The notes beneath the pieces were generated by a model. That model had not been told where the DNA came from. It made no database searches and saw only the letters and a program-made list of their open reading frames with translations. From the NCBI GenBank assembly GCA_022695795.1, contig MU404154.1, positions 62,001-126,000 on the forward strand: 64,000 nt of DNA, read 5' to 3'. A program made the translations under genes and the position numbers. Shown here one piece after another: positions 1-64,000 of the stretch. Numbering within the stretch: position 1 is the stretch's first letter; each line of letters begins with the position of its first letter. The DNA comes from Biscogniauxia marginata (lineage: Eukaryota; Ascomycota; Sordariomycetes; Xylariales; Xylariaceae).

Positions 1-3000
1 AACTAAACTGCTTATTTCCGGTGATCTTGAATGTTGTAGCACGCAAACGACGCATTGATAGAACGGTATCGACAGGTGGACAGTGGCGATCATATCGGTT
101 GATCACTTACGGCCACGATCGCTTGATAAATAAGCTCGACGATCATCCGCTGCATTGAAACCCACGGCTGTGCACTCACTGAAGCCTCGAGAGGGTTGCT
201 TCGCCATAGAGTCTGTGAAGGAACATTGAAGCACGAATCAACCTTCCCGAGGCTCTATTCTCGTTTTCATCTTCGTCAAAGTTGAGCCTTTTTCGGGAAG
301 TTCTCATCTTGGCGTCGGGAATAACATAACATAATACGAGAGAGCTGAATGCTCAGAGCCGTGGCTAGGTACTGGAGCATCCCAGCAGCGGAGCTAGCGA
401 TGCGTAAGACCTCGAGATCCAGGAGCATCTACACCTGCAATATATTTTTTGAAATAGAAGGATTTCACCCTACGAGGGAATTAAGAATCATAACGCTCAT
501 TCATGATTGCATCTTGCCGCGCGCACACGTCACTCATCGACCTGGCCCCTCTCCAACACTATTGGATTGACGAGAGATGGGACGGAACTAACCACCTAGA
601 AGACGCCATCATCATACTTAGATTAATTAGCGCCGAAGACTCGTATGTAGGTAATGCGCTTATGAAGCAGGGGGTGGTCGCTGGATGTGAGTTGCCGCCT
701 TACTTCGGTAGGGTATGGTGTCGCATAGCGCTGCGCTTTCAACTGGTCGAACGTTGTGATTGTAGTGGCTACTTGTCGGGTGCCCACTGAAGATATTCTC
801 AGACATGCTGTGATGTGCTACCTCCCCTCCCCTCCTTGAAATACGGGTCAGCCTAGAGGAAATTCCATCCGTTGGGGTCTATCAACCACGTTCCCCCCTC
901 CCCCCTACCTTGCTGTCACTTGCCGGTGTGATATGTTGTGTTCGAAAGGACAGAATCTTAACTAATAAGACATACGCACAAGCTCGCGTGGTTTCTTCCC
1001 GCTAGGAATTCCTTCCTCCCATGCTGTCATGTATGACCTGACACCTTGGCTGCATGTTATTGCTTTAAACCCTTCAACCTCAGGGAACACTTCACTTTAA
1101 GTCCATTTCAAAGGACGATGAACCTAGTAAGGAGGCGGTCTCACTAGGTGACGATGTAATCATGAACGATCTCATAATCGCCGTCCACATGCTTAAATTC
1201 GCCTCAGTTGATTTCAATGCAAGCGGGGCAAATTGCCATTTTAATACGAATGAAACGAATACCCTAGTTGAAAATCCCAAGTAATTGTCAAACGCGATAC
1301 CCAGGCCAGCGGCTGGGTAGCCGAACCTAGATGGAGATCAACGGCAGGGCGAGAGACCTGTGAGGCCAGAGGATTCTTAATGAGAAGGAAGTCTTGGGGA
1401 GAAGAAAGAAAGTAGGAAATGGGGTTGGTCAAGTAGTTAATGATAATTGAATAGCTGACAGTTTCACCAGCTGCGATATGTGTAAATGTACACTAGCAGT
1501 ATTGCTGACTTCTCATTCTGATTCGTCAGTTGCAGCAACAGGATCGCGCATAATGATTCGCTACAAGGAAATTTCAAATGACGAAGAGAAATCAAATCAA
1601 ATTCTCGTGTATCTTAAGTACCTACCAATAGAAAAAAAAATACTTCAGCTTTAAGTCCGACGAAGGGATAAAGAGGATATCCCGCTTGATAACAGCCAAG
1701 CAGCGCCAAGGTACTTTTAGTGAAAATGAGATAAGTTTAAGGTACCGATTCGGCGTGAGAGCTAACGGTTGAATTAGGAGGCTAATGATGTTGGAGAACT
1801 ACCTAGTCTCCATATCCGTGAGAAACCGAGTTAAATACTGTATAACGCTTTAACTACCACCACCGGTACCAGACACATTATATACACTAAAAAAGGGCTT
1901 ATCCGAACAATTTCAACTTGTTATCTCTCATTAACAATACACTACCTTACCTGTTACATATCAATCACTTGTATGTTTTAAGTAGTATATAAGTACGTAA
2001 GTACATACCTATGTATATATATACATCTCGATCTTGACTGTTATGTAACGCATAGTACTGGGTAGTTAGTTGGTCTCTTTTTTCATAAATTAAGCATATA
2101 CCTAGCAATTAACCAACTGGATTACTAACACCAACCAAATCTTGGGATTTTAATAACTCGCGTGCTGCATCAGTCAGTTATCAAGCCGAATCAAATCCTA
2201 TCCGGAGCCTTCGGGACCGGACTGTGTACCCCTATACCAGAAGACTGTAAAGAAGCGCGGGACGAATATTGCTACATAAACAATACCAAAGCAACCATAA
2301 CTAACCCGAGAGCCAAGTTGCGTCCCTAGTTCGTCAGGGAACCCAAGTGCAAATATGTACATACTCGACAGAAGCGCCCTCTCCTTAGTTATCAACAAAG
2401 CACCGAAGAAAGAAAAAGAAAAGCTTGGCAGAGTTACAGCACATGGCGCCAAGGGGGAGGAGAGATCGATCGTAAAGAGAACCCTTACCTCACTCAGCTC
2501 AGCTCGTTTCACCATGATTAAAATTAATTGATTACCCAACGCCGAGAACATTCTATGCACGGGGTGAAAAGGCATTAATTCCTGGCAATAACATAAAATG
2601 GGAGAAAGGAAGAAATGATGCCTCCTACACTGGAAAAATCTCCTCTCCCAGCCAGGCCGGTAAGCTTGGTGCTGTCTGTGATTAGGTTACTTAGCTAGCA
2701 GCGATTAATTGATTAATGCATGATAAAATTTAGTATATAAAATTTTTTTTTTAACTTTCTTTTCGTTACCTTCTTCTCTTTCATTAAACCTACATTTGGC
2801 CCAAGCGAGGCCTTGCCTGTTGGGGATTTCATACCCGCTCCCAGTGATTACCAAGCGCTTGACCAGTATTGTGGGATCAGAGCGAAGATGCTCGGTCCTA
2901 TCATCACGGGAAAATTACAATTATCTAAGCCCATCTGGAAAAAAGAAAAAAAATTTTTTTTTCCGAGTTGGGCATTTGATTGTTAAGATCTCGTCCGGAG

Positions 3001-3480
3001 CGGAACGACAGGACACGATCGTTTCTAGGGACTGTTGTGAAGATGCATCTTTCAACACTGAACCACCACCTTCTAACGGAAAGTGGTGAAATTCCAAGGA
3101 TCAATTAAGTTCCTTAACGTGTCACCTTATGCCCGGTTGAAGGGCTAGGTATTCTCTACTGCTACACTGCTCACAACTCGTTGGTTGTCTCTCCCTTGAC
3201 ATGTGAATCAAATTCCACTGAACGCCGTCCGCTCCCCAGGTCCGGTTGATGGACCGTGGTATCATGTTACATTCCTTGTCCCCCCTGTGGTATGCTGTGT
3301 TGAATGCTCCAATTTCCCGCCTGTCTTCCCTGCTGAACTTTTTGGTATAGGTCCATTTTTTGATGAAAAAACCCAGGCCTGTGGAAACGCCGATGTTGAA
3401 ATCGAAGGCAGATGCCCAGCCCTGTCCGGGGCTACTATGCAATGACAAAATAAGGAAAAAAAATTTTAACTCCTTCGCCT
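1..3480. other. intergenic region, no gene recognised
   Basis: About 3.5 kb without a convincing gene. Open frames are short, overlap on both strands and show no family I recognise. The longest is a 125-codon minus-strand frame at 2198-2575, which is hydrophobic with no start context or neighbouring exons that help. The sequence holds poly(A)/poly(T) runs near 2740-2760 and 2938-2962 and TATA-rich stretches near 1980-2030, as seen elsewhere in the intergenic DNA of this window. The last few hundred bases are the presumed 3' flank of the methionine synthase gene. Confidence 0.6.
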
Positions 3481-3497
3481 AGTTACTAAAACACCCT

Positions 3498-5930
3498 TTA
3501 TTTGGAGTACTTGGCGCGGAAGAACTTGGCCGCGTTAACCATGTTGACCAGGGCCTCCTTGGTCTCCTTCCATTGGCGGGTCTTAAGACCACAGTCAGGG
3601 TCAATCCAGAGCTGTTCTGGCTTGAGGTACTGAAGCATCTCCTCGATGCGGTCCTTGATCTCCTGCTCACTGGGTACACGCGGCGAATGGATGTCGTAGA
3701 CACCGGGGCCGATGTGGCGCGGGTAGGCAGATTCAACGAAAACACTCAGGAGCTTGGCATCGGACTTGCTGTTCTCAATGGATAGAACATCGGCGTCAAG
3801 AGCCGAGATGGCGTGGAAGAAGTCTTGGAACTCAGAATAGCAGAAGTGCGAGTGGATCTGGGTAGAGTCCTCGACACCAACCGTCGAAAGCCTGAAAGCC
3901 TTGACAGCCCAGTCTAGGTAGGCCTCACGTTCCTTGCCAGCTCGCAGGGGTAGACCCTCGCGGAGAGCAGGCTCATCGACCTGGATGACATCAACACCGG
4001 CCTTCTCAAGGTCAACGACCTCGTCACGAAGAGCCAAAGCAAGTTGCTCGGCCTGGACGGACTGGTGAACATCATCACGAGGGAAAGACCACCGCAAGCA
4101 GGTGACCGGGCCCGTAAGCATACCCTTCATGGGCTTCTTCGAAACGGATACGGCGTATTTAGACTCCTTGACGGTCATGGGAGCGGGGCGAGAGATGTCA
4201 CCAACGACAATGGGGGGTCGGACACAGCGCGAGCCATAACTCTGGACCCAGGCATGTGTGGTGAAGGCATATCCGTCAAGACGCTCGCCAAAGTACTGCA
4301 CCATGTCGTTTCGCTCGGGCTCGCCGTGGACAAAGACATCAAGGTCAAGTTCCTCCTGGATCTTAACGTTCATGTCGATCTCCTGCTCAATGAACTTGTC
4401 ATACTGAGCCTGCGTGATCTCACCCTTGGTGAACTTGCTCCGCTGTACCCGAATCTCCTTGGTTTGGGGGAAGGAACCAATAGTGGTGGTGGGGAAGAGA
4501 GGAAGGTTGAGTTTCTTCTGCTGTTGTGAGATTCTGATGGGGAACTCAGACTTGCGGTTGTAGTCCGAGGGAGAAATCTTGGACTGTCTCTCCTTGACCT
4601 GAGGGTTGTTGGTGCGCTTCGAGGTGGCACGAGCGTTCAGGGACTTGGCATTAGCCTCGAGGGCTTCCCGAACGGAGGCAGGACCCTCAGTGACAGCCTT
4701 GGCGATGATGGCAATCTCGACAGCCTTCTCAGAGGCGAACGAGAACCAGTCAGCAATCTCGGGGTCGAGCTTCTTCTCGCTAGCAAGTGTGTGAGGGGTG
4801 TGGAGAAGAGAGCTAGAAGTAGCAACAATGACGCGGTCTTTGCCGAGCTTCTGGATGGCAGTCTCAGCAGTCTCAATAGCACGTTTGAAGTTGGTCTTCC
4901 AGATGTTTCGGCCGTCAACAACACCGGCGGAGAGAACAGTCTTGGGGCCCAGGGCGCCGAGGACGGTGCTCAGCTGCTCGGGGTTTCGGACCAGGTCAAT
5001 GTGAACAGCGTAAACATCTTTGGGGAGAAGGTCGAGATTGTGGACAATGTCACCGAAGTAGGTCGTGAAGACAAGCTTAGGGATCTTGTCACCCAAGCTA
5101 GCAAACTTCTCATAAGCAGGCTTGAAGGCAGCCTTGCTCTTGGCAGGAAGATCAAAGACAAGGACTGGCTCGTCAATCTGAACGGTCTCAGCACCAGCCT
5201 GCTTCAACTTGACAAGGAGTTCCTCGTAGACAGGCAGGAGCTTGTCGAGCAGATCAATGGGATCGACGCTCTGGCCACGGTCTGCCTTGCCCAGGTGAAG
5301 GAATGATACCGGGCCGACCAAAACGGGCCGCGTGTTGATACCGGCTTCCTTAGCCTCGACGTACTCTACAACAGCCTTAGGGCTAGAGGTGAGCTTGAAG
5401 GTCTGGTTATCTTGCAGAGTGGGCTTGACATAGTGGTAGTTAGAATCAAACCACTTCACCATTTCCAGACTGGGGACGTCGACACCTCCCTTCTGGTGAC
5501 CACGACCCATGGCGAAGTATTCGTCAACGGGGTTAAGGTTAGAATTTCTGTATCGATCAGGGACGGCCTATGAGAATCAACATGTCAGCACAGGTGGAGG
5601 CTACAGCGGGCCATGTTTCAATTGACTTACACCGAAGTCCTGGATGTGAGAGAGAACCTGGTCGTACAGAGCAAAGTCATTGCTGGGGATGATGTCGACA
5701 CCAGCGTCTTTCTGGATCTTCCAGTGCGCGAGACGCAGACGCTTGGCCTCTGCGAGAAGGTCGGCCTGGGACAGGTTGCCAGCCCAGTCTAAAGGCGGGA
5801 TGGTCAGCAAAATAAAAGAGGTATCGCCGAGGACTGGCAATATATTCTGCCACTTACAAGCTTCGGTGGCCTTCTTCAGGTCACGGTTTACTCCCATACG
5901 GGGAAACCCCAAGACCGCGGATTGAACCAT
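3498..5930 (-). CDS. MET6: cobalamin-independent methionine synthase (5-methyltetrahydropteroyltriglutamate-homocysteine methyltransferase)
   Basis: Transfers the methyl group of 5-methyl-THF-polyglutamate to homocysteine, the last step of methionine synthesis, in the cytosol. Coding exons on the minus strand are 5930-5858, 5788-5631 and 5567-3498, joined by two GTAAGT/GTGTAAGT-type introns (69 and 63 nt). Together they give 766 residues, the normal fungal length. The N-terminal half begins MVQSAVLGFPRMGVNRDLKK, and removing intron 1 restores the family sequence KKATEAYWAGN. The C-terminal catalytic barrel holds the zinc ligands: the His and Cys of IHSHFCYSEF, the Glu of SIENSKSD and the Cys of DPDCGLKTR. 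The GHQKGG and QVDEPALREGLPLR blocks are also intact. The start at 5930 is the only ATG that gives the conserved N terminus. A 5'UTR intron and a pyrimidine-rich promoter lie upstream. Long open frames antisense to this gene are by-products of its codon bias. Confidence 0.97.
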
Positions 5931-5970
5931 TCTGATAGTGGTTCGGGGTATCTGGGAGAGGAAGGGTTTT

Positions 5971-6028
5971 CTGATGCCACGACGGTTAGCTACGAGTCAA
6001 TGAACTATCGAAGCTCGTTGCGACTTAC
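5971..6028 (-). other. probable 5'UTR intron of MET6
   Basis: Read on the minus strand, GTAAGT at 6028-6023 is followed by a GCTAAC branch-point-like sequence and CATCAG ending at 5971. This predicts a 58-nt intron ending 40 nt before the start codon. Donor, branch point and acceptor all match the pattern of the introns inside the coding region. It does not change the protein. The assignment rests on splice signals only. Confidence 0.6.
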
Positions 6029-6104
6029 ATAAACAGACTGTTGCTTCCAATCTCTACGATGTTTCTACCTCGCAAACAAGAAAGAGGTGTTAACACCGAG
6101 GAAA

Positions 6105-6235
6105 ATAGCGGTCGAGAGAGAAGAGGACGGAGAGGAAGGTTTGTGAAGAAAAGAGAAGGGAGGGGAGGAGAGGAGGGGAGAGAAGGAAAAAGAGAAAAGG
6201 AAGAGAATGAATTGGAAGATAAGAATGACGCGAGT
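6105..6235 (-). promoter_or_regulatory. pyrimidine-rich core promoter/leader of MET6
   Basis: The plus strand here is almost entirely purine (GAGAGAAGAGG-type), so the MET6 coding strand is a CT-rich tract of about 130 nt lying 180-300 nt before the start codon. CT-rich tracts immediately upstream of transcription starts are characteristic of strongly expressed filamentous-fungal genes. I see no TATA box at a fixed distance. Function is inferred from composition and position. Confidence 0.5.
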
Positions 6236-6239
6236 AGAG

Positions 6240-9042
6240 ACTAGCGAAAGCGGTGAAAGGAGGGGTCCTGTCCTGATTTACTAGGTATGTACCTATGTAC
6301 CTAAGGTAGGTAGGCACGCACTTTTCTATCTAACAGGAAGGAGCTGTGGAAGATGCTCCAATGATGGATGGCAGTGGTTGGAGGGGCAGAGCAAGCAACT
6401 AAGGTACCAGTTTTTTTATTGTTAGTGTGTTAGTGCGGTGCGGGTTGCTGAGGGTTTTAGCTGCATCTGATACCTACCTAGCTGCAGGAGGGGGTCCGAA
6501 AGCGGGGAGGCTTGTCTCCAATCGAAATCGTTCCCGCCCCCCAAAACTCAAATAAGTTAAGTACAGTGCCCCTACAGAAATATCTCTACTTACATGTACG
6601 GTTATCCCTTTCAAAAGTTAAGGCTTGCCAAGACTCTTGGCTGCTCCACTGAAACTTTTTTGACAGCTGGCAACTTAAGACTAAGTCCGCTAAATGCCCT
6701 ATACTTACAGGTAGGTTATCCACTAAGCCCACTGTAAGTATAGGGGAGATGACCGCTAATCTCCTTAAAGCACGGCAGTCACCAGTTGTCAGCAAAGTGT
6801 CAGCGAAGCAAGCCAAGAGTCTTGGCAAGCCTTAACTTTTGAAAGGGATAACCGTAGGTACCCTACCTACCTTACAACAATACACCTGTAGATGATATTC
6901 TTACACATACCTAGACAGCCTTGGCAGCAATATAATGCGGGCCATGTTGAAAACCAGTTTGCTGAGTAAAGCGTACCATATATGTACCTACATGGTTATA
7001 TACCTAACCTAGCTTAGCATTAATATAAAGTACATACAATACGAGGCTCGACCTTCACTCAAGGTACAAAGTATCTCTTCTTTTTCTTCTTCTTCAATTA
7101 GGTTCCATATATTTATTATAACCAACTTGAAATTCATTAGTACCTGCTAAATTACCATGTACTTACTGATGTCTGGAGAGAAAGTACCGATACATCAATG
7201 TATATTATGTAGAGCTCGAACATGAACGTCCTGTGATATTACTCTAAAAAGCAATAAAGGATTCGAAGGCCAGCAAGTGTTATCAAAGTCTCCGAAGTCT
7301 ACCTAGGTACCTAAGATATACGGAGGGTTTGGTACTCACAATCTAACCCCCCATGCTACACCGCGTACAAAAAACGCCGCGCGACACACCAACGCACACA
7401 CCAACGCTGACACTTCGTTTGCCTTTTTTGGGATCTGAGGTAATCCGGGCCGTTTATTGTCAACTCCCCCACATCAGAGTCTAAGCACATTATCTTCGTA
7501 ACCTCCCAAATCCCAGCAACCTCCCCTCAATATATACCTGGTATCTAGGTATGTATCATTCAGTACATAGTATTTTGAAGTTATCTTCTTTAGTCATGTA
7601 CGGGAAAGGGTAGATGGAGAGGAAAAAGGGATCCCTACTCAACCTCAGTAACAACGAATGCGACATGCTAAATAACGTGATCTCGTCGTCTATTTGCTAC
7701 ATACCTGCCTACCCCTGCTTTTATGTAGTTCACCAAGGCGCCTAACCTCAAAGCATCGCGTGCTCTGCGTAAGCTTGATGCCATAGCGTATCACCCGAAG
7801 ACATCCGGTTCTTCGACAATACTAAGATATGGCATTGCTCGAACGAGTTGCAATATCGTTGTCTTTTCATCTAGTTACAACTGGATTACGGCTTCGGGTA
7901 AGTAGTTTTCTTTCTTTCTTTTTTTCTTTTTTTTCTCTTTTTAAAGCGACCTTCTATTCTCTCGATGGTATCATCTGCGTACATGTGCAATGATAGAGAT
8001 AGGAGTGGGGCGAAGTATAGGTAGATATGTACACTCACCTTACTATAATACCGATTGAGAACCTTACCTATAAACTATTGGCTATGTAGCGGCGCAGTGG
8101 TCGCCGTAATACATGTATGATTAATAGGTACCTACCTACATACCTACCCAAAGTCATACATGTATGTATTTCCATGTTCCGACTCTTGTAGTCAAGTCGT
8201 GGCACGCCCTAATCAAATCTTCTCAACTACATGTATTCTTGAAGCATCTCGGTCACCTAGGTAGTCATAATAGCACTGGACAGCAATTTGAAATGAGGGA
8301 TGAGGAATGGCCCACTGGACGTACCCATACTAGCTCAATTGAACAAAATTGGACATTTTGATTAAGAGTTGACGGAGTTTATAATATTCATGGATTCAAT
8401 TTGAGAATATACCAACCAGGTAGGTACGCATCCTTATTCTACACATGAACAGCCACCTATTTTCTTTAAACGGAACCCCCCATCCCTACAAAACTGGACT
8501 CAAGCAACGCCTCACAGATTTCTTAGCAAGTGCACATCGCAACATAAATCGCAGATTGCACATTCAGTCCACCACGTTCTCATAGACAAAACAAGCAATC
8601 TAGCCAGCCCGCGACTTCTCGCCAGACTCTCCATGTTTCATGTAAGGTGTCCATGTAGATCTATAATCTGCTTGGTACATTTACCCACGAGTACTTACCT
8701 AGGTTGACACCTGGAGCATGATCGTACATACTGAGTTCGCTGATCTAGGGCAAGAGGCTGATAGCTCTCGTTAGATATGGAACTCAAGGAGAAGGACCTA
8801 TCTGCTCACATGGATGTCGCTGATAGATGTTAGGAAAGAGTAGTGCCGATATAAGACATGTATTCTCCAGTGAAACTACATGTCAAAGTTTAACTTACCC
8901 CCTCGACATCAATGATCCCACTTTCTCCCTACATGTACTGCTTAACTGGTCAACTTCAGCTCGGTAAAGTTGAGCCGTTTCTTAGAAATTCACGGCAGAT
9001 ATTAGGCTCGATGTCAATCATTCTCATCTGGTACCACCAAGA
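6240..9042. other. intergenic region between MET6 and the 9043 gene
   Basis: No gene is supported. The region contains a foldback element (annotated separately at 6599-6854), many TACCTA/TAGGTA microsatellite-like bits (for example 6283-6312, 8127-8150) and a T/C-rich run at 7905-7940. The short frames near 8164-8361 and 8912-9220 have no recognisable product. Confidence 0.6.
6599..6854. mobile_element. foldback MITE with long terminal inverted repeats and TA target duplication
   Basis: A 256-bp element that folds on itself along almost its whole length. The left end begins CGGTTATCCCTTTCAAAAG, and the right end is its reverse complement. The first 45 or so bases of each arm match essentially perfectly, including the AAGGCTTGCCAAGACTCTTGGC block. 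Matching continues imperfectly inward: CCCTATACTTACAG near 6697 pairs with CTGTAAGTATAGGG near 6731. The element is flanked by TA at 6597-6598 and TA at 6855-6856, the duplication expected of Tc1/mariner-type transposition. There is no coding capacity, so it is non-autonomous. It lies in the MET6 upstream region, about 670 bp from the start codon. Confidence 0.85.
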
Positions 9043-12000
9043 ATGTCCATCCTTTGCTGCTGTGGCAGCCATCAAATTAGTTGTAAAGAAGCAAACCACG
9101 AGGCACCTGAGCTTCCGGCAGAACCTCCGCGTGCGAAATTATCAAGAAAGTCTCCTTTCCTATCCGAGACCGACGTACCACTATCTCCAATGGTTACAAC
9201 TCGGGCGGCTTCTCTCCTAAACACGCCAATGCAGCAGGACACAGTCGACTCTACTATTCTCGATGTCGATGACTCAGATGATGATGTCCTAGCGAGAAAC
9301 ACCGGGAAGTCAAATACAAGCACATTAGAGTCATTCAAGACTAAGCTTATCCGACGGATATCCCAACGGTCTGATACAAAACGATACTCACAGAAGTCTC
9401 TTGGCAACAGCGATGAGGAGGTTGCACGACGTGCCGAACTGAAGCGTTTAATGCGCAAGCGGATCCAAGAGGAGTTGAAAAGTGAAGAGCAAGATAGCAG
9501 GACAAAGTCGACATGTCTTGACGATCCAATATACGACAACTGCCTTGAGCCTGATCTTCCTGGCGGTGGACCGAGAGATACCATAGAATTTACTGTTTCT
9601 GGGGTCGAACAGAAGGAACCTGGTGATATTGACCATCACTCAACCAGCGCGATGCCTCGAGCTTTTCTTGCCGACAAAGACCAAGAGAAAGACCTCCAGC
9701 GCCGGCGGAGCTGCCCAGAGTCTGCGTACATACCATGGGAGAATTCGGTTCTTGATAGCAGTCTTCCAACAAGAGGACCGGGTTCGTTGCCTCATTTGTC
9801 TTCCTCTCCCATTCTTTCTCCTGTTCATTTACCAGGCACTCAAGAATCGGATTCTACACGTTCATGGAGCCTCTCGTATAGTGCTAGTCATCTAGCAAGC
9901 TATCTAGGTCCCGCAGAAGAAACCCGGCAAAGTCTATTTTCGCAAGATCACGAAGTAACTCACCAGGAGAGAGAATACGAGCAAACGCGAGGTAATGAAG
10001 ACCGCCAAAGTCAAGAAACCGATGGCCATTCTCTAGCAGGGAAGACGACGGAGGGAATTGTTGCCAATTTAGACAAGACACACGAAACACAGCCTACTCA
10101 GACGAGTGACGGTCAAATAAAAGATACGTGTGATGATGATAGCCATGAGGGAAGTGGCGCAAGCTTTCATGACACAACCGCGGACCGTTATTCGCCATTA
10201 GATATGTGGCTTCGCAGTCAGGAATTACAATCTACTTCGGAAATATCTAGCTGTCGAACTAGTGAAATGGCTCTTGACAAGATTTCCGATAGCACTAGCC
10301 AGGTAGCACTGCACATAGTCAGCCATCCGCCCGAAACGACTAGTTCTTCGATACCATCACAAAAGCTTCCCCCAGGAGCATGGCCTCAGTCTCGAAATTC
10401 AGAGGACAGTGCTGGGCCAGGTTTACCCAGAACCCCGAGTAACGAGTCTCTTGCACTGAAAAAAGTTGTTGCGCAAGTTAACAGTGCTCTGTGCCCAAAC
10501 TTGCTCCCACCCGAACATGTCCAGCAAGAGCCATCGTCTCGATATACATCCTCGAGGTACACAACTAGGGCCAACAGCCGCCAACTCACACCCAAGGAGT
10601 CCCGTCTCAGTTTGGCTGAGGTCTTTGGAGGACGTAAGGTCGTGTCGCCTTTCCTGCCATTTCACCGTAAGTAGTCTCGTCATCATCAGTGAATCACTGG
10701 TCTGATACTGACTCGCCTAGGCCTAGCGACCCCGAGCTTCCCGAAGGATACCGAAAAGTCTGACAGCAGTTCGTACCAAACAGCCCCAAATCAAGCGTCC
10801 TCGCCGGACTTGGGGGCCATCCAAGCGCCACCACCAAAGCGACTAATGGCAGATACTATTTCTGTGGCCATGTCGGAAACAGCGAGTTTTAGGCAGCGAG
10901 AAGCTGAATTAAGATCGATTGAGAAGCGATTTGGTCTAGTATCGCTCCACCAGGCTCCCGGTTTCCCGGTAACTAGCAGGTTTCGAGAGGAGTTCGACGA
11001 AGCCAAGAAATCAGCCCGGAACAGGCATTCACTCCTCGTTAGATTTCACCTCCCAGTGCCAAAGAAAAATGACATCCAAACTAGACAACGGCATAAGAAC
11101 ATTGAAGATACAGCACATAATAGCCGACATACCCGGATTCGAGACGCTGAACATCAGCATGAGTTTCATGGGAGCTTTGCTGGTAATCGGCCACCAATGT
11201 CGTCAAATGTGGGCTAGAAGCCGCATGTTTCCGAATCTGCTACGGGCTTGTGGCAGCGAGCAATTAAGTCAGAAGCAGACAACCGACGAGCCGAGCACGG
11301 AGGTGGTAGATCCAAATTACAGATGTTTTTCCCCAATACTCATACCATTCGGAAAGCATCTGACTTGGCGCAAGAACAGGATGCCAGAAATAGCGGAGCA
11401 TGTGTAACAGACGGTAAAGTTTTAGAAGATCCATTAAGATCTAACCCGCGGTCCCAAGAATCAGTACATGATTTCACTCATAAGTCTCCGTCCCAGCCAC
11501 ATAACGACCGAAAACAATCAGATAACACCTCGGACGGTCTACTTAGGGAATGGGTAAATCAACTTGATGCAGCAGATCCCCAATTTCAATCAGGGTCATT
11601 CACAAATAGGCAAAATCACAAGCCCCATAGACTATTGACCCCCCCTGCATCCTGGGCGAAGTGGCCATCCCATTCACGCCTCGAACGAACAGGAACAGCA
11701 GATGCGAAAGACAATGTGATCCCAAGGGACTTCGCGGGAATAAAGCTTGCAAAGAGCGGTGGAGTAACCCAATTGGTAGAAAAAGTCTCAGTGCCGACGA
11801 AGAAAAGGAGCCTTACTCCAATATCACGAACACTGTCAAGCCAGTTCAGCAAGGCTATGAAGGATAGATGGAACAAGATAGTTCCAGGAAAGGAATCTTC
11901 CAGTTGCGATACAGCTTCCTCGACATTGATACTTGATAGCCGGAAAGCTCATAGATATCTAGAATATCCAGAGCTCGAGCTTCTCCCAACGCCCAGCAGG

Positions 12001-12530
12001 TATAAAGAGGTACAGGCACTGGAGCAGCAAATTGATTATATGAAACACCGCTCCATCTCTTCTTTAGGTAAACGACGGGAGTCTAGCCATGATAGCGCTA
12101 AGCTGTCGTTAACGGTCCGCCTCGCTGAGGAGGTTCATAAGCTACAACATGGCGATGAAAGCCCTCCATCTTCAGATATGGGAACTCTGCCTGTAACCTC
12201 CACAGTCCGACTACCTCTGACACAATCACGTGTTCTACCAGCTCCTTGTACCGTGTCAAATGCTACCGAGGAATATGGAACTCCGCAGTCACATATTTCA
12301 TATGAAGATTGCGTGCCCACCCACATGCTAGAGGAAGACGACGACAATTCGCGCACGGGTGATACGGTGAACGCGACCAAGTGCTTAGATTCCGGTAATT
12401 GATTCAAAAGACTTGTCCGAGAAGAATTTCAATATAATAGGGCAAAAATGGTGCCTCCATATCTGATCGTCTTGTAGATTCCCTCATTCTGGACTGGCTC
12501 GTATCACCATGGCTTGTGGATGAAGAATAG
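9043..12530 (+). CDS. large, mostly disordered fungal protein of unknown function
   Basis: I do not recognise the family. Exon 1 is 9043-10666. A 54-nt intron follows (GTAAGT at 10667, CTGAC branch, CCTAG ending 10720), then exon 2 from 10721. The frame is interrupted by TAG at 11215-11217, so another intron is needed. GTTAGA at 11038 to CAG ending 11256 (219 nt) keeps frame, but other choices exist. Exon 3 then runs to 12394, and a GTAATT..TTGTAG intron (12395-12477) leads to a 53-nt last exon ending in TAG at 12528-12530. That model gives 1043 residues. The N terminus has a Cys cluster (MSILCCCGSH) that could be lipidated. Near residue 120-150 is a basic, probably helical segment, RRAELKRLMRKRIQEELKSE. 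The rest is Ser/Thr/Pro/Asp-rich low-complexity sequence with no enzyme motif. Without the last intron the protein would end at 12402. Confidence 0.65.
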
Positions 12531-13985
12531 GGCAGGATGCGTATGGAAGAGCAGCAAAGGTCGTTGGGGGTATAATAAGATGGGAGAGGTCTCGGACACC
12601 GCTAGCTGGATGAAGGTGTTACGTCTCTGATTCATGTGGAATTGGCGCCGACGCTTAAGCCACTACACGTGTGGTGATAGTGGGAGTATCTGTTTTCATA
12701 TAATTACCTGTTGAAAGACGAGGACCAATTATTATATCAATTGCGAAATGGGTAATATTTCGAGGGTCCAGCTAAGGCAACCGGTTCTGCCTACATTAAT
12801 CGGAGAGTGGTTCTCGGGCGCTGGAACTTATCTACCATTAAGACCGAGATTGTATGTATACACGAGGTTGGAGATAGGAATAACCGCATTTCGAATAAGA
12901 GATCTTTATATGGGTTAGATGTTGGGTCCTGAAAGAATGCCGCTCCTTATCATAGACTACTAACATGATGGGCGGTGTACCGATGCAGTGAGAGTCAGAC
13001 CTGTACGCGTGCTGGGTGCTCGCTGGGCTCGGCGTAGACACAACGACCGACATCTTTCGGAGGATGATGAAACTCACATTTAATCATGGCAGACGATACG
13101 AGTTATCTACTCATGTAAACTAAATTGTGCGCGGTATTTGTCTTCGGTGCTCGATTCTCCGCTGTCGAGGTGTCCTACTAATGACAGGACGCGTGGGAAA
13201 TCAGACATGGCATTAGCACATGCAATTTATATCCCCGGCTGAACCGCTGGTCATTTATTTCTATTTTTATTCAATGCAAGTATCGCATAAATGGGGTTTT
13301 ATTTCTATTTTGTATTTCTTATTGTATGGAATACCTACCTAACTTGATATTTGAGGATCTGCTTACACCTAGTGACTATATATGTATTTGGTTGGCTAGT
13401 CGAGCTCGGGCGTTTAACGAGTAGCTCTTTTGGGAAGGTGTTCGCTTCGATGATTGGCTGGATTAAATTAGCCTCAGTTTAGTCAAAAAAGTACGTACTT
13501 TTGAGTATCTATTTCACTTCACAGGGTTGCACGGGAGTAGGTTTAAACACATGTATTGGGGGAGCATGAGCCTCTTTTTCGAGACCTGGCGATGCGCTAT
13601 TCACGAAGCCGGCCACCTCGACCAAGACTCGAAATAGCTACCCATGTTCTTTAAAAGCAAAAAATCAAAGCCCTAACGCAATCCTCCTTTCCATCCGTCC
13701 AGCCTTATAGGCACCACTAAACTAGACGAATCACCGTCGAGGGATAGTGGGCGGGATAAAAAAGCCTCCGACCACGACCAAAACCCACCCCCTTCGTGGG
13801 AGGTGGAAAAGTGAGGTGACAAGGAAAATCCCTCGCGTCGGACGCGCGGCGAAAGCCCCTTATAAGGGCCTCGTCGAGGTTCGTGCGGGTGCTAGCCTGT
13901 TAGGAAACAGACCACACTATGACGATGACTTCGTTTACGTCCGAAAGACGGAAACTATCTACCTATCTACCTAGACCACATATAG
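12531..13985. other. intergenic region with a decayed repeat at its right edge
   Basis: No gene is supported. From about 13600 the sequence becomes GC-richer, with hairpin-forming bits such as CCCTTATAAGGG near 13858 and a Pro/Arg/Lys-coding 75-codon frame at 13747-13974. It then changes abruptly into the A+T-rich island at about 13990. The GC pocket may be a less mutated piece of the same repeat, but I cannot assign it. Confidence 0.4.
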
Positions 13986-14126
13986 ACTAAATAACTCGTT
14001 AAGCGCATTTATAGCGCGTGGGACGTTTAAAGTGCTTATATAAAGCTAGAGTTTCGCGTAACATAAGAGATTTTCCGCTTTTAACTAATAAAATAAAATA
14101 AAATAAAATAATTATAATATAATAAC

Positions 14127-14198
14127 TTTTTTATATTAATTTATTACTTCTTTTTTATATTAATTTATTACTTCCTTTTTATATTAATTTATTACTTC
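14127..14198. repeat. 24-bp tandem triplicate
   Basis: Three adjacent copies of a 24-nt unit (TTTTTATATTAATTTATTACTTC with one leading T or C) at 14127-14150, 14151-14174 and 14175-14198. The copies differ only at the first base, and a partial fourth copy follows. They lie inside the A+T-rich island. Confidence 0.85.
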
Positions 14199-15420
14199 CT
14201 TTTTATAAAATAACTTAATTATTAAACGATTAATATTTAATAAAAAGTTAGTTTTTTTTTAAAAAAGTAATTTTTATTAATTTTAATTTTAATATTTTTT
14301 TATAATTTATAATTATTTATTAATATAAAAACTTACGTTTTAAATAAAAATTTTGAAAATTCGAAACCTTTTTAAACTTAATAAATAACTAAATATATTT
14401 ATATTTAACTTAACTTTTAATAATTTTCTTTAAATCTTTTTATATTTTACAAAGTAATTTAAAGCTTTTTTTATTATATTAATAAAAATAATTACTTTTT
14501 AAGTAATTTATTTATTTATAATATTTTATTAATAATTAATAAAATATAATTCGTTTAAAGTTTAATTTATTTAATAAATATAAAAAAGCTTTTATTATTT
14601 ATATTTAAAAGGGGTTTTATTTATTAGTTTATTTTTTTTAATTTATTTAAGCTTTTTTTCAATTAACGTTTTAAATAAAGCTTTATATTTTACTTTTATA
14701 TTTATTATTTCATTTTTTAAAATCTTTACATATTTTAATAATTAATTATTTAATTAATATATCGCGTTTTAAAAATTTAATATTATTTTTTATATATTAT
14801 TTAATAAATACTCGAATAACTTAAATAAAATCGACGTGTTATTAAAATAATTTTTTTATAAAGTTTAATAAAGGTTTATTTCGTAAGGTTTTAAGTTTTA
14901 TTAAATATTTTCGCGTTTTTTATAATGTAATATATTTATTTAATAATTCAAGCTTAAAAAAAGCGATTTGTTTTTATTTAATTTTTTTAATTTATTTAAA
15001 TATTTTTAAATATTTTTATTTTTTAATCTTTATTTCATTAATACGAATATATATAAAGTGTATATAAATAAATAAATTATGTGAAAAAAAGGGAGAAGCT
15101 TTACAAGTCGGAGGCTTATAAGCTCCGTTTTTATAAACCTTTATCTCCCCGTATTAAATGTATAACGAGTAAAATTTATTAAAACTATCTTCGTTTAAAT
15201 AAATTTAATCATGTTATTATTCATTATATTTTTATTAATTTAAAAAAGAAAAAATATATAATAAGTTTATTTTTATAATTTTAATAAATAAGTATTTTAT
15301 ATTTAATTATTAAAACTTCATAAAAATTATAATTAAATGTATTTTAATAAAATTTCCGTTAAATTTTTTTTAAATATAAATATATTATTCTTTTTATAAA
15401 TTTATTAATTATGTTTTTAT

Positions 15421-15863
15421 ATAACGTATCATATAAGCGAGTAAACAAAACAAGCTCGCGAATAAAATGGTTTTTTATATAAAATCGACTTTTTCGAAAA
15501 TTTATAACTTTACTTATAAAAATCGGAAAGATTTCGATCCTTTTTTTTAGTTATATAATTATATAATTTAATTAAAATAAAATTTAAAAAAATTAATATT
15601 AAAAAACACAAAAAGAAAACGCGTAAAAACTAAAATTATAATAAAACGTATTAACCTTTTTACGTATTTCTTTATATATTTCACTTTTTATTTCTTTAAA
15701 TTTTATTTTAATTAAACTATATAATTATATAACTAGAAAAAAAGGTTCGAAATCTTTTCGATTTTTATAAATAAAGTTATAAATTTTCGAAAAAGTCGAT
15801 TTTATATAAAAAACTATTTCGTCCGCGAGCTTGTTTCGTCCACTCGCTTATATAATACGTTAT
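15421..15863. mobile_element. foldback element, copy A
   Basis: A 443-bp inverted-repeat structure. The left arm starts ATAACGTATCATATAAGCGAG and passes through TATATAAAATCGAC, TTTCGAAAATTTATAACTTT and AGTTATATAATTATATAA. The right arm (about 15690-15863) carries the same blocks in reverse-complement order and ends CTCGCTTATATAATACGTTAT. The arms are about 170 bp and largely matching, with a short central segment. The same structure occurs at about 62331-62748 and 63048-63480. There is no open frame. A non-autonomous MITE or foldback transposon is the likeliest identity. Confidence 0.75.
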
Positions 15864-16252
15864 ATTTTTTTTTTAATTTTATATTTCGTAATTATTTTTA
15901 TTATATATTTAAATCTTCGTATAAAGCTTTTTAATAATTAATTCGTTTATTTAAACGCGTTTATAATGATTTTTATTACCGTATAAAATTAAAAGTTTTA
16001 TTTTTTTAACTCGCTTTATATCGCGTTTACGTAATAAAAGGTTTATTATTATAATAACGTAATTTAAACGAAAAAATTTATTTATTTATTTAAGTTAATA
16101 ATACGTTAAATAATTATTATTTCATTTTTATAATATTATACGAAAAATATTATAAAATATTATTAACTTATAATAATTTATTTTTAATAATATTATTTAT
16201 ATTTAATTATATAAGTTTTAAAATAAGTAAATTAATATATTTTATATTTTTA

Positions 16253-16287
16253 TTTTTAAAAAATATATAAATATAATTTTACGCGTT

Positions 16288-16336
<49 letters not shown>

Positions 16337-16610
16337 GTATATTATTTATAAATTAATCAACTTAAATCACGCGTTAAAAAACTAAATATTTAATATAAAA
16401 AAGATATTAGTTTTTAAAGCGTAAAACTAAAAAAGACGATTTAAATAATAATAATTATTAATTAATTTTAATATTACGTAAATGTTTTTTAATAATTAAA
16501 ATTATAAAAGTTATAAAAACTAATTTACTCGCTTATATAATTTACTCGTTTATATAATTTACTCGCTTATATAATTTACTTGCTTATAAGACACGTTATA
16601 TTTAACTATA
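16253..16610. repeat. A+T-rich repeat block, copy D1
   Basis: Begins TTTTAAAAAATATATAAATATA, contains the AAT microsatellite, then ACGCGTTAAAAAACTAAATA, and ends with four near-tandem TTTACTCGCTTATATAA units and TTATAAGACACGTTAT. The same order of blocks recurs directly downstream (16646-16925) and in inverted orientation at 61337-61555. Confidence 0.75.
16290..16336. repeat. AAT trinucleotide microsatellite
   Basis: About fifteen uninterrupted AAT/TAA units inside repeat block D1. The second copy of the block has only about four units at the same place, so the tract has expanded or contracted since the duplication. Confidence 0.95.
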
Positions 16611-16645
16611 TAAACTATTTAAGTTTTTATTAATATTATTAAGTT

Positions 16646-16925
16646 TTAAAAAAATATAAATATAGTTTTACACGTTTTAATAATAATAATAAATATATTA
16701 TATATAAATTAATTAATTTAAATTACACGTTAAAAAACTAAATATTTAATATAAAAAAAGTATTTAGTTTTTAAAACGTAAAATTAAAAAAACGATTTAA
16801 ATAATAATAATTATTAATTAATTTTAATGTCGTATAAATGTTTTTTAATAATTAAAACTACGAAAGTTGCAAAAACTAGCTTACTCGCTTGTGTGGCTTA
16901 CTCGCTTATGAGATATGTTATTAAT
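16646..16925. repeat. A+T-rich repeat block, copy D2
   Basis: Direct repeat of 16253-16610 with the same sequence order: AAATATAGTTTTACACGTTTT, a short AAT run, ACACGTTAAAAAACTAAATA, a homologous middle, then GCTTACTCGCTTGTGTGGCT and TTACTCGCTTATGAGATATG. It is somewhat GC-richer at its right end than D1, so it may be less mutated there. Confidence 0.75.
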
Positions 16926-17908
16926 TATAATAAAGTTTTTAATCTCGATATTTAAAACCTTAATTTTATATATTTTTTAAAAATATTATTATTATTATTA
17001 AGTCTCACGAATAAACTATATTATAGTTATATATAAGTATGAAATAATAAAATATTAATCCCTTAAATTAAGTACATATATTTAAAAATAAACATATGTT
17101 TTGTTATGTAACTTTTAAACTATTAATTGTTTTATAGAACGAAGTTCCAGAGTTGGTAATTTTCTTTATATATAGAACTCTAGGACTTCATCACAAGGCG
17201 AGGCATTACGGTGAATAGGTAGGTACCTTTGTAGTTAATCGAAAGATGGCTGAATTCCTTGGTGCCATGTGCACCCCTGAACCAAGAGCCACCATCATGG
17301 ATACAAACTCAACTTCAAATTCCGGAAATGTCTAGTGTTCCCTGTGACTTCACTCTTTAGTATGCATTATATTGCGATGAGAACTGAAGCATTGATCGTT
17401 GCCTGGGCACCCTGAACCTAATTGCGACCTTCAAGACGAGGCTTTCAAATGCGATGCTAAAGCTTTCAGTCCTATATACTTAATTTCATCGGGTTGTTGT
17501 AATTGTAAACCTCGTGGAAAGTCTACCTGGACGTTATTTCTGCGTGTCCGTATCAATAGATTCGCCACACGAGGAACAGCCCGAACATTCTGCCGGTTCG
17601 CTTTAGAGGATAAATTAGACAGCTTAGTCTCATGAACCAGCATGTGGCACCCCCGGTAAGTCTCAAAGATGTCCAGGAAACAAGCAATCTACCATTGGAC
17701 CTGAAACCTCAGGTAAATAATCGACATGGGCAAGTTAGAGTAAATGTGTCACCACTGAAGAAAGTATAGCTATCCAAATGTCGTGCTCGTCACAGGCATC
17801 TATCTCCGTCAACATGTAATAAGCAAAATAAGGACTGCGTTGAACTTGATGACTCTATCTCTCAAGGTTCGAAGTCTATGTTTTGCAAGCCAGAGACCAG
17901 GGAGCATA

Positions 17909-18414
17909 TGACAGCCCCCTCACCCACCTAAGGTGGGTGAGAAGCTCTCTATATATAGGCGCTCACCACCTTGCTGGGGTGAGCGCCCGTCACGTGATCT
18001 CCGCTCCGGGTAGATTCACTACAACTGTGAATACCCTCATCCGCGACACTATATTAAGTATGGAATATGTTGCTAATCTTAGGAACTTATAGGTTTCACT
18101 TCGACGGAATAGTATTGAGACATTGAATCTTGGTTTTCCCCCGAGCTAACAAGGAGCAGAACATTGTAATTAGCCCGTAATCAAGAAATATTCACAATTT
18201 TAGCCTAGAGAATAAATTATGCCACTAGCAGCTGTACAAAATAAAATATAAAAAAGAGTGCGCTCAGTCCATAGTAACGTGTTCGCATTAATAGCTAGAA
18301 AATAACTATGCATTCAAAGGTTAACGAGCTTTGTAATGAACTACGAGTAGTTTCTCAGCAGCACATGGACTTTGTACGTCATGAAGCTCCATATCGATTT
18401 TTGAAGGGCTGTCA
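17909..18414. repeat. possible transposon remnant with TGACAGCCC inverted ends
   Basis: Begins TGACAGCCC at 17909 and ends with its exact reverse complement GGGCTGTCA at 18406-18414. Inside the left end are two strong hairpins: CTCACCCACCT/AGGTGGGTGAG at 17919-17941 and GGCGCTCACC/GGTGAGCGCC at 17958-17987, with a TATATATAG box between them. That arrangement resembles the promoter region of a retrotransposon LTR. I see no target-site duplication (flanks GCATA and AATTT), so element identity and the right boundary are uncertain. Confidence 0.4.
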
Positions 18415-18487
18415 AATTTATTGTGTGTCATTGTTGAAACTTAATGCTACAGTTTCAGGGGAGATATACACATATAGGATATGAATG

Positions 18488-18630
18488 TGTTAAGATGGGA
18501 CGAAGATATGAGGATAGGATGAAGTGTATTAGTCCAAGGTGAGTTCAGATGGATAGGCTTCGCCCATCCTATATATGCAGGTATATGCAGGTACAGGTGA
18601 CCAGGGGTCGTATAGCCCCATATTTTAACA
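18488..18630 (-). mobile_element. solo LTR, copy 1 (143 bp)
   Basis: On the minus strand it starts TGTTAAAATATGGGGCTATA and ends CATCTTAACA, so the termini are the inverted hexamers TGTTAA/TTAACA typical of LTRs (TG..CA). Flanks are GAATG and GAGTG, a 5-bp target duplication with one mismatch. A TATATAGGATGGGC box lies in the middle. It matches 38132-38271 (opposite strand) block by block, including ACTCACCTTGGACTAATACA. No gag or pol is adjacent. Confidence 0.8.
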
Positions 18631-19565
18631 GAGTGAACGTATCCAAATCGTTGCGATCGTACATCGCATGCGTAGCTTCGTTGCCCTCAGACCAGAACAC
18701 AAAATTCTCAGTGATAATTGCAAATTTCTCGCTCATGGCCATTGTTTTCCCAATCATGTCTATGGCGAGCTCCCAGAGCGATTGTTCCCCTCCTCTAGTC
18801 TCTGAATCCGGGTTTACAGGAACGAGAGATCAATTATTTCGGAGCCTTCATGGATCCAACGTCTACTCCTATATAACGACCCGACGTTAGCTACACGCCT
18901 CATCCCTAGCAACAAAACCCTCGTTAGACTATTAGAAAACTATAATTTCAGCGATCATAATTGGAAACAATGGAACTTCCTGCTAAGTCTGCCGGCCTTG
19001 AGAGGTCATCAAATGAGTGAGGTATTAGTGGACGAAGTGGCTGATAATATATGAGATCTGCTAACAGTATGCAGTTATCATACCATCTAGTGTACACAGA
19101 TACCGTGGTAGTGGAACAGCCAACCTATAAGAGTATATCTGCATACTTACATACTGTACCCGTTAATAGATTTACTTGCTCGGAGAGGTAATAACAATTC
19201 ATGTCGCGGGGTTTTGCCTTTGAACCGATAGGTAAAGGAGCTTGGGCCATGTGAAGTCATAATACCTACCTAAGGTATGTAATCCGTACTTCTAGAGCTT
19301 TCAATGGCGGGGAAGCTACAAGATTCCAATCAGCTTATTAGAACGAGTTTTCGTGCTTTTTCTCCCTCCGCCTTCATCCCGAGTCCCGAATAACACTTCC
19401 TACGAGTGGAATCATCTCCCTTAATCACCCTCGTCATGCATTGAGCTTTCAGTTGAGGAGCGCTATTAGCTCTTAGAATCCACGTATCATTCGCGCCGCC
19501 ATTCACATCGTTTTCGACCACCATTCCCAAGACTCACCACCCATCACCACCCACCACCACCCACA

Positions 19566-20223
19566 ATGACCCGCGTCACCAACATCGCGAACCTCGGCCG
19601 CTTGGCTAGCCGTACCATCACGGCGCGCACCACTGCCGTAGTTTATCGCACTGGACGACGTGCCTCTTCCTTGAGAACGCAGAACGTCACCCGCCGACCG
19701 ATATCATTCCAAAGTTCCTTCTCGACTGGCCCGCGACTTGCAAAGCCTCTAACCCCCGAGGCGCTCAAGACAGCTCGCGCCGTTGAGCTGACCGATGCCC
19801 AGTACCACGAGCTCGCCGACGACTACCTCGAGACACTTTTGGGGAAGTACGAGGCCATGCAGGATGAGCGAGGCGATATCGACGTTGAGTACAGTGTGCG
19901 CTAGCTCCCCAAAGACACACCACGCCGGGTAACGGGGACATGAGCTGACTACCTCTTGTATGATTTAGTCTGGCGTCATGCACATAAAGATTCCCTCCAT
20001 TGGCGAGTATGTGCTCAATAAGCAGCCACCAAACAAGCAGATCTGGCTGTCGTCGCCTAAGTCCGGTCCCAAGCGGTACGATTACGTGGTCGTTAGCGAA
20101 GGCCAAGATCAGAAACAGGACACTTCCACCCGCGAATGGATCTACCTGCGCGACGGTTCCTCCCTGAACCAGATCCTGTACGAGGAGACAGGTATCGACA
20201 TGGATGCCCCGTCTGTTGAGTAG
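19566..20223 (+). CDS. YFH1: frataxin, mitochondrial iron-binding protein
   Basis: Mitochondrial matrix protein that supports iron-sulphur cluster assembly on the scaffold/desulphurase complex. Exons are 19566-19895 and 19969-20223. The 73-nt intron starts GTGCGC, has GCTGAC as branch point and ends TTTAG. It gives 194 residues. Residues 1-70 are Arg/Ser/Thr-rich with few acids, as expected of a mitochondrial presequence. The mature part begins near [20 protein letters not shown], the acidic helix 1. The beta-sheet follows with [37 protein letters not shown], the [10 protein letters not shown] strand and the C-terminal helix [20 protein letters not shown]. The splice restores the conserved DVEYSSGVM. 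The start at 19566 is the first ATG after the CCACCACCC leader. Confidence 0.96.
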
Positions 20224-23200
20224 CCTGGCTCCCACCCACTTCATCCGAATGGGCTACCCAAGAGGGAGAAGAAGAAGAGATGTCACTTCTAGGTAATGAT
20301 GAAAGAATTTTGGCTGATGGAGGTTGGTAGTCTATGGGACGTGAAGGTTGTACTATATGTTGTTTTTGTTTGAAGGCGAAAATGCCACATTACAGGCCAA
20401 AGGCGATGTTGTTTCTGCGCTTATATTACTGATGTTATTGGCGGCATACCACCCAACACTACAAGAGAATAAAGTCATTGTTGGCTGCAATTGAGCAGGC
20501 GTCGGGCTTCCTTGTCAGCTTCACACCCTTTATGGGCAAGCTAACACGGCAGATTTGAATCTTGGCGCTCATAGATGTCTACGTCAATTCTTCATAGGGA
20601 CAATTATGAGAGGACCTGTCTGTCCATGGAAATCAGGACCGGATTCAAACGGGCCAGTTGGTCAATGGCCCGGAAGGATTTAGGAGGAGATTTCACAGAT
20701 CGAACGTGCTTCCGATTATCCCCGTTATATTCGACACTCTCCTAATTGACCAGGATGCGGCACAAATAGCTACCTATCGGCATGACGTGACAAGAGGGCA
20801 AAGCTGTCTTCTTTAGGGCCAAGCTATGCATCGTTGATGCCGTTAATCTATTGTACGTATTCCAGCCTCTCGCTGTGTGCTTATCTATAAACTATGCAAT
20901 GGATCATGTTACGAGGATCTTGGAGGCTATGCGCGCGGAGCTGAAAGCTTGTCCCTTTGTGCCCACGACGAGTCATACATGTGAAGAATCCAACCCTGGT
21001 CCTCCCCTTTTTATTTGAGATTCGCACACACAATGTGGGAAAGGCTTTTGCATGATACCTGCCAGCTTACTTCCTCCGCACGTTTCGATTAGGATGGAGG
21101 CACACCAGGATCACAATTCAAGGCCGAGGCAACGGCGTGGAGATACTGGCCGCCGGGACAATATAAAATATCCACTGCGCACTGCTGCCGCCATTGGAGT
21201 TCGCGTTACCTGTTCTCGTATGCTTGGCCCTACTGCGGTGCGATGTTGCTCACGTCGATGCTCTTGTGCTTTGTAGATGTCACTCTTTGGACCACAGCCC
21301 GTGTTGGTGGTTCTAGGGGCTTCGCTCATGCGATGGGATTGGACGGTAATAAATTTCCTACCACCAAAACAAAAGGGCCGCCTACATTTTTGGTTTGCGC
21401 GAATTGTTGTAGATATCGACATTAAATGTCGTAAATGTCACCCTACACCCTACAACGATACAAGAGTCAACCAACAGTTGCCGTGCTGCAACATCCCGAC
21501 CCTACGCACGTCCCCGACACTAGTTCCGATGCATGCGCTTTGTGATGCCGCCTAGATACCTAGTACTACTCCAACCACTATTCGCTACGAGTATTGAAGT
21601 CCGAGGAAACGGACTTAAAGCTCGGTATTACCGCATGCCTAATACGGCTGCCCTTCGCCAGGCTGCACGGGAACGTCCTGTACATCATCTCTGTGCTGCT
21701 TCAAGCTTGCACGAGCCGCAAACTTGTTTCGATGGATGACGGCCAGGTTCATACCTTATCCGGGGGCCCCAGGGACTCAGGGAAGGAGATTTTGGTCTCA
21801 CATATCAGCGCGCACGGGCTGCTACCATACGTGACCGCGGGGGTTTGTGAATACCATATTCCCTGATCAGGTGCCTCCATGTCGGCAGAACTACGTATGG
21901 GAAGTCATAGTTTAGCAAGGAAACGCGTAATGATTTAAATTAGTCCGACCCGGGTGCTCAGTTACCACGAGTCGCGGATACGAGCACTATCTGTCTTCCG
22001 GGCGTTCTAACTGGTAACTCGGACTGGGTTGACTGTTCTTGCTAAAGGTGTCTTCCACAATCGTGATCCATAAGGGAATGCACTAACTCTTTTCTCCTTG
22101 ATTTTTGTTGGTTTGCCCAAGGATGGCGTGGCATTGTCGGATAGAATATGTTGAGGCTTTGCACAAGCGAATCCCTGAAAATATCTGTGGGTGTATATGC
22201 GGCTTGTCTATAGTGGTCGAAATTATTAGTTCGATCAATCGTCTAGACGATGGACGCTACCTTGGGGAGCAAACACGGAGAAATTTACTTATTCTTAAGG
22301 TGAGCTTTGTGCAGGCCACCCTATCCACTTATAGCGACGATAAACTCGACTCGTTCATCCCCTTAGGTCGTAGGTAGAGAACTATAAGAATTAAGGTGCC
22401 GAGATATTGAACCGGCGCTGATTGCAATAACAGCGGCCGGCTGTCTATAAGAAACGTCGAAGCCCCGAAATTGCGGGGTCGGCTGACTATCAAAAGGAGG
22501 GTAGGTGGACATGGGTGGCACATGGTTGTTGCGATGTATAATGGGCGATTAGTGGATAAGTTATGGATTGGGACTCGCGGGTTAATCAATGAGATCTATA
22601 ATCTGAGATATGGGTATCTAATACAGGTAATTGTACACATCCCTCACACCCTCTTCTATTTCTACCCACATTCTGCCGAGATTTTTAGCGTCGGGAAGAG
22701 GCATCCGTCCAGCGCCTATCCCACGCAGCCAGTTCTTGTGCTATTGAGCTGCGTGATCTGCCGGTGGGTTGGCCAGTAACGAGGAACCTCTCCATAGTAT
22801 CTGTATGGAATGTGTGGGATAGGATCCTATCTTGTCTGGTAGCTGTCTCAGCGCTAGACGAGTGGTATATTGCTCTGCTCCGCGTCGAAGAGCTATGATT
22901 GTTAACCTAATTATCTGTGTGGATTTAAAGTACACAACACGCCTACCTCGTAGTGTTCTGTGCAGAGGGCATGATGGAAAGGTATGCTGATGCAAATATA
23001 TGAATATATGCACTCTAGGGTGATTTCATTCGTGACAGGAAAAGAATGTAGGTTTGAAGGCTATAGTCGGCTTAGGCTGGTTGTGGATCTTGATATTGTG
23101 ATGATTGACAGAAGGTCTGATAAGTATTCAACAACTCGCTCGAGCAATGACTATGGTTTGATAACAACGCAGGCGTCAAGACAAGTATCTCAGTTGGTAA

Positions 23201-26001
23201 GAGAATTATGATGAAAGGACCGAGTATGATAGCTGCTAAGTAGATATTCGAGGTATAATTCATTTATCACAGTGATAGACGCTCGTCTATATATGTACTT
23301 TCGTTCTCAATAGAGAGCATTGGTAGAACAAGACGAAGCTCTGCCACGTCAATGTTCATTAAAGTAGAAAAAGGTACAGTCATCTGCCCGTCCACCGACA
23401 TAGTCGCTTGATGCCGTGATTGAATGATTGAAACAGGGAATAGGGTGTTGCTGAGAAGGACGACCCTAGGGTGCAAATGCAATGCTCTTGACGAAATTCC
23501 ATAGTGGCGTGGCAAATTTGGCGAATAGCGCTTTGGTATACCTAGGTGGTGATCCAGTATCAAGATGTAGGGTTAGGAAATGGGAATTGAGAAAAAAGAT
23601 GTTTCATACTGCTCTCTTTCAGAATCATGGGTGCAGCAAAGTCCTAGTCTGGACATGAAGTACATAGGTGAGTCCTAAAGCCGTATAACCCAAGCAAGAG
23701 GAAATACATGCTTAGCATCATGTTGATTGCATGTATGAGATTTTGTTCGTGTGAACCGAGTCCTTTTGTGGTACTTTTGTTACACCATAGCTATGTTAAA
23801 GTTCCAATAATAGAGATATTAAGATCCTGTCCAGCTCGGACGCATACGAATGGTAACTCACCTCACAGGCTAGGGAGCTAGGCGGACAGTTGGTAGGGAG
23901 ATATATTAAAATAAAACAAAACAAAATAAAATAAAAGCAGAAAGAATAAAGGATGATATCAATCAACACCCAAAAGTTCCACCAGATACAGCGGCTAGAG
24001 TAACCTTGCACTAAGGCTAGATACCCAGCTCCCGTTAAAGATTGGAACTCATGCTTGGTTGAAACGACACGCGATAAACTTGTGGGGTAATTATTTGCCT
24101 CAGTGGCAAGAATGGATAGTAAGTAGAAAAAAGTCAAACCAAAGAGGCACGGTTAGCCTCGTATGCTCAACACGGGTATCGTGTGCGGTCTTTTTGTTGC
24201 AAGCCTACCTAGTCGTTCACCAACTCCCAATTGGGTATTCCGTAAATGATGCCACCCTCCGACTAGAGTGTATTGTGATTGGATCACGTTCTATGCCCAA
24301 TCGAAGGCCCTATGTAGTTTCCTCCGCGAACGAATATTCAATGCCAAGAGAGGCTGTGCCGGACTGAAGAAGGAGAAAAGTTTATAAAACCCTTTGGACA
24401 CAGTCCCGACTGATAATACTCATGTTTTCAATAAAGCGTAGGTCGAGTGATACTTGGATCATATGTCAATGTAGGTTATGTAGTACATATTCAAGAGTCA
24501 GGTGAACTGTGACTAAATAGGAGAGTGGCGGCATACATGTATGTATGCAAGTTCACCTGTATACCTACAAAACCTTCTGATGGTTGTATCTGAGCACCCT
24601 TCAACCCTTCAACTCTACACCGTACATGTATGGATGAACCAGCAATTGGAGCAATCTACTTCTCAATACCTGCTACCTTACCTGGTATGTATGTATTATA
24701 TACACATACCTACCTACCTACCTACCTAGGCACTAAAGATTATTAGTCGGCATGTTAGTCTAGATTTGATCTAACTACTAGGTTGGATTAGTAGTTTATA
24801 CACTTGGAGGAACTTCTCCTCAGTGGCACACAGCCCCTCTTCATACCTAGCACAGCCGGTTTCTCTCTGTAAAGATGCAACCAGGTAGGTAGCAACCTTC
24901 TATTACAGCCACCACGAGAAAACAAGCACAGCCATACCCCGCTGCCACCTTTTCCACCGTCAGCATCTGCATCACACCCGATTCACCAGAAGTTAGGTCT
25001 TAGATGATAGCATCATTTTCTCTTCAGTAACTTCCGAGATCCGTGATTGAGTAGGTGCCGAGCCTTCTCGAACATGTCAGCTTTCTACACTTGCATCGCC
25101 TGTACCACGAGAATATGAAATCCCCTTGGATTGATTCTATACGCTACTATTATGTAACATGGCAAACCATGTCGAGGTATATAACTTAGCGTACCTTTTT
25201 AGTAGACCAAAGCAATTGTACGTACCTAGACTAGGTATTGTTTAGCAGATGCAATAGAATGGCCACTGCTCACATAAAATATATAACAAAGCGATACTTG
25301 AAGCCGAATCTACATCTATAAACTTTACACACTATGTAGCTAGGTAGGCATATTACTAGATGCGCATGAGCTTGTCTGCCCTGTCAGGCGCATTTGAGAT
25401 TACAGTCGTAAGTTTTCTACCTCTTACTAGACTAACAGACTCTCTCGACGCAAAGTGACCGTGAATGTGATTGGCTCCCTACAATACAATACTTGATTTC
25501 GCTAGGTTAGGCCTTCTGCTTGGCGACCACCTCACTGTCCCTCCCTCTCATGGTAGAAACGTATGTACATATTGAGTACCTATCCCCTCTGTTTCCTCCT
25601 ATCTTATACCACTCGGTACCTGGGTGAGGCAGGCTAGCAGATAAGCCACCTGGGAGCTCCCGCGGGGATCCACTGAGGGGCTCCCTCAATTGCTCCCCCT
25701 CTCACTCTCTCACTCTCTCACTCTCCCACTCTCACTTACACCCTGCCACCCTGGAACAACACAACACAACCTACAGGTAGCGCGGCCTGTTGGCTGGCCG
25801 TGGCTGTATTACTTCTTCACCTTACGAGGGTCATGCTTCTGTCAAGGGGATAGCCGCCAGCCTTGTCTATGATGAGCCGATCCTCTCTTAATCAACTATT
25901 CCCGCTCCTCGCGAGGGACCAATTCGTATCTCTCTTTTCACTCCGCACCTACACTCCTCCCCGAATTGCGTTCTCAGGGCATCACCACCCCTTGAACCCG
26001 T
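20224..26001. other. long intergenic region, no gene recognised
   Basis: About 5.8 kb of ordinary base composition with only short, isolated open frames on both strands and no recognisable domain or splice-consistent exon set. It contains microsatellite bits: (TACC)n near 24705-24728, a near-tandem CTCTCACT tract at 25697-25737 and an AAAATAAAACAAAAC-type tract at 23908-23938. The last 300 bases are CT-rich and probably form the leader of the ankyrin gene. Confidence 0.5.
25697..25737. repeat. CTCTCACT-type tandem repeat
   Basis: Five imperfect units of CTCTCACT/CTCCCACT in a row, about 265-305 bp before the start codon of the ankyrin-repeat gene. CT-rich tracts are common in fungal promoters, so it may contribute to that promoter. 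Confidence 0.8.
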
Positions 26002-28307
26002 ATGCCCCTGACCGTCACTATGGATTCCGGCTCACCCACAACTACCAGCTCGACAAATAGAGGGGGCCGTCCTAAGGATTGGACTGATACCCGTGTTCGA
26101 AAACTGATCCGGCTCTATACCTACACAAGACTCTCCTTCGGGTTTATATTAGACATTCTCGAGACTCTTGATGACGGTGTTTGGAAGCCAGGGTGAGTCG
26201 TGTCATCACTTATAAGTCAGTAGTTGTCTCGGACCTAACTCATCTATGTAACAGCAAAGATGCAGCCAACAAAGTGAAGAATGCTCTCCTCGGGAACGAT
26301 CCCCGGTGGATTAGACCGAAGGATGCTGAGGACGAGGAGAAGCGCATCACCGGTCTCAAGAATAGCCGCCGTGCCAAGAATCGTCTTAGACGGACAACCT
26401 CCTATGCAACCCCAGATCTTGAAAATTTTAGTCTGCCGCAATATCCCGGCGCCGGATTTGATGGTGTCCCTCTCACCCACTCCTACCACCCTTCATCCGA
26501 GAAGGTGGACGAAGTGCCAATTAGCCCATGGGATTTTAGAGATACGAACGCTCATTTTAACGGCGGTCCGAGCCTCTATTCAGTTTCCACTCACGATGAT
26601 GCATCAAAGCCTTGGTTCTCCCAGGGGCCTTTCACACGTTTCAATACGTCTCGCCAGGGCACTGGCCTAACTAGCTCTACCGATATTAGCATGAATAGTG
26701 GCATCCGAGCCAAACTATCATCCTTACCCAAAACCCAAGCAAAAGATATAATGCGTCTGGTGAAACGATTCACCCTCGAAAAGAATTCCGAGACCCAACA
26801 GTCTCCAATCACTTCACCTAGCGGTATCCCAAATTTGCAATTTCAATCGCCCACGGATGACCTCCAGGCCCAGCACGAGTTGGCCACCCAAGACGTGCAG
26901 GATGCAAGACACGCAGTGCCCGGCGACTTCCTGAAGACCGATCTTTTTACAGGACGCCTTCAATGTTCTGCTCGTTCTTCATCTCACGAGGCTGGAACGT
27001 GCTGGTGTAGGATTGCAGCCGAGATTTCTCAAGTACGGGGCATATGGGCAAGCCTAGGAACCCTTCCGGACATTTCCTATCCAGGTCTCGAGAGTCGTGA
27101 CCCATTTGGGAACACGGTGTTTCATCACTTCGCAACCTTGGATGGGATTCATAACTCATTCATACGCTTTGTTTCCCATGCACTCCAACGTCCTGACCTC
27201 CCAATTTGCGCCACAAATACTGCTGGACAGACGTTTCTTCATGTTCTTCACTCGTCTTGGTTCGCTGACGGACCGCGGTTCAGGGAACTATTAAGGGCGC
27301 TTGAAAATACTAGATTCAACATTTTCGCAACCGACGTCTATGGTCGCAATGTATTTCACCTACTCAGAAACAGAATGGGAGATTCAGCTCGTTTCCCTCA
27401 ACATACTCATGAGTGGAATTCCCTGAATAGGCGAGACGCCTTTGGAGTCAAGCCCATGGCATTACGGGCATGGAGGAACTTGGACCCTAATGTGGCTCAG
27501 ACATCGCAGCCTGTAGGTATAATGGATACCATGGATCTATCCAGGACAGATTCACCATTGGTAAGAATCAGTATACCGTCTGAAAATGAAGACACCACCC
27601 GAATCCGGCAGAACACCGCTCTTCTCGAGCTCATCAACAGTGCTAGTAGCATTGAGAACCCAAATCCCCTACTGGAAGACTCGCACGGACGAAATGGGCT
27701 ACACTGTCTTGCCGAAGTTGACTTGGACATTGGACCACTTCGAACCTCTAGTTCAAGCTCACGACAGTCGAAGAAGCGGAAATACGGGGAGGATGACGAT
27801 GCGCCTAGTCCTCAATCTAGGCAAAGTAGTAGGCGGCTACAATATCTCCAAGGATTACTACACGCCAAGCTTGACGTCAATCACTACGATGAAAATGGAT
27901 ACACACCACTTATGGCATTTGTCACTCACGGCCGCGACGACTCCAGGTGGGAGAAGAACGATCTGGAGAAAATGATCAGGATGCTCGTGCGTACCGGTGG
28001 TGCCAACATGGAAGCACGCAATCGCGAAGGGGAGACCGCTCTTCACATTGCTGCGAGAAGGGGTCAGAAGGTTGCGCTCAAGGAGCTCTTAGAACTTGGC
28101 GCCAACCCTAACGTGCGCAACGCACAAGGTTTGGGTATCCTCGCCGTCATAGACGAGTTCTACCGTCATACCGAACGCGATGGTGTGTTCGGCGCCCGAC
28201 TTGAAGTCTGCCGCTGTCTGCTCACGGGACGTGCCTCTGAGCCCGTGCTACAGGAGCCCACAGTTCTGGCCGAATGGGCAATGAGACAAGAGGAGCTCAC
28301 ATTATAG
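26002..28307 (+). CDS. ankyrin-repeat protein with N-terminal DNA-binding-like domain
   Basis: Exons are 26002-26192 and 26255-28307. The 62-nt intron begins GTGAGT, has a CCTAACT branch point and ends AACAG. It gives 747 residues from the first ATG, or 741 from the ATG at 26020, which is equally plausible. Residues about 20-105 (GRPKDWTDTRVRKLIRLYTY to the basic RRAKNRLRR) resemble the N-terminal helical domains of fungal Clr5-type proteins. That assignment is from memory of the pattern and is tentative. Residues about 100-570 are low-complexity with two degenerate repeat-like segments. The C terminus has clear ankyrin repeats, DENGYTPLMAFVTHG and NREGETALHIAARRGQKVAL followed by ELGANPNVRNAQG. 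A KKRKYGEDDD stretch could be a nuclear signal. Function is unknown; the family mediates protein contacts. Confidence 0.85.
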
Positions 28308-29729
28308 CGGCGGCTGCTTGTATCCTGATTGTCTGTTTGATCTTTCATTTTTCTTCTTTTATTCATTCAGACGGTGCCATCCCATAGATGGAGGGTTAGA
28401 ATACGCGGGTCGTTTTCTTTTCTGGTTCGTTACTATACGATACCTATAGACGGCGTCGATCAAGAAGGAATGTTTGGATACCCTTGATTTTCAACAGAGG
28501 AGTTTTCGGATAGGTAAAAGGGGGAGTTTGAGAGTTTCGATGGCCATCTATAAATGCATGATGAGCATTTGCTTCCATCTAGATACCTGACCCCATAACA
28601 GAGATTGCTTTTCAGACATGGCATCTCTTCATCGTAATGTTCCTTGTCCAAATGATGTGTAATTCAAAGGAATAATAATGGGTTGAGCGCTGATTGGTTA
28701 CACAATCTAGTGGTTTTGATGACAGACAGCTAGAGCTTTGGTGTCCTAGATGTTCTCTTGCACTGTTCAATATTGAATTTACAGTAACCACTCAGCGTAG
28801 GACTTTACTGCTAGGGATTGAAGCAAGGGGAAGTATAAGACCGCGAGCCCACACGAAGCCCACAAAGCCACCCAGTTACTCTTGCTGGAAAGTGTAGTTC
28901 GGGTTTAGGACTTATGAGGTATCTAAGCAACGTCGGTTCCATGCAGCACATAACTATGTACTCAGTCCTAGGACTCAATACGTAAGTGCTGCAGTACATA
29001 TACAGTAATTATCATGTGAGTTTATTATTTTTTTCTTAATAATATTGCAAAGAGAGAGGACACTCGGGCCAACGTACTGGGTGGGTTAGGACTTTCTGAG
29101 ATCCCATATGCTAGACCTTACATGCGACCGTTCGTTTCAAAAGTGAAAGGGCACGAGTAGTTAATGTGAACAAAATCTTCTGAGACCTTCATGTTCTGGC
29201 TGGCTCTATGTAACTAACTAATGTAACTAATCAGCAGCCTAGCAGGTTCTCATTTTATCTTGCTACTTCGATAGCTAATAAATCATATAGTGAACCCATG
29301 CGCGCCTTGGCCGCGGAGCGCGGGCTAGGAAGCTCTTTTCCATCAACGTGGCCCACACTCATAAATTGATCTTAGAGATATTATCATAGAAGGGTGCGTA
29401 GATTATCTCAAGTATGCTTTAAACTAGAGGCTTAGCAGTTCTGCATTGAATTGGTCCTTAAACTTACTGTAGATCTGACAAAATGGCAGGCAATGTACTA
29501 ACCTAGGTACCTCCGATGTGTTATACAATGTCCTATAGAGCTTCTAGAGATATCTATGACTACTACTACAAGCTGGAGACTTCTTAGTGGTCATCAAGGA
29601 CTTACACAGTTGAAAAGGAGTTGCAAGGTGAGAAGTTCTAGCTAGTCGCTCGGGTTTTATAAAGTATCGGCGTCGAGAGGTCGGATGGTTGACTTATGTC
29701 TTCATTATCTCTACTTTTGACGCACTTAC
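28308..29729. other. intergenic region, no gene recognised
   Basis: About 1.4 kb between converging genes. It should contain the 3' ends of both the ankyrin gene and the DUF3632 gene. Short frames only. Confidence 0.6.
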
Positions 29730-30642
29730 CTACCCACTCTTCAGCCGATTCTGCGTCCACACCTCCATCAACCTTGCGGCCCGCAGCGCCAGTGCCTTCG
29801 CCTCCTCCATGGTAGTCTTACCCGCGAGCTCTCGGAACCGCGCCGTCCAGAAATCCCACCTCTCGCGAACCAGCCCGCTCCTCCCGTGGAACAGGGCGCC
29901 GCCCCTCAGGACCCGCTGCTCACTCGCATCGAGCGCCGGGTCGGGCCGAGCGGCCAGTAGATTCACGAGGACGGGGCCCGCGTAGATGATATGCACGGCT
30001 GCGGTCATGAGATCCCGATCAAAGCCCTTCGTGTTGTCGGTGACAATTTCCTCCTCCAGGGCGGTCCGCAGCATCCATATCGCTGTGGTTTCAGAGTGGG
30101 ATACGCCCGTGTGGACGAGCCGTGCCTCGAATGCGTGGAATGATACCCACTGCTGGTTTATCTGCGATTGCTCGTCTTCGCTGCTCGACGTTCGTGGGCC
30201 GTTGAGGTGCTCCCTGATGGCGGCGCCGAGGATGGGAAGCCCTGACCAGACGCGATGCTGAGGACATTGTTAGCGGTATGTGTTCGGCGCCCGTCAAACA
30301 GACCAGAAGGCGGAGAAAGAGATGACTAACATCCCAGACGGTGACCCCAGTGTCGGGTAGCAGTGTCAGCTCTCTTAAGAACGCGACTATCTTATCCTGG
30401 CCCGGGTGGTCGTGCGGGAGCTGCTCGGCGACCTGGATGATATCCTTCCAGAAGTTCCAGAAGAATCCCTCATCCCAGGTCTTCTCGGTGTCGCTTGGGT
30501 CAGCTGGTAGTGCCGCAATGGCAGCGGCTGCTTTGGCGGCGGAGGTGGGGTTGTCTGGCTGCAGGTACTCATTGAGGATGCTGAAGATGTCGTTACGATT
30601 CGGGCTCTCCCGTACTTGTCGTAGAGAAACGTGTTGCGCCAT
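29730..30642 (-). CDS. DUF3632 family protein
   Basis: Exons on the minus strand are 30642-30331 and 30257-29730, giving 279 residues. The 73-nt intron runs GTTAGT..CTCAG and its removal joins PDTGVTVWD to HRVWSGLPILGA, which is the conserved centre of this fungal-only family. Other family-like segments are the Trp-rich EGFFWNFWKDIIQVAEQLPH, the DHPGQDKIVAFLRELTLLPD block and the C-terminal half with HTGVSHSETTAIWMLRTALE. The protein is helical with no signal peptide, membrane segment or catalytic motif. The molecular role of DUF3632 proteins is not known; they occur in variable numbers in moulds and are often accessory genes. Confidence 0.85.
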
Positions 30643-30753
30643 GGCTGTAGTAGCAAGTGGTGACTACCAGGGGACTACATGTATCCAAAGGGTGTGTTGT
30701 GAATAAAAATGTTAACTTATACCTTAAGTCTCAGGCGAGTGCATCAGGGACGA

Positions 30754-30770
30754 GGGGGGGGGGGGGGGGG
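30754..30770 (+). repeat. 17-base poly(G) run
   Basis: An uninterrupted G17 tract about 110 bp upstream of the DUF3632 start codon (C-rich on that gene's coding strand). Similar G runs occur at about 31088-31100 and 47179-47192. Confidence 0.95.
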
Positions 30771-31545
30771 TGCTAGGCACATGTAGCTATGTAAATGAAT
30801 CCCCTAGTTCGGATGATACGTCATTAGTGCAACCAATTGCAGTTTGGAATTGAATCACGGCGATGATTCATGTTCACGCGAGAGAACCATTGGCTCTATA
30901 GGAGTAGACAACAATCAAAATGTGGACTTGGTACTGATGAGAGCTAACCCGAAAGGGCAGGAGGCAATATGTTCCCGTCAAATAGGGGGCACCTAAGGTA
31001 TTGCGCAAGAGAGAATCGACTCCGAATCGCCTTAGATCTATAGATCTAGTATCTCTTCAGTCAGTCTGGTGCTGTTCATGAAAGGGGTGTGGGGGGGGGG
31101 TTACCTGTCTTCTTATGCAGCATAGCTCGTGTTCCCTGATGACTACATTGGTAGAGCGCGAGCTCTGGTGTACTCATACGCGATAAATACTTATTAAATG
31201 CTATGCGAGAAACCAACTAGTAACTGCTGAGATGAAATAGAGTGCTGAAAAATAGACTTCCATGTTTGTGGTTCGAAGATAAAATTAGCAACTCATTAAA
31301 GATGACATTGTAGAGAGTTAACTTGTTTAAGCTTTTGCGAAATTCTTAATGCCAATGTGTGCCGATAGTCCCAGCCATGCAATAGATGATCTCGAAAGAA
31401 CTATAATTATCCCGGTACTCTCCGTTGATTCGAACACTGTTGACGTTAGTCAATACTAGTTGTTTTCAGGGTCAGTAATGTGTACTTACAAACCGTACGG
31501 TAGTCGAGCGTCTATAGGTCTCAGTTGGTGGTTCATTATTAACTG

Positions 31546-31943
31546 TCAATTCCCGTTAGGTGCTGCGCCTCGGGTTGCAGCAGATAGAATTGCGGCCATC
31601 CGTTCCCGCGATTGATCCTCTGTAAGGGGCGTCCGGAATTGTTGAATAGGTCTCAGAATGCGGTCTTCGGCGTGGCTCTGCGGATTCAGGAACCGTTGCA
31701 GATTATACCCCGTATCAGTGGGAACATTGATCATAGGCCTTTGAACCTCCGGTGTGGCGCTGTCTTGGCTATCAAGAATGGATGTAGTCAGTCATTGAAG
31801 TTATAGCAAACCCCTTATTTGGGTAGCTCCAGCTCCAAGAACTTTCCATGGTATAAAGGAAAACCAGAACCTTACGCTATAAGCACCTACTTCAAGTACT
31901 GTACAGCGCCTGCCGACTCGTTACTCTGGACCTTGCTAGCCAT
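31546..31943 (-). CDS. possible small hypothetical protein (91 residues, two exons)
   Basis: Not recognised. On the minus strand an ATG at 31943 in a good context (AAAACATGGC) opens a 53-nt exon ending at GTAGGT (31890). A CTGAC branch point and a TTGATAG acceptor lead to a second exon 31768-31546 in the same reading frame. The joined product starts MASKVQSNESAGAVQYLNQD and ends with RERMAAILSAATRGAAPNGN. It is hydrophilic and Gln/Pro/Arg-rich with no signal peptide or membrane segment. Support is limited to splice signals, start context and protein-like composition. It could also be the 3' part of a longer gene extending towards 32340. Confidence 0.4.
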
Positions 31944-31989
31944 GTTTTATTTGGTAATGGTCTGTGTAGGTTGGGTGGGCCAACCGCGG

Positions 31990-32340
31990 TTAACCAGCGA
32001 TGGTCACTCGGCTGCATCCGCTAACAAGGGGGGTATGTGGGAGGGGACCCTGAATTGGTGGGGTGGCACACGGAGCTGAAAGCGCTCGGGATACTATTCG
32101 CGGGTATAATAGAACGGTATTGTATAGAGGATACAGCAACATGAAATGATCGGATGGAGTTGACTCAAGATCTTGCTGGTCGTCTTGAGGATGATGGTTC
32201 CAAGCCTTCAAGTGATTCGGAGGGCTCAAGCCGGATTTATGTACAGCAGCCGGCGTTGGGATCGCGTGCTCTCGTCCGCCCTTCTCAAGCTTGAATGCGT
32301 CTTCTAGATCTTACTCCCTACGGGCTGCGGCTCGAAGTTA
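31990..32340 (-). pseudogene. protein-like open stretch, possible exon or gene remnant
   Basis: Reading the minus strand from about 32315, an uninterrupted frame encodes a hydrophilic, protein-like segment containing REHAIPTPAAVHKSGLSPPN, HLKAWNHHPQDDQQDLESTP and SDHFMLLYPLY, running on to 31990. No start codon with family support lies upstream, and stops close the frame near 32320. It may be one exon of a multi-exon gene or a decayed fragment. I do not recognise it. Confidence 0.25.
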
Positions 32341-33621
32341 GGCTGATCTTGAACGTGATAATCTTTTCTGACGTAACTCGGTCCCAATGTAAGTGATGTC
32401 ATGGGAGATTCTTGCAATAACGCATTGCGCCTTGGGACAATAGAGCCAACTCAACGCCGAACCAGCGGCTGATGTGTATGGTGGAGGGCTAGGGCTGACA
32501 GACCCTGAAGGCTACTATGTAAGGGTCCAGACTCAGACGTTTACTCGCGACGCTGATCTTCTACTAGTTGGAGGAACTGAGCGGCACCGAAACCCGACCG
32601 ACGCAACTATGAGCTGATTGTCGGTCGAGATTTCTGCGAGAGAGGACAGGATTCTGAAGAATCCGATCGGGCAAAATTGGAATACTCCCCAACACCAACA
32701 GCTAACCTAGTGATCTTCAAGTAGACTCCACGTTTCCTCCTCGTGACCGCAATTATTGGACGATCACCACATCGTAACTGGCTTCTCTAGACCTCCGGAT
32801 AGATAAAATATAGTCCGATAACGCTTCTCTCATGAGGCTATCGAAATAATACGACCATGGAATCTCCCAAGGTGGCAACAACATCTCACTGCCTTTTCAA
32901 AACCGCACCCCTCGCGATACGATAGCTTCGTGCAAGATGCCGCCTATACTCACCGAACACTTATGACGCTTGCTTCTCGGCGCAACGTCACGATGCATAA
33001 TATTTTCCATCGAAGAAGCAGTGACGTGGATGTTAAGTTCAGTTCATAATATCATTAGTTAGAACGTACAGAAAAAGCTCAGGCCTAGACCGCGATTCAA
33101 TATCAGAAATTGACAGTTTTATGTATAGGTAGTACGTGTTTACGGCAGAGTCTCCGCGCATACATATCTGTAATACAGATACCGCAATACGTTCATCAGT
33201 GCTAGCCCCGGGAAAAGGTTGCTTCAAAGATTTGGTTAAACCTGGATACGTCATCAACGCCAAGTGTAGGGGCTCACTTAGCCCTCGAGGTTAATAGCAT
33301 ATAGTAACGGGCGCGGATTAGCAACCCTGAACCCCTGAAGTTCAGAAAGCACATGGTAGAGTACCGAGATCCTGATCTAATTTTGATGGGGAAAATTCAA
33401 AATCCCAACCAGGTAACATGGGCATCTTCCCCCCCCGCAAAAGAAGAATCTTCGATGCATATGTCGCATAGGGAAGGCAAGCAATAAGGGATCAGTGACG
33501 AATCCGTATTTCCGGTCTTGGCCTTGAATCAACGTATCAAGAATCAATTGGTGGGAGTCCGGTGATCTTCTGAACCCATCGCATCCAAGATTCTCGAAAG
33601 CCAATATAAATAAAAGGAACA

Positions 33622-33652
<31 letters not shown>

Positions 33653-33663
33653 CCCAAAAAAAA
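33622..33663 (+). repeat. C18-A10-C6-A8 homopolymer cluster
   Basis: Four consecutive homopolymer runs (18 C, 10 A, 6 C, 8 A) with no interrupting base. It is intergenic, between the 31546 model and the aldose epimerase gene. Confidence 0.95.
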
Positions 33664-34359
33664 CCGCATACATTAGACAATTCGGGTAGATCACGCCACG
33701 TTAGTATATTGGATGCCTCCCAAGATCTGGTTCGCCTTGGTCGCCGAGCTAGAAAGCCACGGGGGGATTGGGGTTCCTTTCCTACCGGCCAACAAGCACA
33801 TGGCCTATCAGGGAGGGGGCAGATGTCGATTAGTCGGTCCAGAACTTTCCTAGCTACGCTCCTGGCGGGATCAACACCATTTTCTGTATTTATTCTACTC
33901 GATAGGAAAATCAACAAGTATGATATGATGTCACAGGCGCCTCCACAGCAAAACTACGAAAAGGATATCTCTGAATCCTAGGCACCGCTTTTCCAAAAGA
34001 CGAAGATCCGGCACTAACAAGTGTTGAAGTTGGATTGGGTTGAGTTGAGACTTTTTGTTCAATTTGATATTATTATGTCTATGTACATACAACCTTGTCC
34101 TCCACGACCCCTTTCGGGCTCGCCCCTACCTTGTTAAATGATTATGCATTCTGTGACATTACGAAAACACCCCGTTTTGAATCATTGGCTTGGTCCAGTA
34201 TTCTACGGTATTTGGAAGATCATAGTGTCCCAAACGTCCAAGAGCTCTCCCAGGTGTACGTCTCACCAGGTCTGCCTATCTGTGCGTCGACACGTCCCCA
34301 TTCAGGACTGTAGGCAGGGCGTCAGTTTTCTTTTGCTGATCTACACAGGCTAAAACGAC

Positions 34360-35603
34360 TTACTGGTTGATCCCGTCGACGTAATCCTGGGCCTCAATCG
34401 CGACACATGAGCTCCTTACCACCTTTTTATTCTCGTCCGTGCCCTGTGTGCTCTTCAAGTCGGCTGATCCATCCATCCAGTTGCATGAGTAAACGACGAC
34501 ACCGGGCTGGTTAGTCTGGAGATCGGCCTTGATACCCGAGAAGGCACTTCCGAGAGATAGGACGACCGCATCCTCAGGTGCGTCGTCGATGAGGAAGTAA
34601 CCGTTGTACCCCTCGCATTCGCCGCCCCCGCCGCAGTTGCCCGGAAATTTCGGGTCATTTTGGCTGTGACCGAGAAATAGATTCGGACTACTCGCGAAAT
34701 CGTTGATGCTGTTAGCCTCCGCTGTCGCGATCTCGCCAGTCGGCAAGGCTCCGTCGTCGGCGACCAGATACCTCTTCGAGTACGGCATGTATAGCGTGTG
34801 GTTCCAGATCTTAACCGTCTCGGTATTCTTATAGGCGTCGAGGTTGAAGTATGTGTGTTGCGTAAGCATCAGAGCTGATTTTTTTCAAGCGCGGGTCAGT
34901 ATGACAATAGCATATTAACGTTGATGGTCAGACGAACGAGTCTTATATTCCAGGGATGCTGCCTCCATTTTTATCTTCCACGTGCTATTGCTAACACTGT
35001 ATGTGACGTTTGCCTCGACGAACCCAAGCATCCCCAATGACGAGTTGGAAGTGTCTTGGATCGCGAAGGTGATGGAATCCTCAGTTGTGCCTGATACATT
35101 CCACGTTCTATATGACCAGTTATTTGTACCCGAATGGAGGGTGTTAGCGCCATCGTTTAGTTCCGTGGTGTAAGTCTTATTGTCGATAGTATATTTGCCG
35201 TGTCCGATGCGATTCACGTAACGCCCCGGTATGCTATTATATACAGGATGGCCAGGATCCTCAGCTAGAAGAAAAATGTTAGTCGCCAGAGAGTTTTCAT
35301 CTGCTAGAGGAAGTGGAAGTGTTGGTACGATAATAGTCGATGTTGTCATATCCAAGAACAACATCAACCTCTTCCCCGTTCTTGTCTTTGACAAAGAGAT
35401 TGGTAAGCGTAGCTCCGTAAGGGATAAACTGTTTTAAATCAGCTCTTTCGTAATCCTTCAATGCATACCATTGATAGGCTACTCACTTGTGCTCTGATTC
35501 CCAGCGATTCTATAGTGTACTTTCCATCTTCACACCCACATAGTGATCGAGCAGTAACATAGCCCACTGCCGCCAAGAGCTGTTGTGCTGTATTCCACCT
35601 CAT
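34360..35603 (-). CDS. aldose 1-epimerase (galactose mutarotase family)
   Basis: Interconverts alpha and beta anomers of aldoses. Minus-strand exons are 35603-35487, 35428-35329, 35264-34938 and 34874-34360, giving 352 residues. The donors are GTGAGT, GTACCA and GTTCGT; the last is weak but is fixed by protein homology, since it restores KTPLMLTQHTYFNL. Family features in order are FIPYGATLTNLFVKDKNGEE, the HPVYNSIPGRYVNRIG block, the first catalytic-site loop LHSGTNNWSYRTWNV, the catalytic His in TQHTYFNLDAY, and the general-base Glu in SCVAIEAQDYVDGIN near the C terminus. The N terminus (LLAAVGYVTARSL) is a weak signal-peptide candidate. Several N-glycosylation sequons and a GNCGGGGEC loop suggest a secreted enzyme, but that is inference. 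Confidence 0.92.
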
Positions 35604-36422
35604 TTCAGCTGATAAATGGGTTTGATGATATTATAAGAGATTAGATAGCAAGCTCTAGGTAATTTATTAGCTTGGGACAGCAACAGCTTCGGAAGGAGGG
35701 CGATCATGCCTTATTACTGTAATCCTTATACAATACCACGTGCGACCCCCTCCTTTCGCCTCATCTCATATCCCAGGAAAAGCAAAAGCAAAAGAGCCTG
35801 GCTTGATGAATACGGTTGATGGATGGAATACATCCTAATTTGCAGACCAATGTGAAATGATTCCGTATGAAAGGTAGCGACTTGAGAGGTGTCTGGGGTA
35901 CATATCTAGGGCTAATACGTAATAGCGAATAGGCTATTTTGACATATGTCCTAATCCGTAACGGAATCATCAGCCCCTTTCATCTCGGGGTAAAAACAAC
36001 CTTAAAAGGGTCTACCGCACGGCTCAGCCATGCTCTTTTCAAATTCCTGTCATGGATATATAGAGTATGAAGCATCTTGGCACACATGTAGCTGAGGGGT
36101 AGATACCGAAGACACCACAGCCTCAAGCTTCACGCCGAATGAGAATGCATCCTGGAAGCTGTATATTTAAGAAAAACCCTCCCTACAGTCAGGCACTTTT
36201 TAGAAGTCATCAATGGTCTACATAAAAGTTTTTTTGGTTAGGTAAGGTGCTTAGAAGCATTATTATAGAGTTCACTTGTTTCTACATAGGAACATTTTAT
36301 CGCTTCGATTGAGGGCTATGTGAGGGTGATTATTGACACAAACTAAGATCGAGACTTCCTCAAAAAGCTATCTATATAAAAGAGCATTAACTGCGCGAAA
36401 CTAAGAGAGTGTAGTGTTAGGA
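35604..36422. other. intergenic region, no gene recognised
   Basis: About 0.8 kb between two minus-strand genes. It holds the presumed promoter of the aldose epimerase and the 3' flank of the Cys-rich gene. Nothing else is recognisable. Confidence 0.6.
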
Positions 36423-37052
36423 TTATACTGGATTGTCGTCTTTGAGCCCTGCGTTTTCGTTATGGATCTCGTACAATTCGTCAAGAAGTTCTTGTTCGTA
36501 CTCTTGAAAGAATGTGAGACCGTCTGTCGTTATCCTCTCCCTAGCTATTTCTCTCCGAACAAAACAGCCACGTATCGCCCCTGGATCGACCGTGTTGAAA
36601 CTTGAAAGTACCCTAATATTCTCCTGCCATTCCTCTTCGATATCCGCCAGACTCTTAGCCAATGCTTCAGCCTCTTTTATTATGTCCTTCTGCCTGGGTT
36701 CGTATTGCTGGTGGTCAGTATGGAATGGGCCTTTTTTTAATGCCTGTAACTTGATGTTCGCTTGGGTTCCGATTATTTGTCGGTTGACCCGGTTGATCAG
36801 ACTATCAGGTAAAGCTTTGTCATGCCGCCACTTGTTCCTTTTAGCCGTCCATTCAGCGTGTAGCCTATCAAGAATCTCTTTGCATCTTGGACAGTTTTGA
36901 ATACCGTTGTTAGTAAGCCCGTAAGAATCGGGTGGGTCACACATTGGCTCATGATGAAGGCGACGAGGAGCGCCACAGTATTCGTGTTTAATAGGCGTTC
37001 CTTCAGGGTCTATGTGTCCACAGCTAAATCCCCGGTAATTGTACCTACACAT
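36423..37052 (-). CDS. hypothetical protein with N-terminal Cys/His cluster
   Basis: Single-exon, 209 residues. The first 60 residues hold a spaced set of Cys and His residues: MCRYNYRGFSCGH, then HEYCGAPRRLHHEPMC and finally NCPRCKEI. This looks like a metal-binding module and resembles short fungal proteins that begin MCRY..CGH. The remainder is charged and probably helical, with KEAEALAKSLADIEEEWQEN in the middle and FFQEYEQELLDELYEIHNEN near the end, suggesting a coiled coil. There is no signal peptide. Function is unknown. The start at 37052 is the only ATG before the Cys cluster. Confidence 0.6.
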   Translation of the reverse strand: MCRYNYRGFSCGHIDPEGTPIKHEYCGAPRRLHHEPMCDPPDSYGLTNNGIQNCPRCKEILDRLHAEWTAKRNKWRHDKALPDSLINRVNRQIIGTQANIKLQALKKGPFHTDHQQYEPRQKDIIKEAEALAKSLADIEEEWQENIRVLSSFNTVDPGAIRGCFVRREIARERITTDGLTFFQEYEQELLDELYEIHNENAGLKDDNPV

Positions 37053-40000
37053 ATTTGCCTGCGGGTAAGGTTTTGTAGGTGATCAAATCCAAGTGATAGC
37101 GAAATAGCTTCTGTGAAGATGCAATTAGTCCAATCCATCGCCTACGAATTATTCAAGTCGATAGTAAGTATATATATCCAAGGGAGTATTTCGTACATAT
37201 ATCCTATTGTTAAATTGTTTAACAAACAATAAGTGTTCTAACACACAACAACGAAGATTATTATCTGTTAACAAAGAAGTTGTTCTTTTTAAAATGCCAG
37301 CCCTTATGATTTCCTCAACCCCGTTCCTAATCCTATCCCGTCCCTTATCTTATATTATTTTCCCCTTCTTTCCAAATTCCGTTCTTAAGTAATTCATACT
37401 ACTTTGAGTATAAATGTGTAACAAGAGACATGAGAATCTAGTTAATATTAAGCTTAATAAATTGTATGTTAAATCTCAACGTTCACAAAGATTATATCCT
37501 TCCCTGCTTCGGTAATCCACGTACGACGCATATGGAAATTGGATTTAGTCATTGGTTAGAGCAATATAGGTATAACCACAGACTTGGACTAGCTCTAACT
37601 AATTTTCTAGTTCTTTAGAAGAAACTATTTTTTAGTAAGAATATTAGCCTTGTAAACAATCATTTATCAAGGCTTTTCCTGTTCATGACTTTTGAAGTCA
37701 CACTGAACGCTCTAGAAAGTTTATTTATTTATTTATCGTTTATGATTCATACTCACACTAATGTATTGTAACTGTCTTCAGATATTGGTCTATAATGTAG
37801 TCTTTACCACACAAAAAGAATAGCCAGTCGGTAAAAAATATCACCCGTCTTACTAATGGACAGCGTTCGTCAATTCAACTGAGCATCGTCAAACCTCGTC
37901 TAGCTTGTAATATTGTAATGTTACCACTTGTATTCCTATATTATTGGGAAATACGTAAAAAATATCTGTGATATCTCTCAGGAACGCTGTTCCCCCGATT
38001 GGGTGTCGCTGGGGGTCTTCTCAAGAGTCATTGCCACCTCAATTGAACTGCTTTCCGAACACTGATCATACCTTGTATAAAGCTTATGATATCGTTTCAA
38101 GTGCTACTATAGTGAATCTAGGTGTCACGATTGTTGAAATACGGGGCTATGCCCCTGTACGACCCTTAGTCTCCTGTGTATATATAGATGGGCGTAGCCC
38201 ATCTACCTCAGATAGACTCACCTTGGACTAATACACTTGATCCAATCTCATATCATCGTCCCATCTCAATAACGATACAGGCCTACTTTTTGGATGAGTG
38301 ATAACATCGTTGTTGCGAGAGGAGATAGGACTTAAGGTACATATATAGACGGCCCCTTTTTACTTAAATAACCTCATTGTCTTCCGAACACCCTTGCATA
38401 TCGTGTTGCACCATTGCAAGCGCGCGAGGCTCTCATAACACTAGGGAATAGTGAATATTTATATAAGAATAGCTCTCGAGGAAACGCCATGAACTCGCCA
38501 ATATTCAATGAACACCTTGGTAACTCTCATTGCTACATCGGTCACGTCTTCTCATGACGGGTTTCTCAGCCAAGGTGTTGACAAGATTCCTTCTGCCAAA
38601 GTCGCATATTCCCTGCAGTCTGAAGCAGGCCCCGGGGCAAATGAGCGTCACGTTATCCTCTGCCGCCATGAAAACCCCCTTTTTAATTATCGAGTGCCTG
38701 CTGTAGAAAGCTTCAAATGGCACAACTGAGGTTAGAAAAAGGAGTCTTCTTCTCGAATGATCCATTTCTGCAAGAACAAGATCTTCTGAATGCCAAAGCT
38801 GCCTTAATCACGAGGAGAATGAATCTCAATAAGAGGCAGACCTTATTAGTCGCCTCCTCTAGCCCCGCGGCACGCCAGAATCCACAAGGGACTTATATGA
38901 ATACTAGACTCTCTTCCAGATTGGATACCGCGAGCGATTTCTCACCAACGCCCACGATAAATTAATGGCGGTCCATCGTGTTTCTCAGGAGATGGCGGTC
39001 GCCACGGGACACCAGTATATCGAATTCGCTAAGATGTAGCGCCAAAACCTCCACGACAAGTTCTTTTAGTATCAGCTCTTTAACAAAAATCTTAAGTTGA
39101 CTATTGTCCGAGCACCGGGCTAGTCCTAGGCTCCTGTGGACCAACAGATATACGTTTGTAACCGGCTCCTTGGGCGTCAGGAGAGGTCTATACCGCGACC
39201 TCTCGCAGTCCAATTCCTGCAGCATCCGTTTGAGGTGCTTGGGGTGGAAGCGGCCGTTGCCAAACCTGACTCGCAAATACGTGAACAGTTAGAAATGAGG
39301 ACACTGGTGAACGGAATTTCCGTGATCAAAGAGATGGATAACCGAGGCCGCTGAAACTTTTTCTGGTACGATTTGTATTTAGCCCTTGACTATTCAAACT
39401 GGAGTACAAAATCCGGAGCCGTGACTTTTGCCCATGGGAAGTTAGATACAGATGATGACTGGTATAACTCGATGGCAGATGAGGGCAATTGGATATATTT
39501 ACACATCACAAGTGTTGGTCGCGCTACTAGCTTCATCCTAGAGCGACATGCCGAAATGACCAGCTCGCCGGTCCCCACGCGTAGGCTGTGGTGGAGGAGG
39601 ATTGGCATTAGCAACACTTTTCGCAGATGAGACTTGGGAGATAAGCGATGTACGGGACAATATTGTCATTGTTTGACTTAATAGATACATTCTCCACTCT
39701 TTCTACTGAAAGATGCTCGTGACTGTGGCTTACGGGATCGTTTCTTGTATGGGCGATGCATCATTATGATGAGGTGTTCTAGGACGGAGGCCGGTTCTAT
39801 AAGTGGAGTGAATATGGGAAGAATCACTGAATAAAGTAATTCAACTCGATAGGAATATCTTCAAATGACAGTTTAAAATAGTCACGTATGTTTCTACAAG
39901 TGGTCTATGGTTTTTTACCAGCTTCCTAAAGGAATGGTACCACATAAAACTTCAGTCTTCATCCCGCGGGCTTATTACTTCTAGCAGAGCGGTTAAAAAG

Positions 40001-40370
40001 GATATCCTACTATTTGTAAAGGCTTAAATAGATGCGTATAAAATTGTAAATCCCCCGGTTTCATCGATCTCCTCCCACTAAAAGGGAGATCGAGGACGAC
40101 GAGGATGGTTTTGGTCGGGTGTTAACCACTTAATCAGCTTGAGACTACGGAACCACTGCTGAAACCAATCCCAATTCAAATTCTTAGAGGCCTAGATCGA
40201 CGGCGTCGTATTCATGTCCCTCTAGTGTATAGAACAGGTGGTGAGACAGTTTGGCCGCGGATTGAACGCCTCGGCTCAAGCTAATACAAAAACCTTCAAC
40301 AAACCACTGCCAAACCTAGGCACATTACAGTATAATACAAAATCCCAGACTCATGTATCTTTCCCAAGGC
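37053..40370. other. intergenic region containing a solo LTR and unclear frames
   Basis: About 3.3 kb. The only identified item is the solo LTR at 38132-38271. Between 38500 and 39630 there are several short open frames on both strands with protein-like composition (for example 39136-39354 and 39373-39630 on plus, 38962-39276 on minus). They do not join through plausible splice sites and match no family I know. It could be a decayed gene. Confidence 0.4.
38132..38271 (+). mobile_element. solo LTR, copy 2 (140 bp) with perfect target duplication
   Basis: Starts TGTTGAAATACGGGGCTATG and ends CATCTCAATA. It is flanked on both sides by ACGAT (38127-38131 and 38272-38276), a perfect 5-bp target-site duplication. 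It contains TATATATAGATGGGCGTAGC and ACTCACCTTGGACTAATACA, matching the copy at 18488-18630 in opposite orientation. The terminal CA has become TA, the kind of C-to-T change RIP makes. There is no internal retrotransposon sequence, consistent with LTR-LTR recombination. Confidence 0.85.
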
Positions 40371-42563
40371 TTAGACATCAGTGCTTCCAGGGTCTAGGCT
40401 CGTAAATATCTTATGTACCCTTCTACTGGCCGCCTGGCCAACCGTACGGTCTGTAAACGCGCCGTCCTTGTTTGCGCTCTTTCGACAGTCCTCCAGCGCT
40501 AGTGGCCCTTCTCGTTCGAGTCCTCGGACTAGCTCGGCCACAGTCCCGTACTTAGCCGCGATGCCATACGCAACGGGCGCCGTGACGCGGGTGATCTCCT
40601 GCAGCATGCGGACATATGTATCCTTAGCATCGTCGCCCGTGCGCACCTGTCCCGCCTCCATGCAGAAGCCCGCATCGGCGGACGCATCTCGAGCTTTCCG
40701 GTATGGGATCGTGCTGATGTGCTGAGTAAATACCGCGACCCACTGAGCCGTTTCGACAGGTGCATTAGTATGATGGATTAGAGCACCGTGGATGACTTGA
40801 AGAGACAACAATGCGTCTTCGATGCTGTCTTCGTCGATATACTCCTGATGTTGGGTATTGTTACGACGACGAGATTGGCTGGATGCCTGAACCAGATTGC
40901 CATTCTGGTCAAGGCTACGAACGGCTGATGCAAACTGCCGGTTAAGGGCATTGCGATTTTTCCGCATCCAAGTCACGAGTCCTTCAATGAGGTATACGAT
41001 GGTAGTATTGGGAAAGTTTGTCTTCATCTTTAAGACATGGGCTTCGAGGTCCTGGCCGTCTGAGCCGAGGGCGAGCTTAACGAACTCGGGCGCCTGGATG
41101 ACAGCCATGATGTGATTCTCATCCTTAATACGCATAGGGACCGGTACCCAGTGGCCCAGCTCTTTGTTGAATGCAGAACTAACCTTCCGCCGCCACTTAA
41201 TGACGTTCTCGACTCGACTATGCCAGGTCCCATGTTGAACATCCAAATCACCTAGAAGAGCGTCAATCTGAACCTTGATGCCCGGGCTGAGACTGTCTGG
41301 GATGTCTACAATCATTTCGGGTGTGGACACTTTCTTGTCGGTCCGTAGCTTATTGACTTCTGCTAAAGCCTTGTCTTTTTCCCTCGCGAGAGCTCGTTGT
41401 TCCTTGGCACGATCTTTTTCGGTCCGTCTGCGCTCTTTTTCGGCTTCACGAGCCGCAGCCTTTTCTTTCCTTTCTCGCTCCTTCTCCTCCCCTGACTTTG
41501 TAGTTTTCTTTCTAGGTTCCTTTGTCGGGTTAGACTTCGGGCGAGGAGATAGGCTGCAAGAACGCGTCTTAGAGGCGATATTGGTGAAGTCAATATCATC
41601 TAATTCGGGTAGATCTTCAGATTCTGACCCGGCAAGGCTGTCTACATACAGGGCTTCAGCAAGTTGCTTTCCTTTCTGTTGTGGTGATCGGGTGGGAAAA
41701 ACATCATCGTCGGCTCCGATCTCTGGCATTGAGCTCGAAATCGGATCCCAGGCGGCGTTCTTCTTAGAAGCCTTCGGCCGGGTCCTCTCTGGCGAAGTCT
41801 CAAAGGGGTCACTAGACAAGTCCATGAACGCTGAAGTCCTTGACGATTGTTTACTTGGATTGCACCCTCCGACGGAATTGGATGGTGGATTCGATAATTC
41901 TGCGGGCCAATTCCAGGTCGAAGACTGCATATAGCTGTCACTCCTCTTTGGTGGACTACCAAATGGAATTTCCCGCGAGGACTTGGTCGATGCTAGATCG
42001 ATCATCTGCTTCCCTGGTGGGCTTGCGAAAGGATCCGAGTGAATATCATCGCATGCTCTTCTTTTGCGTATGGCGAAACCACGATCGTTTGGGGAACTAC
42101 TGTTCTCGATGGGGTCAGCAGTCGAATTCCATCGTTGAATCCTGGCCGGCCCTATCGACTCGCGAGTCTTTCTGCTGACTACGGCGGAGCTGGTCCTCTT
42201 CAAGTCTTCGCGCATCCTACTGCGCACTAAGCCGGGCGAGAGTCGAGGCCTCTTTGCTGTTAGGTCTCCTCGGACATCTCTGCTTGTATCGGCATCATCC
42301 GATAGAAAGAGGAAGTCGTCATCATGTTGAAAACGATTGCCTGTGGTGCGCTTGAACCCGGGGCCTGTCTGGCTCACTGTTCGCGAAGCGGAAGCAGTTG
42401 CGGTGTTTCTGGGTCCGTCGATCGTCAAGTCGAAGATATCGTAGTCGAGGGCTCTTGATGGTTTAGGGAGGCCGGCTCGTTTCGGTGGTTTAGGAGACTT
42501 GGGAATAATGGGGCACGGCTCGGATGGGCTTGAAGACAACAAACTGATTACTTGGGGCGGCAT
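40371..42563 (-). CDS. EME1: crossover junction endonuclease subunit Eme1/Mms4
   Basis: Non-catalytic partner of Mus81. The heterodimer cleaves 3' flaps, nicked Holliday junctions and stalled forks in the nucleus. Single exon, 730 residues, within the usual range for fungal homologues. The first 350 residues are disordered and Ser/Pro-rich, with two SUMO-interaction-like patches: VISLLSSSPSEP at the very N terminus and DIFDLTIDG near residue 42. A highly charged helix (EEKERERKEKAAAREAEKER region) precedes the domain. The C-terminal 310 residues form the ERCC4-type nuclease-like and helix-hairpin-helix region, recognisable from GHWVPVPMRIKDENHIMAVI, then TTIVYLIEGL, then QWVAVFTQHISTIPYRKARD and the AAKYGTVAELVRGLEREGP hairpin. 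The ERKxxxD catalytic signature of Mus81/XPF is absent, as expected for Eme1. Confidence 0.92.
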   Translation of the reverse strand: MPPQVISLLSSSPSEPCPIIPKSPKPPKRAGLPKPSRALDYDIFDLTIDGPRNTATASASRTVSQTGPGFKRTTGNRFQHDDDFLFLSDDADTSRDVRGDLTAKRPRLSPGLVRSRMREDLKRTSSAVVSRKTRESIGPARIQRWNSTADPIENSSSPNDRGFAIRKRRACDDIHSDPFASPPGKQMIDLASTKSSREIPFGSPPKRSDSYMQSSTWNWPAELSNPPSNSVGGCNPSKQSSRTSAFMDLSSDPFETSPERTRPKASKKNAAWDPISSSMPEIGADDDVFPTRSPQQKGKQLAEALYVDSLAGSESEDLPELDDIDFTNIASKTRSCSLSPRPKSNPTKEPRKKTTKSGEEKERERKEKAAAREAEKERRRTEKDRAKEQRALAREKDKALAEVNKLRTDKKVSTPEMIVDIPDSLSPGIKVQIDALLGDLDVQHGTWHSRVENVIKWRRKVSSAFNKELGHWVPVPMRIKDENHIMAVIQAPEFVKLALGSDGQDLEAHVLKMKTNFPNTTIVYLIEGLVTWMRKNRNALNRQFASAVRSLDQNGNLVQASSQSRRRNNTQHQEYIDEDSIEDALLSLQVIHGALIHHTNAPVETAQWVAVFTQHISTIPYRKARDASADAGFCMEAGQVRTGDDAKDTYVRMLQEITRVTAPVAYGIAAKYGTVAELVRGLEREGPLALEDCRKSANKDGAFTDRTVGQAASRRVHKIFTSLDPGSTDV

Positions 42564-45500
42564 TTCGAGACGAGGGTAGGTAGCATTTGGAGCTTGTGGT
42601 TATAAGGGAGCAAGGAGAATAAAGGCCCAAGAGTCAAGCCGATCAGAGAGCCATTTGATGTCATTGAAATTTTATTATTAGGTATTATTATTATTATTAA
42701 TATATTTATTTTTGTGTTTACTGTTTGCTTAGCAACGCGCAACGCGGATCTCGGAGGGAGCGAGGGAAGCGCGACCTAAACGCGTAGCACGTGACTACAC
42801 ACTACTCTTCACGGTATTTCGTACGCTAATAAAGATAAGGTAATCAAATCTACTGTAGGTTCGTATCGATATCAATTGGTGGTAAGAGTGCAGGCACCTA
42901 ATTTTTTATAAGCCGACTTCCAATTAACAGACTACAACGACTCGTTCTCCAACACCTAGGTACATATATGTATCAAGAATGCTTCAATTTTAGTCATGAG
43001 TCAAAAAATTGGGGTTTTCTTTCCATGCCAGGGCCACCATGGTGCCTGTAAATCCCGGAATCTCCCGCAAGACCCGTGGGTTAAAAGTCTACGGTATGCA
43101 GATGGATGCGAGATCTCAATACCCTTATGTACTAAGGTGGGCAGATGTGAAGTACTACATATGTAGGTAATACTTGCGGATCAATGCACGAAACCGATGG
43201 ACACGCATGTCACACATACTCCATATGCACACATCTAGATATGGGACCTTCATCATCGCATGAGCCATGCTCCTTATATTTGTGACCTTTCTACCCCCCC
43301 TTGACAGCAGTCCTGCGTCTTGTCCGACAAATAACTAAATATATGCTTACTTAGTCCAATTAGGATAGGTAGTTTATATGCATGCTTAGGCCGCGGGTCA
43401 AATATCTCACTCCTGGAATATTCTGAAGAAAACTGGTAGGTTCGGCCAGAATGGAAGGCCTGGGGCTTCTAACGGCAAAAGCAACTCGAAGTGAAATGCC
43501 TGGCCGATCTGATTATGCACGTCGCCCGCTACAGTATACAACTAAGGTAAGAACAGGATGTTATATGCTCTTCTTCTTCCTAGTTCCCTCCCATCCCCAT
43601 CTAGATCATAAATACCCTTTGTGAGATCAACAGCTCGCTTGCCCGATTCGTCGTTCGTGCACCGGAGATTTATTGGCGGAAACGGGCGGAACTGGGACCC
43701 ACGAGATTTGTGTATCTACCTATCGTATTGGCATATCTAAGTACATAGGTTTCTCCCTGTCTACGGTGGGAATCTCCTCATGAGAGAGAGGGATCATGGA
43801 GCATCACGTTTTATGCAAATGGGCTTATACGCCAAAAACCTGTTCCCTCTAGGTGATCTGCATGGAAACCCGAAGATACAGCATCGTCGGCCTTTGACCT
43901 CTCTATTACGAACGCCCAGTACCTATTCTATCTGCATATTGCTCCTCAGCCCTACCTATCTCGATATCTACCTACTTATAGTGCTGTCGTGAGGTGGCCA
44001 TATGGTTCTCACCCCCGGCACAGCCTGATGTCACAGGTTATGGGATACAAAAACTGGTAATCAAGGTCGTGGCACGTGGGCCCCGTTGCTCTCTTCCGCA
44101 GGGGTCTACTAATTAGTTCCGGGAGTAGATGTCACTTTAAGCAACCACCTGACACCAAGCAACATCAAGCTTGACAACTACTTTGAAAGATCCACCTATC
44201 TATGCGCACAAACTGGCCAGCAGGCATACCAGGGACGAGAAGACCGATGGCATGATCTTCTTACCCGCCCGCTCGCCCCCCGGCTGATAGGTATCCACCG
44301 GATCTTTGGGTCTGGACTCGGCATAGTTAAAGGACATGAAACAAAGCTCCCTAATATCTATACATACTAATGTCACGCGTAATCTTGAATTTAGTATGGA
44401 ATACGGCCGTACTTTGCAAACATATACCCAACTTATAGCCTTCATGTTGTACGATGTTTAAAATGTGCGGAACTTCGAGCTTTCATTACACCAGAGGGAT
44501 ATGGAGTCGGGATGTCTCTATAACTACCGTATCTAGGTATTGACAAGGGAAGAATAGCTAGGCAATGTTCAACTTTCGAAACCTGTTTTCTTCATGTTGA
44601 AGCACCAACGACCGACAAGGATATTCATACCTTAGGGTAATATAATCGCTTTACCTGTCGGAAAATACTCCACAAATAGGGAGGAGGCAGGATAAACAGG
44701 ATCGCATCTTCTAGGCCTCCGCGGTAGTTGGATGGATGGATCCAATGGAGGTTTGGAGCAAGTCCAACCTCTGGTCCGGTCCTTAGGGAATGGACAGGTT
44801 GTGAAGGGTTCCGCCTATGAACCTCGATTCTAAACACACCGGTTTGTGTCCCTAAAATGCTATGTGTTGCGCAATCCTACGACATAATGTAAAACCAGTT
44901 GGTATACTACCTTGAAAATAATATAGGTAGCATGTCAGGTGGCCTTAGCCTCTCCACGATGTTTTTTTCAACGAGAACCATCTTCCAGAGTGATGCGCTC
45001 ACTAGAAAACCGTCCCACGAGCGTATTCAACTGCCTACCTAGATGAGTAGTTAGAAATGGGACGGCCGGACGGCTGAGAAACAAATGATTTAGATACCGC
45101 GCATGATCGCGTAACGTTATAGCGACAGGAGAAATAGGATTATCTTGATGATATTTTCTTATTAGTGCGCGCCGTTAGCATTGGGCTTAAATGATCGCCT
45201 CATCTAGTGTAGGCTTACACGAAGAGCTAGAGCCAGCATCTGATCTGGCTTCTTTTTATATGGGTTGGGGGTTCAGGCGAGCCGGGCCACCGGGGAAAGA
45301 AGCGAGACAACCAGTGCGTGCTTGAGGCAATCATGCAGGGACCGGTAGACGATCTCGTAAGAAAGACGGAGGCTGATCCGAACGGGTATCGGTACCAGAG
45401 TTGTAAGATGGAACGAACGGATGTGGTGGTATGACCAAATAGCTCACGGATTAAGTAGCGTCTTTGCAGCCTTTCTTTTATGGTTGGAACAAACGTGTAT

Positions 45501-48222
45501 GTATGTATGTATGTATGTATGTACCTAATGAAGGCAGGCTCCTCGCGCAAGCGAGAGGCTGGTGTTATTTTCGGTAACGTCCCCGAAGGATTGACATCTA
45601 AATATCAATCTATCATAACCGACGCAGAACATACCTACACATAGACGCGCAGCTAACGGGGAGCAAATCTAAGCTGGAAAGCTGGGACAGGACTCACCAC
45701 AGGGTTTAAAAAAAGGAAATGAGGAAATGAGGCGCGATGGCACACAGCTCGATGCAGGACGGTGAAACAAATAGACTGACAAGGACAAGCGGTATTATTA
45801 CCTAGAGGAGTGTTATTCTTGATCATTTGCAGGATAAGATAATCCCTCCCCACGGAACTACACTACGTACAGGTAGGTATCGGCGGAGAGCCTTAACCTC
45901 TTTTAGGCATTGGCATTTATTTGCTATTTATTCTTCTATACACCTTTGCCTTTGTACATTGTGCATAAGCATGTAGGTAGTAACAATGATGAGGTTTGAC
46001 GAATGATCGATCGTGACGCAGGAGTTTGATGTCTCACCAGCCACCGGACCCCCTACGGGTATGTGATAAGTTGCGACAAGAAAGATTTCAAAGGGCCGTA
46101 ACCACACCATCGGACTCTTCCTCTGTGGCAGTACCATACAGCACGTTGTGTGGTTGTGCAAGGGTGGGACGTGCCGGGGTTTCCATTGAAAGGATCTTCG
46201 CATGTGTTACCACTTCACTGCAATAGAGATCACTTATACAGGCAAGTATATACTACCTAACCTGATCCGAATTAGACGACATAGCTGTGTATAGGTATGC
46301 ATAGGTATCTAAAGAGAGTAGATGATAGTATATTCCGTACGTTTTGATGCTGACGATGTCCTTGCTAAATGTTAAAATTGCTATAAACTAGGTACCTATA
46401 CATACATACATACATCGAGGAGTAGTAGGTTAGGTCGTAAATCACAAGTTCGTCACTCTCTACTATGTCTCTACCTATGGGTTTTCTCCAAGTGTGATGG
46501 ATTGGCTGCAATTCCATTTTGGTGCCCCCTTACCGCTTGATGCATTCTATCGGATTGCACCCAGCCACGGCTCTTATACCCTTGCAAGCCCTTGATGTTT
46601 TGGTGATGTTCTGAGATTGTCAATTGCGTACTCACATATGTATGTGCCTAGGTACATATATAGATGGATGGCTACTACTGTAATGTTTATCAGTTCTCAG
46701 TTCTGGTCGTTTTTGTTTTATTCCAATGAATGCACATCGTCCCTCTTGTTATCACCATCTAGGCAATCCCTTTTATATATGTACCTACCTACCTAGGTAG
46801 TTAAAGGGAAGTTTTAGTTGAGGCCCTTTGTTTCTTTTGTTTTTAAGGGACTACTTACTACCAAGACGCTAATAAAGACACCAGTGCGATCTCTTGTGTG
46901 CCTGGTTTGACGAGCTAGCCGCTTCTCGATTAGCGTGATGTACTAGAGGTGCAATTCTCGGACACCAATTACGGTTAGATGTACTTAGTAATTACCTATC
47001 ATCGTTATTCAACTTTTTACGATCTAGAGAAATTTGATAGCTCAGTGTTAATAACTAGGTAGGTATGCTTTTAAATGTTAACTAAAAAAGGGCTATATAA
47101 CTTATAGTTAATAGACTTGTTTACACTCCCTTTCTTTTCTTTGTAATGATGAAAAAGGGGGAGGGGGGAGAGGGCGGGTAGGGGGGGGGGGGACATGCAT
47201 CAATATATGCACGTAAGGTATACTCTGGATACATGTATAAGAAGAGTTTGTTTTATTCTAACCAGGCTCGGAATATTCTCTCTTGCCCTCCCGACGATTA
47301 GCGGCATGAAAATTACCTAACTTGACGCGATGCATTAGGGCTTGACAAAAGATAGTTACCATAAGATGGATTTACATCACAGCAGCCGTTATGCTGGAAG
47401 TCCAGCGGGAGATCATTAGGGAACCAATCAGAGGACCAGGTGATCAGGGGCCAGGCTTGCATTTTAGCGGGTGCCGACGCTGCTGTGACCTAGCGCTAGC
47501 ACTGCCAATCTGCTGGGCGGGGCGCCCTAAGATGCAGACTAAAGCAACGCGTGTGTGCGTGTTTAATTTGGGCTTAACCCATCTTGGACACACAGCGGCC
47601 TTTTTGGGACCCTTGCTGCCTCTTCTTACACCCCTGACTTTGGTGAAGTCTACCTCTTTCTGCCTGTCAAAACCAAAGTCACTATCGCGCACGTTCCTGG
47701 ATAATAAACAAGCATTACCCCAAATTTTCATCCAGCTGGCCCCCCCTTAAGCCCTTTTTTCCCCCCTTCCTTTTGGTTCTGGTTCTGCGCGACAAACCCA
47801 CGATGAACTGAACCGACCCGGGCCTGTCTCTGCCACACTTGCGATAGCTTTGCGACATATGACGCCCTCGTCTTGAGCAGCCTTTCCAGGTTGAAGGGTT
47901 GGCTGATCTACCTTTACCTACCTGAATACTTTTGTATGCGACAGGCTTCCCCGTTTTGGCTTGGTTCAGTCCGATCAACCGTGTGGTTGGGTTTTTTCTT
48001 TTCTTCTTCGGCTTCTCACGTCTCGTCTGGTGGTTCACATTCCTTAGCCGCCAAACTGACAACCGACCTTGGGTGAATTCTTGAAGCCCGCCGCTCTCTT
48101 TTTTATACTGACGTTCCAGTCCTCCCCGTCCGTTGCCTTCCGACGTTGCCGCGCCAATTACCAATTGCCAGATACTTGTCTTTGGGCCTTGTTTCCAGCA
48201 ATTCCTTTCCCGCACTGCCATC
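42564..48222. other. long intergenic region, no gene recognised
   Basis: About 5.7 kb. It includes the EME1 promoter side (with an ATT-repeat near 42683-42710) and the CT-rich leader of the kinesin gene (about 47700-48200). Between them are many TACCTACC/GGTAGGTA pieces, a GTAT microsatellite at 45497-45523, TACA repeats near 46401-46415 and a G-rich run near 47160-47192. Open frames are short. The 236-codon minus frame at 47715-48425 overlaps the kinesin 5' end and is best explained as an antisense shadow. Confidence 0.5.
45497..45523. repeat. GTAT tetranucleotide microsatellite
   Basis: Six to seven uninterrupted GTAT units. The same tetranucleotide in shorter form is scattered across the intergenic DNA of the window. 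Confidence 0.95.
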
Positions 48223-51200
48223 ATGGCAACATCACCACCTGGTTCTCCTAGTACGCTACCCCCGCGTCCTGTAAGCGCCATGGTCAAGCCTACGTCTAGA
48301 AGTAATAGCCGTATGAGCATGACTAGTAAGGCCGGCGGCGGCAGCAGAGCCTCTGACGAAGATGGAGGCCGAACTGCAGTGCGAGTTGGTAAGTGATTGG
48401 TGCCCATCCCAAGTCCCTCCGCCATTGGCGATCATGCGTCGCAAGGCTAATCATCACTCCATTCGCTGTAGCCGTGCGTGTGCGCCCGCCGCTGAAGCCT
48501 ACCGACCCCGGCTACGAGCTCATACCCCAGAGATTTCAGAGATCCATGGTTCAGACAACATCAGATACTACTATCGCCATCGATGCGCCACAGGGGAAGA
48601 AGCTCTTTGTGTTCGATCGCGTCTTCAGCTCCGATGTTATGCAGGATGGCATCTGGGACTACCTTCATGATAGTGTTAATGCGTTTCTACAAGGCTACAA
48701 TGTTTCTCTGCTTGCCTACGGCCAATCTGGCGCAGGCAAGTCGTATACAATGGGCACTTCGGGCCCTTCGGAGCAGGGAGACTTAGATGCAATGGGTATG
48801 TCACAACCTGCTCCCTGAACACGAACCTGTCCGAACTGTAGTCCTTGATCATCTGGAAAATAGGTTGTTAACTGAATCGTTCTGTGCACAGGTGTCATCC
48901 CACGGGCGGCGGCCGCGTTGTTCGAGAAGCTTGATGGGCAACCCCGGAATTCAAATCGCAACTCGATGTCCCAGTTGAGAATTCCGGCTCGATACTCGAT
49001 GCAATCCCCTACCCCGAAAAGTGAGAAGAACTGGCAAATGAGAGCAACGTACGTGGAGATCTACAACGAGCAGCTACGCGATCTGCTTCTTCCGGATAGC
49101 GTCCAGCCGCACGAGCGGAGCAGTGTCACCATCCGCGAAGACCAAAAGGGAAACATTCTCCTCACTGGCCTCCGGCAGATTGACATCAACTCGGTAGATG
49201 ATTTGATGAATGCTTTAAACTTCGGCTCGACAATTCGACAGACGGATGCGACAGCCATAAATGCCAAGTCATCGCGTTCCCATGCTGTCTTCAGCTTGAA
49301 TCTTATACAGCGCAAGAGCAAGTCCCCACCGGCGCAGGGCCCAGAGAAACGCTATTCCGTACCCCTGGAAGCTATGACTGGCAGCACCGCTGAGAGCTGG
49401 GTTACCACTGATAGCAAACTCCATTTTGTTGATTTGGCTGGTAGCGAACGACTGAAGAACACGGGTGCGCAGGGAGAGCGGGCCAGGGAAGGCATTTCAA
49501 TCAATGCCGGTCTGGCCGCCCTCGGCAAGGTTATCTCCCAGCTCTCGTCTCGCCAGGCTGGAGCTCATGTTTCTTACCGAGACTCGAAGTTGACTCGACT
49601 GCTCCAGGATTCACTAGGCGGCAACGCTATTACTTATATGATTGCCTGTGTGACCCCGGCAGAATTCCATCTGAGCGAGACGCTGAATACTGTTCAATAT
49701 GCGCAGAGGGCACGAGCAATTCAGAGCAAACCGAGAATTCAACAGGTGGAGGAGGGTGATAAGCAGGCAATCATTGAACGGCTGAAGGCTGAAGTGGCTT
49801 TTCTACGCGAACAAATCCGGAGTGCCGAGCGTGGTGGAGGGGAGAGGCGCAATGTTGTGGCCAGCGAGAGGTCCGAGCGGCAGAACGAGCGCGAGACAGA
49901 ACTACAAAATCAGTTGCTAGACGCACAGGAAAATTACACTACCCTCAGCCAGCGACATGCAAAGCTTATTGCAGAGATGCTTAAGGCTCGGGATGCCGAG
50001 GCTGCCGGAAACCAAGCCCTTGACGAAACTCTAGACGACACTGCTACTGAGCGATTAAATCGGTCCAACTCTTTTGCTCAGGCCGTAGAACAGGTGGTCT
50101 TGGAGTATGAAAAGACCATCCAGACGTTGGAGCAGTCTCTCTCTAGTACCCGCACCACGCTGTCCAATACCGAAACGAACCTGCTGGAGAAGGAAACGAA
50201 ATGTGCCTATATTGAAACGATCAATACCCAACTTCAAGCGCGTCTTCATAAGCTGATGGATCGCGAGGCTAATACCGAGAGCTACCTTCATGACTTGGAA
50301 GCCAAGCTTGATGGACAGACATCGGGCGAGGAGAAGAATGCCACTATCATCCTTGAGCTACGAAAGGAAATCTCAAGGATACGGGACAACGAAGCTGCCT
50401 GCGAAGATTACATCTCGACCCTCGAAGAACGGCTGGCAGAAGCTGATCAGGACCAAGAGTTGATGCAACGAGAAATCGACCGCCTCGAACAAGTCATCGA
50501 ACGTCAGCGAAGCCTCGGAAAGCTTGACAATTTATTGCACGAGTTAGATCACATCCGCGAGGACGGCAAGCAACCCGAAGGAGATTCCGAGCCGGGCAGC
50601 AGTGTTGGGCACCGCCGTACCTTCTCTGAGCGATCCAGCAAGAGTCATGGTAGCCGTCCGAGCCTAGGTCTTAGGGAAGTTCTCCCAGAGGTTGCTGAGG
50701 GTGCTGAGGAGGATAATAATGAGCAAGAATCTTCTGAGGTGACCGCAGAAGAACCCGAGACGTCTTCAAAGCACAGTGGCCCGGAGAATATGAAAGAGGA
50801 ATCCGATACCGCCGTTTATCCTCAGAGTCCGGCACAGAACCAATTTGTCAATGACAAACTCGAGAACGTGACTCAGGAGCTAGTAGACCTACGAGTTGAG
50901 CATGAGGCCACCCTTAACGAATATGAACAGCTTCATAGCAGATACGAGGATGCCATGCGAGCTCTGTCCGAGCTGCAAGATAGGATTGATGAGGCGCGAC
51001 AGCCCGCAAGACAGAGGGACTCCTTGTTGTCAGTCACTTCCCCAACGCAAACTAGGCCGCCTTCTTTTTTATCCGATACGAAGTCCCACGACATCAAAGA
51101 TGGGACTCGCTTATCCTCGCGATCGCTCTCCTCGGAGTTATCTTCAGCTTTGGAATCCCCTACTACTACGGATACTATTGATACCGAAGCGACCGAGGCT

Positions 51201-53649
51201 CTTAGGCCCTCCGAGTCCAGCGAAACTCTTACCGCAGAACCCTCGACTTTCCATGAGACGCTGGCCGCCGAGCTGGCTCATCTGAAGTCTCTAGCTGCTG
51301 AAAAGGAAGCAGCCGAGAAGGAACTTGCAGACAGGTATGCTCAGCTCGAGGAGAAGCATCACGAAACTTTGGACATAGTCGAAGAACTCAAGACGGAGAT
51401 TGCAAAGGCGAAACACGCTGAACCTCCTTCCCCGCGTACTGGAACTCCTGTAATCCGCAGGAAGTCAAGTCAGAATGTTATGATCATCGACCGGGCGCAC
51501 CGATCCTTTGCCGCACTTCGAAATATTGCCGCGGATAACTTCGAACAGCACCCCGATGTTATGCAAGGCTTTGAGCTAAACCTGAATGCGGCCATGCATG
51601 AGCTACACGCTAGGTCGGAGCGTATTCAGGAGCTCGAGGCGGATGTTGCTAATGCTAGGAAGGAAATGGAAACTAAAATGACCATCATAACAGGTTTAAC
51701 CCGCGAGCGATCGAGCTTGAAGTCCAGCCCTATGGACATATCAGTGGTGTCTCAAATGAAGGCCCAATTAGAGCACAACGAGCAGCAGCTCAGGGAGATG
51801 CAAGAAGTTTACGCCGCCCGGGAAAGGGAACTTCTAGCCGAGCTGGAGGCTCTACGTATATCTGTCAACGAGGCAGCTGAGGCTAAATCAACGACAAACC
51901 AGCAGACCCAGGGTACTAGCGAGCAAGACGAACTCCGTGCCGCCCACGAGAAGAAGATTGCCGAGCTCGAGTCGGAGCTTTCCGGCTGGGAAGGGAAACA
52001 TCAGTCTGCTTTGGAATCCATGCAGAGTATGGAACAGCAGATGAAGCAGACAATCCAGGAACTAGAAGCTCAGGTCATCGCTATCAATGCCAAATTTGGC
52101 GAGGCTCAAGACAAGGAGGCGAAAACCGGCGATGAGGCTAAGGAGGCAGAAACCAAGCACCAGACTTTAGTTACTTCACTTCGCGACGAAATTAACGAGT
52201 ACAAGGCTATCATCGACAACAACGCCACCAAGGTCGCTGAGCTCGAGCTGGCGCATTCTGCCATGAAATCGCAGCTTGAAGAGGCATGCCAGGAACGAGA
52301 CCTCGCGTCGGCCGAGTCTAGCCGTCACAGGGAATTAATCGGTCAGCTAGAAATGCATATTGCCGAACATGAGAAGGCTCTTAGGGCTCACGAAAAGAAA
52401 CTAGAAGAGCTCCAAACTAGCCATGCCGCTGAGATTGAAAGAGTCAGAGCTAGCTCTAAGCATGATTACGACTCGCAGCTGAATATACTCATGACGGAGC
52501 ACGCGGAGAATATAAAACTGCTGGAAAGCGACGCGGCAGAGGCTCGTGAAGAGCTTATGAGGATTGCTACTCGGGTCGCCTTTGCATACGGACTTGATGC
52601 GAGTGTTGAAAAGATTTCTGAGCGTATCGAGGACCTGATTGCAGACCAGAAGACTCTAGCTACTGAACAGCAGAGAAGGACAGAGCTTGAAGGTCACATC
52701 GACGAGCTCTCAACCATTAACAACACTATCATGCGCGATCTTGAGGCCGCCAAGTCCTCGTTGAACGACCTGCTCAGAGACGGCGACAACGTGAAGACCC
52801 CATATCCTTCTGTTTCGGAGCAGATCTCGGTCGTCAGGAAGAAGATGGCAGATCTGGAGAATAAGAATAAGAAGCACTCCAGACTAGTAGAAGAACTTGA
52901 AGACCAACTGCAGACCAACTACGACCACGCCCAAATAACCAGCAACCGCTTATCTACCCTGCAGACAGAGCGCAATGCGCAGTTGGAGGAGGCTAATGCT
53001 GCAAAGGCTCAGGCACAAGCTGAACTAGAGGCTATACGGGAAGAAATGGCTGCCCTACAGGTAAAGTTTTGCCACTCGCCTACATGCTATAAACTCAAGA
53101 TATCACTAACGATCTTTTTAGGCTCGTATGGAAGAGGCAAATGATGCACCCAAGCGAAACAACTCGGTTGTGCGCAAGACGTCTTCAGTTGTTTCACTGC
53201 CGTCTCCACCACCGGCTATCCCCCTTCCTCCTCTCCCAAGCGGAGGAACTACCTCACCCACGAGCAACCGGCCGCCTAGCAATGATCTTGCATTGGCTCA
53301 GATCCGCGAGGACCAGGAAGCACGCATTCGCAGCATTGAGAGGCATCTTGATGCAGAGAGACAACTCACTGCGACTCTGGAAGAGGCCCTTACCGACCTT
53401 GAGCGTCAATCTAAACAGGTCAAGGCTGATTGTGATGCCTGGAAGAAGCGGGCACAAGAGTTGGAGGTTGAGATTAAGGAGCTCAAGGCCAAGCCACAGC
53501 AAGATTCGAGATGGCGTGATAGTCTCAACCAGATTGAAGAAGAGCGCAAGAAGCGACAGGATGCTGAAAGGGCTCATATCCATCTCCAAGAGCGTATGAA
53601 CGCCATCAACAACAAGAAGAAGAAGAAGGGCAGCCTCAACTGCTTCTAG
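48223..53649 (+). CDS. N-terminal-motor kinesin with very long coiled-coil tail (kinesin-4-like)
   Basis: Microtubule motor. Exons are 48223-48388, 48472-48795, 48892-53060 and 53122-53649; introns of 83, 96 and 61 nt all have GT..AG ends. The product is 1728 residues. After a 54-residue Ser/Pro-rich leader, the motor starts AVRVRPPLKP. The P-loop GQSGAGKS is at residues 139-146, followed by switch I (NAKSSRSH), switch II (DLAGSER) and the YRDSKLTRLLQDSLGGN signature, with the neck near residue 440. An insert (SQLRIPARYSMQSPTPKSEK) lengthens the loop before VEIYNEQLRDLL. From about residue 460 almost to the end the protein is heptad coiled coil, interrupted by an acidic Ser/Glu-rich stretch and a Pro-rich patch (PSPPPAIPLPPLPSGG). 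The C terminus is basic, KKKKKGSLNCF. The kinesin-4 assignment is tentative; kinesin itself is certain. Confidence 0.95.
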
Positions 53650-55069
53650 TTATGGGATTGGTGCAAAGCCCCCCTAGCGGCTCTCCTCCTTCTCAGCACA
53701 TTTTGGCTAGTGCACCTTGTGCAGTCGCCGTCACCTCTCACCACGTAGGCTATCTGGGTTTTTGCTTTCTCTTGCTTGTAAGGCATGCGATACATAATTT
53801 GCGGGGAGTTCGAGGAGGGTGATCGCATACTTTCGTCTACGTTTCTTCCAATGTCGTATCCCCTGTACTATTAACACCCCATATACATGATCCACTACTG
53901 GCATGGGTGCAACCGACTTCCGTCGCCTCACCTGCTCGTAATCTCCTAATCCCTCCACCCTTCTGCCACGGCACACCTTACGCATACCGCGAACGATCTC
54001 GACGGGATACGATGTGAAGACCAAATGGCACGGTTATAGTGGAATGAGATGCCAAAATAAACACGGTCGTCTGATTTCCATACCCCTACTGTCTCACCCT
54101 TTCTCTTTGTCTTCATCTTTGCTTTTGTTCTTCGTGCAGCTAGTCGGACGAGAGTTAGTCTAGGCCAAGACTCTTCGAATTTTTCTCGAGATACCACTTT
54201 GTGTTGTCATGTTATGTTTGATTATTGTTATTTCATCTCGCACTATTGTGCGTCATCATTCGTTCTTCGGACTATTTCTCTTCGTCGATCTAGAGAAACA
54301 ACCAATGGCCGATAGATGGTAGCTAACGAGGTAGATCAATTTCATATCTATCTCCGGATGCTTGGGTGCGCGTAGGGTCGGGGACGAGGTAATGCCTTCG
54401 CCGGTGTGTTATGGCCTGCCTGCCCTACTATTTTATATAGTTTCTGACGAATGTAAAATGCCCCTTTCAACGTTGCTGTATCTTTGAACTTAATCCTTCG
54501 AGTTCCCTTCTCTGTCGTTGGAGTACATGCCTTGTGAATGAGCCCCGTAAACCGACAATAGTCAACATCTCTCGGCCTCGACTAGAACTCTTGCTCAACA
54601 AACCCCATCCCACTATCCCGTCGCTTAAGACTTACCCCATAGCTCTCTCATAGAATATTTTATTGTATAAGCCCCCTCCTTGACGCACACGAGTATCACG
54701 GTTAAACATTTCCCACGCTTCCCATCCCTCTACCTTATGAGTTGAATGATATTGCTCTACCTAACTATAGCTACATCTGTAGAAGTTGGTTGCTTCTGTA
54801 GACCATGATAGCAGATCCGCATCTCGAGACACTAGTGGTTCCAGTATTTAAATTTGAAGAATCGTGAGGAATGGCTAGTCCCGTACAAGGGTTCGAATGC
54901 ACTTGCTTATTTCCTCTGGTGAGCCAGAAACTGGAACAAGGGCAGTGCTCACTAGGGAGCGAAAATATTATTCAATAGAGGTATGTTAATTGTTAAATTA
55001 ATGGAATAACTAAATGCGTATGTGTGCATGTGTACATATATATATATATATCTAACAGATTATAGCCCC

Positions 55070-55560
55070 CCCCGATGTTGCCTCCTCTTAAGTGCCTCTT
55101 CCCCTGTTAAAGCCCCGGAGAAGGTCGAATACTACTATTAGCTCAAGTGTATCAAGGGGTTTAAGGGGCTCAAGACCTTCGAAGAGGGCATCATAGTCGA
55201 AATCATCCTCCGTAAGGGAGGCGACGCAATTAAAATCTAACATCACGATGACCTCACGTCATTCACGTTTATATACCTAGTTTTAAAGATCTTTATTTAT
55301 TTTAATCTCTTTTTCTTTTATTTTTAACCACTTTTTATTATTATATAATTATAAATCGAGGTTTTAAATAATTTAATATTAAATTATTAACTTTTTTTTT
55401 AAAAATAATAAATAAATTAATTTAATATTTAAGTTAAATTATAATTATATTATATAATAAGTAATTAAACCGTTATAATTTTTAATTTTAATAATATATT
55501 ATAAAAGCGGCGTCGCTTTTATAATAATTATAAATTTTACGTTTTATCGATTAAGTTTAA
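55070..55560. repeat. small RIP-like repeat relict
   Basis: A GC-normal segment (55070-55260) with internal stop codons adjoins about 290 bp of almost pure A+T (55270-55560) before normal sequence resumes. The abrupt change matches the borders of the two large islands, so it is probably a fragment of a degraded repeat. The element type cannot be told. Confidence 0.45.
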
Positions 55561-56045
55561 CTGCGGCATGTGTTAAACATGTTCCCTGCACATATAAAAC
55601 ATATGCTGTCCGGCAGCCACACTCGGTGCGAGCGCAACAGCTAGTACGTAATGTGGTATCGCCCAATCCGCGCCCGGAAACCGGCGATTAAGATCGTGGG
55701 AAATTCCATCAACACGTGTAGAAGTCTCGCAGTTATGACGACACTACCCCGCTCCTGATGCGTATAAAGAAGCCATGATAACCGTCGTACTATTCTAGGG
55801 CTTCTTCTCTCTCCTTTTCACCCGACCTTCTACGACCAACTGCGCGATTTAGTTATCGTCGTTCATTCAAAGGATAACTCACCGTATGCTTCGTTGTCGA
55901 ATACGCTCTTTAAATCATTACGCTTGAGACACAAGAGAGTTGATCGCTGACTTCTATCACACGCAGGGAACCCGAACTCAACTTGGTATGCGCCGAGATG
56001 GCGATCCTGTCCTTGGAGGACATGGCCTGGAACGGGTTATCCAGC

Positions 56046-56069
56046 ATGAGTAACGATGACTCTAAATGA
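56046..56069 (+). other. short upstream ORF in the THI4 leader
   Basis: ATG at 56046 opens a seven-residue frame (MSNDDSK) ending in TGA at 56067-56069, 22 nt before the candidate 5' splice site at 56091. In fungal TPP-riboswitch genes, upstream ORFs retained by alternative splicing repress the main frame. Whether this one is in the transcript is not known. Confidence 0.35.
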
Positions 56070-56090
56070 TCAGTATCATTATACCACCAG

Positions 56091-56331
56091 GTAAAACGAT
56101 CTGAGGCGAGCCATGAGCCGGTGTTCGAGTCTCCATGCCCAGTCTCATCTGCGAATCTAATCATTGTCCATCTCGCTATGCGAAACGGGATAGTGAAGAT
56201 ACGTAGAAGATTGGGTGAACTCGTTCTGAGATTATACGGCCTTGAACTTGATCTGGATAATACCAGCGAAAGGATCATGCACTCGATATTCACCCCCCAG
56301 CCCCTGTTAGTTGCCAACTAACACAGCCTAG
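56091..56331 (+). other. probable 5'UTR intron of THI4 containing the riboswitch
   Basis: A donor CCAG/GTAAAA at 56091 and an acceptor CCTAG ending at 56331, with CTAAC ten nucleotides before the AG, would remove 241 nt including the whole TPP aptamer. The acceptor lies 17 nt before the ATG. Other donors (for example GTATGC near 55883 and 55985) could be used alternatively. Placement of a TPP aptamer inside a 5'UTR intron is the known arrangement in filamentous fungi. Confidence 0.5.
56112..56279 (+). promoter_or_regulatory. TPP (thiamine pyrophosphate) riboswitch
   Basis: All helices of the TPP aptamer can be drawn. P1 is CATGA 56112-56116 with TCATG 56275-56279. P2 is GCCG 56117-56120 with CGGC 56237-56240. 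P3 is CGAGT 56126-56130 with ACTCG 56219-56223, closing a long 88-nt loop as is usual in fungi. The thiamine-pocket sequence CTGAGA is at 56226-56231. P4 is CTT/AAG, and P5 is CTGG/CCAG with the invariant GATCTGGATAATACCAGCGA at 56250-56269. It lies 70 nt before the THI4 start codon and should lower THI4 expression when TPP is plentiful by controlling splicing. Confidence 0.93.
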
Positions 56332-56348
56332 GATATCATATATAAAAA

Positions 56349-57414
<1,066 letters not shown>

Positions 57415-57892
57415 GTGGAATCTGACAGGTTCTAAACCATTTTGAAGAGCATGGAAAGGCAATAAGAGCCTTATGCAGTACCTACCTAGCAGCACTCCCC
57501 TCAGAGGATGTAATCGGTTAATTTACGCTCTTTGAACTGAGGAACATGCTGTAAGAAGCTCAATACACTCATTTATTCCAACACTGAACCTCTCGCTTGA
57601 AACGTAAATGTCGTGTTTGTGTATTCTTGTTCGGCGTTTGCCGGGTTGGAGATGGAATCGTGAAGTTCTATGGCATTGTCTATGACATTGCCATGCATTT
57701 ATCAGATACTAGCTTTGTACTACGGAGAATGCTTAATTGCGTACCCCACAGTTTTCAGCACAGACCTCGCCTTTCTTTCTCATTCTCTCATAAAAAAAAT
57801 TTCCCCCTCCTTCTCTTCCTCCCCGCTCTCGACAATTCCTCGCTTTTACCATGAAGGTGGCTATAGGTGCCGTCTCAAGATGAGGCGTGACG

Positions 57893-58849
57893 ATGTACCT
57901 TTTGCTGATTCGGCATGGCGAGTCGGTTGATAACGTAGCTGGGCTTTAGTAAGTTGGGCATCAAATCTTTCGCTTCATTCCTGCTCTAACCCTCTTCTTA
58001 AGTGCTGGCTCCCGCGACTCACCCTTGACAAACCACGGCGTCCTCCAGACGAAGCGACTGGGCGCACATCTTACGAAACGGCGTTCCTCGATAGGGCCGA
58101 TCAGACAAGTCTTCTCGTCTAATCTTCAGAGGGCATATCGCACTGCCGAAGCCATTGTCGACGCCCAACGGTCATCAACCGACGAGAGAGTTGATACACA
58201 GCTGACATCGTTGGACGTCGTTCAGCTTCCCGATCTTCGGGAGAAGGACTTCGGTTCGGTCGAGGGCAAGAAGTTCGGGGCTAGAGACCGAGACAAGAGC
58301 AATATTTCAACTTCCCAGTCAGACTCGGAATCAATAGCTTCGATGAGAACTAGGGTCGACCGATTCCTTGATACGCATTTAGTCCCTACTGTAAACGAAT
58401 ACGTGTCTGAGAATGTCGCTGTCGTCGTAGTTTCTCACGGTATCATCCTCAATGTGCTCTTGAAGGCACTTCTTGGACGCTATCCGACAAGATCTAGCCA
58501 ATCGCATTCCCAGCGGAACGACCGCTGGGATGTTATTTCGGAATATCTAACTGTTTGGAGCAACACGGGGGTGTTGCAAGCGAAGCTAGAGGCTCAAGCA
58601 ATCAGTTCACCCAAACAAGCAGCAGGGGCCGCTGGATCGTCCAATAAGAAATCGACCGAGTCGGATCACCCTCTCCAGGCTAGGGTACAACTCACTATTG
58701 AGCTCACGGACAATGTAGACCACCTCCAAGGTTTGAAGAAGACTAAGGGCGGCATTGGAAGTGCGAAATTTGATTCCCGCCAACGGACGATGGACTCATT
58801 CTTCAGCCCGGCTCTCAAGAAACGGAAGTTAGAAGAATCGAATGACTGA
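57893..58849 (+). CDS. histidine phosphatase (phosphoglycerate mutase-like) with C-terminal PIP-box
   Basis: Exons are 57893-57948 and 58003-58849. The 54-nt intron runs GTAAGT..TTAAG with CTCTAAC as branch point. It gives 300 residues, and the splice joins NVAGLY to AGSRDSPLTNHG, restoring the family pattern. The catalytic LIRHGES is at residues 5-11. The second-half motifs are SSNLQRAYRTAEAI and VVVSHGIILNVLL, carrying the second active-site His, with an acidic segment DLREKDFGSVEGKKF between them. After the domain comes a flexible tail ending QRTMDSFF (residues 279-286) followed by KKRK (291-294). The first fits the PCNA-interaction consensus QxxMxxFF exactly, and the second looks like a nuclear signal. 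The substrate is unknown. The upstream ATG at 57880 is out of frame, so 57893 is the start. Confidence 0.9.
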
Positions 58850-59321
58850 CGGATGCCTGCGTTCCTAACATGTAAAGGCCTAGCACGATAGCACGGTATG
58901 TCACGTTCTTCTCCTTTTCTTTTCACCCCCGAGTCTTGCATGATGAAAGCACATAATTCACAGACCTGTTCTGAATTACATGTGGAATCATTTATGTCCA
59001 ACCGCTATCTGAAGCTCAACAATAATATCTCTTTCGTATGAAAAAGCATCCCGATTATGTTCGCTGATAAGACTTGGATATAGGTAGATCGTAATCAATG
59101 TTCAGGTGTCAGGTGTCAGTACTTGGCGGGCCGCCCGGCTAATCAATCCAAGCTAGGTAAATAGCTAACCCCGTAGCTTGGGGCTTGGAGGATATTGCCA
59201 CAAGGTCAGTGGTAAATTTTAGAGATAGAAGCTTCAGATGTTTCCCATCTGGAACCGGGCTGGTAATGAAGGATGCTCTCAGATCCTAATGATAATCTAC
59301 ATGTGATCATCCTTGTGTTTG

Positions 59322-59986
59322 TTATTCACCTCTGTTTTCTGGCCCTTCTTCGTCTATTTCGGATGGTAATATGGCGGGAAACCATCCATATTCTGCAAAG
59401 TCGACTGTCAGCTCTCCTAATATTGACGTAGTAACCGTGACACCCTCAGCCTGAAGGGCTGTTGCCTGATTTTGCGCTCCGGATGGTTGAGACCTAGTGG
59501 TTCATCATCAACTATCGGCGTTAAGTCACCTAAGCAGACACGAGACTTAAACATACCGTGGGGATATAACGCCCTTGGAATTGATAACCCGCTGCCAAGG
59601 GACATTGGCATGATTGTATCTCGCGCCTGCATCCTGCGACAGGTGTTTTAGGCACACACCGACTTGCCGGGGTCTCTGAGCTATATATTGATGCGCCGGG
59701 GAGCATTTCGGTCAGTTTGTCGTCATGCGCCTCGTATATAGTTTACTTCTCGCGTGTTGCCGGGGCATATGCTTAGGTGCATAGGTAGGTAGTTACAGTA
59801 GGATAAAAGAAATAGATAGAGCGTGGAAGGAATATCGAGGCAGAGAGAGAGAGAGAGAGAGAAGAGCGTACGAGTTCCAACAAGCTTGGCAATGTGGCCA
59901 TACGTCGTCACCCTGCCGTAAGGTATCTCCTGCACGGCACTGTACACGGCAAAGAAGAAGGCGGATGCTTCGTCGGTCCTCGTCAT
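59322..59986 (-). CDS. ATL1: alkyltransferase-like DNA-damage protein (MGMT homologue with Trp in place of Cys)
   Basis: Binds O6-alkylguanine, flips it out and hands the lesion to nucleotide excision repair; it cannot itself remove the alkyl group. Minus-strand exons are 59986-59872, 59680-59557 and 59493-59322, giving 136 residues. Intron 1 (191 nt) contains a long CT dinucleotide run. The acceptor TATAG at 59681 restores VGTPQRPRQVGVCLKHL, and the second splice gives ISPRSQPSGAQ. Diagnostic features are FFAVYSAVQEIPYGRVTTYG with the helix-turn-helix recognition region, the RPRQVG arginine-finger segment, and VPWQRVINSKG, where Trp67 replaces the acceptor Cys of PCHRV. The C terminus has GELTVDFAEYGWFP. 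It lies tail to tail with the PIP-box phosphatase, 472 bp apart. Confidence 0.93.
59842..59862 (-). repeat. CT dinucleotide microsatellite in ATL1 intron 1
   Basis: About ten GA units on the plus strand, so CT on the gene strand, starting about ten nucleotides inside the intron donor. It makes the first intron unusually long for this window (191 nt). Confidence 0.9.
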
Positions 59987-61195
59987 GGTTCGCGATTTAG
60001 TGCGTATTCTATTAGTGTGCGTCCGGGTTCGCCCAATGCATAGGTGTGCTAGTTAGTTATTTAATAGGGATATATGTACCTTTGGGCCATGACGAAGTGA
60101 TACACAACATTTGTTCTACAGAAACCTTCGTTTGCATTTCGCCAGGAATTTCGGCTGCTTTTGAGTTTGTTTATTTGCATGGCTTGAGCTGATATGCAAC
60201 TCAAGGGGCATCTGCAAAGTCTAATCCAAACCCGTGCAACGCAGAGAATATACCCGGTAAGTGGATACCTTAGGTAGGTAAACTGTATGTATGTAAGATA
60301 TGAATAGTGTCTCAAGTGGAGAATGAGGATAATTGGAGGTAAGTGATCGACGATTATCAACCTATGTATACCCCTGACTCCTCATTAAAACCATAGCAGG
60401 TTTTATCCTTCACTGGGGGAGGCTGCATTGTGGATGGAAAGAAACTGAAACTTGTAAAGAGACACGATAGCACGTCTAACCTAAGTTCTCACGCACACTC
60501 CGCTTCTAAATGGATATAAGGTCATTGTGTGATTTCAAATATGCCACAATTGGCCTATCAAGTAAGATTTTGATGAATTGGAGTCAACTTCTGCAAGATC
60601 GGTACTCCACGTAATAATATAACAGCTCCTCTGGCAGACTGGCTAGTCTGCTCGTTTGTGCGTACGAAAGGGCGAATGGTATGGCTAGGCGACCAAGCCG
60701 TAGCATAGAACCCTCGTGCTTCAAAGCCGTGGTATTTTTATATTGGTTCCATGCTGTAGTTCATAACCTCACGGTTCATGTAGGGAGGTAGCATGATCCG
60801 AAAACGACGTCGGCGTGAAGAGCCAGAGTATACTGCTGTGATATATTATAAAACCACTATCATAATACACACTCCTCTATTTCATACGTAGGAGAATATT
60901 TGCTATGAGAGTAAACATTTAAACGATCTTAGTGTGTTATATTAACTTATAAGTAAAATGTGTATAAGCGGTCTTTTTATTTATTCCTATCGCAGTCTTA
61001 ACAGTTTATCTGGAGACGGGGCTCTAGTATTATTCATCTAGTGTTTAACTATAGCGAGATAGGAGGAAAGAAGGAAAGAGACACTAAATTACATGGGGGA
61101 ATCCTGCTTTCATCCTTTCGGTCCGGCTATAACGAGTGTGGGACTGCCGCGGCAGGCAGCGCTTGGCAACACGGGATAAGTGGATCCCGTGACTC
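59987..61195. other. intergenic region leading into the second A+T-rich island
   Basis: No gene. At its right edge are two GC-rich palindromes, CTGCCGCGGCAG (61144-61155) and CACGGGAT/ATCCCGTG (61170-61191), immediately before the sequence turns A+T-rich. Confidence 0.6.
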
Positions 61196-61336
61196 TTCCT
61201 AGCTTTTTATTTCTTTTTAAAGCTGGAAAATTATTTTAATTAAAATTAACTAAGTCGATTATAATAAAAATTAAATTAAAAAATAATTATAAGTTAAAAT
61301 TTTAAAATATTAATTATTTTATAATTATATTTTATT

Positions 61337-61555
61337 AACGTGTTTTATAAACGAATAAACCATATAAGTAAATAAGTTAATTTTTATAATTTTTATAGTT
61401 TTAACTATTAAAAAACATTTATATAATATTAAAATTAATTAATAATTATTATTATTTGAATCATTTTTTTAGTTTTACATTTTAAAAACTAAATATCTTT
61501 TTTATATTAAATATTTAGTTTTTTAACATGTAATTTAAATCGATTAATTTATTAT
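61337..61555 (-). repeat. A+T-rich repeat block, copy D3 (inverted)
   Basis: On the minus strand it reads in the same order as 16350-16602. Plus-strand landmarks are AACGTGTTTTATAAACGAAT at the left, then AACTATTAAAAAACATTTAT, and TTTAGTTTTTTAACATGTAA at the right. It is 45 kb from copies D1 and D2. Confidence 0.7.
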
Positions 61556-62330
61556 AATTTCCGAGTTAAAACCCTTTAAAATTAAAATAGAAAATTAATA
61601 ATAAATAAAATTTAAATTATAAAATACTTTCTTATTTATTATATAAATATTATTAAATGCATTTTCATTTATTATATAAATATATATATTATATTGTTTT
61701 TATTTAATTATTACTTTTTTAAGACCTCTTTTTTTATTAATCGTAATATTATTATTTTTTAATTTATAAAGCTATTTCCTTTTTTTTATTAAATGTTTTT
61801 TTATTTATAATTACTTATTTTTAGTTTTAACGTGTCTTATAAGCGAGTAGGCCACATAAGCGAGTAAGCTGTTACAAACCTAACCTGTTTAAGAGGTTTC
61901 TTATAAGGGTGTTGAGACACGGACCATGGGGATGTTAATAGGATGAAGGATTTGGATGCAACATCATATGACGTGGATCAAAATGAATAAAGTGATTTAA
62001 ACGTATTTATTTAATAGTATAAAATAAATCACTATAAATAAGGTAATCTAAAGGTATCTAACATACTAAAACGAAAGAAATATATAAAAGGAAAATAAGT
62101 ATAAAAAATAGAATTTCCTTTATATTTAGTTATTTATTTTAGTTTCTTAGTTATTAATTTAAAATTATAGTTACTTTTTAATATTATAATGAAAGTACCT
62201 TAAAATCTCTTTAACAAATAAGATATTATAAATTTCTTAAATTAATTTTAATTTATTATTACTTTTAAATTAAGAAAACCTAGTACGTATTTACTTATAA
62301 AGTTAGTTGATTAGGAACATATAAAGAGGT

Positions 62331-62748
62331 TCGTTATATAAGCCACTTAATTTCTTATATAAAATCGACTTTTTTAAAAATTCATAACTTTACGTGTAAA
62401 AACCGTAAAAATGTCGGACCTTTTTTATTAACTATATAATTATATAGTTTAACTAAAAGTAAATTTAAAAAAAGTTAATTTTAAAAAACGCGAAAAAAAA
62501 CGCGTAAAAGCTAAAATCAAAATAAAACGCATAAACCTTTTTACGTATTTCTTTATACATTTTATTTTTAATTTTTTTTAATTTTACTTTTAATTAAACT
62601 TTATAATTATATAACTAAAAAAAAGGTTTAAGATTTTTACGGTTTTTACGCGTAAAGTTATGAATTTTCGAAAAAGTCGATTTTATATGGGAAATTAAGT
62701 GACCCACTCGCTTATATGGCTTACTCGCTTATAAGACACGTTATATAT
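62331..62748. mobile_element. foldback element, copy B
   Basis: The left arm starts near GTTATATAAGCCACTTAATT and contains TATATAAAATCGAC, CATAACTTTACGTGTAAAAA and AACTATATAATTATATAG. The right arm is the reverse complement and ends GCTTACTCGCTTATAAGACA followed by CGTTATATA. The left end lacks the outermost TTATAAGCGAG segment seen on the right, so the element is truncated or diverged there. Confidence 0.75.
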
Positions 62749-63047
62749 TATTATAACTATTATATTATAATAATTAATAACTTAATACGTAAAAATCGGA
62801 TAAATGTTAGATTTTTTTCTTTAATTATATAATTATAAAAAAGGTCCGGGATTTTTCCGACTTTTATATATTAAGTTATTAATATTTAAAAAAAACTTGA
62901 TTTTTAATATAAATATATATAAAATGTATATAAATAATAACTAATAAATTATATAAAAAGAAAAAATGAGCTTTATAAATAAAAAGCTTATAAGTTTTAT
63001 ATATAAACCTTTATCTTTTTTATTTTAATTATTTAAAATTAAAACTT

Positions 63048-63480
63048 ATAACGTGTTTTATATACAAGTAAGTCATATAAGTGAGTAGGCCACTTAATTT
63101 CCCATATAAAATCGACTTTTTTTTTTAAAAATTCATAACTTCGCGCGTAAAAATCGTAAAAGTCCCGGACCTTTTTTTCTAGTTATATAATTATATAAAG
63201 TAACTAAATGTAAAATTGAAAATATTTAAATTTAAATCCTTAATAAAAAGGTTCGTGCGTTTTTTATTAATTTTAGTCTTTACGCGTTTTCTTTTCGCAT
63301 TTCTTGAAATTAATTTTTTCAATTTTACTTTTAGTTAAAATAAATAATTATATAACTAAAGAAAAAGGTCCGAGATTTTTACGATTTCTACGCGTGAAGT
63401 TATGAAATTTTTTTTTTTTTGAAAAAGTCGATTTTATATAAGAAATTAAGTGGCCCACTTGTTTATAAGACATGTTATAT
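63048..63480. mobile_element. foldback element, copy C
   Basis: Starts ATAACGTGTTTTATATACAA, runs through GAGTAGGCCACTTAATTTCC, CATATAAAATCGACTTTTTT and GCGCGTAAAAATCGTAAAAG, and returns in reverse complement to end TGGCCCACTTGTTTATAAGA then CATGTTATAT. Both outer ends are present, 433 bp in all, close to the 443 bp of copy A. It is the least decayed copy by eye, with several CG dinucleotides left. Confidence 0.8.
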
Positions 63481-64000
63481 ATATTAAGTTATTTTAAGTT
63501 ATTTTATTTCCTTTTTAAAGACTTTTATTTTAATATAATTATTAGAATTTTTAATATATTATATAATAATAATTTAAGGAGCATTTCATAAATCAATCCC
63601 TTAGCTTAATATAAAATATTAAATGTTTAATCCCTTATCGCGTTTATTATAATTTTCAGCGGTGTGGATATAAAATACAAGGACAGTCGAGAGACAAGGG
63701 GATATTTTGACGTAAAGCGATCGTTTATCAGTGTACCTTCAGTTCTAAATCTTCGCGCAATAACAAAGTTATCACCTAACCCTTAAGGAGGCTTGAATCG
63801 TAGAATAAGGCGTTTAGCTCTTAAGCAAATACGGAAATAAGGCATAAGGCAATTAAAATCTATGATATCAATAGAAACAAGGACGTAGTATAACAAAGCA
63901 AGACATCCTTCAAGACGGGTTCAATCTCGATAGCTCATAGATGACGGCCTCTTCACCTTGGAGACCGATTATGCCCCTAGTACTGTTAATAGATACACAT

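What the first reader, a model, noticed from the sequence alone, without database searches (positions are those of the whole stretch)
57893..58849. Histidine phosphatase carrying an exact PCNA-interaction motif and a nuclear signal
The tail of this phosphoglycerate-mutase-like protein ends QRTMDSFF (residues 279-286), a perfect QxxMxxFF PIP-box, followed five residues later by KKRK. Metabolic members of this superfamily are cytosolic; a PIP-box plus NLS suggests a phosphatase recruited to replication or repair sites. I know of no characterised fungal enzyme with this arrangement.
Basis: partly seen in the sequence, partly recalled or inferred. Interest (0 to 1): 0.75.

Follow-up and report, generated by a model that had tools for sequence, protein, structure and literature searches.

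The report
Fungal phosphatase with conserved PCNA-binding tail
A small enzyme of filamentous fungi that removes phosphate groups carries a strongly conserved tail matching the hook that proteins use to grip the DNA-replication clamp, so an apparently metabolic enzyme may work at sites of DNA copying or repair.

Summary
The gene is 57893-57948 joined to 58003-58849 (54-nt intron; 300 aa; identical to a Biscogniauxia marginata "phosphoglycerate mutase-like protein"). It is a branch-1 histidine (RHG) phosphatase with its catalytic residues intact, ending in QRTMDSFF (279-286) and KKRK (291-294).

The motif is not chance. A strict Qxx[MLIV]xx[FY][FY] stands at the same aligned position in 281 of 300 listed homologues, from seven Pezizomycotina classes. 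Of 118 proteins newly listed by a query cut before the motif, 117 have it. On a tree of the catalytic core, Q279 changed once, F285 3 times, F286 9 times; position 282 changed 39 times, only among M/I/L/V. The adjoining linker averages 86.6 changes per column. That is the grammar of a PIP box. None of 17 other histidine-phosphatase places in this genome has one in its matched frame; its FEN1 and Pol32 do.

Not shown: PCNA binding, nuclear location, substrate. KKRK is a conserved basic cluster, but its distance from FF varies. Best reading: a PCNA-client phosphatase, not found in the papers searched.

The parts
57893..57948 (+). exon 1 of the histidine phosphatase gene (residues 1-18 and part of 19); contains the RHG motif, catalytic His8 at 57914-57916
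   Evidence: identical to the start of P0001
57949..58002 (+). 54-nt intron, GTAAGT...CTTAAG
   Evidence: of the 3 in-frame GT-AG options found it is the only one that keeps GLYAGSRDS; spliced product equals P0001
58003..58849 (+). exon 2, rest of the 300-aa protein with stop codon
57899..58498 (+). His_Phos_1 (PF00300) domain, residues 3-184 (intron inside); Arg62 58130-58132, Glu99 58241-58243, His164 58436-58438
   Evidence: conservation of R7, H8, R62, E99, H164 over 300 aligned homologues; 150 of 300 residues modelled at pLDDT 90 or more, stretch 101-130 lower
58721..58780 (+). conserved tail block, residues 259-278 (HLQGLKKTKGGIGSAKFDSR): H259 and G269 never change, G271 changes once and D276 twice on the tree; spacing to the PIP box fixed in 300 of 300
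   Evidence: from about residue 265 on outside the confidently modelled domain (same in a second orthologue)
58781..58804 (+). PIP box QRTMDSFF, residues 279-286
58817..58828 (+). basic cluster KKRK, residues 291-294 (candidate nuclear signal and/or basic flank of the PIP box)

Best explanation
This is a PCNA-client phosphatase of filamentous ascomycetes. An ordinary, catalytically complete RHG phosphatase domain (phospho-histidine mechanism on His8 with Arg7, Arg62, Glu99, His164; mechanism from knowledge of the family) is followed by a flexible tail whose PIP box docks in the hydrophobic pocket of PCNA; the basic cluster beside it helps nuclear entry and/or clamp binding. Shown: the gene, the intact active site, a tail predicted to be disordered, and constraint on exactly the PIP-defining positions across seven classes. 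Inferred from established knowledge of PIP boxes: PCNA binding. Inferred and open: that it acts at replication or repair sites, and on what. My best guess for the substrate is a small phosphorylated metabolite or nucleotide, because the nearest solved relatives are small-molecule phosphatases (TIGAR, PspA, CobC). The confidence is for PCNA recruitment of a working phosphatase; for the substrate guess I would give about 0.4.
For: Strict motif in 281 of 300 listed homologues, including 117 of 118 new proteins found with a query that stops before the motif. Fitch changes on a core-only tree of 292 tips (8 of 300 rows dropped for gaps): Q279 1, D276 2, F285 3, F286 9, position 282 39 but only M/I/L/V; free PIP positions 280, 281, 283, 284 33-42; linker 213-247 mean 86.6; core mean 44.3. 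Conservation over 113 of 300 rows chosen below 65% identity: PIP 3.33 bits, core 2.3, linker 0.55. Tail modelled at low confidence, with a short helical stretch at the PIP box, in two orthologues. The genome encodes PCNA with the loop LKLMDIDQEHLGIPETEY; in the same genome FEN1 has QARLEGFF and Pol32 ends QGNIMSFFSKK, and the Chaetomium counterparts of these two bind Chaetomium PCNA canonically in crystals (PMC10787639, abstract and passages seen). No strict motif in the matched reading frames of 17 other His_Phos_1 places.
Against: 19 of 300 depart from the strict motif: 18 in the aromatic pair (F286 is L, V or M in 15) and one with H for Q, so binding may be weakened in some lineages. No binding, localisation or activity data. 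The equal conservation of the block before the motif means the tail does something besides presenting a PIP box. The papers searched give no support for PCNA binding of such an enzyme. Two searches of three used queries containing the motif.
Confidence: 0.8

Rival explanations
1. The enzyme is tethered to PCNA but its job is to dephosphorylate a protein (PCNA itself, another clamp client or a checkpoint protein), as a local protein phosphatase rather than a metabolite phosphatase.
Against: The best-matching solved relatives by sequence and fold are small-molecule phosphatases: TIGAR, PspA, CobC.
Confidence: 0.3
2. The motif is PIP-like but its main partner is not PCNA: PIP-like motifs can also be read by other repair proteins such as Rev1 or Mlh1 (recalled).
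For: Some lineages keep Q and one aromatic but lose the second (18 of 300 depart in the aromatic pair), which a different pocket might tolerate.
Against: The Q and the hydrophobic position 282 are kept in nearly all (Q in 299 of 300, M/I/L/V in 300 of 300), which is the PCNA pattern Qxx(psi)xx(theta)(theta) as given in PMC10087552 (passages read).
Confidence: 0.08
3. The tail serves the enzyme itself (active-site lid, dimer contact, self-inhibition), and the likeness to a PIP box is coincidental.
For: The 20 residues before the PIP box are about as conserved as the PIP box (2.98 against 3.33 bits), with the same spacing to it in 300 of 300.
Against: Both models place the tail outside the confidently modelled domain; the aligned part of other histidine phosphatases ends at model residue 256-266 in 49 of the 50 structural rows shown (275 in one, 6s2r_A); the substitution pattern follows PIP grammar.
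Confidence: 0.07
4. The motif is a PIP degron: the protein is destroyed on chromatin-bound PCNA by CRL4-Cdt2 rather than recruited to work there.
For: Basic residues follow the motif.
Against: The TD pair at motif positions 5-6 that marks a PIP degron (definition recalled) is found in 0 of 300.
Confidence: 0.03

Closest known systems
TIGAR (animal fructose-2,6-/2,3-bisphosphoglycerate phosphatase; second activity recalled)
   Same: Best solved relative by profile A2 (zebrafish TIGAR E 1.3e-18) and by Foldseek (human TIGAR E 1.4e-14); fold aligned over 212-213 residues up to the C-terminal strand with N-x-x-D-H-L. TIGAR is reported to enter the nucleus under genotoxic stress and to promote DNA repair (PMC4415581, passages read).
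   Different: Identity only 25-27% in the VIA alignments and 18-20% in Foldseek's. Human TIGAR ends a few residues after the shared strand (recalled), so it has no GGIG block, PIP box or basic tail. CobC and PspA tie with it by score, so TIGAR membership is not established.
CobC / PspA / PhoE-type bacterial histidine phosphatases
   Different: All NCBIfam matches lie far below their curated cut-offs (e.g. 63.9 against 250 bits); the matched chains are 202-227 residues long, without such a tail.
Canonical C-terminal PIP-box proteins of fungi (FEN1, Pol32/PolD3)
   Same: Same motif type near the C-terminus, followed by basic residues; both present in this genome.
   Different: Those are a nuclease and a polymerase subunit; this one carries a phosphatase domain not known to act on DNA.
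Mycobacterial MutT1 (Nudix + RHG domain) and MSMEG_4305/Rv2228c (RNase HI + CobC domain)
   Same: Precedents for a histidine-phosphatase domain joined to nucleic-acid or nucleotide functions (PMC11784022, PMC7466739; passages read).
   Different: Domain fusions in bacteria; no clamp-binding motif in the passages read. Against the analogy: the RHG motif of MutT1 was not needed for the protein-phosphatase activity studied there, and in MSMEG_4305 the two domains were found functionally separate.
Metabolic enzymes found with PCNA in human cells (ENO1, 6PGD)
   Same: Idea of PCNA scaffolding metabolic enzymes (PMC9937922, passages read).
   Different: There the motifs are an APIM (ENO1) and a putative PIP box (6PGD) in glycolytic and pentose-phosphate enzymes, and cytosolic PCNA is meant.

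Membership tests
Histidine phosphatase superfamily, branch 1 (PF00300) | Score above Pfam's gathering cut-off | tested here: met
   97.5 bits against 21.7, residues 3-184
Histidine phosphatase superfamily, branch 1 (PF00300) | Catalytic residues RHG, second Arg, acid Glu, second His | tested here: met
   R7, H8, G9, R62, E99, H164 present; over 300 aligned rows E99 299, H164 300, R62 293 (7 gaps), H8 268 (27 gaps, which are proteins whose annotated start lies downstream; 5 other letters)
PIP-box (PCNA-interacting) proteins | Qxx(psi)xx(theta)(theta) sequence | tested here: met
   QRTMDSFF; 281 of 300 homologues strict
PIP-box (PCNA-interacting) proteins | Motif in an accessible, disordered segment | tested here: met
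   Predicted only: mean pLDDT 56-67 per ten residues over 271-300, and 48-53 over the last 28 residues of a second orthologue
PIP-box (PCNA-interacting) proteins | Selective constraint on the motif positions | tested here: met
   Fitch changes per position
PIP-box (PCNA-interacting) proteins | Physical binding to PCNA | not testable with these tools
   no complex prediction or binding assay available
CRL4-Cdt2 PIP degron | TD at motif positions 5-6 (recalled) | tested here: not met
   0 of 300
TIGAR family | Closest to TIGAR rather than other RHG phosphatases | tested here: inconclusive
TIGAR family | Fructose-2,6- or 2,3-bisphosphoglycerate phosphatase activity | not testable with these tools
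   no assay
CobC, PspA and other NCBIfam equivalogs | Score above the curated cut-off | tested here: not met
   all 18 matches of P0001 are below their cut-offs
Nuclear proteins with a classical NLS | Conserved basic cluster | tested here: met
   269 of 300 have a basic cluster within 12 residues of FF, at varying distance
Nuclear proteins with a classical NLS | Nuclear import | not testable with these tools
   no localisation data

The most novel reading that the evidence does not exclude
Filamentous ascomycetes keep a dedicated phosphatase on the replication clamp. The enzyme resembles TIGAR, the animal phosphatase linked to DNA repair through metabolism, but in these fungi it is hooked to PCNA by its own PIP box, so that a phosphorylated metabolite, nucleotide or clamp-associated protein is dephosphorylated at the fork itself. 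The near-invariant GLKKTRGGIGSxxxD block would be a second docking or regulatory element.
Probability: 0.45. Interest if true: 0.8.

Novelty: new variant of a known kind. Interest (0 to 1): 0.64.

Why it matters
PCNA clients are mostly polymerases, nucleases, ligases and chromatin factors (general knowledge). A small-molecule-type phosphatase among them, kept across many Pezizomycotina, would point to a replication- or repair-linked dephosphorylation step for which I found no study. It can be tested directly in Neurospora crassa, which has a clear homologue (P0149, tail QKTMDSFFKPAAKKRRVD), and would give a molecular handle on the reported link between a TIGAR-like enzyme and DNA repair.

Tried and rejected
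Chance match: rejected; shuffles give 0.05% for the tail of this protein and the motif is constrained at its defining positions. Motif common to the whole gene family in this genome: rejected; none of 17 other His_Phos_1 places has it in the matched open frame. Two matches in another frame were found downstream of L014 and L021 and taken as chance; introns were not spliced in this control, and some of the 17 places are short exons, so it covers their tails incompletely. In the FEN1/Pol32 control (pattern also allowing W) a further match lay in L029 on the strand opposite to the XPG_N match and was taken as chance. PIP degron: rejected, 0 of 300 have TD. Membership of a named bacterial equivalog: rejected, all 18 below cut-off. 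Filing it as TIGAR: left open because CobC and PspA tie with it. Relatives in viral contigs: none confirmed. Rfam matches in the window (a thiamine riboswitch near Thi4 was thought possible): none at the gathering score.

Papers: ten searches. PIP-box with histidine phosphatase gave 0 papers; PCNA-interacting + phosphoglycerate mutase + fung gave 2 and PIP-box + phosphoglycerate mutase 2, judged from listing and, for PMC9937922, passages. The wider searches were capped: 20 of 126 papers listed, 10 of 50, 12 of 97, 10 of 3,812 (too loose to be informative), 8 of 13; by title and start of abstract none of those listed is about this enzyme. Papers opened by passages only: PMC10087552, PMC10787639, PMC11784022, PMC7466739, PMC9937922, PMC4415581.

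Eurotiomycetes, Saccharomycotina, Taphrinomycotina and Basidiomycota: I saw none in the three lists and did not reach them; each protein search lists 120 rows and all three were used. In one search a loose text pattern gave the fixed spacing in 291 of 300; by aligned columns it is 300 of 300, so the 9 were misplacements by the pattern.

Full report
What is in the window. A single-frame translation of 57893-58849 starts MYLLLIRHGESVDNVAGL, then meets two stops and continues to the end. Of the GT-AG introns tried near the stops, three keep the frame, and only 57949-58002 (54 nt, GTAAGT...CTTAAG) keeps the conserved GLYAGSRDSPLTNHG. The spliced protein has 300 residues and is identical to P0001, named by its source as phosphoglycerate mutase-like protein of Biscogniauxia marginata, a xylarialean ascomycete. 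The window lies in a 45.3-Mb genome (G000) in which a search with P0001 found one place. Residues 3-184 are His_Phos_1. The tail ends KFDSRQRTMDSFFSPALKKRKLEESND.

Is the motif real? Three protein searches found 796, 802 and 2270 proteins at E<=1e-3 and list 120 each, 300 distinct in all; the rest were not seen. The first two queries contain the motif. The third stops before it, so its list is not selected for it. Strict Qxx[MLIV]xx[FY][FY]: 118 of 120 in the first list, 164 of 182 after the second, and 117 of 118 new ones in the third, together 281 of 300, confirmed by aligned columns. Of the 19 exceptions, 18 depart in the aromatic pair and one (P0246) has H for Q; the commonest form is QMFL, 8 rows. 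Shuffling gives a strict match in about 0.6% of whole proteins and 0.06% of last-45 stretches over the 300. No strict match lies before residue 200 in any of the 300.

Taxa. For named hits I looked up Sordariomycetes (the window's class), Xylonomycetes, Coniocybomycetes, Candelariomycetes (two species), Leotiomycetes and Lecanoromycetes. Dothideomycetes (Alternaria, Pyrenophora and others) is assigned from recall. Outside Sordariomycetes and Dothideomycetes each class rests on few listed proteins.

Constraint. Over 113 of the 300 rows, chosen below 65% identity, mean information is 2.3 bits for the core 1-180, 0.55 for the linker 213-247, 2.98 for residues 259-278, 3.33 for the PIP box, 0.79 for 287-290, 2.96 for KKRK and 0.64 for 295-300. 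To count events rather than sequences I built a FastTree from residues 1-212 only (292 tips; 8 rows with many gaps dropped) and counted Fitch changes. Q279 1, F285 3, F286 9; position 282 changes 39 times but always among M, I, L, V; the free PIP positions change 33-42 times; the linker averages 86.6 and the core 44.3. So the positions that define a PIP box are held to their class and the others are freer. Just before it, H259 and G269 never change, G271 changes once and D276 twice; the spacing from G271 to Q279 is the same in 300 of 300.

Structure. AlphaFold with 90 rows gives 150 of 300 residues at pLDDT 90 or more; residues 101-130 and the linkers are lower. Two strands (209-217 and 246-256) flank the variable linker, and confident modelling ends near residue 260-264. 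The tail is at pLDDT 56-67 with a short helical turn at 283-286. A Candelariomycete homologue (P0199, 57 rows) gives the same picture: last strand 261-270, last 28 residues at 48-53, short helix 294-299 inside its PIP box 293-300. The turn fits the 3-10 helix that PIP boxes adopt on PCNA (PMC10787639), but it is a low-confidence prediction without PCNA.

Enzyme. The catalytic residues are kept: E99 299, H164 300, R62 293 of 300 rows, and R7, H8, G9 in 269, 268, 265. The 27 gaps at H8 are proteins whose annotated start lies downstream of it. Closest solved relatives: by Foldseek human and zebrafish TIGAR; by profile zebrafish TIGAR 1.3e-18 and CobC 9e-18 with A2, CobC 2e-18 and TIGAR 4.9e-18 with A3; by VIA-align PspA 22.9, a riboflavin-pathway phosphatase 22.8, TIGAR 22.8. 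TIGAR aligns over more residues (212-213) than PspA or the riboflavin enzyme (183-190), though a mycobacterial hydrolase (6s2r_A) also aligns over 213. The match reaches the strand with N-x-x-D-H-L (zebrafish residues 233-255, a stretch of only 0.8 bits but collinear; 1.5 bits). I recall that human TIGAR ends a few residues after this strand and that bacterial enzymes end at a similar N-x-x-x-H-L, so the stretch from about residue 264 on, with the PIP box, looks like an addition to the fold. Membership of the TIGAR family stays open.

PCNA side and controls. The genome encodes PCNA with the loop LKLMDIDQEHLGIPETEY and the C-terminal LAPK. In the same genome FEN1 carries QARLEGFFK and Pol32 ends QGNIMSFFSKK; Chaetomium FEN1 and PolD3 peptides with QARIEGFF and QGSIMSWF bind Chaetomium PCNA canonically (PMC10787639). 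Of 17 other His_Phos_1 places in the genome none has the motif in its matched frame; two show it in another frame downstream.

The basic cluster. 269 of 300 have three basic residues within a window of three or four in the 12 residues after FF; it starts at +5 in 141 and at +1 in 115. Nuclear import is plausible and untested.

Mechanism. Shown: an intact phosphatase active site by sequence, a tail predicted as disordered, and selection on a PIP box. Inferred: PCNA binding and presence at replication or repair sites. Open: the substrate. The role of the GLKKTRGGIGSxxxD block, fixed in spacing to the PIP box, is unexplained; it may extend the contact with PCNA, regulate the enzyme or be modified.

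Literature. Ten searches of the held library found no paper on a histidine phosphatase with a PIP box among those listed (two searches were for bacterial precedents; several lists were capped). Most subscription papers are not held, so this is not proof of absence in print. TIGAR's reported nuclear entry and effect on DNA repair (PMC4415581, passages read) is the nearest functional parallel I found.

Noticed in passing
window 58721-58780 (residues 259-278): A near-invariant tail block HLxGLK[KR]TxGG[IV]GSxxxD directly before the PIP box, mostly outside the confidently modelled domain and about as conserved as the PIP box itself; role unknown.
   Followed up: partly
window 59723-59986, minus strand: Next gene downstream on the other strand has a 6-O-methylguanine DNA methyltransferase DNA-binding domain (PF01035) with EIPYGRVTTYG, perhaps an alkyltransferase-like repair protein; whether this neighbourhood is conserved was not tested.
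   Followed up: no
window 40371-42563, minus strand: ERCC4-domain protein of 730 aa (PF02732), perhaps an Eme1/Mms4-like nuclease subunit.
   Followed up: no
window 56349-57283, plus strand: Thi4 thiamine-thiazole synthase in two open frames lies just upstream of the phosphatase; no Rfam family reaches its gathering score in the window.
   Followed up: partly
P0132, P0136, P0140, P0142, P0144, P0153, P0156, P0157, P0159, P0161, P0165, P0167, P0169, P0173, P0178, P0182: Of the 62 homologues first listed in the second search, these 16 lose an aromatic of the PIP box (SFL, SFV, SFM, SLF, SMF, SLL) while keeping Q and the block before it; many are Sordariales or Cytospora (by name, recalled): possible relaxation or a different binding mode.
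   Followed up: partly
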